A stretch of DNA of 64,000 nt from Natronobeatus ordinarius. GTDB lineage: Archaea; Halobacteriota; Halobacteria; Halobacteriales; Natrialbaceae. Shown here piece by piece: positions 1 to 64,000 of this stretch. Where the stretch lies: assembly GCF_024362485.1 (NCBI RefSeq), contig NZ_CP101456.1, positions 124,001-188,000 on the forward strand, read 5' to 3'. A program made the position numbers and the translations under genes. How positions within the stretch are numbered: position 1 is the stretch's first letter; every line of letters begins with the position of its first letter. Under the pieces are notes generated by a model. The model ran no database searches, had not been told where the DNA came from, and was given only the letters and a program-made list of their open reading frames with translations.

Positions 1-823
1 CGATCAGTTCCAGTTCCATCAGTTCGAACGCGCCCCCTCGCTCGAGGCCGTCGACGCGGGCGTAGCACGGTCGTTCGGGCTCGAGGCCCATCGCGTCACA
101 CGCCGCCCGGAGGGCGTCGCCCGCCGCCTCGAGGACGTCCGGGGACGGCTCGTACGGCTCGATCGTGACGCCGAAGTCGGGGTGGGCGCGGAAGTCGTCC
201 CCGGTAGGACGGCTGACGGTCGCGTGGCTGAACTCGCCGCCGAAGAAGACGAGCGAGCGCTCCCCCTCGTGGATCTCCGGGGCAAATTGCTGAACGAGGA
301 CGTCGCCATCGGTGCGAAGCGCCTCGAACTACTGGTGGTCCGCCACTGCCGACTCGAGCGAAGTTCGGAACGCTCCCGCCGAACTCGTGGCGACGGCGGG
401 TTTGACCACCGCCTCCTCCCAGCCGCGCGTGCGGAGGATCGACTCGAGGGAGCGGTCGCTCGAGCGCTCGACGAACGCCGTCGGGAGGACGTCGACGTCG
501 CGGTCGATCAGTTCTCGAAGGTAGAATTTGTGGAGGTTCCACCGGAGCGCGTCAGGGGGGTTGAACACGGCTGAGGCCGCCCGCTCGACGGTGGCGATCC
601 AGTTGCGAAAGGCGTCCGGGCGCTCGTAGTACCGCCAGCACGACCGGACGAGCACGGCGTCGAACGTCGACCAGTCGTCTCTGGTCGTCCAGACGACCGG
701 TTCCGCGGAGAGGCCGCGGCCGTTCAGTGCCGCCGCCAGCGCCCGGCCGTCGTCGCTCAGCCGCGGTCGCTCCTCGCCGGTGACGATCCCGAGGCGAACT
801 GGCGGGTGGTCCGTTCGGGGCAC
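1..823 (-). pseudogene. ATP-grasp family protein, interrupted by in-frame TAG and cut by window edge
   Basis: The first 164 codons from the ATG at 823 read as the N-terminal and central part of an ATP-grasp ligase of the kind often labelled RimK-like or cycloserine-ligase-like. A TAG stop then occurs at 329-331. Downstream of it the same frame stays open to the window edge and encodes recognisable ATP-grasp C-terminal sequence, including VLVQQFAPEI, a GEFSHATV segment and RVDGLERGGAFELMELELI. The break is therefore a single nonsense codon, not a frameshift. The likely activity is ATP-dependent carboxylate-amine ligation, with unknown substrate. It could be a recent pseudogene or a sequencing error. 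The C-terminus lies outside the window. Confidence 0.7.
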
Positions 824-892
824 ACGACGACCTTTACGGGATCGACTGCAATAGTAGTTGGTAACGGTTTCTTCAGGTAGAGTGAAGCAGCG

Positions 893-1360
893 TCAGTTTT
901 CGAGAAACTGGTTCAGTTCGCTAAATTCGGCGGGTGAGAGAATAATCTCGGTATCGAACTCGTCAAACCGTTCGAAGTCGTCGTCGATCGTCAACACCGT
1001 GTTTACCCCTTCGTCAATCGCGACGTGAGCGTAGTATCCATCCCATCCGTTAACATTGGCATCACTCGACCGAGAAAACCCACCTCGAACGACGTCATCG
1101 GGCATCCTGTCATACCAGTGGATGCGTTTCGCGTCCATGAAGTTTTGCAGCAGCCGAGACGCATCCGTGTTTGACTGTCCGTAGTACGTCGTCAGGACGG
1201 TATGCGCGCCGAATAACGCAGGATATGGCACGACGGCCTCTATCTCACCAGCAATGGCATCTCGGACGTATGAGAGCGCAGCATCACGAACCGGCGTCTC
1301 CGTATGGGCGAGCGCGATCACCCCTACACCGAAAAGATACGGGCCACTCGTCTCACTCAT
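893..1360 (-). CDS. PIN-domain protein, VapC-like toxin
   Basis: This 155-residue protein is a PIN-type nuclease fold, expected to cut RNA as the toxin of a VapBC pair. The ATG at 1360 overlaps the antitoxin stop codon (ATGAGTGA), which is typical translational coupling and rules out the longer 1537 start. Acidic residues are visible in GWDGYYAHVA and in TIDDDFERFD. The first beta strand, where PIN domains carry the first metal-binding Asp, reads YLFGVGVIALAH. A Gly (GGT) stands where Asp (GAT) would be expected, so activity may be reduced. The pair is visibly richer in A and T than its neighbours, which suggests transfer. PIN assignment is fairly firm; toxicity is inferred from context. Confidence 0.75.
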   Translation of the reverse strand: MSETSGPYLFGVGVIALAHTETPVRDAALSYVRDAIAGEIEAVVPYPALFGAHTVLTTYYGQSNTDASRLLQNFMDAKRIHWYDRMPDDVVRGGFSRSSDANVNGWDGYYAHVAIDEGVNTVLTIDDDFERFDEFDTEIILSPAEFSELNQFLEN

Positions 1361-1637
1361 CGCTGCCTTTCTCTGCGCCTCTTCGAACAGCAGTCCGGTG
1401 TCTCTGGGTAATTGGATCGACTTCTTCGTCGATTGGGATCGTCTCCCCTCGGTCTGAAGCCGCTTGTGCAACGAGGTTCTCCATGCGTTCGATAATCTGT
1501 TCGGGATCGTCTTCAGGTTCAACGATCGCTTTTCCACCCTCTTCGTGGATCTCTACTTCCGTCCCAGGCGTAATTCCGAGCCGCTCTCGAACCTCCTGTG
1601 GGAGGACGACTCGTCCCTTTGAGTCCACCGTGACCAT
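1353..1637 (-). CDS. AbrB/VapB-type antitoxin
   Basis: This is a 94-residue protein starting MVTVDSKGRVVLPQEVRERL, the swapped-hairpin AbrB/MazE DNA-binding fold at residues 1-45. A charged C-terminal tail would bind the toxin. The ATG at 1637 is chosen because it begins the AbrB motif directly; the longer frame to 1724 adds unrelated sequence. It lies immediately upstream of the PIN gene with an 8-base overlap, so the two are co-translated. By family knowledge it should neutralise the toxin and autorepress the operon. Confidence 0.8.
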   Translation of the reverse strand: MVTVDSKGRVVLPQEVRERLGITPGTEVEIHEEGGKAIVEPEDDPEQIIERMENLVAQAASDRGETIPIDEEVDPITQRHRTAVRRGAEKGSDE

Positions 1638-1719
1638 ATTCCCACATCTAGTGGGAACAGTGATAAGAGCTCTGGTCAGATATCTAATGCCACCACCATG
1701 TATTGGTAAATAAAGTGTC

Positions 1720-1772
1720 TCCAACTACTGGGGAGCGTTCGCTGAAACGAGTTACTGTGACGTGGCGATCAC
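1720..1772. repeat. Possible half copy of an inverted-repeat element
   Basis: The segment TTCGCTGAAACGAGTTAC (about 1734-1751) closely matches the left arm of the element at 28507-28630. It is followed by a small hairpin (CGTG/CACG). No right arm was found. It lies in the 172-base gap between the antitoxin gene and the Lrp gene and may be a truncated remnant. Confidence 0.35.
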
Positions 1773-1809
1773 GTTCTCACGGCCTCACAACCGAGTCAGC
1801 GGCCGGCGA

Positions 1810-2223
1810 TTAGCCGAGCTGTTCGTCGAGGATCAGCCGCGTCTTCGTGCTCACGACCTCGTCTTGCTCTCTGGCCTGCGTGATCAGCTCGTTCACCCCG
1901 CGGGTGTCGGCCGCGTCGACGACGAGGACGACGTCCTGTTCGCCCGAGACCTGCCAGACGAAGTCGACTTCCTCCCACTCGGCCATCCGCTGGGAGATCC
2001 GGGCCGTATCGACGTCGACGGCGACGCCGACCTCGATCATCGCCTTGACGTTTCCCGTCCGCGTCGAGATGGTAAAGCGCTCGATGACGTCCTCTTCGGT
2101 CATCCGCTCGACGCGGTTGCGAACCGTCCCCTCGCTCGTCCCGACCTCGTCTGCGATCTCGGTGTACGGCGTCCGGGCGTCTCGCCGCAGGATATCGAGG
2201 ATCTGTCGGTCCAGGTCGTCCAT
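1810..2223 (-). CDS. Lrp/AsnC family transcriptional regulator
   Basis: This 137-residue protein starts MDDLDRQILDILRRDAR. The N-terminal winged helix-turn-helix (residues about 5-55, with TPYTEIADEVGTSEGTVRNR) is followed by a ligand-binding RAM domain (about 65-130). The ATG at 2223 is chosen over the upstream start at 2259 because it begins at the conserved family N-terminus. It is divergent from carA, and a perfect palindrome lies in the shared promoter, so it probably regulates carA and itself. The effector is unknown; arginine, pyrimidine or glutamine signals are possible from the neighbour. Confidence 0.88.
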   Translation of the reverse strand: MDDLDRQILDILRRDARTPYTEIADEVGTSEGTVRNRVERMTEEDVIERFTISTRTGNVKAMIEVGVAVDVDTARISQRMAEWEEVDFVWQVSGEQDVVLVVDAADTRGVNELITQAREQDEVVSTKTRLILDEQLG

Positions 2224-2259
2224 AGAGGAACGTGAGTTCGCGCGGGGTTCACTTGACAA

Positions 2260-2274
2260 TTACGAAATTCGTAA
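2260..2274. promoter_or_regulatory. Palindromic operator candidate between lrp and carA
   Basis: TTACGAAATTCGTAA is a perfect 15-base palindrome. It lies about 37 bases upstream of the lrp start and about 20 bases upstream of the carA TATA box. Its position fits binding by the adjacent Lrp-family protein, with control of both genes. Confidence 0.55.
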
Positions 2275-2291
2275 CTCAGCTTCGAAGACAA

Positions 2292-2301
2292 CACTTATAC
2301 C
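2292..2301 (+). promoter_or_regulatory. TATA box of carA
   Basis: ACTTATAC is centred about 28 bases upstream of the carA ATG at 2326, as expected for a leaderless haloarchaeal transcript. Confidence 0.55.
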
Positions 2302-2325
2302 GCCGGCACAAGTACGCATCTCGTA

Positions 2326-3399
2326 ATGACACCGGCCTACGTAGCACTGGAAGGCGGCCACGTACTCGAGGGGCGTGGTCGTGCTCCGGGGACAGCTCGT
2401 GGGGAACTGGTTTTCACGACAGCGTACACGGGATACGAGGAGAGTCTGACCGACCCCTCCTACGAGGAGCAGGTCCTGACCTTTTCGTACCCGCTGATCG
2501 GCAACTACGGCGTTCGTGAGGAACGCTTCGAGTCCGACCGGATCCACCCCCGAGCCGTGCTGGCCAAGGAACTGACCGACGACGTCACCGAGTGGCTCAC
2601 CGAGGAGGGCGTCCCGGCCGTCGACCACCTCGACACCCGTGACGTCGTCACCGACGTCCGGGAAGAGGGCGCAATGAAGTGCGGGATCGCCGTCGGCGAG
2701 GACGTCGCCGAGGAGGACGCGCTCGCGGAACTCGAGGCCTGCACGGCGATGAGCGACCACACCGAGATCGGCGCGCAGGTCAGCGTCGCCGAATCCGAGG
2801 TCCACAACGCCGAGGGCGACGGCCCGACCGTCGCGCTGATCGACTGCGGCGTCAAGGGCTCGATCGTCGACTCACTGGTCGACCGCGACGCGGTCGTCCA
2901 CGTCTTCCCCTACGACGCGACCGCCGCAGACGTCGACGGCGTCGACCCCGAGATCCTGTTCGTCTCGAACGGCCCCGGCGACCCGAAAAACTACGAGCAA
3001 GCCGTCTCGCTCGTCGAGACGTTCGTCGACGAACTCCCCGTCGCCGGCATCTGCCTCGGCCAGCAGATCGTCGCCCGCGCACTCGGCGGCACCACCGAGA
3101 AGATGGCTTTCGGCCACCGCGGCGTCAACCAGCCTGTCCTCGACCTCGAGTCCGGCCGGGTCGTCATGACCACCCAGAACCACGGCTACACCGTCGACGA
3201 GCCCGGCGACAACCTCGAGGTCTCCCAGCTTAACGTCAACGACGACACCATCGAAGGCCTCGACGGCGTCGGCTGTGAGGTCCTCACCCGCCAGTACCAC
3301 CCCGAGGCCAACCCCGGCCCCCAGGACACCCTCGACTTCTTCGACGACGTGCTCGAGATGGCCGCGTCGACCACTCGAGCCGTTCCCGCCGACGACTGA
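2326..3399 (+). CDS. carA: Carbamoyl-phosphate synthase small subunit
   Basis: This 357-residue protein is the glutaminase subunit of carbamoyl-phosphate synthase. It supplies ammonia to CarB for pyrimidine and arginine synthesis. The N-terminal CPSase small-chain domain spans about residues 1-135 (YVALEGGHVLEGRG start, VFTTAYTGYEESLTDPSY). The class I glutamine amidotransferase domain spans about 165-345. The nucleophile is Cys243 in GICLGQQIVARALGG, and the partner residues are His325 and Glu327 in RQYHPEA. Length is normal for the family. carB is not in the window; the gene stands alone, opposite the Lrp regulator. Confidence 0.96.
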   Translation: MTPAYVALEGGHVLEGRGRAPGTARGELVFTTAYTGYEESLTDPSYEEQVLTFSYPLIGNYGVREERFESDRIHPRAVLAKELTDDVTEWLTEEGVPAVDHLDTRDVVTDVREEGAMKCGIAVGEDVAEEDALAELEACTAMSDHTEIGAQVSVAESEVHNAEGDGPTVALIDCGVKGSIVDSLVDRDAVVHVFPYDATAADVDGVDPEILFVSNGPGDPKNYEQAVSLVETFVDELPVAGICLGQQIVARALGGTTEKMAFGHRGVNQPVLDLESGRVVMTTQNHGYTVDEPGDNLEVSQLNVNDDTIEGLDGVGCEVLTRQYHPEANPGPQDTLDFFDDVLEMAASTTRAVPADD

Positions 3400-3542
3400 T
3401 CGTCGGTCTCCGCACATCGTTCGGACTGGTGGTCTCCGTTTCCGACGACAGCCTCGAGCGGTGCGCTCGGCCGATTGTTTTCGTTCCAACCAGTCCAGGA
3501 CACCGAAAATGAAATGAGGGGTGCGATCATCTCTCAGCAGTG

Positions 3543-4454
3543 ATGAAAAAATCGATCCTCGAACCGATTCGCCAGCCGGAGTACACTGGCGAAAATCGCT
3601 GCGTTCCGTGTACGGTCGTCAACCTGGTCATCGCAGGCGTCCTCAGCGTCGCCGTCGCCAGGCGATCCAGGCGCGCCGGAGTCCTCACCGCGGGAATTTC
3701 GGCGGCACTAATCTACCTTCGTGGCTACCTCGTACCCGGGACGCCCGCGTTGACGAAGCGATATCTCCCGCCGTCGGTCCTCCGGCTGTTCGGAAAGCAA
3801 CCGGAGCCGACGATTCGCGGCGGGTTCGGTCCAGTCGAGGCCCCGTCGACCGATTCGGACGAACCCGAGGAGGCCGTCGCCACCACGCCCGAAGACGGTG
3901 TCGACGACGGCGAGGAGCCGAGCGATCGACCGCAGACGCCCGAAGCGTACTTCCTCGAGCTGGACGTCCTCGAGCCCTGTGCGGCGGTCGACGACCTCTG
4001 TCTGACCGACGAGTTCGAGTCGGCCTGGTTCGACGAGATCGAGCAGATCGAACCTGACGCGATCGACGCGACCGACGCGGCCGCCGCCTTCGGCCTCGAC
4101 GCCGACGAACACGAATTCGAGATCGAATCGCACGACGAGGCGCAGACGCTTCGCCGCGACGGCCGCCTCGTCGGCCAGTGGCCGTCACAGCCTGCGCTGG
4201 TCGCCGACGTGGCCGCCGCCAGCATCCTCGAGTCGTGGGACGGCGACTGGGACGGCTACGAGCCACAGGAACGCGGCGAACTGCTCAACGGCCTGCGACT
4301 GTTCCTCGAGACGTGTCCGACGAGCGGCGGGGACGTCGTCCTCCGCGAGGAGACGGTCGAGTCCTGCTGTCAGTCCCACGACGTCGTCGCGGCGATCTGT
4401 GAGGAAACCGACGAACGGCTGTTCGAACACCCCGTCCCAGAGTCGACAGTGTAG
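3543..4454 (+). CDS. Conserved haloarchaeal protein with N-terminal membrane segment
   Basis: This 303-residue protein is not assigned to a named family. The N-terminus has a CVPC pair at about residues 19-22, followed by one or two hydrophobic helices (VVNLVIAGVLSVAVA and VLTAGISAALIYL). It then has a long acidic region (about 100-170) and a folded-looking C-terminal part with further Cys residues (CAAVDDLC, ESCCQSH). Membrane attachment with a cytoplasmic domain is likely. A GTG at 3540 directly before the ATG is an alternative start. It lies between carA and the convergent purNH gene. Function is unknown; coding status is well supported by length and composition. Confidence 0.75.
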   Translation: MKKSILEPIRQPEYTGENRCVPCTVVNLVIAGVLSVAVARRSRRAGVLTAGISAALIYLRGYLVPGTPALTKRYLPPSVLRLFGKQPEPTIRGGFGPVEAPSTDSDEPEEAVATTPEDGVDDGEEPSDRPQTPEAYFLELDVLEPCAAVDDLCLTDEFESAWFDEIEQIEPDAIDATDAAAAFGLDADEHEFEIESHDEAQTLRRDGRLVGQWPSQPALVADVAAASILESWDGDWDGYEPQERGELLNGLRLFLETCPTSGGDVVLREETVESCCQSHDVVAAICEETDERLFEHPVPESTV

Positions 4455-4581
4455 TGGGAGCGTCGAATGAGTAGTGGAGGCGCCAGCCCGGCACGTCGTC
4501 AGCGAGAACCGATCGTCGTAGAATCGCGTGAACAGCAAGTCGTGTCGTCCGCTTCTCGAGTGGGCTCCACCTCCCCGACGT

Positions 4582-6207
4582 TCAGTCGTGTCGGAAACTT
4601 CGCTGTCCCGTAAACGCCATCGCCATGCCGTGCTCGTCAGCGGCCGCGATCACGTCCTCGTCGTTGACCGAGCCGCCGGGCTGGACCACAGCCCCGATGC
4701 CCGCCTTCGCGGCTTCCTCGATGCCATCCGGGAACGGGAAGAAGGCGTCCGAAGCCATCACTGCCCCCTCGGCGTCCTTGCCCTCGGCGTGTTCGTCGGC
4801 TTTCATCGCCGCCAGCCGGACGGCGTCGACGCGGCTGACCTGGCCCATGCCGATTCCCACGGTCTCGGTCCCCTTCGTGAAGAGGATGCCGTTGGACTTG
4901 ACGTGTTTGAGCGTCTGCCAGGCGAAGACCATCGACTCGAGTTCCGCCTCGGTCGGCTCGCGCTCGGTGACGACCTCGAGGTCGTCGACCGAAATCGACT
5001 GGTCGTCGCGTTCCTGGACGAGCCGGCCGCCGACGATGGGTTTCTCGGTGAACCGCTCCGTGGCATCGCCGAGTTCGCCCACGTCCAGCACGCGCAGGTT
5101 CTCTTTCTCGCAGAGGACCTCGAGCGCCCCCTCGCTGTAGCCGGGCGCGACGACCACTTCCTTGAACGAGTCGACGATCAGGTCGGCCGTCTCGGCGTCG
5201 CACTCGCGGTTCAGCGAGACGATGCCGCCGAAGGCGCTCATCGGGTCCGTCGAGAGGGCCTTCTCGTAGGCCTCTGCGAGGGTGTCCGCGGTCGCACAGC
5301 CGGCGGGATTGGTGTGTTTGATCACCGCCGCGGCGGGTTCGTCGAACTCCTTGATCAGGTTGAGCGCGCCGTCGGCGTCGTTGTAGTTGTTGTAGCTGAG
5401 CGCTTTGGCACCCTCGTTGAGCTGGTCGGCGTGGACGACACTCGCCTCGTCGCAGGTGTAGTCGGCGTAGACGGCCGCGTCCTGGTGGGGGTTCTCGCCG
5501 TAGCGAAGCGTGTCGAGGCGATCGCTCGAGACCACTCGCCGCGCCGGCAGGCCGCCCGCTTCGTCGGCGACGTCGGCGTCGACCGTGACCTCGCCCGCCT
5601 CGAGGTCGACCGCGAGGGCGCCCTCGGCGACCCACTTGACGGCCCGCGGGTAGGCGCGGAACTCGCCCTCGTAGAGGACGCGCTCTTTGAGCGACGCCGC
5701 GTCGTCGCCCTCGTAGACGGGGATCGGCTCCTGGGTGACGATCGGGCCCATGTCGACTTCGTCTTCGAGCACCGCGCCGTCGTCGTCGGTCGCGTCGGTC
5801 ACGACGTGGACCGTACAGCCGGTGACGGAGACACCCGCCTCGAGCGCGTCGCCCCAGGCATCCATCCCGGGGAACGCAGGGAGCAGCGAGGGGTGGACGT
5901 TCAGCGTCGTCGGCGCGGCCTCGAGGAACGTATCGGAGAGGATGCGCATGTAGCCGTCCAGGCAGACGAGATCGAAGTCGTAGCCGGAGAGGGCCTCGAG
6001 GACGGCCTCCTCGTGCTCGTGGCGGCTCATCCCATCCTCGAGGGGGACGACCTCCGTCGGAATCCCCCGGTCGGCGGCGGCCTCGAGCACCGGCGCGTCG
6101 TCGTTGTTCGTGAGGGCGACGGCCAGTTCGGCCCCGCCCGGCGAGAGTGTCTCGATGTTCAGCAGGTTACGCCCCCGGTTTCCGGCCATGCCGGCGATGC
6201 GCGTCAT
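4582..6207 (-). CDS. purH: Bifunctional GAR formyltransferase (PurN) / AICAR formyltransferase (PurH C-terminal domain)
   Basis: This 541-residue fusion covers two folate-dependent steps of purine synthesis. Residues 1-200 are a GAR transformylase, with catalytic Asn103 and His105 in NVHPSLLPAFPG and a following Asp-rich loop. From about residue 225 the sequence is AICAR transformylase, with RYGENPHQ and the KHTNPAGCA active-site segment. The IMP cyclohydrolase (MGS-like) domain at the N-terminus of bacterial PurH is absent; in archaea that step is usually done by PurO. The ATG at 6207 begins the PurN domain; upstream in-frame sequence overlaps the purB promoter region and is not conserved-looking. 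It is divergent from purB. Confidence 0.93.
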   Translation of the reverse strand: MTRIAGMAGNRGRNLLNIETLSPGGAELAVALTNNDDAPVLEAAADRGIPTEVVPLEDGMSRHEHEEAVLEALSGYDFDLVCLDGYMRILSDTFLEAAPTTLNVHPSLLPAFPGMDAWGDALEAGVSVTGCTVHVVTDATDDDGAVLEDEVDMGPIVTQEPIPVYEGDDAASLKERVLYEGEFRAYPRAVKWVAEGALAVDLEAGEVTVDADVADEAGGLPARRVVSSDRLDTLRYGENPHQDAAVYADYTCDEASVVHADQLNEGAKALSYNNYNDADGALNLIKEFDEPAAAVIKHTNPAGCATADTLAEAYEKALSTDPMSAFGGIVSLNRECDAETADLIVDSFKEVVVAPGYSEGALEVLCEKENLRVLDVGELGDATERFTEKPIVGGRLVQERDDQSISVDDLEVVTEREPTEAELESMVFAWQTLKHVKSNGILFTKGTETVGIGMGQVSRVDAVRLAAMKADEHAEGKDAEGAVMASDAFFPFPDGIEEAAKAGIGAVVQPGGSVNDEDVIAAADEHGMAMAFTGQRSFRHD

Positions 6208-6373
6208 ACTCGAGCGGGCGCCCGCAAGCGGGAAAGCGGTTGCGGTCTCGAGCGCGGGTTTGTACACGTCCGTGTTCAACCACACCGACAGACGGTTGGA
6301 AACAGGCTCGAGCGTGCACATTCTCGCGGCTCGTTTCGACACGCTTTTGCGCCGCCGCGGGCCAGCCACGACC

Positions 6374-7762
6374 ATGACCGACACCCACGCGCTGTACGCC
6401 GTCTCGCCCGTCGACGGCCGGTACGGCGGTCGAACCGCGCCGCTGTCGCCCTACGCCAGCGAGGCGGCGCTCATGCGCGCTCGCGTCCGCGTCGAGGTCG
6501 AGTACCTCATCGCGCTCGCCGAGCTCGAGGAGACGCCGCTTTCCCTCGCCGACGACGAGCGTGAGCAGCTTCGCAGCCTCTATCAGGGCTTCGCCGAGGA
6601 GGACGCCAGGCTGATCAAGAAACTCGAGGTCGAGGGCCACGCCGAGTTCGAGGCGACCAACCACGACGTCAAAGCCGTCGAGTACTTCATTCGCCACCAC
6701 CTGCCCGAGGGCAGCGACGCCTCGCCGTGGATCCACTTCGGGCTGACGAGCGAGGACGTGAACAACCTCGCTCACCGGCTGCTCGTCCGCGACGCCGTCG
6801 AGGCGGTGCTGTTGCCGGCCCTCTACGAGGTCCGCGACGCACTCGAGGAGATGGCTCGCGAGCACCGTGACGTGCCGATGCTCGCACGGACCCACGGCCA
6901 GCCAGCGACACCCACCACGTTCGGCAAGGAGATGGCCGTCTACGCCGCCCGGCTGGGGCAGGCGACGGGTCGGATCGACGCGGCCACCGAGAACCTGCGC
7001 GGGAAACTCGGCGGCGCCTCGGGCACCTACGCCGCCCACGTCGCGGCCTACCCCGACGTCGACTGGCCGGCGTTCGCGCGAGCGTTCGTCACGGACCTAG
7101 GCCTCGAGTTCGAGCCCCTCACGACGCAGGTCAACCCCTGTGACGACCTCGCGGCGCTGTTCGACGCGCTCCGGGGGGCCAACGACGTCCTGCTCGACCT
7201 CGACCTCGATATCTGGCTCTACGTCTCCGATCGGTACCTCGGTCAGGAAGCGGTGGAAGGGGAGACGGGCTCCTCGACGATGCCCCACAAGGTGAACCCG
7301 ATCGACTTCGAGAACAGCGAGGGGAACCTCTCGAAGGCGAACTCGGATCTCACCTTCCTCGCCGACTACGTCACCACCTCCCGGCTCCAGCGGGACCTCT
7401 CCGATTCGACCGTCAAGCGCAACATCGGCGCCGCCTTCGCCCACTGCCTGATCGGCTACACGAAAACGACCGCGGGCCTCGGAAAGGTCGTCCCCAACGA
7501 GCACGTCATGGCCGAGGAGCTCGAGTCGACGCCCGAGATCATCGGCGAGGCCGTCCAGACGATCCTCCGCCGCGAAGGCCAGGAAGACGCCTACGAGCAG
7601 GTCAAGGCGCTCACCCGCGGCCGGGACGTTACGCTCACAGACTTCCGCGAGCTGTTCGACGACCTCGAGGTGAGCGAGGACGTTCGCGAGGAGCTCCGCG
7701 CGCTGACTCCCGAGTCGTACACCGGCGTCGCTGACGCGCTGGTCGACGACCTCGAGGACTGA
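6374..7762 (+). CDS. purB: Adenylosuccinate lyase
   Basis: This 462-residue protein belongs to the fumarase/aspartase superfamily. It releases fumarate from SAICAR and from adenylosuccinate in purine synthesis. The start MTDTHALYAVSPVDGRYGGR is typical of PurB. The superfamily signature SSTMPHKVNPIDFEN lies near residues 300-314. Conserved His residues occur in TSEDVNNLAHRL and ARTHGQPATPTTFGKE. Upstream in-frame sequence back to 6104 lies inside purNH on the other strand, so the ATG at 6374 is preferred. It is divergent from purNH, 166 bases away. Confidence 0.96.
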   Translation: MTDTHALYAVSPVDGRYGGRTAPLSPYASEAALMRARVRVEVEYLIALAELEETPLSLADDEREQLRSLYQGFAEEDARLIKKLEVEGHAEFEATNHDVKAVEYFIRHHLPEGSDASPWIHFGLTSEDVNNLAHRLLVRDAVEAVLLPALYEVRDALEEMAREHRDVPMLARTHGQPATPTTFGKEMAVYAARLGQATGRIDAATENLRGKLGGASGTYAAHVAAYPDVDWPAFARAFVTDLGLEFEPLTTQVNPCDDLAALFDALRGANDVLLDLDLDIWLYVSDRYLGQEAVEGETGSSTMPHKVNPIDFENSEGNLSKANSDLTFLADYVTTSRLQRDLSDSTVKRNIGAAFAHCLIGYTKTTAGLGKVVPNEHVMAEELESTPEIIGEAVQTILRREGQEDAYEQVKALTRGRDVTLTDFRELFDDLEVSEDVREELRALTPESYTGVADALVDDLED

Positions 7763-7810
7763 TCGGCTCGAGTTCGGTTACCGGTCTCGAGTTCGGCCGT
7801 CGACTCGTGC

Positions 7811-8989
7811 TCACTCGGGCACGAGCCGAACGATCGGCGCGTCGGCGTCGTCGACCGCCACGTAGAGGGAGCCCGTGTCGGGGGCGACCGCGACGTCTCG
7901 AATCCGCCAGCCGCGGCCGTCGAGCAGCGGCTCGAGTTCCTCGACGTCCGTGCCGTCGACGGCGAACCGGCCGAGGTACTGCCCCGCCAGGTTGCCGACG
8001 AAGAGATCGCCCTCCCAGTCGGGGAACGCGTCACCGTCGTAGAAGGTCATCCCCGACGGCGGGAAGCCGCCGCTGCCACACTCCCAGTAGTAGACCGGAT
8101 CCACGACGTCGTCGCGCTCGAAGGGGTCGTCACCGACCGGCTCGTCGGTGTTGTACTCACAGCCGGTGTGGGCGATCGGCCAGCCGTAGTTCTCCCCCGC
8201 GTCGACGATGAAGAGTGCGTCGCCGTCCTCCTCGCCGTGTTCGCTCTGCCAGAGTTCGCCCGTCTCGGGGTGGACGGTCATCCCCTGGGCGTTCCGGTGG
8301 CCGTAGCTGTAGATCGCGTCCTCGACCTCGTCATCGTCGACGAACGGGTTGTCCTCGGGGATCGAGCCGTCGGGCTCGAGTCGAAGCGTCGCCCCGAGTT
8401 CGTTCGCCGTGTCCTGGGAGACGTGGTCCGGACCGAAGTCTTTGAACTGGCGGTCGCCGGTGGTCACGTACAGCCTGTCGTCCTCGCCGAAGACAACACG
8501 GGAGCCGAAGTGACCGTCCGAGTCGACGAACGGCTCGGCGACGAACAGCTCCTCGAACGCCTCGAGGTCACCCTCGTCGGGCTCGAGTCGGCCCCGGCCG
8601 AGGTGGGTGGTCGACTCGCCGGCGTCGTTCGTCGCCGCGTAGGTCAGGTACACCCACGGCTCGTCCGGGTAGTCGGGGTGGAGTGTCACGTCGAGCAGCC
8701 CGCCCTGGCCTTCGGTGTACACTGCCGGCGTCCCGTCGACCGACTCGAGGTCGCCCTCGTCCCGGTCGAGCAGGGACAGGGTCCCGTTGCGCTCGGTGAC
8801 GAGGAGCCGAGCGTCGTCCGGGAGAAAGGCGATCGCCCAGGGGTGACTGAGGCCGTCGACGACCGTCTCGAGGTCGCCGTCGTCGAACTCGCCATCGTCC
8901 TCGAACACCGCGGCACAGCCGGCGACCGAGAGCGAACCGACCGCGGCGGTGGCGTGCAGGACCGTTCGCCGATCGATCTCGCGGCTCAT
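7811..8989 (-). CDS. PQQ-dependent sugar dehydrogenase-like lipoprotein
   Basis: This 392-residue secreted beta-propeller protein is of the glucose/sorbosone dehydrogenase family. The N-terminus has a twin-arginine motif (DRRTVL) and a lipobox (SVAGC, Cys at about residue 25), so it is probably Tat-exported and lipid-anchored on the cell surface. Family segments include GLSHPWAIAFLPD, LLVTERNGTLSLL, GLLDVTLHPDYP and GHRNAQGMTVHPETGELWQSEHGEEDGD. The ATG at 8989 places the arginines correctly; 9028 adds sequence before the signal. It would oxidise sugars or aldehydes, but substrate and electron acceptor cannot be read from sequence. Confidence 0.88.
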   Translation of the reverse strand: MSREIDRRTVLHATAAVGSLSVAGCAAVFEDDGEFDDGDLETVVDGLSHPWAIAFLPDDARLLVTERNGTLSLLDRDEGDLESVDGTPAVYTEGQGGLLDVTLHPDYPDEPWVYLTYAATNDAGESTTHLGRGRLEPDEGDLEAFEELFVAEPFVDSDGHFGSRVVFGEDDRLYVTTGDRQFKDFGPDHVSQDTANELGATLRLEPDGSIPEDNPFVDDDEVEDAIYSYGHRNAQGMTVHPETGELWQSEHGEEDGDALFIVDAGENYGWPIAHTGCEYNTDEPVGDDPFERDDVVDPVYYWECGSGGFPPSGMTFYDGDAFPDWEGDLFVGNLAGQYLGRFAVDGTDVEELEPLLDGRGWRIRDVAVAPDTGSLYVAVDDADAPIVRLVPE

Positions 8990-9148
8990 GCTGGTCGTAC
9001 CTACCGAATCGGGTCGACGATACATCAACGCACCGGCACGTGTACGTCGTCGTGACCGTCAGTGATCGGGTACCGTGGGTCGCCCGTCGCAGTCGTCTCG
9101 TACATGCACGCATCCCCCGTCGGACACGGTCGCTGGATCGGCGTCCGC

Positions 9149-9802
9149 TCACCGCGAGTTTACCTGGTCGTTCGACGGCTGGAGTTCCTCGTCGACGAGC
9201 GTCTCGTACGCCCGGCGGAGCCGCTCGGAGAGTGCCTGGTGGGAGATGCCGAGTTCGCCGGCCAGCTCCTCCATCGAGATGCCGCGGGGGATCTCGAAGT
9301 AGCCCTGCTCGAACGCAGCCGAGAGTGCTTCCTGCTGTTCGGGCGTCAACCGCGAGTGCGCCGCCGTGGTCTCGGTGAGGTCGGTGACGCGGCGAACGTC
9401 GGCGTTGACGCCGTGCTCGAGGAGCCGTTCGTGCGTCTCACAGAGGTCGTCGCGGTCTCGAAACCGCATTCTAACCGCCCACCAGCCGTTGGTGGCACGC
9501 GCCTCGAGCAGCGCGCCGCCGTCGGCGAGCAGGAGTTCGAAGATGGCTCGCGCGTCGTCGGGGAACGTGACGTCGTAGAGGAGGCCCTCGTCGGAGGCGA
9601 CGAGCAGTTCGGCCGCGTCGACGGTTGGATCGGCGTCCAACCCCGCCTCAATCGTTTCACGGTCGACGCCGTCGATCCACAGCCCGGGGATCGATCTCGA
9701 GACGGACGACTCGAACCGGATCGTCGCCTCCGGGGCGCGGTCGAACGTGGCCGCGAGTACCGTGTCTTCGGCCGGCAGACGAAATTCGGCGATCGTCGAC
9801 AT
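9149..9802 (-). CDS. Bat-type helix-turn-helix transcriptional regulator
   Basis: This 217-residue protein has the C-terminal HTH found in the bacterioopsin activator family. LTPEQQEALSAAFEQGYFEI leads into SMEELAGELGISHQALSERL (about residues 155-205). The N-terminal part looks like the associated sensing domain (about 1-150). This is one of the largest haloarchaeal regulator families. Targets and signal are unknown. It stands alone between convergent or unrelated genes, with a possible minus-strand TATA (TTATACGC) just upstream. Confidence 0.85.
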   Translation of the reverse strand: MSTIAEFRLPAEDTVLAATFDRAPEATIRFESSVSRSIPGLWIDGVDRETIEAGLDADPTVDAAELLVASDEGLLYDVTFPDDARAIFELLLADGGALLEARATNGWWAVRMRFRDRDDLCETHERLLEHGVNADVRRVTDLTETTAAHSRLTPEQQEALSAAFEQGYFEIPRGISMEELAGELGISHQALSERLRRAYETLVDEELQPSNDQVNSR

Positions 9803-9896
9803 CGGGGGATATACACCACTCGAGCGTATAACCTCTACTTCGAGTGACTTGACAGTCAGGCACTATTAGCTATCGACGACGAACACTACCGAGTGC

Positions 9897-11771
9897 TCAC
9901 AGATTCGCTCGGTCGAGGGCGTCCTCGAGTTCCCGGACGCCCGGCTTCTCGAGTCGGTCGGGAGTGGCGAGCAGTCGCACCTCCTGGTCACCCAGGCGAA
10001 CGAACTCGAGGTCGAGTCGTTCGGCGGTCGACCGCAGCCCGAGGCCGGCGTCGGCCTCGCCCGCGATCACCTTCCGGGCCGGACTCTCGTGGGCGCGCAG
10101 ACCGAGGTCGAAGCCGTCGATCGATCCGACGACGTCGTGGCGCTCGAGGCCACGGCGGTCGGCGAGGGCCGCGACGTCGGCACCCAGACTCGCCCGCAGC
10201 CCGGAGTCGGTCGTCCGGTTGATGAATCGGAGGTCGCGGTCGACGAGGTCGGCGAGCCCCTCGATCCCGTCGGGGTTGCCCGGGCGGACGAGCAGCCCCC
10301 ACTCGCGGCTCCAGGTGCCGAGGGGCTCGGCGTCGACCGCGCGCTCGAGCGGGCCGGCGACGACGGCGACGTCCGGGACGCCCTCGCGCAGCCGTCGCAG
10401 GGCGGGCCGAGAGCCGATCGAGAGGTAGCGGGGGTTCGACAGCGAGTCGAGCACGCGGCTGAACGCGGGGTCGTCCTCGCCGACGCCGAACAGGGTGGGC
10501 GGCCGGACGTCTGGGGAAAAGAGTGACACCGTCACCGCCTCGCCTTCCTCGAGATAGTCGATGTCGGGGTGGATCTCGACGACGCCGTCGGCTTCGGCGA
10601 GGCTCGTCGTCGCGCCGCTGCCCTTGTCGACGGGGTAGACGAGCGTCCCTCCGTCGCCGTCTTCGACCAGGCCGACCGGCGCAAGCCGGAGCCGTCCCTG
10701 TTCGGATCGTTCCCGGATTGCCATCGTCCCGGCGACGGTCGCCGTCTCGGGTTCGGCCAGCCCCGCGGCCTCGCGGATGGCCGGGGCGACGAACGTCCGG
10801 AAGACCATCATCGCCGAGACAGGGTAGCCGGGGAGGCCGACGTACGCCGACCCCTCGAGCCGGCCGACGAGCATCGGCTTGCCGGGTTTGACGCTCACGC
10901 CGTGGAGCAACAGCTCGCCCTGTTCGTCGATCACGCGGTAGATCACGTCGACCGCGCTCGCGCTGGTCGAGCCGGACGAGCACACGAGGTCACACTCCTC
11001 GGCCGCCCGCCGGAGCAGCCGTTCCATTTCGTCCATGTCGTCGCCCGCGTGGGGGTAGACCACGGCCTCGCCGCCCGCGTCCTCGACGCCCGCGGCGATC
11101 GTGTAGCTGTTGACGTCGTAGATCTCCCCGCGGGCGCTCTGGAGTTCTTCCCCCGGACGAACGAGTTCGTCGCCGGTCGAGACGATGCCGACGCGCGGCT
11201 TCGAGCGAACGGGCACCTCGTCGATACCCAGCGCCGACAGCAGGCCGATCTCTCGTGGCGTGATCTGCGTCCCGGGGCCCAGCGCGCGTTCGCCCGCCGC
11301 GACGTCCGCCCCGGCGAACATCACGTTGTCCCCCGGCGCGACGCTCGTCCGGACGAGCACGTCATCGCCGTCGCTGCTCGTGGCTTCGCCGCTCGCCCGG
11401 TCCGTTCGCTCCACGGGCACCATCGCGTCGGCCCCCGACGGCATTACCGCCCCAGTCGAGATCTCGACCGCCTGGCCCTCCTCGAGTTCGACGTCGGGTT
11501 CTGCGCCAGCGTGCACCTCGCCGACGAGCTCGAGCCGGGCCGGGTCGGCCTCGTCCGCGCCGAAGGTGTCCCGCGCGCGAAGGGCGTAACCGTCCATGCT
11601 CGAGCGATCGAACCCCGGTACGTCGATCTCGGCGTCGATTCGGGTCACCAGTACGCGCCCGCGAGCGTTCTCGAGGGAGACGCGATCGATACCGCCCTCG
11701 AGGGCGAGCGAGCGAATCGCCTCCCGTGCCGCCGCCGGCGAGGCGAGGTCGCGAAACTCCTTTCGGTCCAT
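9897..11771 (-). CDS. moeA: MoeA (molybdopterin molybdotransferase) fused to a periplasmic-binding-protein-like domain
   Basis: This 624-residue protein catalyses or assists molybdate insertion into adenylated molybdopterin. Residues 1-400 are MoeA: DVPGFDRSSMDGYALRARDT, EISTGAVMPSGADAMVP, and GIVSTGDELV with the SSGSTSASAVD loop. Residues about 410-624 resemble the LysR-substrate/PBP domain seen attached to some archaeal MoeA proteins (RRLREGVPDVAVVAGPLERA, GLLVRPGNPDGI). That domain may sense molybdate or tungstate or recruit a partner. The ATG at 11771 fits the family start MDRKEFRDLASP. A second MoeA without the tail lies at 13503-14741. Confidence 0.92.
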   Translation of the reverse strand: MDRKEFRDLASPAAAREAIRSLALEGGIDRVSLENARGRVLVTRIDAEIDVPGFDRSSMDGYALRARDTFGADEADPARLELVGEVHAGAEPDVELEEGQAVEISTGAVMPSGADAMVPVERTDRASGEATSSDGDDVLVRTSVAPGDNVMFAGADVAAGERALGPGTQITPREIGLLSALGIDEVPVRSKPRVGIVSTGDELVRPGEELQSARGEIYDVNSYTIAAGVEDAGGEAVVYPHAGDDMDEMERLLRRAAEECDLVCSSGSTSASAVDVIYRVIDEQGELLLHGVSVKPGKPMLVGRLEGSAYVGLPGYPVSAMMVFRTFVAPAIREAAGLAEPETATVAGTMAIRERSEQGRLRLAPVGLVEDGDGGTLVYPVDKGSGATTSLAEADGVVEIHPDIDYLEEGEAVTVSLFSPDVRPPTLFGVGEDDPAFSRVLDSLSNPRYLSIGSRPALRRLREGVPDVAVVAGPLERAVDAEPLGTWSREWGLLVRPGNPDGIEGLADLVDRDLRFINRTTDSGLRASLGADVAALADRRGLERHDVVGSIDGFDLGLRAHESPARKVIAGEADAGLGLRSTAERLDLEFVRLGDQEVRLLATPDRLEKPGVRELEDALDRANL

Positions 11772-11908
11772 GGGAACGATTCGGTTCCGCGGGGACAAAA
11801 GTCCTCCAGCCGCGGCTGGAGCGGGCCGGTCGCCGATGCGGGGCCGGGGCCGACCCCGACAGTCACCGCCGACGATACGTTTAACCTCGCGAACGTCTAG
11901 CCCGGGGT

Positions 11909-12547
11909 ATGGCGCCGACGCTCGTCAACGTGGCTTTCGGCGTGGCGCTCGGCCTCGCCCTGCTGGGGGCGGCGTTCGACCGACGATCGATCCTGTTCGT
12001 CGCCCTCGCCGCCGCGCTGCCGGATCTGGACGCGGTCGCGAGCCTGGTCGTCCACGGGGCGACGAACGCCCTCCTGCACAACCTCTGGCTCCCCGGGGTC
12101 GTCGCCGTCGCCCTCTACTGGGACACGCGCTATCGTGAGGAGTCCTGGCTCGCCGACCGGCACGGCTGGTACGGCGTCCGCGTCGCCTGGGTTTCCCTCG
12201 CTTCCTTCGTCGTCGCCGGGATCGGCGTCGACCTCTTTTCCCCCTCGGGAGTCAACCTCCTCTACCCCGTCCACGATCGGTTCTACGCGGTCGTCGGCAT
12301 CCTGCTGTTCTCGACCCAGGACGGACTCGTCCAGTCGTTCGTCGAGGTCGGCGAGGGCCTGCTCTGGCTCTCCTCGCCGGGGACGACCGCCGACTACCAC
12401 GTCGAAACGTGGGTGAACCCGACGCCGGGGACCGGCCTCGAGCGAGGCGTCGACCGCGAACTACACCTGGTGGAGACGGGCTGGCAACTGGTCGTCGTCG
12501 CGGCGGCGCTCGTCGCCGTCGCGATCCGCCTGTGGGAGGATCGCTGA
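11909..12547 (+). CDS. Membrane-bound metal-dependent hydrolase-like protein, copy 1
   Basis: This 212-residue integral membrane protein is of the YbcI/DUF457-like hydrolase type. Hydrophobic segments occur near residues 3-22, 27-45, 60-75, 90-108 and 190-206. The conserved core is LPDLDAVASL with downstream LLHNLWLP and ALYWDTRYREESWL. Such proteins carry His/Asp residues that probably bind metal in the membrane; the substrate is unknown. Its stop overlaps the start of the next gene (TGATG), and the next gene is a clear paralogue. A TATA-like CGTTTAACC lies 28 bases upstream. Confidence 0.8.
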   Translation: MAPTLVNVAFGVALGLALLGAAFDRRSILFVALAAALPDLDAVASLVVHGATNALLHNLWLPGVVAVALYWDTRYREESWLADRHGWYGVRVAWVSLASFVVAGIGVDLFSPSGVNLLYPVHDRFYAVVGILLFSTQDGLVQSFVEVGEGLLWLSSPGTTADYHVETWVNPTPGTGLERGVDRELHLVETGWQLVVVAAALVAVAIRLWEDR

Positions 12548-13218
12548 TGCCGTCGACGGTCGTCCACGCCGGACTCGCCCTGTTGCTCGCGGCGGGCCTG
12601 CTGAAGGGCGCCTACGACCGCCGGGCGCTCGCGGTCTTGCTCGTGATCGTCGTCGCCCCCGAGGCCGACACGATCGCCGGGCTCTGGATGCCCGGCGCCC
12701 ACCGGGCGCTGTTGCACAACCTGACGATTCCGATCGTCGTCGGGATCGCCCTCTACTGGGACACCCGTTACCGCGAGGAGTCGTGGATTCGAGCCCGGTG
12801 GGGCCCGTGGGGCGTCCGCGTCGCCTGGGTCGCGCTGTTCGTCCACGTCTTCGCCCACATGCTGCTCGACTACGCCCACCTCGAGGGGATCAACGTCTTC
12901 TTCCCCGTGGTAGACCGGTTCTTCCGACTCGAGGGCGAGCTGTTCTACTCGACGGCCGACGGCGTCGTCCAGACGTTCGTCGAGATTCAGCGTGATCCGG
13001 AGACGGGGGCGGTCGCGACCGACGCCGGCGAGACGGGGACGACGGCGGACGTCCACGTCGCCAACCCCGTCGAGCCGACGGCCGACCCCGTGCCCGACGA
13101 GCCGACCGATCGACGGTTCCCCATCGCCGCGAACGGCTGGGAGCTGTACATGATCCTCTCGGGGCTGTTCGTCCTCGTCGCTCGCCGGTTCCAGGATCGC
13201 GACGCGGACGAGCCATGA
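12547..13218 (+). CDS. Membrane-bound metal-dependent hydrolase-like protein, copy 2
   Basis: This 223-residue paralogue of the preceding gene shares the features HRALLHNL, IALYWDTRYREESWI and WGVRVAWV. It keeps a fuller His set (FVHVFAHMLLDYAHLEGINVFFP) than copy 1, whose matching region reads FVVAGIGVDLF. This suggests copy 2 retains metal binding and copy 1 has diverged. The ATG overlaps the previous TGA by one base, so the two are coupled. C-terminal residues 150-190 form a variable acidic loop before a last membrane helix. Confidence 0.8.
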   Translation: MPSTVVHAGLALLLAAGLLKGAYDRRALAVLLVIVVAPEADTIAGLWMPGAHRALLHNLTIPIVVGIALYWDTRYREESWIRARWGPWGVRVAWVALFVHVFAHMLLDYAHLEGINVFFPVVDRFFRLEGELFYSTADGVVQTFVEIQRDPETGAVATDAGETGTTADVHVANPVEPTADPVPDEPTDRRFPIAANGWELYMILSGLFVLVARRFQDRDADEP

Positions 13219-13283
13219 TCCCGGCCGACGAGCCATGTCGATCGAAGGTCGTGACTTTATAGATCGCCGATGAATTCAGATAC

Positions 13284-13502
13284 ATGGACCGACGCAGACG
13301 CGTCCTGGCGATCCTCGCGGTCGCCGCCTGGACGGCGACGGCGCTCGCGCACCTCGTGGTCGTCTCGACCACCGACGAGACCGAGCGCATCGAGTGGACG
13401 GAGCGACGAAACCTGTGCTTGCTGTGTGCGAGTCTCGCGACGAACACGCTCGCGTTTACGACGGTCTACCGCCACGCGAAGCGGCTCGGGCAGCGTCGGT
13501 AG
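13284..13502 (+). CDS. Small membrane protein, hypothetical
   Basis: This 72-residue protein has one hydrophobic helix (residues 7-28), a middle TDETERIEW segment and a second weaker helix with CLLCASLATN. It follows the hydrolase pair by 65 bases and ends exactly where the convergent moeA gene ends. TATA-like GACTTTATAG lies about 30 bases upstream of the ATG, which supports a leaderless transcript. Function is unknown. Confidence 0.5.
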   Translation: MDRRRRVLAILAVAAWTATALAHLVVVSTTDETERIEWTERRNLCLLCASLATNTLAFTTVYRHAKRLGQRR

Positions 13503-14741
13503 TCAGGGATTGACTTCCCAGTTTTCGACCGTGACTGTCTCGCCCTCGGGGATCCCCTCGCGGGCTTCCTCGACGACCACCCAGCCGTCCGCGAGCGCCA
13601 CGCTCGAGAGCACGCCCGAGCCGCTGGCTCGCGTGGGGATCGCCACTCGCTCGCCGTCGCGTTCCTCGAGAGCCACCCTGGCGAACGTTTTAGTACCTGG
13701 TTCGCTCGGAATCTTGCGCTCGAGGCGGGCCTGCGTCGTCGGGTGCGGGTCGGGCTCGGCTCCCTCGAGCCACCGCAGCGTGGGGCGGAGGAACTGGACG
13801 GCGTTGACAATGCAGGCGACGGGGTAGCCCGGCAGCGCGAGGACGGGGGTGTCCTCGACGATCCCCAGACAGACGGGGTGGCCGGGTTTGAGCGCGACGC
13901 CGTGGACGAGCACCTCGCCGAGGTCGTCGATCACCTCCGGAATGAGGTCCCGCTCGCCGACCGACGAGCCCCCGGTGGTGACGACGACGTCCTTCGTCAG
14001 GTCGCGCTGGATCGCGGCTCGCAACGCCTCGGCGTCGTCGGTCACGATGTCGCGGTAGGTCGCTCGAGCGCCCCAGCGCTCGACCAGTCGCGAGATCGTG
14101 AGCCCGTTGGTCTCGATCACCTGCCCCGGGTCGGGGTCGTGGGTGACGAGCTCCTCGCCAGTGGGGATCACCCCGACGGTCGGCCGCTCGGCGACGACGA
14201 CCCGTTCGCGGCCGGTCGAGCGGAGCAACCCGAGGTCCGAGGGGCGAAGCCGGTGACCCGGCTCGTAGAGGGGCTGGCCTTCCTCGACGTCCTCGCCCGC
14301 GGGGGCGACGTTCTCGCCCTCGGCGACGGCGTCTTCGACCTCGAGTTCGCCCATCGCCTCGAGCTCCTCGACGTGTTCGATCATCACGACCGCGTCGGCT
14401 CCCTCGGGGACCTCGCTGCCGGTGTGGACGCGGACGGCTGTCTCGGGATCGACGCGTCCGGCTCCGATCCGAACGACGGCCGGCGAGCGAGCGCTCGCGC
14501 CGAAGGTGTCGGCCGCCCGGACGGCGTAGCCGTCCATCGCCGCCCGATCGTAGTGGGGGACGTTTCGCGCCGCCGTCACCGTTTCGGCGAGTACCCGGCC
14601 GTCGGCGTCGGTGAGCGCCACGCGCTCGGTCGCCGGCCCCTCGAGTCCGGCCACCGCCTCGCGAAGGATCTCGTGGGCGTCGGCGACGCGCGTTCGTTCC
14701 CTGAACCCCGCCTCCGTTCGGTTGCGGTCGGCTCCTTCCAT
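13503..14741 (-). CDS. moeA: Molybdopterin molybdotransferase MoeA
   Basis: This 412-residue, single-domain-length MoeA carries NVPHYDRAAMDGYAVRAADT, VHTGSEVPEGADAVVMIEHV, GVIPTGEELV, TTGGSSVGERDLIPEV and the C-terminal beta domain. It performs the final molybdenum insertion step of Moco synthesis. Unlike the other MoeA in this window it has no binding-protein tail. The two may serve molybdate and tungstate, or one may be regulatory; that is inference. It is convergent with the small membrane protein upstream in coordinate and divergent from hsp20. Confidence 0.93.
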   Translation of the reverse strand: MEGADRNRTEAGFRERTRVADAHEILREAVAGLEGPATERVALTDADGRVLAETVTAARNVPHYDRAAMDGYAVRAADTFGASARSPAVVRIGAGRVDPETAVRVHTGSEVPEGADAVVMIEHVEELEAMGELEVEDAVAEGENVAPAGEDVEEGQPLYEPGHRLRPSDLGLLRSTGRERVVVAERPTVGVIPTGEELVTHDPDPGQVIETNGLTISRLVERWGARATYRDIVTDDAEALRAAIQRDLTKDVVVTTGGSSVGERDLIPEVIDDLGEVLVHGVALKPGHPVCLGIVEDTPVLALPGYPVACIVNAVQFLRPTLRWLEGAEPDPHPTTQARLERKIPSEPGTKTFARVALEERDGERVAIPTRASGSGVLSSVALADGWVVVEEAREGIPEGETVTVENWEVNP

Positions 14742-14839
14742 ACGGTAGCTGGCGTGGGCGGACGGGAAAAGCGTGCGGGACGGTCGTCGAGGCCACCGCG
14801 ACCGCGGGCTTTTTCGTATCGGCGTACTAACTTCGAGCC

Positions 14840-15202
14840 ATGTCAGCGCTCCGCGACGCCCTGCGGGACCTTTCGGACGCGGTGTTCTTCGACTTACTCG
14901 AGAGCGACGAGGCGTACCTGCTCGTGCTCGACGTACCGGGCGTCTCGGCGAAGACGCTCGACGTCACGGTCGACGGCGGCCGCATCACCATCGAGGCCCA
15001 GCGGGAGAAAGACGTCCCCGGCGACTACCGCTACCTCGAGGAGAACCGCTCGATGTTCGTCGACGCCGACCTGCCGCTGCCGAGCGACGCGACCGAACGG
15101 GGCGCGGAGGCGTCGGTCAGCCGGGGGGTCCTCGAGTTGCGTCTGCCCAAACGCGAGGCGTCGGCGGAGATGACTATCGACGTCGTCGGCGAGGAGTCCT
15201 AG
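14840..15202 (+). CDS. Hsp20/alpha-crystallin family small heat-shock protein
   Basis: This 120-residue protein has an alpha-crystallin beta-sandwich. Key parts are DEAYLLVLDVPGVSAKTLDVTV, ITIEAQREKDV, and the closing GVLELRLPKREA, which resembles the family motif GVLxLxLPK. It is an ATP-independent chaperone of the cytoplasm. A minus-10-region-like TACTAAC precedes the ATG closely. The gene is followed within about 15 bases by the AarF-like kinase gene, probably in one transcript. Confidence 0.85.
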   Translation: MSALRDALRDLSDAVFFDLLESDEAYLLVLDVPGVSAKTLDVTVDGGRITIEAQREKDVPGDYRYLEENRSMFVDADLPLPSDATERGAEASVSRGVLELRLPKREASAEMTIDVVGEES

Positions 15203-15218
15203 CGCGAGGTGACCGATC

Positions 15219-16886
15219 CTGGCGTCACTCCGCGCGTACCGACGGTTCGTCGTCGTCGCGTGGCACTTCCTGCCGATCCTGCTCGCCTACGCCCGTGACA
15301 GGCGACGGTTCTTCCTGTTCGGTCGTCCCCGACGGGTTACCGCCGAGACCCACCGCCAGCGTGCCGAGGTGTTGCTCGAGTCGCTGTTGACCCTCGGGCC
15401 GACGTTCATCAAACTCGGCCAGCTGCTCTCGACCCGGCCGGACGTCCTCCCGCCGGCGTACATCGACGTGCTCTCGGCGCTGCAAGACCGGGTGCCTCCG
15501 GCGGCGTGGGCCGACGCGAAGGTCGTCCTCGAGGGTGAACTGGGTCCCGTCGAGGAGCGGTTCGCCGAGTTCGACACCGAGGCGATCAGCGGCGCGAGCC
15601 TCGGCCAGGTCTACCGGGGCCGGCTCGACGACGGGACCGAGGTCGCCGTCAAGGTCCGCCGACCGAGCGTCGAGGAGCTGGTCGAGGCCGACCTCCGGGT
15701 GATCCGGTGGTCGATGCCGCTCTTGCTCTACTTCGTCGACGACGCGCGGGCGTTCTCCCTCGAGAACCTCGCCGACGAGTTCGCGAAGACGATCCGCGAG
15801 GAGATGGACTACGAGCGCGAGGCGACGATGCTCGAGGAGATCCGGGCGAACTTCACCGACGACGACCGGTACCGCATCCCGTCGGTGATCGACTCCCACT
15901 CGAGCGCACGCGTGCTCACGATGGAGTACGTCGGCGGGACGAAGATCACCGACGTCGAGACGCTCGAGGCGAAGGGGATCGACCGCGGACGCCTGGCCGA
16001 GAACCTCCAGCGGTCGTACATGCAGATGATCGTCGACGACGGGGTGTTCCACGCCGACCCCCACCCCGGTAACCTCGCGGTGACCGACGACGGCCGGATC
16101 GTCTTCTACGACTTCGGGATGAGCGGCCGGGTCGACGAGTACGTCCAGGAGAAGATCGTCGAGTTCTACATCGCCGTCGCGAACCAGGACATCGACGCGA
16201 TCCTCGACGCGCTGATCGCGATCGGAACCCTCAGTCCGGACGCCGACCGGGGCATGATGGCCGAGGTGATGGAGCTCGCGATCCAGGACGCCCGCGGCGA
16301 GGACATCGAACAGTACCGCGTCCAGCAGATCGTCGGCCAGGTCGAAGACTCCATCTACGAGTTCCCCCTCCGGCTGCCCAAAAACCTCGCGCTCGTCCTC
16401 CGCGTGGCGACGGTCGTCGAAGGCGTCTGTGTCACCCTCGATCCCGACTTCGACTTCATCTCGACGGCCACCAGCTACCTCACCGAGGAAGGCTACCGCG
16501 AGGAGTCGATCCGCCGCTACCTCGAGGCCTCCGGCGACCAGCTTCGCCACTCGGCGTCGTCGATCGTCCGCGTCCCGCCGAAAGCCGAACGCCTCCTCGA
16601 CCGGGCCGACCGCGACGACCTCTACGTTCGCGTCGACGTCGAGGACTCCCGGGGCAACTTCGACAAACTCGCCAAACGGCTCGTCTACGGCCTGTTGCTC
16701 ACGATGGGGCTGTTCTCGATGGGCGTCCTCTACGCGCTCGAGGCTCCCGAAGCGTCGATCGTCGCCGCGATATTCTCCGCGGCCATCACGCTCTTGCTCT
16801 ACCGATCGTTCCGCAAACCGCGATCGCTCCAGGCGAAACCACAGTTCACCCGCCAGAACCTCCGCCAGCGCCGGCGCGAAGAGTGA
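15219..16886 (+). CDS. AarF/UbiB/ABC1 family kinase-like protein (start unclear)
   Basis: This is a protein of about 555 residues with an atypical kinase fold. The conserved KxGQ-type segment FIKLGQLLSTRPD, the loop GASLGQVYRG, the lysine of VAVKVRRPSV, FHADPHPGNLAV and FYDFGMSG are all present, as are two C-terminal membrane helices. The family has ATPase or lipid-kinase-like roles in quinone or isoprenoid lipid metabolism. Coding similarity runs upstream of the first in-frame GTG (15369) to about 15213 (RAYRRFVVVAWHFLP), but no ATG, GTG or TTG lies there. CTG at 15219 is one option. A GTG at 15209 would join the frame if one base near 15218 were removed. Confidence 0.85.
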   Translation: MASLRAYRRFVVVAWHFLPILLAYARDRRRFFLFGRPRRVTAETHRQRAEVLLESLLTLGPTFIKLGQLLSTRPDVLPPAYIDVLSALQDRVPPAAWADAKVVLEGELGPVEERFAEFDTEAISGASLGQVYRGRLDDGTEVAVKVRRPSVEELVEADLRVIRWSMPLLLYFVDDARAFSLENLADEFAKTIREEMDYEREATMLEEIRANFTDDDRYRIPSVIDSHSSARVLTMEYVGGTKITDVETLEAKGIDRGRLAENLQRSYMQMIVDDGVFHADPHPGNLAVTDDGRIVFYDFGMSGRVDEYVQEKIVEFYIAVANQDIDAILDALIAIGTLSPDADRGMMAEVMELAIQDARGEDIEQYRVQQIVGQVEDSIYEFPLRLPKNLALVLRVATVVEGVCVTLDPDFDFISTATSYLTEEGYREESIRRYLEASGDQLRHSASSIVRVPPKAERLLDRADRDDLYVRVDVEDSRGNFDKLAKRLVYGLLLTMGLFSMGVLYALEAPEASIVAAIFSAAITLLLYRSFRKPRSLQAKPQFTRQNLRQRRREE

Positions 16887-17306
16887 CGCCGCCCGCCGGG
16901 TGACTCACGACCGTCCCTCGAGTCGACGACCGACCACGCCACTCCGACCGACTCACCACACCACGTGGTCGCGGCGGCGCACCCGTGCGTCGCGCCGAGG
17001 GGTACCGAGGCGCGACACACATCCCAGCGCCGCCGGGGAGGCGTGGCGGCCCCATCCTCGAGCGCGTGGCCTCGCCGTCGAGGCGAGGCTCGCGCGAGGA
17101 TGGGCGGATGCATTCGTGTTTCGTGCGAGCAGCGTCGTTCTCGACCGCCACCCGTCGAATCGCGTCGTTCTCGACCGGCAATCGGTCGAATAGCCACACT
17201 CTCGACTGGAGACCGGCGAATAGCGTCGCTTCTCGGACAACCACCCGATGACACGGACCCGAGCTCGCCGGTGAACCGTTTTACCGCAGCCCGTCGAACG
17301 GCCTGC
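16887..17306. other. Structured intergenic region with hairpins and 30-bp repeats
   Basis: No convincing gene is seen in these 420 bases. The region holds a hairpin at 16989-17016 (GTCGCGCC/GGCGCGAC). It also holds a nested hairpin at 17051-17104 (outer arms CCCATCCTCG/CGAGGATGGG, inner arms GCCTCGCC/GGCGAGGC), followed by four degenerate 30-base units at 17131-17250. A structured RNA is possible on either strand. TATA-like GTTTTACC at 17278 serves the next gene. Confidence 0.5.
17131..17250. repeat. Four tandem degenerate 30-bp repeats
   Basis: Units start at 17131, 17161, 17191 and 17221, each exactly 30 bases. They share the core GCGTCGTTCTCGACC or a variant. Units 1, 2 and 4 each contain a short self-complementary stem, for example TCGACCG with CGGTCGA in unit 2. 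Confidence 0.6.
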
Positions 17307-18365
17307 ATGGCAATCGATCAACTGCTCGAGCTGCCCGTCACCGTCGATGCAGTGAGCCTCGAGCGACGCGAACGCGAAACCTCGAGCGACTTCACTCGAG
17401 TGACGACGCTCGTCTCGCTCGCCGGCGACGGCGAGACCGGACTGGGTGAAGACGTCACCTACGACGCCGACGAACACGACGCCCTCGCCGAAACCGGGCT
17501 GCCCGAAGGGGAACTCGAGGGCGAACACACCCTCGCCTCGTTCTCCGAACGGGTCGGCGACCTCGAGCTCTTTCCGGCCGGCGACCCCGACCAGCACGCC
17601 TCCCGGAACTATCGCCGGTGGGCGCTCGAGAGCGCGGCACTCGACCTCGCGCTCCGGCAGGCGGGGACCGATCTCGCGACGGCGCTCGGCCGGTCACCCG
17701 AGCCGGTCCGCTTCGTCGCCAGCACCCGCCTCGGCGACCCGCCGACGGCCGACCGCGTCGAGGCGCTGTGTGAGCGCGTCCCGGGCCTCGAGTTCAAACT
17801 CGACCCGACGCCGGAGTGGAGTGCGGCGCTGATCGACGACCTCGCGGCGACCGGCGCGGTCCGAATCCTCGACCTGAAGGGGCAGTACGAGGGCACCGAG
17901 GTCGACGTCCCCGCCGATCCCGAGCTCTACGAACGCGTGCTCGAGGCGTTCCCCGGGGCGGTGATCGAGGATCCCGCGCTGACCGACGAGACACGACCGC
18001 TGTTCGACGACCCCGACGTCCGCGAGCGGGTCGCCTGGGACGCGCCGATCCACGGGCTCGGCGACGTCGAGGCTCTGCCGTGGGAGCCCTCGTGGCTCAA
18101 TATCAAACCCTCGCGTTTTGGCTCGCTGGCGTCGCTGCTCGAGACGCTTCGGTACTGCGAGGAGCACGGCATCCGACTGTACGGCGGCGGCCAGTTCGAA
18201 CTCGACGTCGGCCGGGGACAGCTCCAGCTGCTGGCGTCGCTGTACTACCCGGACGGACCGAACGACGTCGCGCCGCGACAGTACAACGACCCCGACCCGG
18301 GGGAAGCGCTGCCGGAGAGCCCGCTCGAGCCGGCGGCGGAGCCGGTCGGCTTCCGGTGGGGATGA
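17307..18365 (+). CDS. Enolase-superfamily protein (MLE/mandelate racemase-like)
   Basis: This 352-residue protein has the barrel pattern of the enolase superfamily. A Lys lies in LEFKLDPTP, the first metal Asp candidate in VRILDLKGQY, Glu/Asp in VIEDPALTDE, Asp in RVAWDAPIHG, and a Lys in WLNIKPSRFG. The N-terminal capping domain covers about 1-125. The superfamily abstracts a proton alpha to a carboxylate; the substrate here is unknown. O-succinylbenzoate synthase or dipeptide epimerase activity cannot be claimed, because the usual second KxK lysine is not clear. It stands alone with its own promoter. Confidence 0.75.
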   Translation: MAIDQLLELPVTVDAVSLERRERETSSDFTRVTTLVSLAGDGETGLGEDVTYDADEHDALAETGLPEGELEGEHTLASFSERVGDLELFPAGDPDQHASRNYRRWALESAALDLALRQAGTDLATALGRSPEPVRFVASTRLGDPPTADRVEALCERVPGLEFKLDPTPEWSAALIDDLAATGAVRILDLKGQYEGTEVDVPADPELYERVLEAFPGAVIEDPALTDETRPLFDDPDVRERVAWDAPIHGLGDVEALPWEPSWLNIKPSRFGSLASLLETLRYCEEHGIRLYGGGQFELDVGRGQLQLLASLYYPDGPNDVAPRQYNDPDPGEALPESPLEPAAEPVGFRWG

Positions 18366-18483
18366 GGCGTCAGCCGTCGGTCGATGCCGCCCGGTCGTCG
18401 CCTCCGGCGCCGACCTCGTCAAGGTCCGTCTGGCGCTCGTCCGGCCGCTCGAGTCGGTTCGACGTTCTGGCCGGGACGGAGAC

Positions 18484-19137
18484 TCAAACGAGCCTGAACA
18501 TGGCCGCGAGCAACATGAGGAGCAACAGGACCGGGATAACCCTGAGCGCCACGTTGCGAACCGGGAGCAATCGCGCCTTGTTCGACCAGTTGACGAAGGA
18601 GCTCCCGACCTGGACGGGGCCGAAGATGTCCCGGCGCCGGAGCGGCGTCGACGTTGCGACGAGCTCGTCGACCCACTCGAGGAACTGCCGGATGTCCGGG
18701 TGGTCGCTGCACTCTCGCCGCATGTCGACGTTCAGCTCCACGTTGTACTCGAAGGCGACCTGCGTGATGTTGCCGGAGCCGATGATACACCTGGGTTCTG
18801 GCCCGTCGCGCAGGTAGAGCTTCGCGTGGAGCCCGCGCGGTTGCTTGTACAGCCGCACCTGATCGTGATCGTCGAGCTTCCAGAGGTCGTAGGCGATTCT
18901 GGCGGAGAACTGGTCGGAGGCGGGACCGACGATCGCCACCAGCTCGTTGTCCCGCGAACGCTCGAGAAAGGAGACGATGTCGTTGCGGATCGCGCGGTAG
19001 CCAAGGTACGTGAAGTAGCCGCTGACGAGGTAGACCGTTCCGTCCCTGGCGAACAGGTCGGACAGGGCCTCCTGAAACCGGCGGTCGGAGTCGTCCGTGC
19101 CCAGCAACTCGACGGTCGGCTCGAGCTCGGTCTTCAT
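18484..19137 (-). CDS. PLD-like single-HKD protein with C-terminal membrane anchor
   Basis: This 217-residue protein has one phospholipase-D-type motif (HAKLYLRD followed by IIGSGN, fitting HxKx4D...GSGN). PLD enzymes need two HKD motifs, so it probably works as a dimer, like Nuc-type nucleases. The C-terminus is a hydrophobic helix (IPVLLLLMLLAAMF), which suggests membrane anchoring. A nuclease or phosphodiesterase role is more likely than lipid synthesis, but this is inference. The ATG at 19137 is preferred; a GTG-like start at 19155 is possible. The neighbour is also a phosphodiesterase-fold protein. Confidence 0.75.
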   Translation of the reverse strand: MKTELEPTVELLGTDDSDRRFQEALSDLFARDGTVYLVSGYFTYLGYRAIRNDIVSFLERSRDNELVAIVGPASDQFSARIAYDLWKLDDHDQVRLYKQPRGLHAKLYLRDGPEPRCIIGSGNITQVAFEYNVELNVDMRRECSDHPDIRQFLEWVDELVATSTPLRRRDIFGPVQVGSSFVNWSNKARLLPVRNVALRVIPVLLLLMLLAAMFRLV

Positions 19138-19222
19138 TCGGTTGGGTACACACACTCCTGGCTACTCAATTCTCTGTTTCGTTCACACGATTTCGGTTCG
19201 GCCACTCGAGTTCGCGAGCCGA

Positions 19223-20002
19223 TCAGCGGCCCGCCTCGAGCACGATCGGACGGTGATCTGAGAGCTGGACGTCGAGGACGTCACAGCGCTCGACGGAAAT
19301 CGACGGCGAACAGAGAAAGAGGTCGATACTGCGCGAGCTGACGAACAGGTCGTCGAGCGGCCGGGCCGGAATCGTCTCGCCGGGGACCCGCAGTTCGAGG
19401 GCCGCCCGGTCGGCGAACGCACCAAGCGCACCGGTCTCGTCGAACGTGTTGAAATCGCCGGTCACGACCACGTCCCGGCCACGGGCACGGTCGATGACCA
19501 GGTCGGCCAGTTCGCGGAGCTGACGCGCCCGGCTCCGGGAACCGAGCGAGAGGTGGACCATGAACAGGACCACGTCGGCCGCGAGTTCGACCTCGAGGAC
19601 GAGCCGTTTCCGGCCGGCCGATAAGTAGTGTCTGGTCGTCGGCCGATCCGACCGCGAGAGCACGGCGTTTCCGAGGTGGCCGAAAAACGGCAGCGACGAA
19701 ACGATCCCGCCGTCGCCGTACTTGTTGGCGACGTCACCCCCGTAGGACAGCCCCCGCTCCTGAAGCGTCTCGAGAAGCGTCCGGAACTGTCCGTCGGTGG
19801 CCGTGCGGTGAGAGCCGAGGTCGACCTCGAGCAGCGACACCACGTCGGGGCGCTCGCGCTCGATGACCGAGACGAGTCGCTCGAGCGCCTGCCGTTCGAC
19901 CTCGGCGTTGCCGAGCACCGAGCTGACCGGCGGCGGGACGTACCCCCCGAGGACGTTCTGGTAGCCGAGCAGGTAGCCGGCGTTACAGGAGAGGATCTTC
20001 AT
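19223..20002 (-). CDS. Endonuclease/exonuclease/phosphatase (EEP) family protein
   Basis: This 259-residue protein has the DNase I-like fold. It shows MKILSCNAGYLLGY at the N-terminus, PDVVSLLEVDLGS (metal-binding Glu), FMVHLSLGSRSRARQ, DVVVTGDFNTFDETG and a terminal LSDHRPIVLEAG (catalytic Asp-His). It hydrolyses phosphodiester or phosphate bonds; the substrate could be nucleic acid, phospholipid or inositol phosphate. A longer reading frame to 21247 exists, but it is antisense to the aminotransferase and not coding. Minus-strand TATA-like TGTTTATCC lies about 60 bases upstream. Confidence 0.82.
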   Translation of the reverse strand: MKILSCNAGYLLGYQNVLGGYVPPPVSSVLGNAEVERQALERLVSVIERERPDVVSLLEVDLGSHRTATDGQFRTLLETLQERGLSYGGDVANKYGDGGIVSSLPFFGHLGNAVLSRSDRPTTRHYLSAGRKRLVLEVELAADVVLFMVHLSLGSRSRARQLRELADLVIDRARGRDVVVTGDFNTFDETGALGAFADRAALELRVPGETIPARPLDDLFVSSRSIDLFLCSPSISVERCDVLDVQLSDHRPIVLEAGR

Positions 20003-20218
20003 GGGACCTCGAGCGTCGACCAACCGACGCGCGTTCGCCCGAACTCGGTAGTCGGCGGGGATAAACATTTCTCCGCCACAGGCAGTCAGGCGTCCGCGAC
20101 GGTGTGTTCGGTGATAGCGTGCCAGTCGCCGACGGGTCGGACGATGATTCTGGGCCGTGCACGACGAGCGCCCGCTCGAGCCGATGGCTTCTCCTCCCCC
20201 CGAACCGTCCGGCCGCGT

Positions 20219-21331
20219 ATGCAGATCGACCCCTTCGAGCTCGAGCGGTGGTTCGCCGAGTACGAACACGAGGCGGACATTATGCTCGCCGAGAGCGGCA
20301 TTCGGAGCCTGCCCGCGAGCCGATTCGACACGGACCCCGGCGACCTGGGGTACGTGATCCCGACCAACGGCGACCCGGCGTTTCGCGCCGACGTCGCCGA
20401 ACGCTACGGTCGCGACGCCGACGAGGTGCTGTTCACCTGCGGGACCCAGGAGGCGAACTTCCTCGCGTTCCTCGCGCTGCTCTCCGACCCGGACTCGCCC
20501 GACTGCGACGCCGCCTCGCCGCCCCGTTCCGCGTCGTCGAACGCGCACGCAGTCGTCGTCACTCCCACCTACCAGGCGCTGTACTCGGTTCCGGAGGCGA
20601 TCGGCGAGGTGACGCGCGTTCCACTCGAGCCGGGTACGTGGAGCCTCGACGTCGACGCCGTCGCCGACGCGATCCGCCCCGAGACGCGGCTGGTCGTCCT
20701 CAACAACCCGAACAACCCGACGGGACGCTACCATCCCCTGGACCGGGTCGAGGCGCTGTACGACCTCGCCGCCGACAACGACGCCTACCTGCTCTGTGAC
20801 GAGGTGTACCGGCTGCTCGCCGAGGAGCCGCTCCCGCCGGTCGCGAGCATGGGCCCCTACGGGCTGTCGACGACGAGCCTCACGAAGGCCTACGGGCTCG
20901 CCGGCCTCCGCTTTGGCTGGCTCGTCGGCGACCGCGAGGTGGTCGACGCGGCCTGGAACTGGAAGGATTACACGACGATCTCGCCCGGACTGATCGACCA
21001 GCACGTCGCGAAACAGGCCCTCGGCGAGCAGGAGGCAGACATCCTGGCGGCCAATCGCGCGCTCGCCGCAGACCACCACGACCGAGTCGAGACGTTCCTC
21101 GAAGAACACGACCTCGAGTGGCACGACCCCGTCGGCGTCAACGGCTTCGTCACCGTCCCGGAGGGGTTCGAGAACGGCCGCGAGTTCTGTCGGACCGTCG
21201 TCGAGGAGGCGAGCGTCGTCCTCGCCCCCGGGGAGTGTTTCGGCCACCCCGACTACTTCCGGATCGGCTTCGGCTTGCCGACCGACGAACTCGAGGAGGG
21301 ACTCGAGCGCGTGGGCCGGGTGCTCGGCTGA
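20219..21331 (+). CDS. PLP-dependent aminotransferase class I/II
   Basis: This 370-residue fold-type I aminotransferase has substrate-side segments VVTPTYQALYSVPEAIG and VVLNNPNNPTGRY, the cofactor Asp in LLCDEVYRLL, and the PLP Lys at about residue 223 in STTSLTKAYGLAGLRFGW. The Arg in YFRIGFGLP binds the substrate carboxylate. The amino-acid substrate is not predictable. The ATG at 20219 begins MQIDPFELERWFAEYEH; longer in-frame sequence to 19628 is antisense to the EEP gene. Its 3' end is partly duplicated, in decayed form, at 22871-23012. Confidence 0.9.
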   Translation: MQIDPFELERWFAEYEHEADIMLAESGIRSLPASRFDTDPGDLGYVIPTNGDPAFRADVAERYGRDADEVLFTCGTQEANFLAFLALLSDPDSPDCDAASPPRSASSNAHAVVVTPTYQALYSVPEAIGEVTRVPLEPGTWSLDVDAVADAIRPETRLVVLNNPNNPTGRYHPLDRVEALYDLAADNDAYLLCDEVYRLLAEEPLPPVASMGPYGLSTTSLTKAYGLAGLRFGWLVGDREVVDAAWNWKDYTTISPGLIDQHVAKQALGEQEADILAANRALAADHHDRVETFLEEHDLEWHDPVGVNGFVTVPEGFENGREFCRTVVEEASVVLAPGECFGHPDYFRIGFGLPTDELEEGLERVGRVLG

Positions 21332-21892
21332 TCAGAAGTCCGTCACCTTCGACTGGATGCGGCCGTCGTCGAGTTCCGCCGCTTCGTCCTCGAAGTACCG
21401 CGCCAGTTCGTCCGTCCCGACGTCGTCGCTGCGGTGCAGATAGGCAATCTCGGTGAGCGAGAGCTCCTCGCCGCGTTTCAGTTTGTGTCGCAACTCCTCG
21501 ACGGACAGCGAGTGGTAGGTCAGATCGAGGTCGACGGTCGCCGCGCGGTCCGACCGGGCCTCGGCGACGTTGACGGCCTCGTGCAGCACCCGCTCGAACT
21601 CGAGGTCGGTGTCGCCGACCGCCAGGTAGAGGAAGGCCACGGCCGACACCAGGGCGTCGAACGCCTCGGCGCCGTCCAATTGCGCGACGCGCTTCTCGAA
21701 GACGAGTTTCCGATCCGCCGCGGGTAGCCCCTCGACCAGCAGTTCGAAGTCCCTGACCCCCTCGTACACCCGGTCTCGAATCCGGGCCCGCGCGTTTCGC
21801 TCCGACTGGACGCTCGCGTACTCGGTCTCGCCGCGCAGGTACGTTCGATCCGCCTCACTCAGGATGCCGCGTTCGCGTTCTCCAGCAGACAT
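21332..21892 (-). CDS. Conserved haloarchaeal protein of unknown function
   Basis: This 186-residue, mostly helical, acidic protein begins MSAGERERGILSEADRTYLR. It contains RDRVYEGVRDFELLVEGLP and a C-terminal LSVEELRHKLKRGEELSLTEI segment that resembles a small regulatory or DNA-binding helical domain. No catalytic motif is seen. It is divergent from the sliding-clamp gene with a 117-base AT-rich shared promoter, so a role tied to replication or its control is possible but unproven. Confidence 0.75.
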   Translation of the reverse strand: MSAGERERGILSEADRTYLRGETEYASVQSERNARARIRDRVYEGVRDFELLVEGLPAADRKLVFEKRVAQLDGAEAFDALVSAVAFLYLAVGDTDLEFERVLHEAVNVAEARSDRAATVDLDLTYHSLSVEELRHKLKRGEELSLTEIAYLHRSDDVGTDELARYFEDEAAELDDGRIQSKVTDF

Positions 21893-22009
21893 ACTCGGTA
21901 TCAGGTTATGCTTTGGTTTTAGCTCATATATAGATACCCTGTTTCAGATTATGTATCGGATACGCTCAACAATACTTATAGCTCCTGTCTCTGATACGAC
22001 GACCGAGAC
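21893..22009. promoter_or_regulatory. Divergent promoter region of the DUF and sliding-clamp genes
   Basis: This AT-rich spacer carries CATATATAG (about 21925-21933), suited to the minus-strand gene, and ACTTATAG (about 21975-21982), about 30 bases before the clamp ATG. The near-repeats GTATCAGGTTATG (21899) and GTTTCAGATTATG (21941), plus an inverted CTGATAC (21991), could be regulator sites. Confidence 0.4.
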
Positions 22010-22804
22010 ATGAGTGAAGCGACTTCCACGGTCGGCGAGGCCGGCCGGGACGTGACGGGGGTTCAGGCGACGGTCGAGGCGAACGTTCTTCGGTCGGCCC
22101 TCGAGCCGGTGCTCGCGCTGTTCGATGAGTGTCACTTGCAGATCGACGAGGCGGGGATTCGCCTGACGGGGATCGATCCAGCGACGGTCGCCTGCGTCGA
22201 GGTCGACCTCGGCCGGGCGGCGTTCGAGGCGTTCGACGCGACCGAGGTTCACGTCGGGATCGACGCGGCTCGGTTCGGCGACGTCGTCGGGATGGCCGAC
22301 TCGGGCGGGACGGTTCGACTCGCGCTCGATTCCGAGACGCGTCGCCTGCACATTCGGATCGGTGGCCTCGCCTACGACCTCGCCCTGCTCGACCCGGACG
22401 TGCTCCGGTCGCCGCCGGAAGGGATCGGCAACTTCGACGGAACGGCGCGGGCAGTCGCCGAGGGCGCTGACGTCGCTCGCTCGATCCGGGCAGCCGGGAT
22501 GGTCGCCGATCACGCCGAACTCGCAGTCGAGCCCGACCCCGCCGCCTTCGCCGTCTCTGCCGAGGGCGACACCGACGACGTCTCGCTCGAACTACCCGAC
22601 GAGGACCTCCTCGAGCTCGATCCCGGAGAGGCGCGGTCGCTGTTCTCGATCGACTACCTCGAACCGATCGCGCGGGCGGCCCCGCGAGACGCCGCATTCG
22701 AACTCCGCCTGGGAGTCGAGCAACCGCTGTCGATCCGGTACGACATCGTCGACGGGGAGGGGGCCGTCGAGTTCCTCGTCGCGCCACGGATCGCAACGAA
22801 CTGA
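22010..22804 (+). CDS. pcn: DNA polymerase sliding clamp (PCNA), divergent form
   Basis: This 264-residue clamp protein is of the PCNA fold. Recognisable segments include LFDECHLQIDEAGIRLTGID, the repeat-domain start SIRAAGMVADHAELAV, EGDTDDVSLELPDEDL, SLFSIDYLEPIARA and a C-terminal VEFLVAPRI. PCNA rings tether DNA polymerase, ligase and FEN1. The protein has a roughly 17-residue N-terminal extension. From memory of typical haloarchaeal PCNA (start MFKAIVSAETL, ending MLAPRIQ) it is only moderately similar, so it may be a second clamp. No priL follows it. Confidence 0.85.
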   Translation: MSEATSTVGEAGRDVTGVQATVEANVLRSALEPVLALFDECHLQIDEAGIRLTGIDPATVACVEVDLGRAAFEAFDATEVHVGIDAARFGDVVGMADSGGTVRLALDSETRRLHIRIGGLAYDLALLDPDVLRSPPEGIGNFDGTARAVAEGADVARSIRAAGMVADHAELAVEPDPAAFAVSAEGDTDDVSLELPDEDLLELDPGEARSLFSIDYLEPIARAAPRDAAFELRLGVEQPLSIRYDIVDGEGAVEFLVAPRIATN

Positions 22805-22870
22805 CCGCAACGAACTGTCGGGAATCGCTGCCACCGGACCTCGAGGACCACCTCCATCTCCGGCGTCTCA

Positions 22871-23012
22871 GTCGTCCCGGAGGGATTCGAGAACGGCCGC
22901 GAGTTCGACGGCCTCGAGCGAAGAAGCGAGCATTGCCCTCGCGCCCAGGGAGTGTTTCGGCCACCCCGACGACTTCCGGATCGGCTTCGGGTTGCCGACC
23001 GCGGAACTCGAG
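22871..23012 (+). pseudogene. Decayed duplicate of the aminotransferase 3' end
   Basis: The sequence encodes VPEGFENGREF in one frame, then after an apparent 2-base loss EEASIALAPRECFGHPDDF and FRIGFGLPTAELEP in another. The intact aminotransferase (about 21157-21300) reads VPEGFENGREF, EEASVVLAPGECFGHPDYF and FRIGFGLPTDELEE. It is in the same orientation, lies directly after the clamp gene and has no start codon. It is a non-functional gene remnant. Confidence 0.85.
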
Positions 23013-23035
23013 CCGGTTTCTCGCCCGTCAGCCGC

Positions 23036-23596
23036 TCAGGAGCCGTCCGACCGGCAGTCGCCCCACAGCACCGGCGCCTCCTCGCCCCCGTCGTCGCCTC
23101 GCTTCACGTCCCGGTGGAGGTCGCGTGGACGATAGCGAGGCTCGCTCACGAGCCGGTCGGCCAGTTCCGGCGGGACCGACACCCGGCGACACTCGCCCGA
23201 GACGAGCAGGCCGCCGGGGCCGAACGTGAACTGGAGGTCGTAGTGGCGAACGCGCTCGTCCGCGAGTTCGGGGTGGATCGCCTCGAGCACGCTCGCGACG
23301 TACTCGAAGACCAGTTCCAGCCCCGGCGTGTCGGCCGTCCCGAGGTCGACGCGGACGACCGGCACGTAGACGGGGTCGCCCTCGACCCGGTCGACGACGG
23401 CCAGTTCGCGCACCGTCGGCGGTCGCTCGAGGTGGGTCCGGCGTTCGGTGTGCGTCTCGGCGAGGCGGTCGTCGAGGCGGCAGACGAAAGTCGGGTTCGA
23501 GTGCCCCCGGCGACGGTCACGGCCACGACGACGGATCACGATCGCCACGCCGGTCACGAGGACGACGGCGACGGCGACGACCACCACCTCGTTCAT
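23036..23596 (-). CDS. Hypothetical membrane-anchored protein
   Basis: This 186-residue protein has an N-terminal membrane helix ([21 protein letters not shown]) followed by a basic stretch ([10 protein letters not shown]) and a soluble domain. The soluble part has [22 protein letters not shown] and [23 protein letters not shown] signal anchor with the basic residues inside is likely. The ATG at 23596 starts exactly at the helix; 23620 is an alternative. No family is recognised. It is divergent from eIF5A. Confidence 0.65.
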
Positions 23597-23706
23597 GTCG
23601 CCGCGTTGGGCACAGAGCAAGAAGGCGTTTCCTCCTCAAAGCGGGCCGGACGGACTCGCTATGCCGATCCAAACGGTTTATCAAGTTCGGTTGTTTACCC
23701 CGCCCT

Positions 23707-24081
23707 ATGGCGAAACAGCAGAAAGAAGTTCGCGACCTCCAGGAAGGTGGCTACGTGGTTATCGACGACGCGGCCTGCAAGATCAACGCCTACTCGACGG
23801 CGAAGCCCGGGAAACACGGCAGCGCCAAAGCCCGCATCGAGGCCCGTGGCGTCTTCGACGACAAGAAACGCTCGCTTTCCCAGCCCGTCGACGCGAAGAT
23901 CTGGGTCCCGATCATCGAGCGCAAACAGGGCCAGGTCGTCTCCGTCAGCGGCGACGACATGCAGGTGATGGACCTCGAAACCTACGAAACCCTCACGATG
24001 CGCATCCCCGAGGACGTCGACGTCGAACCCGACGACAACATCGAGTACCTCGAGATGGAAGGCCAGCGAAAGATCGTCTGA
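23707..24081 (+). CDS. eif5a: Translation initiation factor 5A (aIF5A)
   Basis: This 124-residue factor relieves ribosome stalling, especially at proline-rich runs. The hypusination loop is intact: Lys36 in KPGKHGSAK. The N-terminal SH3-like domain is followed by an OB domain with [23 protein letters not shown]. The TGA overlaps the ATG of the agmatinase gene (TGATG), so the two are translationally coupled. Lys36 should be converted to deoxyhypusine or hypusine by the deoxyhypusine synthase encoded at 28729-29769. TATA-like GTTTATC lies upstream near 23676. Confidence 0.97.
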
Positions 24082-24896
24082 TGTTCCCCGGGGCGACCGC
24101 CGATCGTGAGGACGCGAACTTCGTGGTCGTCGGTGCGCCCCTGGACGCATCGACGACCTTCGAGCCGGGGACCCGCTTTGGCCCCCGACGCATTCGGACC
24201 TTTGCGGAGACGTTCGACGACTACGACGTCCGGACCGGCCAGTACTTCACCGAGCTGGGCGTCCACGACGAGGGCGACGTCTACGCCTGGGACGACGTCA
24301 CCGCCTACCTCGAGTTCCTCGAGGGCACCCTGCGTGACGTCGTCTGGGACGACGCCGTTCCCCTCGCGATCGGTGGCGAACATACGATCTCCGCCGCCGG
24401 TGTGCGCGCAGTCGAGCCCGAGGTGTTCGTCTGTCTGGACGCCCACCTCGATCTCCGCGACGCCTACGACGGCAACCCACAGAGCCACGCCTGCGTGACC
24501 CGACGGATTCTCGAGGAAGAGAGCGTCGAGGAGGCGATCGTCCTGGGTGCCCGAACCGGCAGCGAGGAAGAGTGGGAGCGTGCGGCCGAGGCCGACGTCA
24601 CCGTCGTCCCGCCCGAGGAGGTCGCGGACTTCTCGTTCGGGGATCGACTCGAGGACCGCGAGGGCTACCTGAGCGTCGACATCGACGGCGCCGATCCGGC
24701 CTACGCGCCGGGGACGGGGACGATGGAGCCGTTCGGCCTCGAGCCCCGCGAGATGCGCGACGTCGTTCGTGAGGTGGCCCCCCACGCGACCGGCTTCGAC
24801 GTGGTCGAGGTGAACGACCGCGACGACGGCCAGGCCGCTTCCCTCGCCGGGAAGCTGCTTCGCGAGTTCGTCTTCTCGCACGCCGACGCACGGTAA
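24081..24896 (+). CDS. speB: Agmatinase (arginase/ureohydrolase family)
   Basis: This 271-residue dimanganese ureohydrolase has GGEHT, DAHLDLRD and SVDIDGADPAYAPG as metal-binding and catalytic motifs, with VVEVN near the end. It splits agmatine, or an agmatine adduct, to release urea. It is coupled to eIF5A. In Haloferax volcanii, published work on hypusination found that an agmatinase-like protein beside eIF5A is needed for the modification, using agmatine rather than spermidine. The same arrangement here supports that role; free putrescine production is an alternative. Confidence 0.93.
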   Translation: MFPGATADREDANFVVVGAPLDASTTFEPGTRFGPRRIRTFAETFDDYDVRTGQYFTELGVHDEGDVYAWDDVTAYLEFLEGTLRDVVWDDAVPLAIGGEHTISAAGVRAVEPEVFVCLDAHLDLRDAYDGNPQSHACVTRRILEEESVEEAIVLGARTGSEEEWERAAEADVTVVPPEEVADFSFGDRLEDREGYLSVDIDGADPAYAPGTGTMEPFGLEPREMRDVVREVAPHATGFDVVEVNDRDDGQAASLAGKLLREFVFSHADAR

Positions 24897-24986
24897 CGTC
24901 GCCACAGAAGCGACGCCATCGACGGACGGGGTCACCCGGCCACCGGGGAGGACAACGATTTTTAGCAGGAAGTGGTATGTTAGCAC

Positions 24987-25481
24987 ATGTTCGGCGAGAT
25001 CCTCGTCCCGACCGACGGCAGCGAGGCAGCGGAGAAGGCAGCCCCGTACGCCGCGCGGCTCGCGTCGACGTTCGACGCGACGCTTCACGTCATGTACGTC
25101 GTCGACACCGAGGCGATCAGTCAGACGCTGGGGTCCGAACAGGTCGACCGCATCGAGACCGGCCAGTTCGGCGAGATGCGCGAGCTCCACGAGGAGGCCG
25201 CGGGCGCGATCGACCGAATTCGTGAACACACCGAGGCCGAAGGAGTCACGATCGACCCAGTGATCGAGGCCGGCGTTCCCCACGAGGCCATCGTCCGGTT
25301 CGCCGAGGAGGAGGACGTCGACCTCGTCGTGATGACTTCCCAGGGCCGACAGGGTGTGCGACGGGCGTTGCTGGGAAGCGTCACGGAACGCGTCGCCCGG
25401 ACCACGACGATTCCCGTCCTGGTCGTCGACGCGGACACCGAGCCGACCGAGGGACTGGCGGCGGCCGAGGAACCCGCCTGA
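24987..25481 (+). CDS. Universal stress protein UspA family
   Basis: This 164-residue single Usp domain begins MFGEILVPTDGSEAAEKAAPYA. The ATP-binding motif region MTSQGRQGVRRALLGSVTERV is complete, so it likely belongs to the nucleotide-binding type. A short C-terminal acidic tail follows TTIPVLVVDAD. It stands alone after agmatinase, with TATA-like ATTTTTAGC about 28 bases upstream of the ATG. It has a general stress role; the partner is unknown. Confidence 0.9.
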   Translation: MFGEILVPTDGSEAAEKAAPYAARLASTFDATLHVMYVVDTEAISQTLGSEQVDRIETGQFGEMRELHEEAAGAIDRIREHTEAEGVTIDPVIEAGVPHEAIVRFAEEEDVDLVVMTSQGRQGVRRALLGSVTERVARTTTIPVLVVDADTEPTEGLAAAEEPA

Positions 25482-25619
25482 ACGCAGCCGTCCAGGCGAG
25501 CCTCGAGTGCGGGTGAGTCGCCTCGAGTTCGGCCGAGTGCCAGAGTTCCTCAAGTTCGGGTGAAGTCGGCGGCGACCGAGAAGGGCGAATACAAGCCCCT
25601 CGAGTCCGCACCTACAGGT

Positions 25620-26387
25620 ATGCGACTCACGGAGTTCGTCGACCGACTGGACGCGCAGTTGCGAACGGACGACTACGCCGACCTCGACGCGAGCGCCAAC
25701 GGGCTGCAGGTCGGCCCCGACGAGGGGACCGTCGAGCACGTCGCGTTCGCCGTCGACGGCGTCCGCGAGACGTTCAAGCGGGCCGCCGACGCGGACGCGG
25801 ACGTCCTCGTCGTCCACCACGGCCTCTCCTGGGGCGGCATCGAGCGCGTCACCGGGCGGACGTACGACCGCCTCGAGCCGCTCTTTTCGAACGACCTCGC
25901 GCTGTACGTCTCTCACCTCCCGCTCGACGGCCACCAGGAACTGGGCAACGCGGCGGGCGTCGCGGACGTCCTCGGCCTCGAGGATCGCACGCCGTTCGGC
26001 GAACTCGGCCCCGAGTACATTGGCCAGCGCGGAACGGCAACCGAGCCGTACACGCCCGCGGAACTGCGCGAGCGACTCGAGGCCGACCTCGACACGGGCG
26101 GCCAGCCGGTGCAGGTCCTCGACTTTGGCCCCGAGGAGATCGAGGAGGTGGCGATCGTCACCGGCAGCGGCACCGACTGGCTGGACGAGGCGGTCGCGGC
26201 CGGTGCGGACGCCCTCGTGACGGGCGAGGGCAAGGGGAAGGCCTACCACGAGGCGAAGGAGGCCGGCATCCACGTGTTCCTCGCCGGCCACTACGCCACC
26301 GAGACGTTCGGCGTCCGGGCGCTACAGGGGCTGGTCGAGGAGTGGGGCCTCGAGACGACGTCCCTCGACGTTCCGACCGGGCTATAG
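25620..26387 (+). CDS. Nif3-like dinuclear metal center hexameric protein
   Basis: This 255-residue protein has His residues in VLVVHHGLSWGG and later in FLAGHYATETFGVRALQ, plus an acidic VTGEGKGKAYHEAKE. These are metal ligands of the Nif3/YbgI family. Some relatives act as GTP cyclohydrolase 1 type 2, but the reaction is unproven for archaea. The ATG at 25620 gives the normal start MRLTEFVDRLD. It is followed after 22 bases by an MBL-fold gene, probably one operon. Confidence 0.88.
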   Translation: MRLTEFVDRLDAQLRTDDYADLDASANGLQVGPDEGTVEHVAFAVDGVRETFKRAADADADVLVVHHGLSWGGIERVTGRTYDRLEPLFSNDLALYVSHLPLDGHQELGNAAGVADVLGLEDRTPFGELGPEYIGQRGTATEPYTPAELRERLEADLDTGGQPVQVLDFGPEEIEEVAIVTGSGTDWLDEAVAAGADALVTGEGKGKAYHEAKEAGIHVFLAGHYATETFGVRALQGLVEEWGLETTSLDVPTGL

Positions 26388-26409
26388 CGTGTCGGGTCCG
26401 AGTTCGAGT

Positions 26410-27144
26410 ATGTCGACCGATTCCACCGTCAGCCTTCGCCTCGTCCGGAACGCCACCGTCCTCGTGACCGTCGGTGAGACCACGTTCCTCGTCGATCCGC
26501 TCTTTGCCTCCCCGGGCGAGCTGCCGCCGGTTTCGGAGACGCCGAACGACCGAGAGAACCCGCTCGTGGCGATGCCCGACGTCGACCTGTCCCACGACGC
26601 CGTGGTCGTCACCCACCGGCACTTCGATCACTTCGACGAGGCGGCGAAAGAGACGCTCGAGGCCGACGTCCCCCTGTTCTGCCAGCCCGAAGAGGCGGAC
26701 GCCTTCCTCGAGGATGGCTTCACCGACGTGCGACCCGTCGACGACGAGCAGTCGTTCGGCGGCGTGACGATTCACCGGACGCCCGCCCGGCACGGACGCG
26801 GACAGCTGGCCGAGGAGATGGGGCCGGTCTCCGGGTTCGTCTTCGACGCCGGGACGACGCTGTACCTCGCCGGTGACACGGTCTGGTACGACGGGGTCGA
26901 ACGGACGCTCGAGCGGTTCGAGCCCGACCTCGTCGTCCTCAACGGTGGTGAAGCACGGTTCACTCACGGCGAGCCGATCACGATGGGCGTCTCGGACGTC
27001 AGGGCCGTCCGCGACGCCACCGACGCCACGGTAGTCGTCGTCCACGTGGAGGCGATCAACCACTGTCTGCTCACGCGCGAGGAACTGCGGGCGGCGACGG
27101 AGGGCGTTGCCGTACCCGACGACGGGGAACTGGTTACGCTGTAA
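26410..27144 (+). CDS. MBL-fold metallo-hydrolase (UlaG-like)
   Basis: This 244-residue metallo-beta-lactamase-fold protein has VVVTHRHFDHFDEAA as the zinc motif THxHxDH and TLYLAGDTVWYDGV as the bridging Asp. It also has RHGRGQLAEEMG and a C-terminal VEAINHCLLTR His. It belongs to the UlaG/YcbL-like branch rather than the RNase Z branch. The substrate is unknown, and its zinc motif is complete. Transcription from the Nif3-like gene is likely. Confidence 0.85.
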   Translation: MSTDSTVSLRLVRNATVLVTVGETTFLVDPLFASPGELPPVSETPNDRENPLVAMPDVDLSHDAVVVTHRHFDHFDEAAKETLEADVPLFCQPEEADAFLEDGFTDVRPVDDEQSFGGVTIHRTPARHGRGQLAEEMGPVSGFVFDAGTTLYLAGDTVWYDGVERTLERFEPDLVVLNGGEARFTHGEPITMGVSDVRAVRDATDATVVVVHVEAINHCLLTREELRAATEGVAVPDDGELVTL

Positions 27145-27187
27145 CTCGTTCGCCGACGCTCTCGGGAGCCAGCGCCAGCGGGCGACG

Positions 27188-28210
27188 CTACGTCAGGCCG
27201 ACGCCGTCGGCCATGAGTTCGTGCGACCGGAGCGCGTCGTCGTGGTCGGCGACGCTGTGCTGGATCATCACCTCGTCGACGCCGACGCGGTTTGCGAGCT
27301 GCTCGAGGAGTCCGGCGAGCGTCTCCGGACTGCCCGAAATCGAGCGCGGCCACTCATCCGCGTCGAGCGTCGCGGGCGTCGGGTCGGGCACGCCGCCGAG
27401 TTCGTCGATGGCCTCCTCGAGCGTCGGTCGCGTGCCGACGACGCCGCGTTGCATCCGTTCGTACACCGCCTCGGCCACGGCGCGGAGCCGGGCGGCCGCC
27501 TCGTCGGTCTCGGCACAGACGGCGTTCACCGCGACGATCCCTCGCGGCTCGTCGACGCCGCCGGGAAGCGACGACGGCTGGAAGTGCGATCGGTACGCCG
27601 CGAACGAGTGGGTGGCGAACTGCGGGCGGATGAACGCGGCGAAGCAGTACGGGAAGCCGAGTTCGCCGGCGATTGCCGCACTCGAGGGGCTCGAGCCGAG
27701 CACCCACGGGACGGGCGGCTCACGACCCGACCGCGCGAGCTCGAGGTCGGCGTAGGGGTGGCCGTCGGGGTAGTCGTCGTACAGGTGGCTGACGACGGCC
27801 TCGAGCTTCGCCGCGTGGTCCTCGTCGGGATTCTCCACGTACCGGTCCGTCTCGAGCGCCTGGTCGGCCGCCGGCGAGCCGTTCGCCCGGCCGAGGCCCG
27901 CGTCGATCCGCCCGGGCGCGAGCGCGTCGAGAACGCCGAACGCCTCGGCGACCTTGAACGGGCTGTAGTGGTTGAGCAACACCGCACCCGATCCCAGCCG
28001 GATCGACTCCGTCTCGGCGGCGAGGGAGCCGAGCAACACCTCGGGGGTCGTCCCGGCGATGGTGTCCGCCATGCCGTGGTGTTCGGCCACCCAGAACCGT
28101 TCGTAGCCGAGTCGCTCGGCCTGCCGGGCGGCCTCGAGGGTGTTCGCGAACGCGTCCGTGGCGGTGCCGTCGTCCGGAACGGGGGAGAGGTCCACGACGG
28201 AGAGCTGCAT
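27188..28210 (-). CDS. LLM class flavin-dependent oxidoreductase
   Basis: This 340-residue luciferase-like monooxygenase starts MQLSVVDLSPVPDDGTATDA. It has ERLGYERFWVAEHHGM, GSGAVLLNHYSPFKVAEAFG and PGRIDAGLGRANGSP, typical of the MsnO8-type group. It would use reduced FMN or F420; the electron donor and substrate are unknown. It is convergent with the MBL gene, 43 bases apart. Upstream (28211-28728) there is no gene but two repeat elements. Confidence 0.9.
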   Translation of the reverse strand: MQLSVVDLSPVPDDGTATDAFANTLEAARQAERLGYERFWVAEHHGMADTIAGTTPEVLLGSLAAETESIRLGSGAVLLNHYSPFKVAEAFGVLDALAPGRIDAGLGRANGSPAADQALETDRYVENPDEDHAAKLEAVVSHLYDDYPDGHPYADLELARSGREPPVPWVLGSSPSSAAIAGELGFPYCFAAFIRPQFATHSFAAYRSHFQPSSLPGGVDEPRGIVAVNAVCAETDEAAARLRAVAEAVYERMQRGVVGTRPTLEEAIDELGGVPDPTPATLDADEWPRSISGSPETLAGLLEQLANRVGVDEVMIQHSVADHDDALRSHELMADGVGLT

Positions 28211-28303
28211 GCTCGCGTTCGGCGCAGGCGAGGGATAACGGTTCGGGTAGCCGAAGGGGTGGTGTTTCGATACTACTCCGAGTTATCAATGGCGATGGAG
28301 AAC

Positions 28304-28474
28304 ACCACGAAAGCCCCTGGCGCTCTCGGGTCGGTGCGCTCGCTGTCGTTCGAAAGATCGGAGATCTTTCGTGATGACGAAAGGCGCGAAGCGCCTTTCG
28401 AACCACGCTCCTCGCAGGCTGCGGTGCTTACGTCGCGCGCCTTCCCCGAGAGCGCCAGCCCCTTTCATGGTGGG
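28304..28474. repeat. Inverted-repeat element with two internal hairpins (REP/MITE-like)
   Basis: The ends are 14-base inverted repeats (CTGGCGCTCTCGGG at 28317-28330, its complement at 28445-28458) within imperfect outer arms. Two perfect inner hairpins follow one another. CGAAAGATC/GATCTTTCG spans 28351-28371 and CGAAAGGCGC/GCGCCTTTCG spans 28378-28400. No open frame of note is present. It lies between the LLM gene and the element at 28507. Confidence 0.7.
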
Positions 28475-28506
28475 TTCGACCGGTTCTCCGAGGAAGCACC
28501 GCGCAA

Positions 28507-28630
28507 ACTATAGTATTCGTTGAAACGAGTTACACCCGGTCACAGCCGAGCGGTCAGCCTCGACCTTGTCGACGAGGCTGACCGCCAATGGTCGTGACCG
28601 GGTGTGCAATGACGTTCAACGGTTACTATA
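28507..28630. repeat. Inverted-repeat element copy 1 (TATAGTA arms, core hairpin)
   Basis: Two arms of about 35 bases face each other: TATAGTATTCGTTGAAACG at the left, and at the right the complement of TATAGTAACCGTTGAACG. Both end in CACCCGGTCAC toward the core. The core is a 13-base hairpin, GCGGTCAGCCTCG (28550-28562) with CGAGGCTGACCGC (28573-28585). A second copy is at 36036-36142. It is MITE-like; no transposase is nearby. Confidence 0.75.
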
Positions 28631-28728
28631 ACCACGACTGCCGAGGGTTCGACGCCCTGGGAATCATCGGGGGTCCGGGCCTCGAGGGAACCGCGGCGTT
28701 CAAAGCCGTGGCTCACGCACTCGAGGGC

Positions 28729-29769
28729 ATGAGCGACGATCACGACCACGGCCACGAACCGGAACGCGAGACGTTTACGCACGATCCGGTCGGGCACACG
28801 GCGGTCCACGGCGGGATGACCGTCGGCGACCTCGCGGACGAGTACGGCAAGGCGGGCGTCGGTGCGGCGGGCCTCCACGAGGCCGTCTCGGTCACGGAAG
28901 CGATGTTCGACGACGACGTCACCGTCTTCTTCGGTCTCGCGGGCGCGATGGCCCCAACCGGGATGCGTCGGATCGTCTCGGACCTGATCCGGGACGGCTA
29001 TATCGACGCGCTCGTGACGACGGGCGCGAACCTCACCCACGACTCGATCGAAGCCATCGGCGGGAAACACCACCACGGCTGTGCACACGTCGAGGGCAAG
29101 ACCGAGCGCGAACACGACGAGACCCTCCGCGAGGAGGGCGTCGACCGCATCTACAACGTCTACCTCCCCCAGGAGTACTTCGCGACGTTCGAGGGCCACC
29201 TCCGCGAGGAGGTCTTCCCGGTCCTCGAGGCCGAGTGTGAGGAGGAGGGATCGATTCCGATCTCGCGGTTGACCGCAGAACTCGGCCGGGCGAACGCCGA
29301 GGTGAACGAGCGAGACGACGTCGCGGAGGACCCAGGAATCGCCGCTGCGGCCTACGAGGCCGACGTGCCGATCTACTGTCCGGCCGTCCAGGACTCGGTG
29401 CTCGGCCTGCAGGCGTGGATGTACTCCCAGACGACGGCCTTCTCCCTCGACGCCCTCGGGGACCTGACGACGATCACGGACCTCGCGTTCGCGGCCGACG
29501 AGGCCGGCGCGTTCGTCGTCGGCGGCGGCGTCCCCAAGAACTACGTCCTCCAGACGATGCTCGTCACCCCGCGGGCGTACGACTACGCCGTCCAGCTCAC
29601 GATGGATCCGCCGAACACGGGCGGCCTCTCCGGGGCGACCCTCTCGGAGGCGCGCTCGTGGGGCAAACTCGAGCCCGACGCCGAAAGCGCGTCGGTCGTC
29701 GGCGACGCGACGATCACCCTGCCGCTCGTGGTGGCGGCCGCACGAGAACGCGTCGAAGGCGACGCCTGA
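28729..29769 (+). CDS. dys: Deoxyhypusine synthase
   Basis: This 346-residue NAD-dependent enzyme transfers an aminobutyl-type group to the eIF5A lysine. It has the Lys-containing GGGVPKNYVLQ motif (Lys270), preceded by GAGLHEAV-like and VTTGANLTHDSIEAIGG segments. The ATG at 28729 (MSDDHDHGHEPERETF) is preferred; the frame stays open to 28588, but that part overlaps the repeat element. It lies about 4.6 kb from eIF5A and agmatinase, so the pathway genes are loosely clustered. The element's outward-facing TATAGT sequences may influence its promoter. Confidence 0.93.
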   Translation: MSDDHDHGHEPERETFTHDPVGHTAVHGGMTVGDLADEYGKAGVGAAGLHEAVSVTEAMFDDDVTVFFGLAGAMAPTGMRRIVSDLIRDGYIDALVTTGANLTHDSIEAIGGKHHHGCAHVEGKTEREHDETLREEGVDRIYNVYLPQEYFATFEGHLREEVFPVLEAECEEEGSIPISRLTAELGRANAEVNERDDVAEDPGIAAAAYEADVPIYCPAVQDSVLGLQAWMYSQTTAFSLDALGDLTTITDLAFAADEAGAFVVGGGVPKNYVLQTMLVTPRAYDYAVQLTMDPPNTGGLSGATLSEARSWGKLEPDAESASVVGDATITLPLVVAAARERVEGDA

Positions 29770-29771
29770 TC

Positions 29772-30167
29772 TCACGCTTCGTCGTAGGTTCGGTACGTCG
29801 TCGAGCCGACGTGAATCCTGACGAGCGTATTCCCCTCGTAGGCGTCCTCGCTCGCGTCGTACTTCGCGTTGAGCCGGCGGATCGCCCGCCGCGACTCATC
29901 CTCGTCCTCGACGATCGCTGCCGACCCGAGCAGCGTCACGGTCCAGCGGGCGTCTCCGCCCTCGTCCTTCTGGACCGAGAGCGCGACCCGCGGATTCGCC
30001 CTGACGTTCTCGAGCTTGCGTCCCGTCGTGGCGACCTCGACGACGCCGTCGTCGTAGCGGTACCACACCGGCGCGACGTGGGGCCGATCGTCGACGCTGG
30101 TCGCAAGGTGGGCCATGAGCGGTTCGGACTCGAGGAGCCGTTCGGCTTCCGGTGGAACGGAGCGCAT
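29772..30167 (-). CDS. Pyridoxamine 5'-phosphate oxidase-like FMN-binding protein
   Basis: This 131-residue split-barrel protein contains MAHLATSVDDRPHVAPVWYR, VVEVATTGRKLENVRANPRV and ALSVQKDEG. These are the flavin-pocket features of the PNPOx/general-stress FMN family. Many relatives bind F420 or FMN and reduce unknown substrates. It is convergent with deoxyhypusine synthase, two bases apart. The ATG at 30167 (MRSVPPEAERLL) is chosen because the longer frame to 30722 runs through the next gene. Confidence 0.85.
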   Translation of the reverse strand: MRSVPPEAERLLESEPLMAHLATSVDDRPHVAPVWYRYDDGVVEVATTGRKLENVRANPRVALSVQKDEGGDARWTVTLLGSAAIVEDEDESRRAIRRLNAKYDASEDAYEGNTLVRIHVGSTTYRTYDEA

Positions 30168-30213
30168 CGGCCCAGCTACCACGGCCGCCGTGAAAACGCT
30201 GTCACCGATTCGA

Positions 30214-30564
30214 TCACTCCTTCGACGAGAGCTTCCCGGCGAACGTCTGGAAGGAAATCGCGTCGTCGGGGATGTGGAAGGTGTCGGTGGCGAACTCGTA
30301 GACGTTGTCGGGCGTCTCGGCGTGCCAGACGATGTAGCCGAACTCGCCCTCGACGAGCTGTTCGTCCATCGTGATCGACGAGCCCTCCTGGGAGAACTCC
30401 GCGAAGAGGTTCTCGAACAGCCCCTCGATCTCCTCGAGGCCGCGGAAGGTGCCCATGTTGGTGACGACGATCGAGTCCTCGACGTAGTCTTCCATGACCG
30501 CCTCGAGGTCCTGTTCGGTGAACGCATCCAGGTGGTGTTCCAGCACGGCTTCGGTCGATGACAT
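30214..30564 (-). CDS. SnoaL/NTF2-like fold protein
   Basis: This 116-residue protein is of the nuclear-transport-factor-2 type. It starts MSSTEAVLEHHLDAFTEQDL, then EDYVEDSIVVTNMGTFRGLEEI, a cone-shaped alpha+beta fold often used for small-molecule binding or isomerisation. The C-terminal FHIPDDAISFQTFAGKL matches the family. No catalytic residue can be assigned. An upstream ATG at 30645 is less likely. It is probably transcribed with the downstream FMN-binding protein, 46 bases away. Confidence 0.82.
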   Translation of the reverse strand: MSSTEAVLEHHLDAFTEQDLEAVMEDYVEDSIVVTNMGTFRGLEEIEGLFENLFAEFSQEGSSITMDEQLVEGEFGYIVWHAETPDNVYEFATDTFHIPDDAISFQTFAGKLSSKE

Positions 30565-30690
30565 GATATCCCAGGGCACGAATTCACCGCCGGGAACGAT
30601 GAATGTTGGGGTGATGACACTCGAGGGGGATTTGGGTGCCCGCACCGCCGGGTAGTCACCGTTTTACGCCTCGAGTGGCTACCTCGAGCC

Positions 30691-32445
30691 ATGACTGACC
30701 CCGAGACACTCGACGTGACCATCGTCGACGGCTACGTCGACGAGCCGGCACACTTCGGGGTCCCGCCGTACGTCTCGACCTACCCGCGCTACACGGCCGG
30801 CGCGCTCGTGGACGCGGGCGTTCCGCCCGAGCGGATCACCTACCACACGATCGACGGCCTGCGCGACGAACCGGACCGCTGGCGGGACGTCGACGAAGCC
30901 GACCTGCTGATCTACATCGGGGGGATGACCGTCCCCGGCAAGTACGTCGGCGGGACGCCCGCCGAGCCCGACGAGGTGAAACGGCTCGCCTGGACCGCGA
31001 ACGGGACGAGCCTGATGGGCGGCCCCGTAAAGTTCGGCGTCGGCGAGGCCAACGAGGGGGCGATCGAGACCGAACGCCAGGACCTGGACTTCGACTTCGT
31101 CGCGAAGGGTGACGTCGAAGCCGCCGCCTACGACCTGGTCGAGAGCGGCCTCGAGGGATTTTCCAATCGAATGCGCGACGTCGACGACGTCACCCGGTGG
31201 GCCGAACAGGGTGCGTTCGTCGTCGAGCAGCACCCGAACCACCCAGAGTACCTCATCGCGGAACTCGAGACCTCCCGGGGCTGTGCCTACCGCTGTTCGT
31301 TCTGTACCGAGCCCCTGTACGGCAACCCGAACTTCCGGCCGCCCGAGACCGTCGTCGCCGAAGTAAACGCCCTCTCGAACCACGGCGTGAAACACTTCCG
31401 GCTCGGCCGCCAGGCGGACATCCTCGCCTACGGCGGCGACGGCGAGGCTCCCAACCCCGACGCTCTCCGGGAGCTGTACGGCGGGATTCGCGAGGTGGCG
31501 CCCGACCTCGAGACGCTCCACCTCGACAACATGAACCCGATCACGATCGTGAACTGGCCCGAGGAGTCACGGGAGGGGATCCGGATCATCGCCGAGCACA
31601 ATACCCCCGGCGACACGGCGGCGTTCGGCCTCGAGTCGGCCGATCCGGTCGTGATGGAGGCGAATTCGCTGAACGTCACCGCCGAGGAGTGTCTCGAGGC
31701 GGTCCGAATCGTCAACGAAGAGGGTGGCTGGCGGCCGGGCGGGCCGAGGGATCCGAGGCCCGCCGAACGCTCGAGCGGCGCAGCCGCGAGCGAGGGCGCA
31801 GACGGTCCGAGCCGCCTGCCCAAACTCCTGCCCGGGATCAACCTCGTCCACGGGTTGAAGGGCGAACGCGAGGAGACCTACGAGCACAACCTCGACTTTC
31901 TCCGGCGGGTCTACGACGAGGGGCTCATGGTCCGGCGGGTGAACATCCGGCAGGTGATGGCGTTCGCCGGCACAGAGATGTCAGACACCGGCGCGTCGAT
32001 CGCCAGAGCGCACAAGAAGCTGTTCAAATCCTACAAACGACAGGTCCGCGAGGAGATCGACAATCCGATGCTCGAGCGCGTCGCCCCGGCGGGGACCGTG
32101 CTGCCGGACGTCCACCTCGAGTACCACCAGGACGGGAAGACCTTCGGCCGCCAGCTCGGCACCTATCCGCTGCTGGTCGGCATTCCTGGCGAACGGCCGC
32201 TCGGGGAGACGATCGACGTCGCGGTCGTCGACCACGGCTATCGATCGGTCACCGGCGTTCCCTACCCGCTCGATCTGAACGCGGCCTCGATGGACGAACT
32301 GACGGCCGTCCCCGGCGTCGGGAACCGCCGTGCCGGTGACGTCGTCGTGAACCGGCCCTACGAGTCGGTCGCGGAGGCGGGGCTCGACGCAGCCGTCGAC
32401 CTCTCGCGGTTCGCGACGGCGAGCCAGCCGGAGGGGGCGGACTGA
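30691..32445 (+). CDS. Radical SAM protein with C-terminal helix-hairpin-helix
   Basis: This 584-residue protein has an N-terminal cobalamin-binding-like Rossmann region (about 1-160). The radical SAM cluster motif is Cys198, Cys202 and Cys205 in SRGCAYRCSFCTEP. Downstream segments are LHLDNMNPITIVNWPEES and GFLRRVYDEG-like barrel parts. The last 60 residues form a helix-hairpin-helix (LNAASMDELTAVPGVGNRRA), suggesting nucleic acid contact. An insert at about 348-375 (GPRDPRPAERSSGAAAS) is low complexity. It could modify RNA or DNA; the reaction is unknown. TATA-like GTTTTACGC lies 30 bases upstream, so it is leaderless. Confidence 0.85.
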   Translation: MTDPETLDVTIVDGYVDEPAHFGVPPYVSTYPRYTAGALVDAGVPPERITYHTIDGLRDEPDRWRDVDEADLLIYIGGMTVPGKYVGGTPAEPDEVKRLAWTANGTSLMGGPVKFGVGEANEGAIETERQDLDFDFVAKGDVEAAAYDLVESGLEGFSNRMRDVDDVTRWAEQGAFVVEQHPNHPEYLIAELETSRGCAYRCSFCTEPLYGNPNFRPPETVVAEVNALSNHGVKHFRLGRQADILAYGGDGEAPNPDALRELYGGIREVAPDLETLHLDNMNPITIVNWPEESREGIRIIAEHNTPGDTAAFGLESADPVVMEANSLNVTAEECLEAVRIVNEEGGWRPGGPRDPRPAERSSGAAASEGADGPSRLPKLLPGINLVHGLKGEREETYEHNLDFLRRVYDEGLMVRRVNIRQVMAFAGTEMSDTGASIARAHKKLFKSYKRQVREEIDNPMLERVAPAGTVLPDVHLEYHQDGKTFGRQLGTYPLLVGIPGERPLGETIDVAVVDHGYRSVTGVPYPLDLNAASMDELTAVPGVGNRRAGDVVVNRPYESVAEAGLDAAVDLSRFATASQPEGAD

Positions 32446-32586
32446 CGGCGACGGCACCACGCTCGTCGGTGCATCGGTTCCCGGCACGTCGAACCGCCGT
32501 CTTTCGCCGCTGTGACGGGCGAAATCTGGTACTTGCCGGTAGTTCTAATATGGATGGGCTTCAGACAACACATAGAGGGTCTAACT

Positions 32587-33003
32587 GTGGAGATATCTGA
32601 CAAACTCCTGTGTCTGTTCAGCACGGACGTCTCGGTCGAGGACGACCGGTACGTCATCGAAGTACCGCGCCAAGAGGTCGAAACCGGCGACATCGATCCG
32701 GACGAGGTCTACCGCGTCGCGCTCATCTCGCGTGAGAGCGCAGACAGCGACGTCAGCACGAGTTCGAGCACGACGTCTCGACGAACCAGTGCGCCGTCGG
32801 AGCCACAGCCACCGGTCGAGGTCGGCGAGACGCGCTACGTCGAGATCGAAGACATCGGCAAGCAGGGCGACGGCATCGCGCGCGTCGAACGGGGCTACGT
32901 CATCATCGTTCCCGGCGCCGAGGTCGGCGAACGCGTCAAGATCGAAGTCAGCGAGGTCAAGTCCAACTTCGCCGTCGGCGAGATCATCGAAGAAACCTTC
33001 TAG
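32587..33003 (+). CDS. TRAM-domain RNA-binding protein
   Basis: This 138-residue protein starts at GTG 32587 (VEISDKLLCLFSTDVSVEDD). The N-terminal part is a small haloarchaeal domain (about 1-45). A Ser/Thr-rich linker (SSSTTSRRTSAPSE) follows, then a complete TRAM domain (about 80-138: RYVEIEDIGKQGDGIARVERGYVIIVPGAEVGE is its core). TRAM proteins bind RNA and may act as chaperones in cold adaptation in archaea. A longer frame to 32512 exists, but the GTG matches the family start. It stands alone. Confidence 0.88.
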   Translation: MEISDKLLCLFSTDVSVEDDRYVIEVPRQEVETGDIDPDEVYRVALISRESADSDVSTSSSTTSRRTSAPSEPQPPVEVGETRYVEIEDIGKQGDGIARVERGYVIIVPGAEVGERVKIEVSEVKSNFAVGEIIEETF

Positions 33004-33123
33004 GGACGACCGCTTTTAACCGGGTCCTCGAGCGCCACCGGCGGCGCGAGGCCCTGGCGAAAAAGCTCGAGCAAAAACGCCCGCGCTTTCGCTCGCGCTG
33101 GGGAATCGGGAGCCGGTGCCGTC

Positions 33124-33894
33124 TCACTCGCAGGCCGAGATCGTCTCGAGGTACGCATCCGGGTCGTCGTGGAAACAGTCGCCGACGACGATGGCGTCCG
33201 CGCCCGCCTCGAGGATCTCACTCGCCTGCTCTCGGCTGTCGATGCCGCCGCCGTAGCACAGCGTCGTCTCCTCGAGGTACCGCGCCGCCGCTTCGACGTC
33301 TTCGGGGCCGCCGTAGGTTCCCGAGTACTCGACGTAAAAAATCGGGAAGCCGTAGAACGTCTCCGTCGCGAGCGCCGCGCCGGCGACCTGCGCCGGGGTG
33401 TACGTCTCCTCGACGCCCGAGACGGCGGCCGCCGCCGACTCGAGGTGCTGGACGACGTAGCCCTCGCCGAGCAGTTTGCCCGCGATTTCCGAGACCAGTT
33501 CTGTACCCTTCGAGGCGAGCAGGTCCCCGACGAGGGGGACGCTCGAGCCGACGAACGCGTCGGGTTGCCGTCCGAGTTCGGTGAAGAGGTCGACGTGCTT
33601 GCCGACGAAGTGCTCCCGGTCGCCGTTGTAGACCGCGGGGACGGCGACCGCGTCGACGCGGTCGATCGTCTCCCGGGAGACGTGGGCCGCGTCGTACGGC
33701 TCCTGGAAGACAGGGACGTTCGGGATCGCCGATCTGACGGCCTCGACCGCCTCGAGCGTGTTCTCCTCGGTGACGTCGTCGGAGCCGCCAACGAGTACCA
33801 GGTCGGTGCCCGCGAGTACGTCGAGGTCGGCCGGGAGCGGCTTCGCCGGATCGACCTTCGTTACGTGCGTGATCGCGTCCCAGTCGACGTCCAT
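33124..33894 (-). CDS. Geranylgeranylglyceryl phosphate synthase
   Basis: This 256-residue TIM barrel of the PcrB/GGGPS family forms the first ether bond of archaeal membrane lipids, from glycerol-1-phosphate and geranylgeranyl diphosphate. It contains THVTKVDPAKPLP, LVLVGGSDDVTEENT, FYVEYSGTYGGPEDVEA, LCYGGGIDSREQA and DAIVVGDCFHDD phosphate-binding loops. Start MDVDWDAITHVTKVDP (33894) is typical. It is followed on the same strand, upstream, by the cysteine-cluster gene. Confidence 0.93.
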   Translation of the reverse strand: MDVDWDAITHVTKVDPAKPLPADLDVLAGTDLVLVGGSDDVTEENTLEAVEAVRSAIPNVPVFQEPYDAAHVSRETIDRVDAVAVPAVYNGDREHFVGKHVDLFTELGRQPDAFVGSSVPLVGDLLASKGTELVSEIAGKLLGEGYVVQHLESAAAAVSGVEETYTPAQVAGAALATETFYGFPIFYVEYSGTYGGPEDVEAAARYLEETTLCYGGGIDSREQASEILEAGADAIVVGDCFHDDPDAYLETISACE

Positions 33895-33973
33895 GCGGAC
33901 CCCTTCGGGGACCCACCTCAATTTCCTGTCGGTACCGGTGCCGATCGAACGGGACCGAACGGACTGCCAGAGC

Positions 33974-34669
33974 TCACTCCTCGAGCGACGTCCCGTCGGC
34001 CCGTTTCGCCCCTTCGGAGTCGTGGACGACGACCTCGCCGGGGCCGGGCGCGGCGTGTTCGTAGGCGTCCCGGAGGGCGATGGCTTCCTCGAGTTCCCTG
34101 ATCGCCCGTGCTTTCAGCGTCGCCGCCAGTTCCTCGGCGTCCGCGCGGGCGATGTCGCGGCCAAGTCCCTCGCACTCGTGAATCTGGACGATCCCACCTT
34201 CGTCGCCTTCCCGGTGTGCCGGGAGCGCAACGCTGTCGACGGCCTCGCCCATCGGCTGGCTCGTCCCCGAGAGGTCGAGACTGAACGGGTAGGTTCGACA
34301 GATGAGCGGCCGGTCGGCGTGGGCGACGCAGGCACCGGTCCCGTCGTCGTCCTCCTCGTAGAAGACGCAGTCGCCACACGAATCGGTCGCAAGCGCCCAC
34401 TCGAACGTCTCGCCCTCGAGGTCGCCATCGTCGGTCTTGGAGAGCCCGTAGGGCATCGGCCGGGCGACGTCGCGCCACTCGCGGTCGGTCGCGTCGGCGA
34501 GGTTCCTGACCTCGTCCGGGAACACCGTCGCCGTGTGGTCGTCCTCGCCCTCGCGCGTACAGCACGCCCCACAGCGGGTGCACGAAAAGCCGATCGACTC
34601 GATCGCGTCGGCTACCTCGTCGACGTCGAGGTCGCGGGCACGCTCGAGTTCGTCCTCGAGGGAGTTCAC
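33974..34669 (-). CDS. YkgJ-type cysteine-cluster protein
   Basis: This 231-residue protein has the cysteine pattern of the YkgJ/Fe-S or zinc cluster family: SCTRCGACCTREG at the N-terminus (about residues 29-38), CGDCVFYE, GACVAHADRPLICRTYPF and a late HECEGLG. Such proteins probably bind a 4Fe-4S or zinc centre; some act on metal-dependent protein modification. The C-terminal helix (AEELAATLKARAIRELEEAI) is charged. Function is unproven. It starts 36 bases from the MBL gene. Confidence 0.85.
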   Translation of the reverse strand: MNSLEDELERARDLDVDEVADAIESIGFSCTRCGACCTREGEDDHTATVFPDEVRNLADATDREWRDVARPMPYGLSKTDDGDLEGETFEWALATDSCGDCVFYEEDDDGTGACVAHADRPLICRTYPFSLDLSGTSQPMGEAVDSVALPAHREGDEGGIVQIHECEGLGRDIARADAEELAATLKARAIRELEEAIALRDAYEHAAPGPGEVVVHDSEGAKRADGTSLEE

Positions 34670-34705
34670 ACCCGTTCGTACGCGCCGACGCGGAAAAGTC
34701 CGCCG

Positions 34706-35488
34706 CTACCGGGGTCGGACGCGGTCGCCGTCGAGTCGGAGCGCGCCTTCGACGGCGAGTTTCTCGAGGTGGGCGACGACGGTCGCACGCGCGAGGTCGC
34801 GAACCCCGGTCAGCTCCTTCTCGTAGGCGGCGTCGAGCACCGCCTCGACCGTTTGTGTACCCTCTTCGACGGCCGCGAGCACCCGACGCTCGCGCTCGAG
34901 GCGGTGCTCGAGCAGTCGCTCGAGCGTCTCGCGCGGCTGCTCGACGACGGGGCCGTGGCCGGGGAGCAGTCGCGGCGGGTCGATCGCCCACAGCCGGCGG
35001 AGCGTCGTCAGGTACGCGCGCAGGTCGCCCTCGGGCGCGCCGACGACGACGCTGCCCTCGGCGACGACGCAGTCGCCACAGCAGATCGGTCCGTTCGATC
35101 CAGCGCGGATCGCCACGTGATCGGGCGCGTGACCGGGGGCGCCGAGGACGTGGAGGCGGTCGTCGCCGAGAGGGATCGTCGTGTCGCTCGAGAACGTTCG
35201 ATCGGGTTCGACGCCGGTCGCGTCGCGAAACCGGCCGACGTGTCCCCGGCAAGCCCAGACCGTCGCCCCCGTCTCGGCTGCGTAGTGAGCAACGGCCCCG
35301 ACGTGGTCGGCGTGCGTGTGGGTCAGGAGAATCGCGTCGACCGCCCGGTCACGAACCAGTCGGTCGAGTTCCGGTGTCCGGGCGGCAGGGTCGACGAGCG
35401 CCACGGGGTCGGTCCCGAGCACGTACGCGTTGGTCTGCCCGTCCGGCGCGCGCGTGTCGGTCTCGAGCGACCACCTGGAAACGTCCAT
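34706..35488 (-). CDS. MBL-fold metallo-hydrolase with C-terminal winged helix
   Basis: This 260-residue protein has the zinc motif LLTHTHADHVGAVAH, VLGAPGHAPDHVAIR, CCGDCVVAEGS and LPGHGPVVEQPRETL. The C-terminal 60 residues form a winged-helix-like tail (RLEHRLERERRVLAAVEEG, TVVAHLEKLAVEG), as in LACTB2-type RNases. An RNA or thioester substrate is possible. The zinc set is complete. The start MDVSRWSLETDTRAPDGQTN is at 35488. Confidence 0.88.
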   Translation of the reverse strand: MDVSRWSLETDTRAPDGQTNAYVLGTDPVALVDPAARTPELDRLVRDRAVDAILLTHTHADHVGAVAHYAAETGATVWACRGHVGRFRDATGVEPDRTFSSDTTIPLGDDRLHVLGAPGHAPDHVAIRAGSNGPICCGDCVVAEGSVVVGAPEGDLRAYLTTLRRLWAIDPPRLLPGHGPVVEQPRETLERLLEHRLERERRVLAAVEEGTQTVEAVLDAAYEKELTGVRDLARATVVAHLEKLAVEGALRLDGDRVRPR

Positions 35489-35554
35489 GGCAGTCGTCGG
35501 TGGGTGAAGAAAAAATACGTGTCGACGGGGACCGTCGTCGGAGTCGACGGTGTC

Positions 35555-35830
35555 TCAGCGTTTCAGGTAGTAGACCTGTTTTCGGGCGTCGCGGAAGCTG
35601 TACCGGGAGCCGATGAGGCCGACGTCCTCGAGCCGGTTCAGCGCGTAGCGGACGGTTCGGTCCGGAAGGAGCGATTCCTCGGCGAGCTGGCCCTGGGAGA
35701 GGGGAGAGTCGGACTCGAGAACTTTCGCGACGAGCTTGGCGCTCGGCGGAAGATCACGGAGACGGTTGCGGTATTCGGCCTCGGAGAGCCTCTCCTCGGC
35801 AGCAGCGGCACGGTCGTCAGTGGTACTCAT
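35555..35830 (-). CDS. Winged-helix transcriptional regulator (MarR-like)
   Basis: This 91-residue DNA-binding protein has PPSAKLVAKVLESDSPLSQGQ, LAEESLLPDRTVRYALNRL (recognition helix) and a wing YSFRDARKQVYYLKR. It is a common haloarchaeal regulator that lacks a ligand domain, so it may act as a dimer. A palindromic operator was not identified; AT-rich sequence lies between 35831 and 35935. Target is unknown. Confidence 0.88.
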   Translation of the reverse strand: MSTTDDRAAAAEERLSEAEYRNRLRDLPPSAKLVAKVLESDSPLSQGQLAEESLLPDRTVRYALNRLEDVGLIGSRYSFRDARKQVYYLKR

Positions 35831-36167
35831 GCTCGTGAGTATCTCAGCGGATAGGTTACTGGTAAACTTTCCCTATATGGGGATACCTACAATCCAGTTT
35901 GTCTAGTGAGTATAATTGTCTATATACACCACGGGCAGAGCCGTGCGCAATACTGTTCGGACTCCGCGACGAGAAAATGGGAGGTTGGGCGGTCGGCCGA
36001 TTCGATCCCGAACTGGCCGTCACGAACGATCGCCCGCTATAGTAGCCACTGAACGTCATTGCACACCTGCTCGCGACTCAGCGGCCAGTACTGGCCGTTC
36101 CGCTGCGAGCAGTGTGTAACCCGTTTCAGTTGTTACTATAGCTGAGCCCACATGGAACCGAGCGGAC
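35831..36167. other. Intergenic spacer with element copy 2
   Basis: These 337 bases hold AT-rich promoter-like sequence (35860-35930, TATATGG and GTATAATTG). The inverted-repeat element at 36036-36142 fills much of the rest. No other gene is seen. Confidence 0.5.
36036..36142. repeat. Inverted-repeat element copy 2
   Basis: The arms are GCTATAGTAGCCACTGAACG at the left and the complement of GCTATAGTAACAACTGAAACG at the right. It is inverted relative to copy 1: TGAACGTCATTGCACAC is on the left here and on the right there. The core is palindromic (CGGCCAGTACTGGCCG), different from the copy 1 core. Arms conserved, core variable. Confidence 0.75.
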
Positions 36168-36305
36168 TCAGCGACGGCCTGGGTCGCGGTAGGTTCCCAT
36201 CAGTCCCTGGCACTCTGGACAGTGAACGAGCAACAGCTCCGCTGACTGGTGTCGGACCAGTTCCTCCGCCGTAAGCGTTGCATCACATCGATCACAGGTG
36301 GGCAT
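36168..36305 (-). CDS. Small zinc-finger protein
   Basis: This 45-residue protein starts MPTCDRCDATLTAEELVRHQ and continues with LLLVHCPECQGLMGTYRDP. Two CxxC pairs (residues 4-7 and 29-32) form one zinc knuckle. Small zinc-finger proteins of this kind are abundant in haloarchaea and often regulate biofilm or stress, mostly unstudied. It is too short for automated ORF lists. It is divergent from the methyltransferase, and the adjacent minus-strand regulator lies 337 bases away. Confidence 0.75.
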   Translation of the reverse strand: MPTCDRCDATLTAEELVRHQSAELLLVHCPECQGLMGTYRDPGRR

Positions 36306-36397
36306 AGAATGATGTATGACACCAATGGGCAAAAACCCCCACTCGTCAGCCGAGTCCAGTACCGTTTTATCCCAGCGGCCGAGTAGTTGCGCCCAGT

Positions 36398-37105
36398 GTG
36401 AAAGGACAGGAGTGGTACCAGGCCGACGACATCGCCGAGGAGTACGACGACAAACGATTCTCCCGGGGCGGCCAGCTGATCGACCGCCGGGAGAAAACGG
36501 CGGTCCTCGAGGCGATCACGCCCCTCGAGGATCGGAGCGTCCTCGAGATCGCCTGTGGTACCGGGCGGTTCACCGTCATGCTCGCCGACCGTGGCGCGGA
36601 CGTCGTCGGACTCGATATCTCGGCTGCGATGTTGCAACGGGGACGGGAGAAAGCACAGCGGGCGGGCGTCTCCGACCGACTCGAGTTCCTCCGGGGCGAC
36701 GCAGGTCGGCTGCCGTTTCCCGACGACCACTTCGATACGGTCGTCGCGATGCGGTTTTTCCACCTCGCAGACGACCCCGAGGCGTTCTTGAACGAGATGC
36801 GACGCGTCTCTCGAGAACAGATCGTCTTCGACACGTTCAACCGCTTTTCGGCGCGGAGCGTCTACAACTGGGCGCTCCCGATGGGGTCGCGACTCTACTC
36901 GAAGAGCGAGGTCGCGGTATTGCTGGCGAAGACCGACCTGACGCTGGTCGACGTCGAGGACGACTTCCTCGTTCCCTACGGCGTCTATCGATCGATTCCG
37001 AACGCCCTCGCGGAGCCGATTCGATCGATCGATCGGGCCGTCGGTCGCGCTCCCGTGACCGATCACCTCGCGTCGGTGTCCTACTGGAACACGCGCGTGC
37101 GGTGA
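36398..37105 (+). CDS. Class I SAM-dependent methyltransferase
   Basis: This 235-residue Rossmann methyltransferase has SAM-binding motif I SVLEIACGTGRFTVMLADRG, motif II VVGLDISAAMLQRGREKAQ and FLRGDAGRLPFPDDHFDTVVA. The start is a GTG at 36398 (VKGQEWYQADDIAEEYDD); TATA-like CGTTTTATC lies about 33 bases upstream, giving a leaderless transcript. The C-terminal part (VEDDFLVPYGVYRSIPNALAE) suggests a lipid, quinone or small-molecule substrate. It is followed after 66 bases by a glycosyltransferase. Confidence 0.9.
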   Translation: MKGQEWYQADDIAEEYDDKRFSRGGQLIDRREKTAVLEAITPLEDRSVLEIACGTGRFTVMLADRGADVVGLDISAAMLQRGREKAQRAGVSDRLEFLRGDAGRLPFPDDHFDTVVAMRFFHLADDPEAFLNEMRRVSREQIVFDTFNRFSARSVYNWALPMGSRLYSKSEVAVLLAKTDLTLVDVEDDFLVPYGVYRSIPNALAEPIRSIDRAVGRAPVTDHLASVSYWNTRVR

Positions 37106-37171
37106 TCGGCCCGACCTACCGCCTGGGAAGAATCCCAGTGTATTTTACCGTTCGGCGTCGGTACCCCCGGT

Positions 37172-38077
37172 ATGGAGCTCTCGGTGGTCGTCCCGACCCT
37201 CAACGACCGAGAGCGGTTGCTCTCCTGTCTCGACGCGCTGTCGACGGCGCTTCCCGAGCGCGTCGAACGCGTCGTCGTCAACGGCCCGTCCTCCGACGGG
37301 ACGACCGGCGCCGTCAGGAACCGCGACGACGTCGACGTCCTCGTCGAGATCTCGGAACGAAATCCGAACGTCGCACGAAACGCAGGGATCGAGGTCGCCA
37401 CGGGCGACGTCGTCGCGTTCGTCGGTGACGCGTACGTCGTTTCCCCGTCGTGGTACGACGCCGTCGAGCGCGCCATCGAACGCGGCGCCGACGTCGTCAC
37501 CGGCCCCCTCGACGACGGCGGGACCGGCGACCGGAACCCGCCTCGAGCCGTCACCGACCGGCCCGTCACTCGCTTTCACAGTGACAACGTCGCGTTCGAC
37601 CGAACCATCCTGCACGAACTCGACGGCTTCGACGAGACGCTCGCCGTCGGCGGTGCACGCGACTGTGCACACCGCCTGGCTGGCCTCGACGTCCCCATCG
37701 CCTGGAACGAAGAGATGCGCGTCAGAAGCGACGTCGAAGCCGACGGCGGGACCGATCCGCACGAGGCAGATCCCTGCGGTGACCGCTACCGAGCGCTCGG
37801 CTACCGGCTCGCGAAGAACTACGGCCTTCGGCCGACCGTGTTCGCTCGCCCGCTCGGCAGCGCCCTCCGCGACGGCGTCTACAACGCTCGAGCGGTCCTC
37901 GGCGGCGACGTGAAACCGACCGACTGGTTCACCAACGGTGTGGCGGTCGCGAGTAACACGCTCAGGGGACTGAAAGGCGGGCTGTACGTCCGATACGTTA
38001 GCCGGCCATCCCGTGGCAATCCCGCCGGCCTCTCCTCGCGTCACGACCGGGCGGTCCACGTCTACGACCGGCGGTGA
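37172..38077 (+). CDS. Glycosyltransferase family 2 protein
   Basis: This 301-residue GT-A fold protein starts MELSVVVPTLNDRERLLSCL. It has RNAGIEVATGDVVAFVGDAY instead of a classical DDD motif, VVTGPLDDGGTGDRN, DRTILHELDGFDETLAVGGA and a late YGLRPTVFARPLGS. It transfers a sugar from a nucleotide or dolichol donor to a protein or lipid. No membrane helix is seen, so it works from the cytoplasm. It is near the methyltransferase; acceptor unknown. Confidence 0.88.
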   Translation: MELSVVVPTLNDRERLLSCLDALSTALPERVERVVVNGPSSDGTTGAVRNRDDVDVLVEISERNPNVARNAGIEVATGDVVAFVGDAYVVSPSWYDAVERAIERGADVVTGPLDDGGTGDRNPPRAVTDRPVTRFHSDNVAFDRTILHELDGFDETLAVGGARDCAHRLAGLDVPIAWNEEMRVRSDVEADGGTDPHEADPCGDRYRALGYRLAKNYGLRPTVFARPLGSALRDGVYNARAVLGGDVKPTDWFTNGVAVASNTLRGLKGGLYVRYVSRPSRGNPAGLSSRHDRAVHVYDRR

Positions 38078-38116
38078 AGACGACCGTATCCGGTTGTCAC
38101 GCCGTCCCCGATCGCG

Positions 38117-38605
38117 TCACGCCGAATTGGGCACCCCCTCGCGAACGGCCACGGCCATCCCGCTCTCGAAGTCACGGATCGCGGCGGCCCCGAGTTCCGC
38201 CCGCCCGACCGCCAGGACGGCGCCGTCTTCGTGGACGACCACGACCTCGTCACCCGGTCTGACCTCGTCGCCGACGTCGACGACGAACTTCGCGAAGACG
38301 TTCTTGCCGTCACGGACGAACGGCTCGCTCTCGTCGTCGACGATCACGCGGTAGGCGGGGTGCTCGAGCGTCGCATGGAGTCGCCGGCCACCCTCGAGCC
38401 CGAGGGTGAACCGGCCGTCGGTCCCGAACGAGACGAGGCGGCCGTCGTCGGCGTGGATCTGCTGGGGTCGACCCGAGGAGGTCCGCTTGATCGTGAGCGA
38501 CTCCCCGGGTGGAAACAGCGCGTCGCCCGCGCCCGCTCCGAACTGGTAGTCCGCGATGGTTCGAAGCCCGGAGAGCGCCCGGGTCGCGTCGGCAGGTTCA
38601 CTCAT
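38117..38605 (-). CDS. PUA-domain protein (ArcTGT-like)
   Basis: This 162-residue protein has an N-terminal part with TIADYQFGAGAGDALFPPGE and a C-terminal PUA domain (about 85-160: VIVDDESEPFVRDGKNVFAKF, GDEVVVVHEDGAVLAVGRAE). PUA domains bind RNA. The arrangement resembles the C-terminal domain set of archaeosine tRNA-guanine transglycosylase. It could assist tRNA modification, as a separate RNA-binding unit. It overlaps no neighbour. Confidence 0.85.
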   Translation of the reverse strand: MSEPADATRALSGLRTIADYQFGAGAGDALFPPGESLTIKRTSSGRPQQIHADDGRLVSFGTDGRFTLGLEGGRRLHATLEHPAYRVIVDDESEPFVRDGKNVFAKFVVDVGDEVRPGDEVVVVHEDGAVLAVGRAELGAAAIRDFESGMAVAVREGVPNSA

Positions 38606-38711
38606 TGCCCGGCGTTAGCGGCCACGAGTCGAAAGCGCTTCGACCTCGAGGCGTCGTGGAGCCGGGTTGAATGGAGAGAACTATATCGATGAAGTCGGTA
38701 GCGGACGATAC

Positions 38712-38885
38712 ATGGACCTCACGCAGGTCGCTCTCGGCTGCACACTCCTCACGGTCGGCGCGATGACGTTCGCCAGCTCGTCGGTGTTGAACTCGAGTCT
38801 GCTCGTCTCGGCGCTCGCGCTCGCGACCGTGGCTCTCGCTGGCGGTGCGTTGCTGGTCGGCGCCGTTCGACAGACGGCGATCTAG
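38712..38885 (+). CDS. Small two-helix membrane protein
   Basis: This 57-residue protein MDLTQVALGCTLLTVGAMTF carries two hydrophobic helices (about 5-22 and 30-52) separated by SSVLNSS. The ATG at 38712 is preferred over the longer 38667 start. TATA-like ACTATATCG lies about 30 bases upstream. It ends 4 bases inside the convergent NYN gene. Function is unknown. Confidence 0.6.
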   Translation: MDLTQVALGCTLLTVGAMTFASSSVLNSSLLVSALALATVALAGGALLVGAVRQTAI

Positions 38886-39379
38886 AGCAAGAACGTCTCG
38901 TGTCGCTCGCCGAGGTCGACGAACGCCTCCGCCTCGGCGATGAGTTCGTCGGCGGTCGACGCCTCGAAGGCCATCACCTCGACGCGGACGCCCTCGTGAC
39001 GCAAGTGCGAACAGAGCCGGGAGAAGTCACCGTCGCCGGTGCAGAGAACGATGGTGTCGACGTGGTTCGCCAGCGTGACGGCGTCTAAGCTCATTCCGAC
39101 GTCCCAGTCGGCCTTCTTCGTTCCGTCGGAAAATCGCTTGATGTCCTTGATCTTCGTCTCGAAGCCGATGTCGACGAGCGCCTCGAAGAAGCTCTCCTCG
39201 TCGGGCGAGTCGGCGCGGATGACGTACGCGATGGCCCGCGTGAGCTGTCGGTCGTTCACGGCTTCCTCGAGCAACGCGGTGTAGTCGATGTTTCGGCTGT
39301 GGATGCTCTGGGCGGTGTGATACAGGTTCTGAGCGTCGACGAGGACGGCGACGCGCTGACCGGGGTGGACGTTCTCCAT
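38882..39379 (-). CDS. NYN-domain (LabA/PIN-like) ribonuclease
   Basis: This 165-residue NYN/PIN-like nuclease has acidic residues in VAVLVDAQNLYHTAQ, DWDVGMSLDAVTLANHVDTIVL and CTGDGDFSRLCSHLRHEG, with SADELIAEAEAF-like sequence at the end. It is expected to cut RNA. It lies beside HtpX, and the order may reflect envelope or RNA turnover functions. The catalytic aspartates are present. Confidence 0.88.
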   Translation of the reverse strand: MENVHPGQRVAVLVDAQNLYHTAQSIHSRNIDYTALLEEAVNDRQLTRAIAYVIRADSPDEESFFEALVDIGFETKIKDIKRFSDGTKKADWDVGMSLDAVTLANHVDTIVLCTGDGDFSRLCSHLRHEGVRVEVMAFEASTADELIAEAEAFVDLGERHETFLL

Positions 39380-39435
39380 AAAATCCGTGGGAGAGCCACC
39401 GTCAAAACCGCTTCCCTCGCCGTCAGTGACCGCGA

Positions 39436-40260
39436 TCAGTAGCGAAGGCGCTCGATGCGCTTTTCCGTCGGCGGGTGGGTCGCAAAGAGCGACGCGAGCA
39501 GCCCGCGTTCGGCGTTGAAGATACAGAGCGCGCTCATGTTGTCGTCGAGCGTCGACTCACGCCCCTCGGAGACGCCGGAGATCTTCTCGAGGGCGCGCGC
39601 GAGCGGGTCGCCGCTGCCGATGGCCTCGCGGGCGTCGGCGTCGGCGACGTACTCGCGGTAGCGCGAGATCGCGAGCACGAAGATCGTCACGATCGTCTGG
39701 GCGACGATAGAGGCGGCGTAGCCGAGGAGAATGCTCCCGATGTTTCGCTCGCCGGTGAGGGCGATCACGTAGTAGACGGCCATCCCGACGATCATGGCGA
39801 TCGACTGGCCGATCACCATCGTGATCACGTCGCGGTTTTTGATGTGGGCGATCTCGTGAGCGATGACGCCCTCGAGTTCGTCCCGGCGGAGCAACTGCAT
39901 GAGCTCCGTGGAGACGACGACGACGCCCGCGCCCTTGCGGCCGACCGCGAACGCGTTGGGGACGCCCATCTGCATGACCATCAGTCGGGGCTTTTCGACC
40001 CCCATGTCCCGGGAGAGCGATTCGGTCATGCGGTGAACCTCCGCGTACTGGCCCTCCTCGGGCATGTCCTCGGCACCCCGCAGCGCGAGCCACTTGCCGA
40101 GTTTGTACTGGATCACCGGCAGGGCGACGATACCCACCACGAGCACCGGCAAGATTGGGAGGGCGAACACCGTCGCGATCACCGTCGCGGCGGCGATGTA
40201 GAATGCGAACAGGATCGTGCCCACGATCGCCATCCGTACTTTCAGTCCAAAGTCACTCAT
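39436..40260 (-). CDS. htpX: M48 family metalloprotease HtpX
   Basis: This 274-residue membrane protease has two N-terminal helices (about 8-45), the zinc motif HEIAHIKNRD, two more helices (MVIGQSIAMIVGMAVYYVIAL and SIVAQTIVTIFVLAIS) and the third ligand Glu in SRYREYVADADA. It degrades misfolded membrane proteins. The ATG at 40260 (MSDFGLKVRMAIVG) is used; 40269 is also possible. It is divergent from the dap operon. Confidence 0.95.
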   Translation of the reverse strand: MSDFGLKVRMAIVGTILFAFYIAAATVIATVFALPILPVLVVGIVALPVIQYKLGKWLALRGAEDMPEEGQYAEVHRMTESLSRDMGVEKPRLMVMQMGVPNAFAVGRKGAGVVVVSTELMQLLRRDELEGVIAHEIAHIKNRDVITMVIGQSIAMIVGMAVYYVIALTGERNIGSILLGYAASIVAQTIVTIFVLAISRYREYVADADAREAIGSGDPLARALEKISGVSEGRESTLDDNMSALCIFNAERGLLASLFATHPPTEKRIERLRY

Positions 40261-40360
40261 ATCGTACACTGAGGTTAGGAATCACGAGGCATAAGCGACT
40301 CGGAACGGTATGTTGACTGAACCCACCCCTCACACCCCGGTGGCTGATCGAATCCGCAAC

Positions 40361-40475
40361 GAATAAACCTACCCGCGGTGGTGATCCGTGTATGTGCTGC
40401 GTCGCTCGCCGGATCGTCCGCGACTCCGGGAGCGCCGCCGCCCCTCGATTTTCGAAACCGAAAAAACGCGCGTAA
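40361..40475 (+). promoter_or_regulatory. Promoter and leader ORF upstream of dapA
   Basis: A TATA-like GAATAAACC lies at 40361-40369, 23-31 bases before an ATG at 40392 that starts a 27-codon ORF ending at TAA 40475. The ORF reads MCCVARRIVRDSGSAAAPRF and ends SKPKKRA. The dapA ATG (40591) is 116 bases further on. The spacing suits a leaderless start at this ATG. A GCTCG-AGG-CGAGC hairpin follows at 40481-40493. Confidence 0.45.
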
Positions 40476-40590
40476 CGAGTGCTCGAGGCGAGCGTGGCAC
40501 CCTCGTCCCGGGCGCGACCCCGACCGCGCGTGATCGTACCGATTTCGTCCAGTTCACCGTCAACCGGCGGTATCCACACACTCCACACCA

Positions 40591-41520
40591 ATGACATCCG
40601 ACATCGACCTCACCGGCGTCTTCCCGGCGATCTGTACGCCCTTCGACGCCGACGAACGCATCGACTTCGAAACGCTCCAGCGAGACGCCCAGCGCCTCGA
40701 GGCCGCGGGCGTCGACGGCCTCGTCCCCGTCGGCTCGACGGGCGAATCGGCGACGCTCACCCACGACGAACACGTCCAGGTCGTCGAGGCCGTCATCGAG
40801 GCCGTCGACGACGTGCCCGTCATCGCGGGCACGGGCTCGAACAACACCCGCGAGGCGCTCGAACTCTCAGAGCGCGCCGCCGACGCCGGCGCCGACGGGC
40901 TGTTGCTCATCTCGCCGTACTACAACAAGCCAGAACAGCGCGGCCTCTACGAACACTACCGAGCGATCGCCGACGCCGTCGACCTGCCACAGATCGTCTA
41001 CAACGTCCCCGGCCGGACGGGACAAACGATCGAGCCCGATACGGTCGTCGACCTGGCCGAACACCCGAACATCGCCGGCTACAAGGCCGCCGAGGGCGAC
41101 CTCTGGGCGATCGGCGAGATCACCGAGCGAACCGCGGACGCGGACTTTTCGGTCCTCTCCGGTGACGACGCGGTCACGCTGCCGCTGCTCTCGATCGGCG
41201 GAACGGGAACGATCAGCGTCGTTGCGAATATCGAGCCCGAGCGCACCTGCGCGATGGTCGGCGCGGCGCTCGCGGGCGACTACGAGCGCGCCCGTGAACT
41301 GCACCACGAACTCGGCCCGCTCATGCGCCACCTGTTCGTCGAGACCAACCCGATCCCGGTGAAAGAAGCGATGGAGATCCGCGGCTACGGTCCAGCCCGA
41401 ATGCGCCCGCCGCTGACCCGACTCAGCGACGAGCACCGAGACGAACTCGAGTCGATCCTCGAAGACCTCGAGGAGCGGCCGACCGAGTTCGCGAACGCGG
41501 ACGCGGAGGCCGATCGATGA
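40591..41520 (+). CDS. dapA: 4-hydroxy-tetrahydrodipicolinate synthase
   Basis: This 309-residue TIM barrel condenses pyruvate with aspartate semialdehyde. It has PVGSTGESATL, YYNKPEQRGLYEHY and the Schiff-base Lys165 in IAGYKAAEGDL. It is the first step of the DAP-lysine route. The C-terminal RMRPPLTRLSDEHRDELE is typical. It overlaps dapB by 4 bases (ATGA), and all five genes of the operon overlap this way. A 199-base leader separates it from the nearest promoter-like TATA box. Confidence 0.96.
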   Translation: MTSDIDLTGVFPAICTPFDADERIDFETLQRDAQRLEAAGVDGLVPVGSTGESATLTHDEHVQVVEAVIEAVDDVPVIAGTGSNNTREALELSERAADAGADGLLLISPYYNKPEQRGLYEHYRAIADAVDLPQIVYNVPGRTGQTIEPDTVVDLAEHPNIAGYKAAEGDLWAIGEITERTADADFSVLSGDDAVTLPLLSIGGTGTISVVANIEPERTCAMVGAALAGDYERARELHHELGPLMRHLFVETNPIPVKEAMEIRGYGPARMRPPLTRLSDEHRDELESILEDLEERPTEFANADAEADR

Positions 41521-42287
41521 CGATCGGGGTCGGCGTCACCGGGGCGACGGGGCGGATGGGCCGTGCGGTGCTCGCCGCGATCGCCGACCACGCCGCGTGT
41601 GAGGCCGTCTTCGCCGTCAACCGGACGCCGGTCGACGAGGAGGAGGTCGGCGGCGTCGAGATCGAGTCGGCCGCCGAGTTCGACACGCTCCTCAGAGAGC
41701 GCGAGCCGGCCGTCGTGATCGACTTCACGGGACCGGACTCGGCACTCGAGTACGCGACTCGCTGTGCCGACGCGGGCGTGGCGTTCGTCACCGGGACGAC
41801 GGGCTTCGACGAGGACGACCTCGAGGCCCTCCGTGCGGCGAGCGAGGACGTTCCGGTGCTCCACGCGCCGAACTTCGCCCGCGGGGTCCAGGCGCTCGTC
41901 AACGTCGTCGGCGAGGCCGTGCGAAATCTGCCGGGCTACGACGTCGAGGTCGTCGAGACCCACCACAACGGCAAGCGCGACGCGCCGAGCGGAACGGCGA
42001 ATCGCCTGCTCGAGGAGATCGAGGCGAACGGCGACTTCGCGGGCCGAACGCACGGCCGGGAGGGCGACCAGCCCCGCGAGGCGGGCGAGATCGGCGTTCA
42101 CGCGCTCCGGGCGGGCGACGTCACGGGCGAGCACGTCGTCCTCCTGGCGGGCAACCACGAGGAGGTCAGGCTCACCCACCGCGCCGAGGACCGCGGCGTC
42201 TTCGCCGCTGGCGCGGTCGACGCGGCTGCCTGGATCGCAGAACGGAAGGCCGGCTGGTACGACTTTGCGGACGTGATCGACGAATGA
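41517..42287 (+). CDS. dapB: 4-hydroxy-tetrahydrodipicolinate reductase
   Basis: This 256-residue NAD(P)H enzyme has the Rossmann motif GVTGATGRMGRAVL, TTGFDEDDLEAL and the substrate motif THHNGKRDAPSGTANRL. It is the second step of lysine synthesis. The C-terminal HRAEDRGVFAAGAVDAA is conserved. Overlaps dapA and dapD by 4 bases each. Confidence 0.96.
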   Translation: MTIGVGVTGATGRMGRAVLAAIADHAACEAVFAVNRTPVDEEEVGGVEIESAAEFDTLLREREPAVVIDFTGPDSALEYATRCADAGVAFVTGTTGFDEDDLEALRAASEDVPVLHAPNFARGVQALVNVVGEAVRNLPGYDVEVVETHHNGKRDAPSGTANRLLEEIEANGDFAGRTHGREGDQPREAGEIGVHALRAGDVTGEHVVLLAGNHEEVRLTHRAEDRGVFAAGAVDAAAWIAERKAGWYDFADVIDE

Positions 42288-43117
42288 GTCTCGAGAACGA
42301 GATCGGGGATCTGTGGAACCGGTACCAGAGCGACGACGTCGACGCCGCCTCGGCGACCGACGACGACCGCGCGACGCTCGAGGCGTTCCTCGACGCGCTC
42401 GAGGCGGGCGAGGTGCGCGCCGCCGAGAAGCGCGACGGGGAGTGGCAGGCCAACGAGTGGGTCAAGCGGGGCATCCTGCTCAACTTCGGGCTCCGGGAGA
42501 ACCGGGCGTTCGAGTACGGCGGCGTCGACCACTACGACGTCCTGCCCCTGCGCGAGACCGCCGACTTAGGCGAGCGCCACACCAGGAACACGCCGAACGG
42601 GACGACCATCCGCCGCGGGGCGTACCTCGGTGCCGACTGCATTATGATGAGTCCGAGCTTCGTCAACGTCGGCGCGTACGTCGGCGACGGCACGCTCGTC
42701 GACTCCTGCGATACGGTGGGTTCCTGCGCTCAGATCGGCGCGAACGTCAAACTCGGCGCGAACACGCTGATCGGCGGCGTGCTGGAACCCGTCGAGGACG
42801 CCCCGGTCGTGATCGAAGACGGCGTCTCGCTGGGTGCGGGCTGTCGGGTCACCTCCGGGTTCGTCGTCGGCGAGGATAGCGTCGTCGGTGAGAACACCCT
42901 CCTGACCCCACGAATCCCCGTCTACGACCTCGTCGAGGAGGAGGTGCTGTACGGCGAACTGCCGTCCGAACGACGGGCGTTCACCCGCTTCGTCGAGTCG
43001 TCTGTCAGCGATCACGACATCTTTTCCGGCGGCGCGTACAAGCCCGCCGTCGTCGCCACCGACCTCGAGACGGAGACGCTCGAGGCCACCGCGCGCGAGG
43101 AGGTGCTGCGAGAGTGA
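42284..43117 (+). CDS. dapD: 2,3,4,5-tetrahydropyridine-2,6-dicarboxylate N-succinyltransferase
   Basis: This 277-residue left-handed beta-helix enzyme uses succinyl-CoA. The N-terminal helical domain covers about 1-85; the hexapeptide repeats follow (GAYLGADCIMMSPSFVNVGA, SCAQIGANVKLGANTLIGGV). It is the succinylase branch, so a desuccinylase must follow; the M20 protein at 45261-46406 fits. The aminotransferase (DapC) step is not in the operon. Confidence 0.95.
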   Translation: MSLENEIGDLWNRYQSDDVDAASATDDDRATLEAFLDALEAGEVRAAEKRDGEWQANEWVKRGILLNFGLRENRAFEYGGVDHYDVLPLRETADLGERHTRNTPNGTTIRRGAYLGADCIMMSPSFVNVGAYVGDGTLVDSCDTVGSCAQIGANVKLGANTLIGGVLEPVEDAPVVIEDGVSLGAGCRVTSGFVVGEDSVVGENTLLTPRIPVYDLVEEEVLYGELPSERRAFTRFVESSVSDHDIFSGGAYKPAVVATDLETETLEATAREEVLRE

Positions 43118-45264
43118 ACGACGAGGGGGGCACGGACAGCCCGTCAGCAGGTTCGGGGCCATCCGTCCGCCGACTCGCCGACTGGAACGCCACGTCGCTG
43201 CGGGCGCTCACGGCCCAGTACGGGAGCCCGCTGTACGTCCTCGACCTCGAGCGCGTCCGCGAGAACGCCCGCCGACTCGAGGCGGCGTTCCCCGACGCCG
43301 AACGCCTCTACGCGGCGAAAGCCAACGCGCTCGGTGACGTCCTCGAGACGCTGCTCGCCGAGGGGGTCGGCATCGAGTGCGCCTCCGCCGGCGAACTCGA
43401 GCGCGCGCTGGCCGCCGGCGCCGCCGGCGAGCAGGTCCACTACACGGCCGTCAACCCCCCTGGGGCCGACCTCGACTACGCCGTCTCGGTCGCGGCCGAC
43501 CACCCGGACCTGACGGTCGTCGCCGGCGCGCGGGAGACGATCGACCGGCTCGCGGAACGAGGATACGACGGACGGCTCGCCCTCCGCGTCAATCCGGGCA
43601 TCGGCGCGGGCCACCACGAGAAGGTCCGCGTCGGGACCGACGCCAAGTTCGGCGTTCCCTACGACGACGCCCTCGAGATCGCCGCCGAGGCGGCCGACCG
43701 CGGCTTCGAGGTCGTCGGCGTCCACGCCCACGTCGGCTCCGGCGTCTCCGCCGACCAGCTCGAGGCCCACCGCGAGTTCGTCTCCCGCATCAGCGAGCTC
43801 GCCCGCGAGGTCGAGCGCGAGGTGGGCTCGCTCGAGTTCGTCGACGTCGGCGGCGGCTTCGGCGTTCCCTACCACGAGGACGAAGAGCCACTCGACCTCG
43901 AGCCCGTCGCCGAGGCGACCCGCGAGGCGCTCGGCGACGTGGACGCCCGACTTGCCGTCGAGCCCGGCCGATATTTCGTCGCCGACGCCGGCGTGCTGCT
44001 GACGCGGGTCAATACGGTGAAGAAGGCTCCGGAGACGACCGTCGTCGGCGTCGACGCCGGCATGACGACGCTGCTGCGACCGGCGATGTACGACGCCTCC
44101 CACGCCATCCGGAATCTCGAGGCCGACGCGGCCGACCGGCCCTCGAGCCCGCAGACGATCACGGGGCCGATCTGTGAGAGTTCGGACGTCTTCTGTGAGA
44201 ACCGCGAGCTGCCCGCGAGCGCCCGCGGCGACCGGCTCGCGATCGGCAACGCGGGTGCGTACGGCTACGAGATGGCCAACCAGTACAACTCCCGGCCGCG
44301 GCCGGCGTCGGTCGTCCTCGACGGCGGGGAGCCGCGGCTGGCTCGAGCGCGCGAGACGGTCGCGGACGTGACGCGACCCGAACGCCGCGCCCGGGACGGC
44401 GACGCGACCGGCGACGAGCGCGACGTGAACCTCGAGCGAGAGACCGTCGCCTTCGAGAAGTACCACGGCACGAGCAACGACTTCCTGATCGTCGACGCCG
44501 ACGACCCCGTCCCCGACCGGAGCGCGCTCGCAGTTCGCGAGTGTGACCGCGAGAGGGGCGTCGGCGCGGACGGCATCCTCTTTCTGGGGCTTCGCCCCCG
44601 AGCCTCCCCGCCGCGGGTCGAGATGACGCTCTTCCAGCCCGACGGGGGCACCGCCGAAATGTGTGGCAACGGTGCGCGCTGTGCCGCCGAGTGGGCGATG
44701 CGTCGGACGGGGGCCGAGCGCGTGGTCGTCGACACGCCGTCGGGCGCCCGGCGGGCCGAACGCGTCGACGGCGAGGTCGCCATCGAGATGGGCCAGCCGA
44801 CGTTCGCACCCGAGGCGATCCCCGTCGAGGCCGACGAGCCGGTGGTCGAAACCGAGATCGAGGGCCTCGAGGTCTCCGTCGTCAACACCGGCGTCCCCCA
44901 CGCCGTCGCGTTCGTCGACGACGTCGACGCGGTCGACCTCGAGTCGGTCGCGCCGCCGGTCCGTCACGCCGAGGCCTTCCCGCAGGGGACGAACGTCGTC
45001 CTCGCGAGCGTCGACGACGACGGCTTCCGCCAGCGAACGTTCGAACGCGGCGTCGAGGGCGAGACCGACTCCTGTGGCACCGGCGCAGTCGCGATCGCCG
45101 CGGTCGCGCGGGAACTCGGGCTGACCGACGCCGCCGACCTCGCCGTTCGCCCGCCTGGCGGCGACCTCCGGGTGACGGTGGACGATCGGGGCGTCGCCTC
45201 GCTCGTCGGCCCGGTCGAACGCGAGTTCGACGGCGAGGTGCGCGTTTCGGAGGCCGAATCGTGA
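43114..45264 (+). CDS. lysA/dapF: LysA-DapF fusion: diaminopimelate decarboxylase / diaminopimelate epimerase
   Basis: This 716-residue open frame has no stop between two enzymes. Residues about 20-425 are LysA: PLYVLDLERVRENARRLE, PLP Lys69 in YAAKANAL, HAHVGSG, GGGFGVPY and CESSDVFCE. Residues about 445-716 are DapF: EKYHGTSNDFLIVDAD, catalytic Cys517 in GGTAEMCGNGARC and Cys654 in ETDSCGTGAVA. The linker (about 425-444) is charged. Both catalytic sets are complete. DapF makes meso-DAP from LL-DAP, and LysA decarboxylates it, so the two act in succession. An internal GTG at residue 438 could allow separate DapF synthesis. Confidence 0.93.
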   Translation: MNDEGGTDSPSAGSGPSVRRLADWNATSLRALTAQYGSPLYVLDLERVRENARRLEAAFPDAERLYAAKANALGDVLETLLAEGVGIECASAGELERALAAGAAGEQVHYTAVNPPGADLDYAVSVAADHPDLTVVAGARETIDRLAERGYDGRLALRVNPGIGAGHHEKVRVGTDAKFGVPYDDALEIAAEAADRGFEVVGVHAHVGSGVSADQLEAHREFVSRISELAREVEREVGSLEFVDVGGGFGVPYHEDEEPLDLEPVAEATREALGDVDARLAVEPGRYFVADAGVLLTRVNTVKKAPETTVVGVDAGMTTLLRPAMYDASHAIRNLEADAADRPSSPQTITGPICESSDVFCENRELPASARGDRLAIGNAGAYGYEMANQYNSRPRPASVVLDGGEPRLARARETVADVTRPERRARDGDATGDERDVNLERETVAFEKYHGTSNDFLIVDADDPVPDRSALAVRECDRERGVGADGILFLGLRPRASPPRVEMTLFQPDGGTAEMCGNGARCAAEWAMRRTGAERVVVDTPSGARRAERVDGEVAIEMGQPTFAPEAIPVEADEPVVETEIEGLEVSVVNTGVPHAVAFVDDVDAVDLESVAPPVRHAEAFPQGTNVVLASVDDDGFRQRTFERGVEGETDSCGTGAVAIAAVARELGLTDAADLAVRPPGGDLRVTVDDRGVASLVGPVEREFDGEVRVSEAES

Positions 45265-46406
45265 GCGCGACCGCCGACTTCGACCCGATCACGTTTCTCG
45301 AGGACGCCGTCGCGACCGCCTCCCACGAGGACGTGGGACCGATGCGCGACGTGCTGTGCGAGACGCTCGAGGACAACGGCGTCGAGCCCCGCGTCGACGA
45401 GGCGGGGAACGTGCTGGCGAGCCGCGGCGACGACGCCGGCGACGAGGGCAGTGGAGAAGGCGCACACGTCGTCCTGAACACGCACATCGATACGGTCTCA
45501 CCACACGTCCCGCTCGAGGTCGACGAGTCAGCCGGCGTGATCCGTGGCCGGGGCTCCTGTGACGCGAAGGGACCGCTCGCCGCTTTGCTGTCGGCGTTTC
45601 TCTCTGCCGACCTCGACACTGGCCGGCTCACGCTCGCGATCACGCCCGACGAGGAGGTACTGTCGACGGGCGCTCACGCGCTCGTCTCGCGCGAGGACTC
45701 GTCGATCCGGACGGCCGACGCCGTGATCGTCGGCGAGCCCACCGACCTCGACGTCTGCACCGCCGCGAAAGGTCGGTTCGAGGGGACGATCGCGCTCTCG
45801 GGGGCGAACGCCCACGCGGCCGAGCCCCAGAGCGGAATCAACGCGGTCGCGGCGCTCGAATCCGTCCTCGGGGCGTTGAAGACGTTCGACGAGCGCGAGG
45901 ACGCCCCACCCGAGCACCCACGACTGGGCGCGGCGACGCTCACCCCCACCGTCGTCGAGGGCGGAACGGCGACGAACCAGGTGCCCGCCGACTGCCGGCT
46001 GACGGTCGACCGTCGAAGCGTCCCCCCAGAAACTGCCGAGGGCTTTCGGACGGCGCTGTGTGACCACCTGCGGACAGCCGTCCCGGACGACGTGGCTGTC
46101 GACTTCGCGTTCGCCGAGCGCCAGACGCCCTTCCTCGAGGCGTGGGAAACCGACCCCGAGGAAACGGTTGCCCGCGAACTCGCGACAGCGAGCGGAGGGA
46201 GACGGCGCCCGTTCACCGCCGCCACCGAGGCGTCGTACTTCGCCGCCCACGCGCCGACGGTCGTCTTCGGCCCCGGCGTCCTCGCTGACGATGAGGGCGC
46301 CGTCGCCCACGCCCCACGGGAGTACGTGCCAAGGGCAGACGTGCTGGCGGCGGCCGAGGCGCTCGAGCGAGTGCTCTCGCGGCTGCTCGCTGACGGCCCG
46401 CGGTAG
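45261..46406 (+). CDS. dapE: Succinyl-diaminopimelate desuccinylase-like M20 peptidase
   Basis: This 381-residue metal enzyme has the ligands NTHIDTVSPH (HxD), GRGSCDAKGPLAALL, TPDEEVLSTG (catalytic Glu), VIVGEPTDLDV and a late EGAVAHAPREYVP His. In the operon it should remove succinate from N-succinyl-LL-DAP. LysK-type specificity for an amino-group carrier protein is the main alternative, but no carrier gene is seen. The start is GTG at 45261, overlapping the dapF stop. It ends the operon. Confidence 0.92.
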   Translation: MSATADFDPITFLEDAVATASHEDVGPMRDVLCETLEDNGVEPRVDEAGNVLASRGDDAGDEGSGEGAHVVLNTHIDTVSPHVPLEVDESAGVIRGRGSCDAKGPLAALLSAFLSADLDTGRLTLAITPDEEVLSTGAHALVSREDSSIRTADAVIVGEPTDLDVCTAAKGRFEGTIALSGANAHAAEPQSGINAVAALESVLGALKTFDEREDAPPEHPRLGAATLTPTVVEGGTATNQVPADCRLTVDRRSVPPETAEGFRTALCDHLRTAVPDDVAVDFAFAERQTPFLEAWETDPEETVARELATASGGRRRPFTAATEASYFAAHAPTVVFGPGVLADDEGAVAHAPREYVPRADVLAAAEALERVLSRLLADGPR

Positions 46407-46486
46407 CCTGCCGGACGGCGACGCTCGTCGGCCGTGGGCGACCGATACATACGTTCATAACAGTCGCATCGAAACCCGATTGTAGA

Positions 46487-49123
46487 ATGACAGGTGTGGG
46501 GGTGAGCACACCGACGGTGATCATCTCGGCGACGACGGCCGTCGCGGCCGTCTTCACGGCAGTCACGTGGCGATACCGTGACGAGCCCGGCGGTCGAACG
46601 CTTACGCTGTGTCTCCTCGTCCTCGTCGGCTGGGGCGTCAGCTACACGCTCGCACTCACGACGCCCTCGCTCGAGCGGACGGCCGACTGGCTCCGCCTCG
46701 TGTTCGCGACGTTCGCGCTCGTCCCGCCCCTCTGGCTCGGTTTCGTCGTCCAGTACACGGGTCGTGACGAGCTGTTCTCACGAACGGTCGCCGTCGTCCT
46801 GTTCGGACTGCCGATCGTGACCGCCGCGACGGCACTGAGCCCGTGGTTCGACCCCCTCCTGGTCAGCGACCTGTCGATCGAACCGAACGCGACGCTCGCC
46901 GTCTCCGCGGGACCGATACTCGTGGCGACGTTCGTGTTCGCGTACCTCCTGATGTTGTTCGCGACGCTGTTGCTCGTCCAGCTCTTTCTCCGGGCGCGTC
47001 ACCTCTACCGCGGCCAGGCCGTCGCGATCCTCGCGGCCGCGGCCTTCCCGTGGGCGGGCAACGTCTTCTACCTGACCGGCGTCTTCACCGGCCTCGACCT
47101 CACCGGCGCCCTGTTCGTTGTCTCGGCAGCGACGATGACGCTTGCCCTCGCTCGGTTTCGACTCCTCGACCCGATTCCGACCGGCCACCGGACCGTCCTC
47201 GAGCGCCTGACCGACGGCGTCGTCGTCCTCACCGACGACTGGCGAATCGGCGACGCGAACCCGGCCGCGCGGTGGCTGCTCGACGTCGACGACCCGGTCG
47301 GAAACCGAATCGACGCCCTCCTCGAGTCCTGGCCGTTCGACCGCGACGTCGAGACGGTCACCGACTGGCGCGAACTCCCCGTCACGATCGACGGCGAGAC
47401 GCGGTTTCTCGAGGCCCAGGTGCGACCCTTCCGCGATCACCACAACCGAATCGTCGGCCGTGCGGTCACGCTCCGCGACGTTACGGGCCACAAACGGCGC
47501 GAACTGGCCCTCGAACGGTACGAGACGATCTACGAGTCGATCCGCGAACCCGTGTTCGTTCTCGACGCCGACGGCCGGTTTTCGATCGTCAACGACCCCT
47601 TCCTGACGCTGCTCGAGGCCGACGAGACGGCGGTGCTCGGCGAGCGACCGACGGCGGTGTTCGACCTCGAGGCCGACTGGCCCGCCGACGCGCCGGGAAC
47701 CGACGGCGACCGACTCGAGGCCGACGTCGTGACGAGCGCCGCCCCCGTACCGTGTGAGATCGAACTCGCGCCCGTAACCCCCTCGTCGGACGCCGACACC
47801 GAGGGCTGGGTCGGCGTCGTCCGTGACGTCTCTCGCCGAAAGGCCGCCGAGCGCGACCTCGCCGAGACCGCCGAGACGCTCGAGTCGGTGATCACCGCCT
47901 CGCCGGTCGGCGTGATCGCCTGCGACCGCGAGGGAACGATCGAGCTGTGGAACCCGGCCGCCGAGTCGATCCTCGGCTGGCGCACCGACGAGGCGATCGG
48001 CCGACGGCTACCGATCGCCGACGACGCCAACGATCCCCTGCCCGTCGTCGACGCCGCACGGCTCGACCGGCTGTGTGAACTCCCGCTCGAGGACGTCCCC
48101 ACGGCGCGAATCGAACTCGAACTCCGGCGGGCCGACGACGCCCGGATCGACGCGTCGGTCGCGCTTGCACGACGCCACGGTCCGGACGCCACCGTCGACG
48201 GCTACGTCGCCGTCGTCGACGACATCACGGAACGCAAAGCCCGCGAACGGACCCTCCGCCGCCAGAACGAACGCCTCGAAACGTTCGCGAGCGTCCTCAG
48301 TCACGACCTGCGTAACCCGCTCGCGATCGCGACCGGCTTCACCGAGGTGGCCCGGGAAACCGGCGACGTCGACGAACTCGAGCGCGTCGAGGCCGCCCTC
48401 GACCGAATGACCGAAATCGTCGACGACCTCCTCGAACTCGCACGCGCGGGCGAAGAGATCGGCGCGACGAACAGCTGCTCACTCCGCTCGGCCGCCCGCG
48501 ACGCCTGGGAGACCACCGACACCGGCGAGACACGCCTCGAGATCGGAGACAGCCGACTGATCGAAGCCGACCGGACGCGACTCGTGCAGCTGCTCGAGAA
48601 CCTGTTCCGGAACGCGGTGGAGCATAGCTCCACGAGCCCTCGTTCGAACGCTCACGAGGACGCCGTGGAACACAGTTCCACGAGCCCTCGTTCGAACGCT
48701 CACGAGGACGCCGTGGAACACAGTTCCACGAGCCCTGACTCACAGGCTCGTCAGGACGCCGTGGAGCATAGCTCCACGAGCCCTCGTTCGAAGACTCACG
48801 AGGACGCCGTAAAACACGGGAAGACGCAGAAACAGGCGTTCGACGGGAACGAATCGACGACCAGAACCCCCGTGACGGTGACCGTCGAGGCGACCGCCGA
48901 CGGGTTCGCCGTCTCGGACGACGGAGCCGGCATCCCGCCCGACGAGCGCGAGGCAGTGTTCGAACGAGGGTACACGACCGACGCCGACGGCACCGGCCTC
49001 GGACTCGCCATCGTCCGAGAGATCGCCGAGGGCCACGGCTGGACGATCACCCTGACCGAGAGCGACGCCGGCGGCGCACGGTTCGAGTTCGCCGTCTCGG
49101 ACCAGGGGTTTAGGAGCGACTAG
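46487..49123 (+). CDS. Multi-PAS sensor histidine kinase with internal 48-bp tandem repeats
   Basis: This 878-residue membrane kinase has an N-terminal seven-helix 7TM domain (about 1-225). PAS domains follow (about 225-330, 340-455 and 465-585; VFVLDADGRFSIVNDPFLTL, GVIACDREGTIELWNPAAES). The HisKA phospho-acceptor His is near 606 in VLSHDLRNPLAIATGFTEVA. HATPase elements are NLFRNAVEH (N-box, Asn709), DDGAGIP and GTGLGLAIVREIA. Four 16-residue repeats and a partial fifth (unit AVEHSSTSPRSNAHED) interrupt the ATPase domain right after the N-box at about 710-778. No response regulator is adjacent; the signal is unknown. Confidence 0.9.
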   Translation: MTGVGVSTPTVIISATTAVAAVFTAVTWRYRDEPGGRTLTLCLLVLVGWGVSYTLALTTPSLERTADWLRLVFATFALVPPLWLGFVVQYTGRDELFSRTVAVVLFGLPIVTAATALSPWFDPLLVSDLSIEPNATLAVSAGPILVATFVFAYLLMLFATLLLVQLFLRARHLYRGQAVAILAAAAFPWAGNVFYLTGVFTGLDLTGALFVVSAATMTLALARFRLLDPIPTGHRTVLERLTDGVVVLTDDWRIGDANPAARWLLDVDDPVGNRIDALLESWPFDRDVETVTDWRELPVTIDGETRFLEAQVRPFRDHHNRIVGRAVTLRDVTGHKRRELALERYETIYESIREPVFVLDADGRFSIVNDPFLTLLEADETAVLGERPTAVFDLEADWPADAPGTDGDRLEADVVTSAAPVPCEIELAPVTPSSDADTEGWVGVVRDVSRRKAAERDLAETAETLESVITASPVGVIACDREGTIELWNPAAESILGWRTDEAIGRRLPIADDANDPLPVVDAARLDRLCELPLEDVPTARIELELRRADDARIDASVALARRHGPDATVDGYVAVVDDITERKARERTLRRQNERLETFASVLSHDLRNPLAIATGFTEVARETGDVDELERVEAALDRMTEIVDDLLELARAGEEIGATNSCSLRSAARDAWETTDTGETRLEIGDSRLIEADRTRLVQLLENLFRNAVEHSSTSPRSNAHEDAVEHSSTSPRSNAHEDAVEHSSTSPDSQARQDAVEHSSTSPRSKTHEDAVKHGKTQKQAFDGNESTTRTPVTVTVEATADGFAVSDDGAGIPPDEREAVFERGYTTDADGTGLGLAIVREIAEGHGWTITLTESDAGGARFEFAVSDQGFRSD
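48614..48805 (+). repeat. 48-bp tandem repeat in the kinase ATPase domain
   Basis: Units begin at 48614, 48662, 48710 and 48758, with a partial fifth from 48806. Each opens with a perfect hairpin, GTGGAGC-ATA-GCTCCAC or GTGGAAC-ACA-GTTCCAC (unit 1 has GCGGTGG in place of GCCGTGG before it). The three base differences between types are synonymous (Glu, His and Ser codons). CGTTCGAACG, another palindrome, occurs in units 1 and 2. Confidence 0.9.
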
Positions 49124-49138
49124 GTCGTACTGGCCGCC

Positions 49139-50074
49139 GTGACCGAGTGTCTCTTCTACGGCGGCAAAGGCGGCGTCGGCAAAACGACCTGTGCAGCGGC
49201 CACGGGGCTCACCCTCGCCGAGACGGGCCGGCGGACGCTCGTCGTCTCGACCGATCCCGCCCACTCGCTGGCCGACGCCTTCGAGACCGACCTCGGTCCC
49301 GAGCCTCGCGAACTCCGTCCGAACCTCGAGGCGGTCGAGATCGACCCCGACACCCGGGCCGAGCGATACCAGCGCATCGCGACGGCACTCGCCGCCGACC
49401 TCCGAGCGGCCGGCATCCGCCTCGAGGACGAGGAGATCGACCGACTCTTCGCCGCCGGCACCCCGGCCGGGGGCGACGAACTCGCCGCGCTCGACCTGCT
49501 CGTCGAGTACGTCGACGACGGCCGCTGGGACGTCGTCGTCTTCGACACCGCACCGACGGGACACACTCTCCGGCTGTTCGACTTCCCCGAGGTGCTGGGA
49601 CTCGCCCTCGAGACGACCCGCTCGCTCCAGGGACAGGTTCGACGCCTCGGCGACGCCGCCCGCCGGATGACCCTCGGCCCGCTCTCGTACCTCTCAGGCC
49701 GCGATCGCGACGAGGGAATCGAGGAGCTGCAGGCACGACTCGAGCGCGCCCGCGACCTGCTCGTCGATCCCGAACGGACGACGTTCCGGATCGTGACGAT
49801 CCCCGAGACGATGGCCATCGCGGAGTCAGAACGCCTCCTCGAGCGGCTCCGCGAGGCCGGCGTCACCGTCGAGACGATCGTCGTCAACCGCGTCCTCGAG
49901 GAGGCCGACGCGGACTGTTCGCGCTGTCAGTCACGCCTGCACAGACACGACGAGCGCGTGGAGACCGTTCGTGAGACGTTTCCAGATCTCGAGGTACTCA
50001 CCCTTCCAGAGACGGACGGCGAGATCCACGGCCTCGAGACGCTATCGGCGATCGCCGACCGACTGCCGGAGTGA
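49139..50074 (+). CDS. ArsA/GET3-type ATPase
   Basis: This 311-residue P-loop ATPase has a deviant Walker A (GGKGGVGKTTCAAA), switch I (STDPAHSLADAF) and switch II (DTAPTGHTLRLFDFPE). A CSRCQSRLHRH segment at about residue 260 offers a zinc or metal site. It is closest to the ArsA/TRC40 family, which deliver tail-anchored proteins or export arsenite; no arsenic genes are nearby. It starts with GTG at 49139, 15 bases after the kinase, and could be cotranscribed. Confidence 0.9.
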   Translation: MTECLFYGGKGGVGKTTCAAATGLTLAETGRRTLVVSTDPAHSLADAFETDLGPEPRELRPNLEAVEIDPDTRAERYQRIATALAADLRAAGIRLEDEEIDRLFAAGTPAGGDELAALDLLVEYVDDGRWDVVVFDTAPTGHTLRLFDFPEVLGLALETTRSLQGQVRRLGDAARRMTLGPLSYLSGRDRDEGIEELQARLERARDLLVDPERTTFRIVTIPETMAIAESERLLERLREAGVTVETIVVNRVLEEADADCSRCQSRLHRHDERVETVRETFPDLEVLTLPETDGEIHGLETLSAIADRLPE

Positions 50075-50345
50075 TGCTGCGTAACTCCGCTGATCGTCTC
50101 GCGAACGGAGTGGACAGCCCCGAATCGTGTCGACACGCAGCGTCACGTCGACGCCCGAGCCGAGATAACAGCAGTCCGTTCCGACAGGCGAGAGCCGATG
50201 AGAACGCCAGCTGACAGAAACGCATCGCCGAACTCGTCGCCCCGGCGGCGACGGCCGTACGAGAATCTGGGACCACCTCGCCGAAGGACGCGGGGAGAGG
50301 CCGGGACGGTGAGCTTTTTGAGTAGTCCCTCCCTACGTTCTCCCC

Positions 50346-51053
50346 ATGACGACCGACCGTCCCGGTGACCGGGCCGACGACCGAACCCGGTCGATCCCGA
50401 CCGACCGCGAGTCACCCGTCGGCGCGCCGGTCATCCGGGGCGACGAATCGGTCACCGGATCACACGCCCGCCGAGCCATCCAGTTCGATCCGACCGATCC
50501 CGAAAGCGTCACCGAGGCTGCCGACACCGTTTCCCAGTTCGCCAACGGGGGCGCAGACGACGACCACCTCTATATGCTCCGCGGTGCAGCCGCCTGTGCC
50601 GCCCTCGTTCGGGGCGTCGGCTCCTACAAGGCCGCCGCCGAACGAGCCAGCGAGGCGGGCGAGGGCGACGCCGTCACCGTCTCGTTCATCCGTAAGTGGG
50701 CCCGCGTTCACGACCTCCCCCGGTCGGTCCGGCGACAGGTCGCCCTCGGACGAATCGCGCCGACCGCCGCGAAACACATCGCCCGCGTCGCTGGCGAGGC
50801 TCGCCTGCTGCTCGCCTGGGCCGTCCTCGACGGCGACCTGACCGTCCGCGAGGTCCGCAACGTCGCGAGCGCGATCAACAACGGCGTCCCCATCGCCGAG
50901 GCCCTCGCCGAGTACGACGTCACCCTCGGCGAACTCGAACTCACCCTCCCGCCAACCGTCTACCGCGACCTCAGACAACGAGCCTCCCTCGAGGGCGTCG
51001 AACCCGACGACCTCGTCGCCGACGCACTCGAGGCGTCCCTCGACGACCGCTAG
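50346..51053 (+). CDS. Conserved haloarchaeal protein, possible DNA-binding
   Basis: This 235-residue acidic protein has a disordered N-terminus (about 1-45), then GAAACAALVRGVGSYKAAAERA. A helical segment, SFIRKWARVHDLPRSVRRQV and APTAAKHIARVAGEARLLLA, resembles the KorB/ParB-type HTH and spacer. A C-terminal LPPTVYRDLRQRASLEGVEP follows. No family name is certain. It converges on the M20 gene with a 4-base overlap. TATA-like GCTTTTTGAG precedes the ATG by about 35 bases. Confidence 0.75.
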   Translation: MTTDRPGDRADDRTRSIPTDRESPVGAPVIRGDESVTGSHARRAIQFDPTDPESVTEAADTVSQFANGGADDDHLYMLRGAAACAALVRGVGSYKAAAERASEAGEGDAVTVSFIRKWARVHDLPRSVRRQVALGRIAPTAAKHIARVAGEARLLLAWAVLDGDLTVREVRNVASAINNGVPIAEALAEYDVTLGELELTLPPTVYRDLRQRASLEGVEPDDLVADALEASLDDR

Positions 51054-52312
51054 CGCTCCCCGGCGAAGAACGTTCGTGCCCCTCGTGCGATCGTCTCCCC
51101 TGCCGTCAACACTTCGGACCAATCGATCGTCTCGTCCGGGAAATGCGCCTGCTGGATACTGCCAGGTCCAAACAGTACCGTCGGAATCCCCGCCGCGACG
51201 TAGTGGCGACTGTCCGCACCGTACGTCGCCCCCCGAACGGCCGACTCCTCGAGTCCGACCTCGGCCATCGCCGACTGCACGGCGCCGACGACCGGTTCGT
51301 CAGGGTCGGTCTCGGCCGCCTCGAACTGAATCGAAAAGCGCTCGAACTCGGGTGGGTTCGACTCGAGCCACGGCTCGTCGTCGACGACCGACGCGAGCCG
51401 CGCCTCGAACTCGCGTTCGACCTCGTCGACCGTTTCTCCCGGCGCGACGCCGATTCGAATCTCCGCGACCAGCTCGTCCGGCACCGTCGACGCCCACGAC
51501 CCCGCCTCGACCGTCCCGAAACAGACCGGCCACGGCGTCGGGAACGCCTCGTAGAGCGGATGGCTCACTCGCTCACCGCGCTCGGCCTCGAGGTCCATAA
51601 ACGCCCGTCGGATCCGTTCGAAGTGCTCCAGCACCGACTCGCCGTGCCACCGCGTCGCCGCGTGCGCCGACCGTCCCTCTAGGCGGAGCCGCGTCATCAG
51701 ACTTCCCTCCGTCGCCGTGATCGGTCGCAGCTCGGTCGGTTCGGCGACGATCGCTGCGTCACGGTCGAACGGGTACGGATTCGACAGCGCCGCCGCAGCC
51801 GCGCCGATGCCACCCTCTTCCTCGCCGACGACGCTCTCGACGACGACCCGCCCGTCGATGTCGGTTCCCGTCTCCGCGAGGTGGCGCGCCGCGAAGACGC
51901 ACGCCGCCAGCCCACACTTCATGTCCACCGCACCGCGAGCGGTGAGCCGGTCACCGTCCCATCGGGGCTCGAACGGGTTCCCGCTCCAGGCGCTCTCTCG
52001 TCCCGCTGGCACGACGTCGACGTGTCCGTTCAACACCAGCGTCGGCCCGGCATCGGGATCACCGAACTCGAGCACGCCCGCAACGCTCGGCCGCCCCGAC
52101 GTTTGAATCGCCTCCGGATCGTCGGGAAACGACGGATGGGAAGCCAGCTGGGCTGCCTCGGCGACCCACTCATACGTCTCGAAGCCGAACGCCTCGAGTC
52201 GCTCGCGAAGCCACTCCTGAGCCGGCGCTTCGTTCCCGGCCGTCGTCTCGAACCGGAGCAGTCGCTCCGCGAACGATCGCAGTTCGTCGTCCCAGTCGTC
52301 GGCGAAGTCCAT
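51050..52312 (-). CDS. M20 family metallopeptidase (ArgE/DapE/ACY1-type)
   Basis: This 420-residue zinc hydrolase has VLNGHVDVVPAG (HxD), GRGAVDMKCGLAACVFA-type region (LTARGAVDMKCG), VVGEEEGGIGAAAA (catalytic Glu), AIVAEPTELRPITA and a dimerisation domain at about 180-300. It deacylates N-acyl amino acids or cleaves dipeptides; substrate unknown. It is separate from the lysine operon M20 enzyme. It lies next to tRNA-Lys, in the opposite orientation. Confidence 0.9.
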   Translation of the reverse strand: MDFADDWDDELRSFAERLLRFETTAGNEAPAQEWLRERLEAFGFETYEWVAEAAQLASHPSFPDDPEAIQTSGRPSVAGVLEFGDPDAGPTLVLNGHVDVVPAGRESAWSGNPFEPRWDGDRLTARGAVDMKCGLAACVFAARHLAETGTDIDGRVVVESVVGEEEGGIGAAAAALSNPYPFDRDAAIVAEPTELRPITATEGSLMTRLRLEGRSAHAATRWHGESVLEHFERIRRAFMDLEAERGERVSHPLYEAFPTPWPVCFGTVEAGSWASTVPDELVAEIRIGVAPGETVDEVEREFEARLASVVDDEPWLESNPPEFERFSIQFEAAETDPDEPVVGAVQSAMAEVGLEESAVRGATYGADSRHYVAAGIPTVLFGPGSIQQAHFPDETIDWSEVLTAGETIARGARTFFAGER

Positions 52313-52373
52313 ACTCGAGGACTCTCACCGGTACAGTTCAACACACCGCTCTCCGGGTCGACGAAGAAAGAAA

Positions 52374-52384
52374 CGTTTAACCAC
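52374..52384 (+). promoter_or_regulatory. TATA box of tRNA-Lys
   Basis: CGTTTAACC lies about 24-34 bases upstream of the mature tRNA 5' end at 52408. Confidence 0.5.
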
Positions 52385-52407
52385 CACTCGACGGAATGAT
52401 GAACCGA

Positions 52408-52481
52408 GGGCCGGTAGCTCAGTCCGGCAGAGCATCTGGCTTTTAACCAGACGGTCGCGTGTTCAAATCGCGCCCGGCCCG
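52408..52481 (+). tRNA. tRNA-Lys (anticodon TTT)
   Basis: The 74-base cloverleaf has acceptor GGGCCGG/CCGGCCC, anticodon stem TCTGG/CCAGA, anticodon loop CTTTTAA (TTT at 52442-52444) and T-loop GTTCAAATC. The discriminator base is G. The last 21 bases recur exactly at 52840-52860. Confidence 0.95.
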
Positions 52482-52860
52482 TATTCTCGCCGCGAGCAAA
52501 TTCGCGAGCGGCGAGTCTCGGAACCGGCGGGATTTGAACGCAGGGAGGTCGCGCGCAGCGAAGCGAGCACGTCCGACCGTGTGTTCAGATTCCGACTTCA
52601 GGAGGAATCTGAATCAGACCGAGGTTCTGCGAGCAACGCGAGCAGGTTCTCGGGCGTGGTTCAAATCGCGCCCGGCACGTGCAACGAACCGATGAGCGCA
52701 GCGAATCGGTGAGTGAACCGGCAGGCACGATTTTGCCACGAGCAATCTCGCGAGTGGCAAAACGGTCACGAGCGATTTGAAGTAGACGAGTCGCAGCCAG
52801 TGAGCGAGCGGAGCGAGCGAACCGGAACGTCTCGGCGTCGTTCAAATCGCGCCCGGCCCG
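52482..52860. repeat. tRNA-Lys 3'-end duplications bracketing a degenerate 379-bp segment
   Basis: The tRNA tail (52461-52481) recurs perfectly at 52840-52860, and its first 18 bases recur at 52659-52676. This is the arrangement left by integration at a tRNA gene. The segment holds T-arm-like and palindromic sequences, but no gene. Hairpins at 52486-52515, 52688-52710 and 52731-52762 have different arms but similar loops. Confidence 0.7.
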
Positions 52861-53125
52861 CTTTTGCGACGACCGTTCCGTGAGCCACCAGCAACGAATC
52901 CGACCCGCTTTCACGACGACCGAAACGGTGAGTCGACAGCAGCCAAACTGTTTTGGAAGAGTAGCTATGCACCGGCGTACCTTCACTCGAGTCACAGGGA
53001 ACCACCCGACCACGGCGTGTGAACGCGTTCCCTGCCCAGGCGATTCCCTCAAACCGGCAACCGTCCACCCCAAAGGCGAGTCGGAACACCGTGACTTACG
53101 TCCGTTCGAGTACACCAGGACACCC

Positions 53126-53926
53126 ATGAACGTCGACGAAGAAGCGATCCGAAGCCGCTGTACCGACGCCGTCTTCGAGCGTGGCCGAACGTATCGCCGA
53201 GAGGGGCGAGTTCGGCGACTACAGCGATTCGACGACGTCGTCACCGCCATCGTCCAGGGCTCGAGCGCGTACGACGTGACCGTCGAGTTCGACGACGGCA
53301 TCGACGCCCGATGTACGTGCCCCTACGACGGCCCGGGCGAGTGCAAACACGTCGTCGCGGTGATCCTCGAGGTCGCCGTTGACGAACCACGAGACGAGAG
53401 CAAGCGCGTCACGGCCATCCTCGAGGCCGTCCCGGCAGCCGATCTGCGGGCGTTCGTACGTGAGACGCTCGCGGCGAATCCGGACGTGCGCGACCGGTTC
53501 CTGGCGCGGTTCGGCGACGACGACACGCCCGTCGAGAAGTACCGCGAGGAGATCGAAGCGCTGTTCGACCAGCACACTCGGGAGTACCCAGTAGTCACCG
53601 ACGCCATCGACTTCTCGCATTTCTTCGACGTGGCCGACCAGTATCGCAGCCGCGGCCGATACCTCCCAGCCGCGAGCGTCTATCGCGCCGTTTTCGAAGG
53701 AATCGACGACAACGAGGACAGAATCGACGCCGCCTACGACCACTACGCCCGGACGCTCCAGTCCGCACTCGAGGGATACGTCGAGTGCGTGCTCGCAGCC
53801 GATCTCGGTCAAGACGAGTTCGAGAAGTACAGTGGTGTGCTAGAGGAACAAGCGATGTCGGCGCACCCAGCTAACAGCGAGCAGTTTTATCGAGCGATCG
53901 ACGACCTCGAAAACCGACAATCATAG
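53126..53926 (+). CDS. SWIM zinc-finger protein
   Basis: This 266-residue protein has a SWIM motif (ARCTCPYDGPGECKHVVAV, pattern CxCx8CxH) at about residues 62-80, just after VFERGRTYRREGRV. The rest is helical and TPR-like (VDEPRDESKRVTAIL, FFDVADQYRSRGRYLPAASV). SWIM domains bind DNA or proteins, for example in recombination and ATPase complexes; the target is unknown. Start ATG 53126 (MNVDEEAIRSRCTDAV); a longer frame to 52880 is unlikely. It lies next to the tRNA-tail repeat region and could be a relic of an integrated element. Confidence 0.85.
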   Translation: MNVDEEAIRSRCTDAVFERGRTYRREGRVRRLQRFDDVVTAIVQGSSAYDVTVEFDDGIDARCTCPYDGPGECKHVVAVILEVAVDEPRDESKRVTAILEAVPAADLRAFVRETLAANPDVRDRFLARFGDDDTPVEKYREEIEALFDQHTREYPVVTDAIDFSHFFDVADQYRSRGRYLPAASVYRAVFEGIDDNEDRIDAAYDHYARTLQSALEGYVECVLAADLGQDEFEKYSGVLEEQAMSAHPANSEQFYRAIDDLENRQS

Positions 53927-54257
53927 CGATCCAGCTGGGAAGCAATTCATCCCTCTGGACCGAACGATCCGTTTAGATGGATCTCAGAGGAGCCGTTGAA
54001 GAGGAGTTGTCAAGACGCAATCCTCCTGAGGGGTTTGGGGGAACGTGTGAGATACCAAGGGCCGGATTTGAACCACGAGAGTTCGCTTCGCTCACTCTCT
54101 GGGCTCAAATCCTCGATTTGGTGCTTGCCGCTCACGGAGTTGTTCGCGGCAACAAAGCCAAGGGCCGGATTTGAACCGGGGGGACTTCGCTTTGCTCGTC
54201 CCAGGATTCAAATCCTCAGTTGATTCTTACCGCTCGCGGAGTTGCTCGCGGTAGAGA
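53927..54257. repeat. tRNA-Cys tail repeat units
   Basis: CCAAGGGCCGGATTTGAACC occurs at 54055, 54158 and, inside tRNA-Cys, at 54260. That gives units of about 102-103 bases. Each unit contains a T-arm-like inverted repeat (GGATTTGAACC with a TTCAAATCC-type partner) and a hairpin with the arms TTGCCGC/GCGGCAA (54125-54152) or TACCGC/GCGGTA (54228-54253). No gene is seen in this 331-base gap. Confidence 0.65.
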
Positions 54258-54333
54258 AGCCAAGGGCCGGATTTGAACCGGCGGTAGGCGGCTCTGCAGG
54301 CCGCTGCGTTCGGCCGGACTCTGCCACCTTGGC
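54258..54333 (-). tRNA. tRNA-Cys (anticodon GCA)
   Basis: The 76-base tRNA is read from 54333 to 54258. The acceptor GCCAAGG pairs with CCTTGGC, the anticodon loop is CTGCAGA (GCA at 54297-54295), and the T-arm is GGTTCAAATCC. The discriminator is T (U73), a known Cys identity base. TATA-like sequence (TTAAAC on the minus strand, about 54359-54365) suggests its own promoter. Confidence 0.95.
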
Positions 54334-54374
54334 GCGGTCGGTAGTAGTCACTGTGGTCGTTTAAGCGTAGCGGT

Positions 54375-54393
54375 ACGGCCCTGATCGGGCCGT
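54375..54393. terminator. Hairpin between 5S rRNA and tRNA-Cys
   Basis: ACGGCCCTGATCGGGCCGT is a perfect 7-base-arm hairpin, close to the tRNA-Cys promoter. It may help end or process the rRNA transcript. Confidence 0.4.
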
Positions 54394-54406
54394 CCGTAAA
54401 TACAGC

Positions 54407-54437
54407 CACCCCCCGGAGCGGTTGCTCTCGGGGGGTG
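54407..54437. terminator. GC-rich hairpin after 5S rRNA
   Basis: CACCCCCCG and CGGGGGGTG form a stem closed by a loop of about 13 bases, 15 bases past the 5S 3' end. It is a plausible processing or termination structure. Confidence 0.5.
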
Positions 54438-54451
54438 ATGATAGTATGAGT

Positions 54452-54573
54452 GGAGGCGACGAACCGACGTTCCCAGAGGGTCTCCCACTCCAGTACTGGC
54501 CGGTACGCAGGCGGGCTTATCTGCCGTGTTCGGGATGGGTACGGGAGGAACCCCGCCGCTGTGGCCGCCTTAA
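54452..54573 (-). rRNA. rrf: 5S ribosomal RNA
   Basis: The sequence begins TTAAGGCGGCCACAGCGGCG and ends in CGTCGCCTCC, with the stems of haloarchaeal 5S rRNA (CCCGTACCCATCCCGAACACG in the middle). The 5' end at 54573 follows from TTAAGGCGG. Length is about 122 bases; the 3' end is approximate. Confidence 0.93.
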
Positions 54574-54634
54574 CGCCGACTCGCGGACTCGAACCGCGAT
54601 TTCGTCCAACGTCGGTGGTCTGAAACCGTATGTT

Positions 54635-57672
<3,038 letters not shown>

Positions 57673-57826
57673 ACACACGGTCTCATTTGCAGCGCTGTAG
57701 ACGCAGCGTGCATTGACCCTTCCCACCCGCACTTGCGCGGGGTGGTGCATCGGTTTGCGTTCGGATTGAGTCGTAGTGGCGTCTCCCACTTAAGGGGAGC
57801 GATTCACTCCGACTCGCACCGAGTCA

Positions 57827-57898
57827 TGGACCCACTGGGATTCGAACCCAGGGCATCCTCCTTGCAAAGGAGGCACTCTCCCACTGAGCTATGGGCCC
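57827..57898 (-). tRNA. tRNA-Ala (anticodon TGC) in the 16S-23S spacer
   Basis: The 72-base tRNA has acceptor GGGCCCA/TGGGTCC, anticodon stem CCTCC/GGAGG and loop TTTGCAA (TGC at 57866-57864), and T-loop GTTCGAATC. The discriminator is A. tRNA-Ala in the spacer is the standard archaeal arrangement. Confidence 0.96.
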
Positions 57899-57929
57899 AC
57901 CCTCCCGTCAGCAGACGGGAGGACACGGT

Positions 57930-59628
<1,699 letters not shown>

Positions 59629-59701
59629 ATCAGATCCCATCTGTACGGAAGACCGCAGGGGTGGAATCCTCATTTCCTCCGGACGTGTTTGTATGCCCCG
59701 A

Positions 59702-60170
59702 GAGGTACTTAACCCCTTCGGGATCGTCCGGGATTGGTGGAGCGAGTTGAACGCCCCACCGATCACGCGTTCTTTGCGTTTTCATCCAAGTGCCCTCGTA
59801 CACTTAAGGGCATCGGATCGGAGACGTGCCGGAAACGGCATCCGGCTCGTCCACCGCACAATATAGGGTACGCGCCGTTTGTATATAAGGGCGTCGTATC
59901 CATCACGCCGGAAACCGGCGACAGTGACGGTCGATCCGAGCACACCTGACGGACCGATCCGACAGGTGGTATCGAGGTGGATGATGTACCTGCCTCCGTG
60001 CCAGGGATGGCCGGAGGGGACGTGGCGGCGTGCGCCACGTCGTTCGCATTAGTATCGAGGAGCAGGTCCGTATATAAGGCCGTCGAACGAGATCCACATC
60101 GGAACCCGATACCATGTGACGGTTTTCCACCAGTCACTCACGTGAGTGACAGTACTTAACGGAAGTCGAC
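59702..60170 (-). promoter_or_regulatory. Five tandem rRNA operon promoters
   Basis: Minus-strand boxes of the type YCGAnnnCCnTTA(A/T)(A/G)TA occur near 59707 (GGGTTAAGTACC), 59804 (CCCTTAAGTG), 59885 (CCCTTATATAC), 60074 (TTCGACGGCCTTATATAC) and 60156 (TTCCGTTAAGTAC). Multiple promoters upstream of rRNA operons are known in Halobacterium. Their order and spacing (about 80-190 bases) support strong growth-dependent transcription. Confidence 0.7.
60133..60150. promoter_or_regulatory. Perfect 18-bp palindrome downstream of the outermost rRNA promoter
   Basis: GTCACTCACGTGAGTGAC lies between the TATA box near 60156 and the expected start site about 25 bases downstream on the minus strand. This is a normal place for a repressor operator. 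Confidence 0.5.
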
Positions 60171-60305
60171 CGAAGCGAGTGAAACAGTGCTCGAGGACGT
60201 CGCCGCGAAAGCGCCGTTCGTCGAGCCGAACGAACCGAACAGGTGGTGACGGCGGCTCCGGAGATCGCTGCACACAGCCTGGTTTCGGACGGCCGTCGCC
60301 GGTTG

Positions 60306-60317
60306 GTACTATAAGTA
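60306..60317 (+). promoter_or_regulatory. TATA box of the 60341 gene
   Basis: TACTATAAGTAG lies about 30 bases before the GTG at 60341. Confidence 0.55.
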
Positions 60318-60340
60318 GCTCCGCCGGGTGCTAGCGGAGC

Positions 60341-61204
60341 GTGACGTCGAACACGGTGGACGAACTGGGTCGAGCCGTACTCGAGGCGATCGCCGAGGGA
60401 CGAGTCACGGCCGACGAACTCGTGGATCGGTTCGAAGCGACTCGGTCGGCGATCGACGAGCGACTCACACAGCTGGCCAGCAACGGGCTGGTTCGTACGG
60501 TAACCGACAGGGAGTACGAGCTAACTGAAAACGGGCGGCGAATGCTCACCGCCACGCCAGCCGGGGCAGCCGACGACCGAATCGACACGCCGGCGCACGT
60601 GGAGCGAGCGCTCGAGAACGAGATGCTCCGTCCGGACGAGGCAGCGGCCGTTCGGAGTGCGTTCTCGTTCCTCCGGTACTGGGGCGAGGCGACGACTGCC
60701 GAGCTCGTCGACGGCGTCTACAGCGCGGTGCCCGCAGGCTACGAGACGGCCGATCGATGGTGGGAAGCGTGCGTACGCGACCAACTCGAGCGACTCCCCG
60801 ACGTGGCGGTCACAGCGGAGGGGTCGATCGGCGAGACGTGGCGGTACGAGGGATCGGCGGTGGTCGAGACGTTTGCGGATCAGGATGGGCGGGCGGTGCG
60901 CGATCCGGATTCCACGGCGCCGTCGATCGGGAGCGTTCGCCACGCGCTCGAGAGCCGAGAGCTTCGAGCGGAGGAACGAGCGGCCGCCCGAGCCGCGTTC
61001 GTCGTTCTCTTTGGTCGCGGTGCGGTGACGGCCGACGAGCTCGTCGAACGCGTGTACGACGATCATCCGGCGGGGTACGAGTCGCCCGAGGCGTGGGTGG
61101 AGTGGTTATCCGAACTCCTCGAGACAGTTCCGGACGTCGACGGGGAGGCAGAAGTCGAAGATGGGGTGAGCTGGGTCTACGACCCGTGGGTCGCAGTCGA
61201 GTAG
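60341..61204 (+). CDS. Winged-helix protein with repeated C-terminal domains
   Basis: This 287-residue protein has an N-terminal winged helix (about 5-70: DELVDRFEATRSAIDERLTQ). It then has two copies of a domain of about 95 residues (about 80-170 and 190-280). Both read RSAFSFLRYWGEATTAELVD / RAAFVVLFGRGAVTADELVE and GVYSAVPAGYETADRW / RVYDDHPAGYESPEAW. It starts with GTG, leaderless, divergent from the rRNA promoters. A regulatory role is likely; whether it acts on the rRNA operon is inference. Confidence 0.75.
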   Translation: MTSNTVDELGRAVLEAIAEGRVTADELVDRFEATRSAIDERLTQLASNGLVRTVTDREYELTENGRRMLTATPAGAADDRIDTPAHVERALENEMLRPDEAAAVRSAFSFLRYWGEATTAELVDGVYSAVPAGYETADRWWEACVRDQLERLPDVAVTAEGSIGETWRYEGSAVVETFADQDGRAVRDPDSTAPSIGSVRHALESRELRAEERAAARAAFVVLFGRGAVTADELVERVYDDHPAGYESPEAWVEWLSELLETVPDVDGEAEVEDGVSWVYDPWVAVE

Positions 61205-61625
61205 CGGGACGCAGTGCGTGACGTCATCACGACCCGGATCGCGTTCGCTCCCCGTAGCCTCAGCGAGTGCGTCGCGGGCTCTGCCTGGCGAACGTCCAGT
61301 CGGCGGAACTTGAACGACGATCAGTACGCTCGAGCGCTCCGTGGGACGCGGTATGGCTCGAGTGAGCCGTGGGACACGCGGTATGAATAGTATCGCGCGG
61401 GCGGAGGCCGATCGGTCATCCCGTCCGTCGTGGACGTGGTCGGATCGGATGAGACCCGCGCACGTCCACGTCGGGCGCGTACGCGTATGAACGAATCGCA
61501 TCAGCGCCGACTGTGTCATTTCCCCCGCGCCCGGGCACGCACGAGCGACCACGAGAACGGGGCCGGTCCGAAGTCGGCCGACCCACCGATGATCATAAAT
61601 CAGACGCGTGAGAAGAGGTCTACGA
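61205..61625. other. Intergenic spacer with short direct repeat
   Basis: No gene is supported in these 421 bases. A near-repeat CCGTGGGACGCGGTATG (about 61339) and CCGTGGGACACGCGGTATG (about 61367) is seen. A TATA-like CATAAATC at about 61594-61601 serves the next gene. Confidence 0.4.
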
Positions 61626-62003
61626 ATGGTCCGGGACCCGATCGATTCGGAGTCGGCGCTGTCGGCCGCGGAGATCTGTGCCGCGCTCGACGATCCCGAC
61701 TGTCGAGAGATCATCCGGAATCTCGACGAGCCACTGACGGCGGCCGAAATCACGTCACGATGTGACATCCCCCAATCGACGCTGTACCGGAAGCTCGAGT
61801 TGCTGACCGACGCGACGCTGCTGGAGGAGTCGACCGAGATCAGAAAGGACGGCCACCACGCGAGCCGGTACTCGATAGCCTTCGAAGAGATCACGCTCTT
61901 TCTCGAGGAGGACCGGTCGGTCGGAGTCTCGATCGAACGCCCGACGCGGACGGCCGACGAACGGCTGGCCGAGTTGTGGTCGGAGGTGAGAAAGGAAACA
62001 TGA
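61626..62003 (+). CDS. Winged-helix transcriptional regulator (ArsR/DUF-type)
   Basis: This 125-residue regulator has AAEICAALDDPDCREIIRNL and the recognition helix CDIPQSTLYRKLELLTDATL. A C-terminal YSIAFEEITLFLEEDRSVG strand follows. The ATG at 61626 gives a leaderless start; GTG at 61608 is a less likely alternative. Its stop overlaps the ATG of the next gene (ATGA), so the two form an operon. Haloarchaea often pair such a regulator with a small membrane protein. Confidence 0.88.
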   Translation: MVRDPIDSESALSAAEICAALDDPDCREIIRNLDEPLTAAEITSRCDIPQSTLYRKLELLTDATLLEESTEIRKDGHHASRYSIAFEEITLFLEEDRSVGVSIERPTRTADERLAELWSEVRKET

Positions 62004-62293
62004 GTCCACACGATACAGGAATGGAGATTACGATCGCCCTCGCGATCGTGAAGACGCTGGCACTGCTCGTCGGTGGGGCGATCACGTACTTCGCGTTCAA
62101 GGCGTACCGACGGACCCGCCACCAGGCGCTCGGGCTCCTGACGGCCGGGTTCGCGATCATTACGTTGGGACTGGTACTCGCCGGGCTGTTTCACGAGCTA
62201 CTCAACGTGTCGCTGGCGGTCGGCGTCCTGATCGAGAGTCTGCTGGTGCTCGTCGGCTTTCTCATCATCGCCTACTCGCTGTACGTACAGTGA
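62000..62293 (+). CDS. Small three-helix membrane protein (regulator-linked)
   Basis: This 97-residue protein has three hydrophobic helices (about 10-28, 40-58 and 70-92) and a basic turn AYRRTRHQ between the first two. The ATG at 62000 overlaps the regulator stop. It is probably the sensory or partner membrane component; the mechanism is unknown. Confidence 0.82.
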   Translation: MSPHDTGMEITIALAIVKTLALLVGGAITYFAFKAYRRTRHQALGLLTAGFAIITLGLVLAGLFHELLNVSLAVGVLIESLLVLVGFLIIAYSLYVQ

Positions 62294-62344
62294 CGCCACG
62301 GGTGTGTCGTCTTCGGCCACGCGTCCGTCGCTGTCGATCCAATC

Positions 62345-62365
62345 CGTTCCCGGCTCACGGGAACG
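62345..62365. terminator. Bidirectional terminator-like hairpin
   Basis: CGTTCCCG-GCTCA-CGGGAACG is a perfect 8-base-arm hairpin between the converging membrane-protein and lpdA genes. The rest of the 272-base gap (62294-62565) holds no gene. Confidence 0.45.
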
Positions 62366-62565
62366 AGTGTGAACCGTTCGTACACACGTTCGACGAACCG
62401 GGACCGGAGCTGTACTCCTGTCTTCCCCACGAACGGCGCGGGATGAAGGGAGCAGTCGGCGTCGTCTGAGACCGGCGGTCGCTCCGGTACGGAGGTTCAG
62501 CCGACGGCACGAGGCATCAGCACCCGGCGATTCGTCGGTCGACTCGAGCGCAAAAGAACGAACGG

Positions 62566-64000
62566 CTACCGGTTGAGCGTGTGAATCGCGTGCCCGAGCG
62601 CGTTTTCCGCGGCTTCCATCACCGACTCCGCCAGCGTCGGGTGGGCGTGCACCGTCGCCGCGACGTCCTCGAGGGTCGCTCCAAGCTCGATCGCCAGTCC
62701 GAGTTCGGCGATCAGCTCGGAGGCTTCGGGCCCGACGATCTGAGCACCCAGCACGAACCCGGCCTCTTCCTCGGCGACGATTTTGACGAAGCCGTCGGCG
62801 TGGCCCGTCGTCAGCGCCCGGCCGCTCGCCATGAACGGGAACTTTCCGACGACCGGCTCGAAGCCCTGTTCTTCCGCTTCGGCCTCGGTCAGCCCAACGG
62901 TGCCGATCTCGGGTTCGGTGAACACGGCGGCGGGCATCGCCTGGTAGTCGATCGCCGACGGCTCCCCGGCGATCACTTCCGCGGCGACCTGCCCCTCGTA
63001 GCTGCCCGCGTGGGCGAGCATCGGCTCGCCCGCGACGTCGCCGACGGCGAAGATGTGCTCGACGTTCGTCCGCCCGCGGTCGTCCGTCTCCAAAAATCCG
63101 CGATCGTCGGTCTCGACGCCCGCCGCCTCGAGGTCGAGCGTGTCCGAGACGGGGGCACGGCCCACCGCGACCAGCACCTTCTCGGCGTCGAGTTCGAGCC
63201 CGCCGCCGTCGGCTTCGGCCTCGGCCTCGGCCTCCGCGGGCTCGGTGACGACCCGGATGCCGTCGCCGTGCTCGTGCCACTCGCTCGCGGTTTGACCGAA
63301 GTGGAAGTCGACGCCCAGCTCCTTCGCGCGCTTCTTCACGGGCCGTTTGAGGTCGGCTTCGTAGCCCGGCAGGATATCCTCGAGCATCTCGATCACCGTC
63401 ACCTCGGTGCCGAGCTTGGCGAAGACGCCCGCCAGCTCCATCCCGATGTAGCCCGCGCCGACGACCACCAGCGACTCCGGGATCGACTCGAGCGCCAGCG
63501 CCTCTCGCGAGCTGAGTACGGGGTCGTCCTCGTAAGAGAAGTTGGGGATCTCGATCGGCCGCGAACCCGTCGCGACGATCGCGTGTTCGAACTCGATCGA
63601 CTCGCTTCCCTGGCCCTCCCCACCGTGGGAGACCCGGACGGTGTGCTCGTCCGCGAAGTGTGCCGTTCCCTCGAGCAGGTTGACGCCGTTTGCCTTGCAC
63701 AGCTTCTCGACGCCGCTCGTGAGCTGGGTCACGACGTCGTCCTTCCAGCCGACCATTCCTGCCATGTCGACCGCGGGGTCGGCGTGGATGCCCATCTCCT
63801 CGGCGTGGCCAGCTTCGTGGGCGACGTTCGTCGCCGTGATCAGCGCCTTCGAGGGGATGCAGCCGTGGTTCAGGCAGGTCCCGCCGTAGGCCTCCTTCTC
63901 GACGAGCGTCACGTCGAGATCGAGCTGTCCGGCGCGGATCGCGGCTACGTAGCCCGCGGGTCCGGCGCCGATCACCAGTACGTCCGTTCCAGTCGAGATG
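62566..64000 (-). CDS. lpdA: Dihydrolipoyl dehydrogenase (5' end beyond window)
   Basis: This flavoprotein is the E3 component of 2-oxoacid dehydrogenase or glycine-cleavage complexes. It has the FAD Rossmann motif VIGAGPAGYVAAIRAG, the redox pair in GGTCLNHGCIPSKAL, NAD-binding VVVGAGYIGMELAGVFAKLG, FAVGDVAGEPMLAHAG and the interface His/Glu in VHAHPTLAESV. At the right edge the frame continues upstream (ISTGTDVLVIG), so the start codon is beyond 64000 and at least 478 residues are present. It is convergent with the small membrane protein. Confidence 0.96.
   Translation of the reverse strand, partial: ISTGTDVLVIGAGPAGYVAAIRAGQLDLDVTLVEKEAYGGTCLNHGCIPSKALITATNVAHEAGHAEEMGIHADPAVDMAGMVGWKDDVVTQLTSGVEKLCKANGVNLLEGTAHFADEHTVRVSHGGEGQGSESIEFEHAIVATGSRPIEIPNFSYEDDPVLSSREALALESIPESLVVVGAGYIGMELAGVFAKLGTEVTVIEMLEDILPGYEADLKRPVKKRAKELGVDFHFGQTASEWHEHGDGIRVVTEPAEAEAEAEADGGGLELDAEKVLVAVGRAPVSDTLDLEAAGVETDDRGFLETDDRGRTNVEHIFAVGDVAGEPMLAHAGSYEGQVAAEVIAGEPSAIDYQAMPAAVFTEPEIGTVGLTEAEAEEQGFEPVVGKFPFMASGRALTTGHADGFVKIVAEEEAGFVLGAQIVGPEASELIAELGLAIELGATLEDVAATVHAHPTLAESVMEAAENALGHAIHTLNR

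Follow-up and report, generated by a model that had tools for sequence, protein, structure and literature searches.

Rickettsia palindromic elements (RPEs) and their Wolbachia counterparts are short palindromic repeats that sit in frame in many unrelated genes, where the extra peptide is tolerated; what mobilises them is unknown (PMC2229807, PMC10969869). Each RPE, of about 105-150 bp, makes a single long stem-loop, and RPEs are found in RNA genes and intergenic DNA as well (PMC2229807). Coding palindromic elements are also known from Methanocaldococcus jannaschii (Suyama, Lathe and Bork 2005, as cited in PMC2229807, PMC2996958). Among haloarchaea, the palindrome-associated transposable elements (PATEs) of Haloquadratum are transposase-free, have two near-terminal palindromes and make no target duplication, and derivatives of IS605 reduced to their termini (terminal-only forms, 52 bp) may be mobilised (PMC3119063). 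PARCEL repeats consist of 75-bp units encoding amphipathic 25-aa repeats in long tracts; the proteins, from Mollicutes and other microbes, are for the most part membrane proteins (PMC2996958).

Here we describe a 48-bp unit of haloarchaeal DNA, likely a small mobile element that is palindromic and protein-coding; its movement is inferred from the comparison of species. No account of it turned up in the open-access literature that we searched. By behaviour, its closest analogues are the RPEs and their Wolbachia counterparts, and it meets RPE-like criteria, i.e., stem-loop palindromes, in-frame presence in several unrelated genes and precise insertion relative to uninserted homologues. Unlike the RPEs, it is archaeal, only 48 bp long, built of two hairpins and arranged in tandem arrays, it lies mainly at one homologous spot of one protein superfamily, and both its stems covary strongly. 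It shares with the M. jannaschii elements that archaeal palindromic repeats are fused into protein genes, although in a different lineage. By anatomy and host, the PATEs and the terminal-only IS605 derivatives are closest (PMC3119063): the unit has two hairpins in 48 bp and no coding capacity for an enzyme. PATEs have not been reported to form in-frame coding insertions at one fixed protein motif. PARCEL shares the tandem palindromic coding repeats (PMC2996958), but these are not small inserts in conserved enzymes. By analogy, we file the element among the coding palindromic elements, as a new variant, rather than with the PATEs; its likeness to the RPE, Wolbachia and M. jannaschii elements is one of kind, and descent is not shown.

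Results

The Array in Its Host Kinase

The window, i.e., the whole 64,000-nucleotide stretch of DNA that was analysed, belongs to a haloarchaeal genome of 4.2 Mb. A tandem array at 48612-48817 (period 48, 4.3 copies, score 272) lies in a sensor histidine kinase gene, where it separates the N-box NLFRNAVEH from the strand of the ATP-binding domain that follows. Every unit in the window encodes VEHSSTSPxSxxxxDA, and its 48 bp comprise a first hairpin (HP1; 7-bp stem, 3-nt loop), the linker GAGC, a second hairpin (HP2; 6-bp stem, loop of about 10 nt) and (G)ACGCC. The features of the gene are as follows.

46487-49123, plus strand: host sensor histidine kinase gene, 878 aa, with 7TM, PAS, HisKA and HATPase_c domains
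48606-48625, plus strand: end of the N-box, NAVEH, at the insertion point (AACGCG|GTGGAGCAT); motif intact ahead of the insert
48618-48634, plus strand: unit 1 HP1, GTGGAGC-ATA-GCTCCAC, 7-bp stem
48639-48660, plus strand: unit 1 HP2, CCTCGT-10 nt-ACGAGG, 6-bp stem
48666-48682, plus strand: unit 2 HP1, GTGGAAC-ACA-GTTCCAC
48687-48708, plus strand: unit 2 HP2, CCTCGT-10 nt-ACGAGG
48714-48730, plus strand: unit 3 HP1, GTGGAAC-ACA-GTTCCAC
48735-48756, plus strand: unit 3 HP2, CCTGAC-10 nt-GTCAGG, compensatory and non-synonymous relative to units 1, 2 and 4
48762-48778, plus strand: unit 4 HP1, GTGGAGC-ATA-GCTCCAC
48783-48804, plus strand: unit 4 HP2, CCTCGT-10 nt-ACGAGG
48805-48871, plus strand: degenerate tail (DAVKHGKTQKQAF...), separating the last full unit from the catalytic strand VTVTVEA
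48872-49090, plus strand: remaining ATP-binding domain, with D-DGAGI and GTGLGL boxes intact

The original prediction, made from sequence alone, had placed a 48-bp minisatellite inside the ATP-binding domain and had claimed that the HP1 variants of units 1 and 4 versus units 2 and 3 are silent in the protein (VEHSST) while both arms change jointly. The claim about HP1 held exactly. The prediction had missed the second hairpin of each unit, in which the compensatory change is not silent: in unit 3, both arms and the encoded residues are altered together (D..Q versus R..E in the other units). The array region folds with z = -6.3 as RNA and -6.9 as DNA, and no shuffle folds equally well. A search of the array against Rfam returned no family above the gathering score, two microRNA chance matches lying far below it. 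The array is also open in the antisense direction (134-aa ORF, 48339-48743, minus strand).

The placement inside the ATP-binding domain was likewise correct, and it can be refined. The insert follows an intact N-box whose residues N135, V137, E138 and H139 are invariant in the kinase alignment (A2). In the AlphaFold model, the N-box helix (122-142 of the modelled part) and the next strand (223-228) are both confident, whereas the pLDDT of the insert between them is mostly below 60; the insert is thus predicted to form a disordered loop after the N-box. The Pfam HATPase_c match in the window protein begins only past the insert, and the peptide, being present at the N-box of many annotated haloarchaeal histidine kinases, may disturb domain searches. 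In 60 further genomes of the family, no ortholog of the same architecture reached E<=1e-100, nor, at the threshold used, was there an orthologue with a differing unit number.

Compensatory Changes in Both Stems

A genome scan gave 41 haloarchaeal loci, and an alignment of 66 units (A1) served for counting paired and double-changed cells. In this alignment 95.9% of the stem cells pair, and shifting the partner arm by one column reduces pairing to 33-41%. Double-changed cells number 139 against 55.5 expected in shuffles, none of which reaches the observed value. A rival pairing within the 48-bp unit, GAGCC/GGCTC, showed 0 double changes and no covariation. We also shuffled codons while keeping the protein of each unit: among 69 distinct units, HP1 is perfect in 59 (15 +/- 3 under the synonymous-codon shuffle) and HP2 in 42 (19 +/- 3), with the same picture when one unit per locus is used. 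The claim that selection or copying acts at the nucleic-acid level therefore held, since pairing goes far beyond the synonymous-codon shuffles.

Individual versions of the stems follow the same rule. GTG or GTC occurs with GAA or GAG in all four combinations, and each time the right arm matches, as it does in the versions with GTT and GTA. The residues of HP2 shift in step with the pairing (D..Q, R..E, P..E). Near-orthologous kinases bear wholesale different, yet paired, unit versions; a kinase trio shows the states GTC..GAC, GTG..GAC (a mismatch) and GTG..CAC, with polarity unknown, and in a release-factor-like gene common to two species one copy has lost a pair. Both stems are under strong Watson-Crick compensatory change across haloarchaea.

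The original prediction had left open whether DNA or RNA is involved. The stem cells of 161 distinct units comprise 2002 Watson-Crick pairs, 14 G.T pairs and 42 A.C mismatches; without the third-position pair of CCT/CCC, which is codon-biased, 11 G.T pairs stand against 28 A.C mismatches. RNA pairing would tolerate G.U intermediates, and the rarity of G.T relative to A.C thus favours pairing or copying of DNA, making the DNA level the likely one.

Insertion Sites in Unrelated Genes

Uninserted relatives of four genes are shorter by exactly 16 codons. In CbiE, the empty KVQDAVERE...PVRVVPG compares with the filled KVQDA-VEQSSTSPDSQARQDA-VERA...PVRVIPG (23 versus 39 aa between the flanks), and more filled versions exist in other species. 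Cgi121 has 21 aa between the flanks when empty and 37 aa when filled. The AMP-ligase reads VGED-PERERRDESL when empty and VGED-AVEHGSTTPRSQTHED-EERERRDESL when filled, and the release-factor-like protein GGDDVERTDY versus ARDA-VEHGSTSPRSHAHEDA-VERTDY. These comparisons show precise in-frame insertion of 16 codons into unrelated genes.

The left flank of the insert ends in (G)RAC, and the commonest site is RACGCC|GTNGARC. As GAC ends both the left flank and the element, the precise position of the cut is ambiguous and there is no proof of a target duplication; at the AMP-ligase junction only GAC is necessarily shared, and duplication is neither shown nor excluded. In the genome carrying the window, 13 exact RAYGCNGTNGARCAY sites outside kinases are empty. 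Although this count is small, it indicates that the DNA target alone does not explain the preference for kinases.

Occurrence across Haloarchaea

A covariance model (R1) matches 256 of the 292 genomes of the class Halobacteria at E<=0.01. Outside the haloarchaeal order, the model search of about 295 genomes of the phylum gave nothing convincing and one weak match. The strong set comprises 129 distinct arrays with 187 units in 69 genomes; the list was ranked by model score and a peptide search, and it therefore describes strong copies. Kinase N-boxes hold 118 of these arrays, in 85 clusters at 60% identity, which means that the kinase hosts are mostly not orthologues. The remaining 11 lie in other ORFs. 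According to Pfam, the non-kinase hosts are a tetrapyrrole methylase (CbiE-type, cobalt-precorrin), CGI-121 (Cgi121), a VLRF1-type release factor, an AMP-binding enzyme, an ornithine cyclodeaminase, a response regulator and, in the genome carrying the window, an AI-2E transporter. At least five CbiE genes carry the element. A plasmid-borne MBL hydrolase provides an additional copy with a new compensated HP2, CCTGTC..GACAGG; plasmid matches come from 8 haloarchaeal records, mostly in kinases, and no match was found in the phage records searched with the element.

The element is always in frame and in the sense direction, and its frame is open in every one of the 129 arrays: among the 187 units the used frame contains 0 stops, whereas the most closed of the six frames has a stop in 102. 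The number of units per array ranges from 1 to 5 or more. The genome carrying the window encodes 23 HATPase_c proteins, three of them with clear units. For units at different loci, HP2 identity is 0.835 within a genome versus 0.756 between genomes (1000 label permutations: mean 0.757, maximum 0.786), without control for genome relatedness.

The unit is not private to this gene, a point that the original prediction had missed, and it recurs at at least three other places in the genome as well as across Halobacteria. The label of minisatellite was too small, given that single units are precisely inserted in many unrelated genes. Units elsewhere without pairing would have refuted the prediction; units elsewhere do pair.

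Two loci of one MAG (QS_4_69_225; L051 and L053) are possibly intergenic copies within a larger repeat and have a common left flank, GCTCGCTTCACTCACGAG. This flank may resemble repeats described for haloarchaea.

Related Modules

The same insertion points also hold modules of 42, 45, 51 bp and longer with stems unrelated in sequence, e.g., GGAAGCG-AAAA-CGCTTCC, GCCGGACG..CGTCCGGC, GACGGGC-GAA-GCCCGTC and ATCGGACTGC-TCC-GCAGTCCGAT. The linkers ACGCC and GAGC recur in them, giving the layout ACGCC-HP1-GAGC-HP2-(G)ACGCC. Our layout search looked for this layout itself, and the resulting count is no independent test. Selection on the protein can hardly account for unrelated peptides that share one nucleic-acid layout, and the sister modules may point to a larger superfamily.

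Sister modules (e.g., GSENASEPSVADAPEDA) are mixed into the same arrays at L016, L018, L022, L031, L077, L079, L089, L130 and L150. A weaker double-hairpin relative lies antisense at an ORF 3' end in the genome carrying the window (L064, C1:447154-447208); its hairpins are CGTCGGA..TCCGACG and GCTCGC..GCGAGC, and the ACGCC linker flanks both sides.

Discussion

The mobile coding palindrome is the explanation that we favour. We infer that movement or copying depends on the DNA hairpins, such that pairing copies would persist and non-pairing ones fade. The element opens with the codons V-E-H, and insertion between NA and VEH would rebuild the N-box NAVEH, while the remainder of the insert would loop out and merely lengthen a surface loop. 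Kinases would be the favoured home because the N-box is regenerated and only a loop is extended, and loop tolerance, rather than the DNA target alone, seems to set this preference. Tandem arrays may arise by repeated insertion at the regenerated site or by slippage. No strain pair with and without the insert stands behind the inference of mobility, the mobilising enzyme is unidentified, and gene conversion between paralogous kinases could account for part of the spread.

An IS200-type transposase was considered as mobiliser. TnpA (PF01797) showed no association with the element: 45 of the 62 genomes that have strong copies (E<=1e-14) encode it, as do 200 of all 292; this comparison, counted by hand, concerns gene presence only. 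We did not adopt this candidate, although it is not excluded. Bulge-helix-bulge splicing of the insert, considered in thought only, was set aside as the flanks are direct and not complementary repeats.

A bolder reading, which we could as readily accept as reject, is that of a class-wide double-hairpin family moved by a DNA process whose recognition depends on the layout and linkers (ACGCC-HP-GAGC-HP-GACGCC) alone and not on the stems. The N-box would then be a safe harbour by virtue of the motif-rebuilding codons, and DNA pairing would dictate the protein. Homing introns and inteins likewise use conserved motifs as a harbour.

Among the rival explanations, copying between kinase paralogues survives best, but we consider it unlikely. 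It proposes a local N-box duplication that spread by gene conversion or horizontal exchange and grew by slippage, with the hairpins kept by template-switch (quasi-palindrome) correction and not by selection. In its favour are the concentration of 118 of 129 arrays at kinase N-boxes, the resemblance of units within one genome, the near-orthologues with wholesale different paired units and the trio GTC..GAC, GTG..GAC and GTG..CAC. However, it cannot yield the exact insertions that unrelated genes carry, among them at least five CbiE genes and the plasmid hydrolase, and modules with differing stems but the same linkers are not N-box duplications.

We give little credence to a function at the RNA level, in which the hairpins would act in the kinase mRNA through pausing, stability or regulation. 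The region folds well as RNA (z = -6.3) and the stems covary, but G.U intermediates (14) are rarer than A.C (42), also without the most biased pair (11 versus 28). Moreover, arrays range from 1 unit to 5 or more, most kinases have no units, and the same element occurs in unrelated enzymes.

Equally improbable is a protein-level repeat, i.e., an acidic, disordered linker favoured by adaptive selection on its amino acids. This reading would agree with the constant frame and sense direction and the well-conserved VEH[GS]ST, but not with pairing far above what the protein allows, HP2 residues that follow base pairing (D..Q, R..E, P..E), sister modules encoding unrelated peptides and an insert predicted to be disordered. 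An ordinary minisatellite, confined to one locus and grown by slippage, is ruled out, as units occur singly and in multiples, at many loci and in many genomes.

As a coding palindrome, the element offers a clear natural case of amino-acid sequence within enzymes being dictated by DNA base pairing. It is also a widespread counterpart, in archaea, to the coding palindromes of Rickettsia, and some of its hosts are genetically tractable. With covarying stems, exact empty sites and conserved linkers, the movement of coding palindromes, a long-open question, becomes directly testable.

Elsewhere in the window, at 54058-54283, the 3' part of the adjacent tRNA-Cys (CCAAGGGCCGGATTTGAACC) is repeated in two partial copies with a period of about 100 bp. 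The tRNA-Cys gene itself is at 54258-54333 on the minus strand, and each partial copy is followed by inverted-repeat-rich sequence. These copies may be attachment-site remnants or another small repeat.
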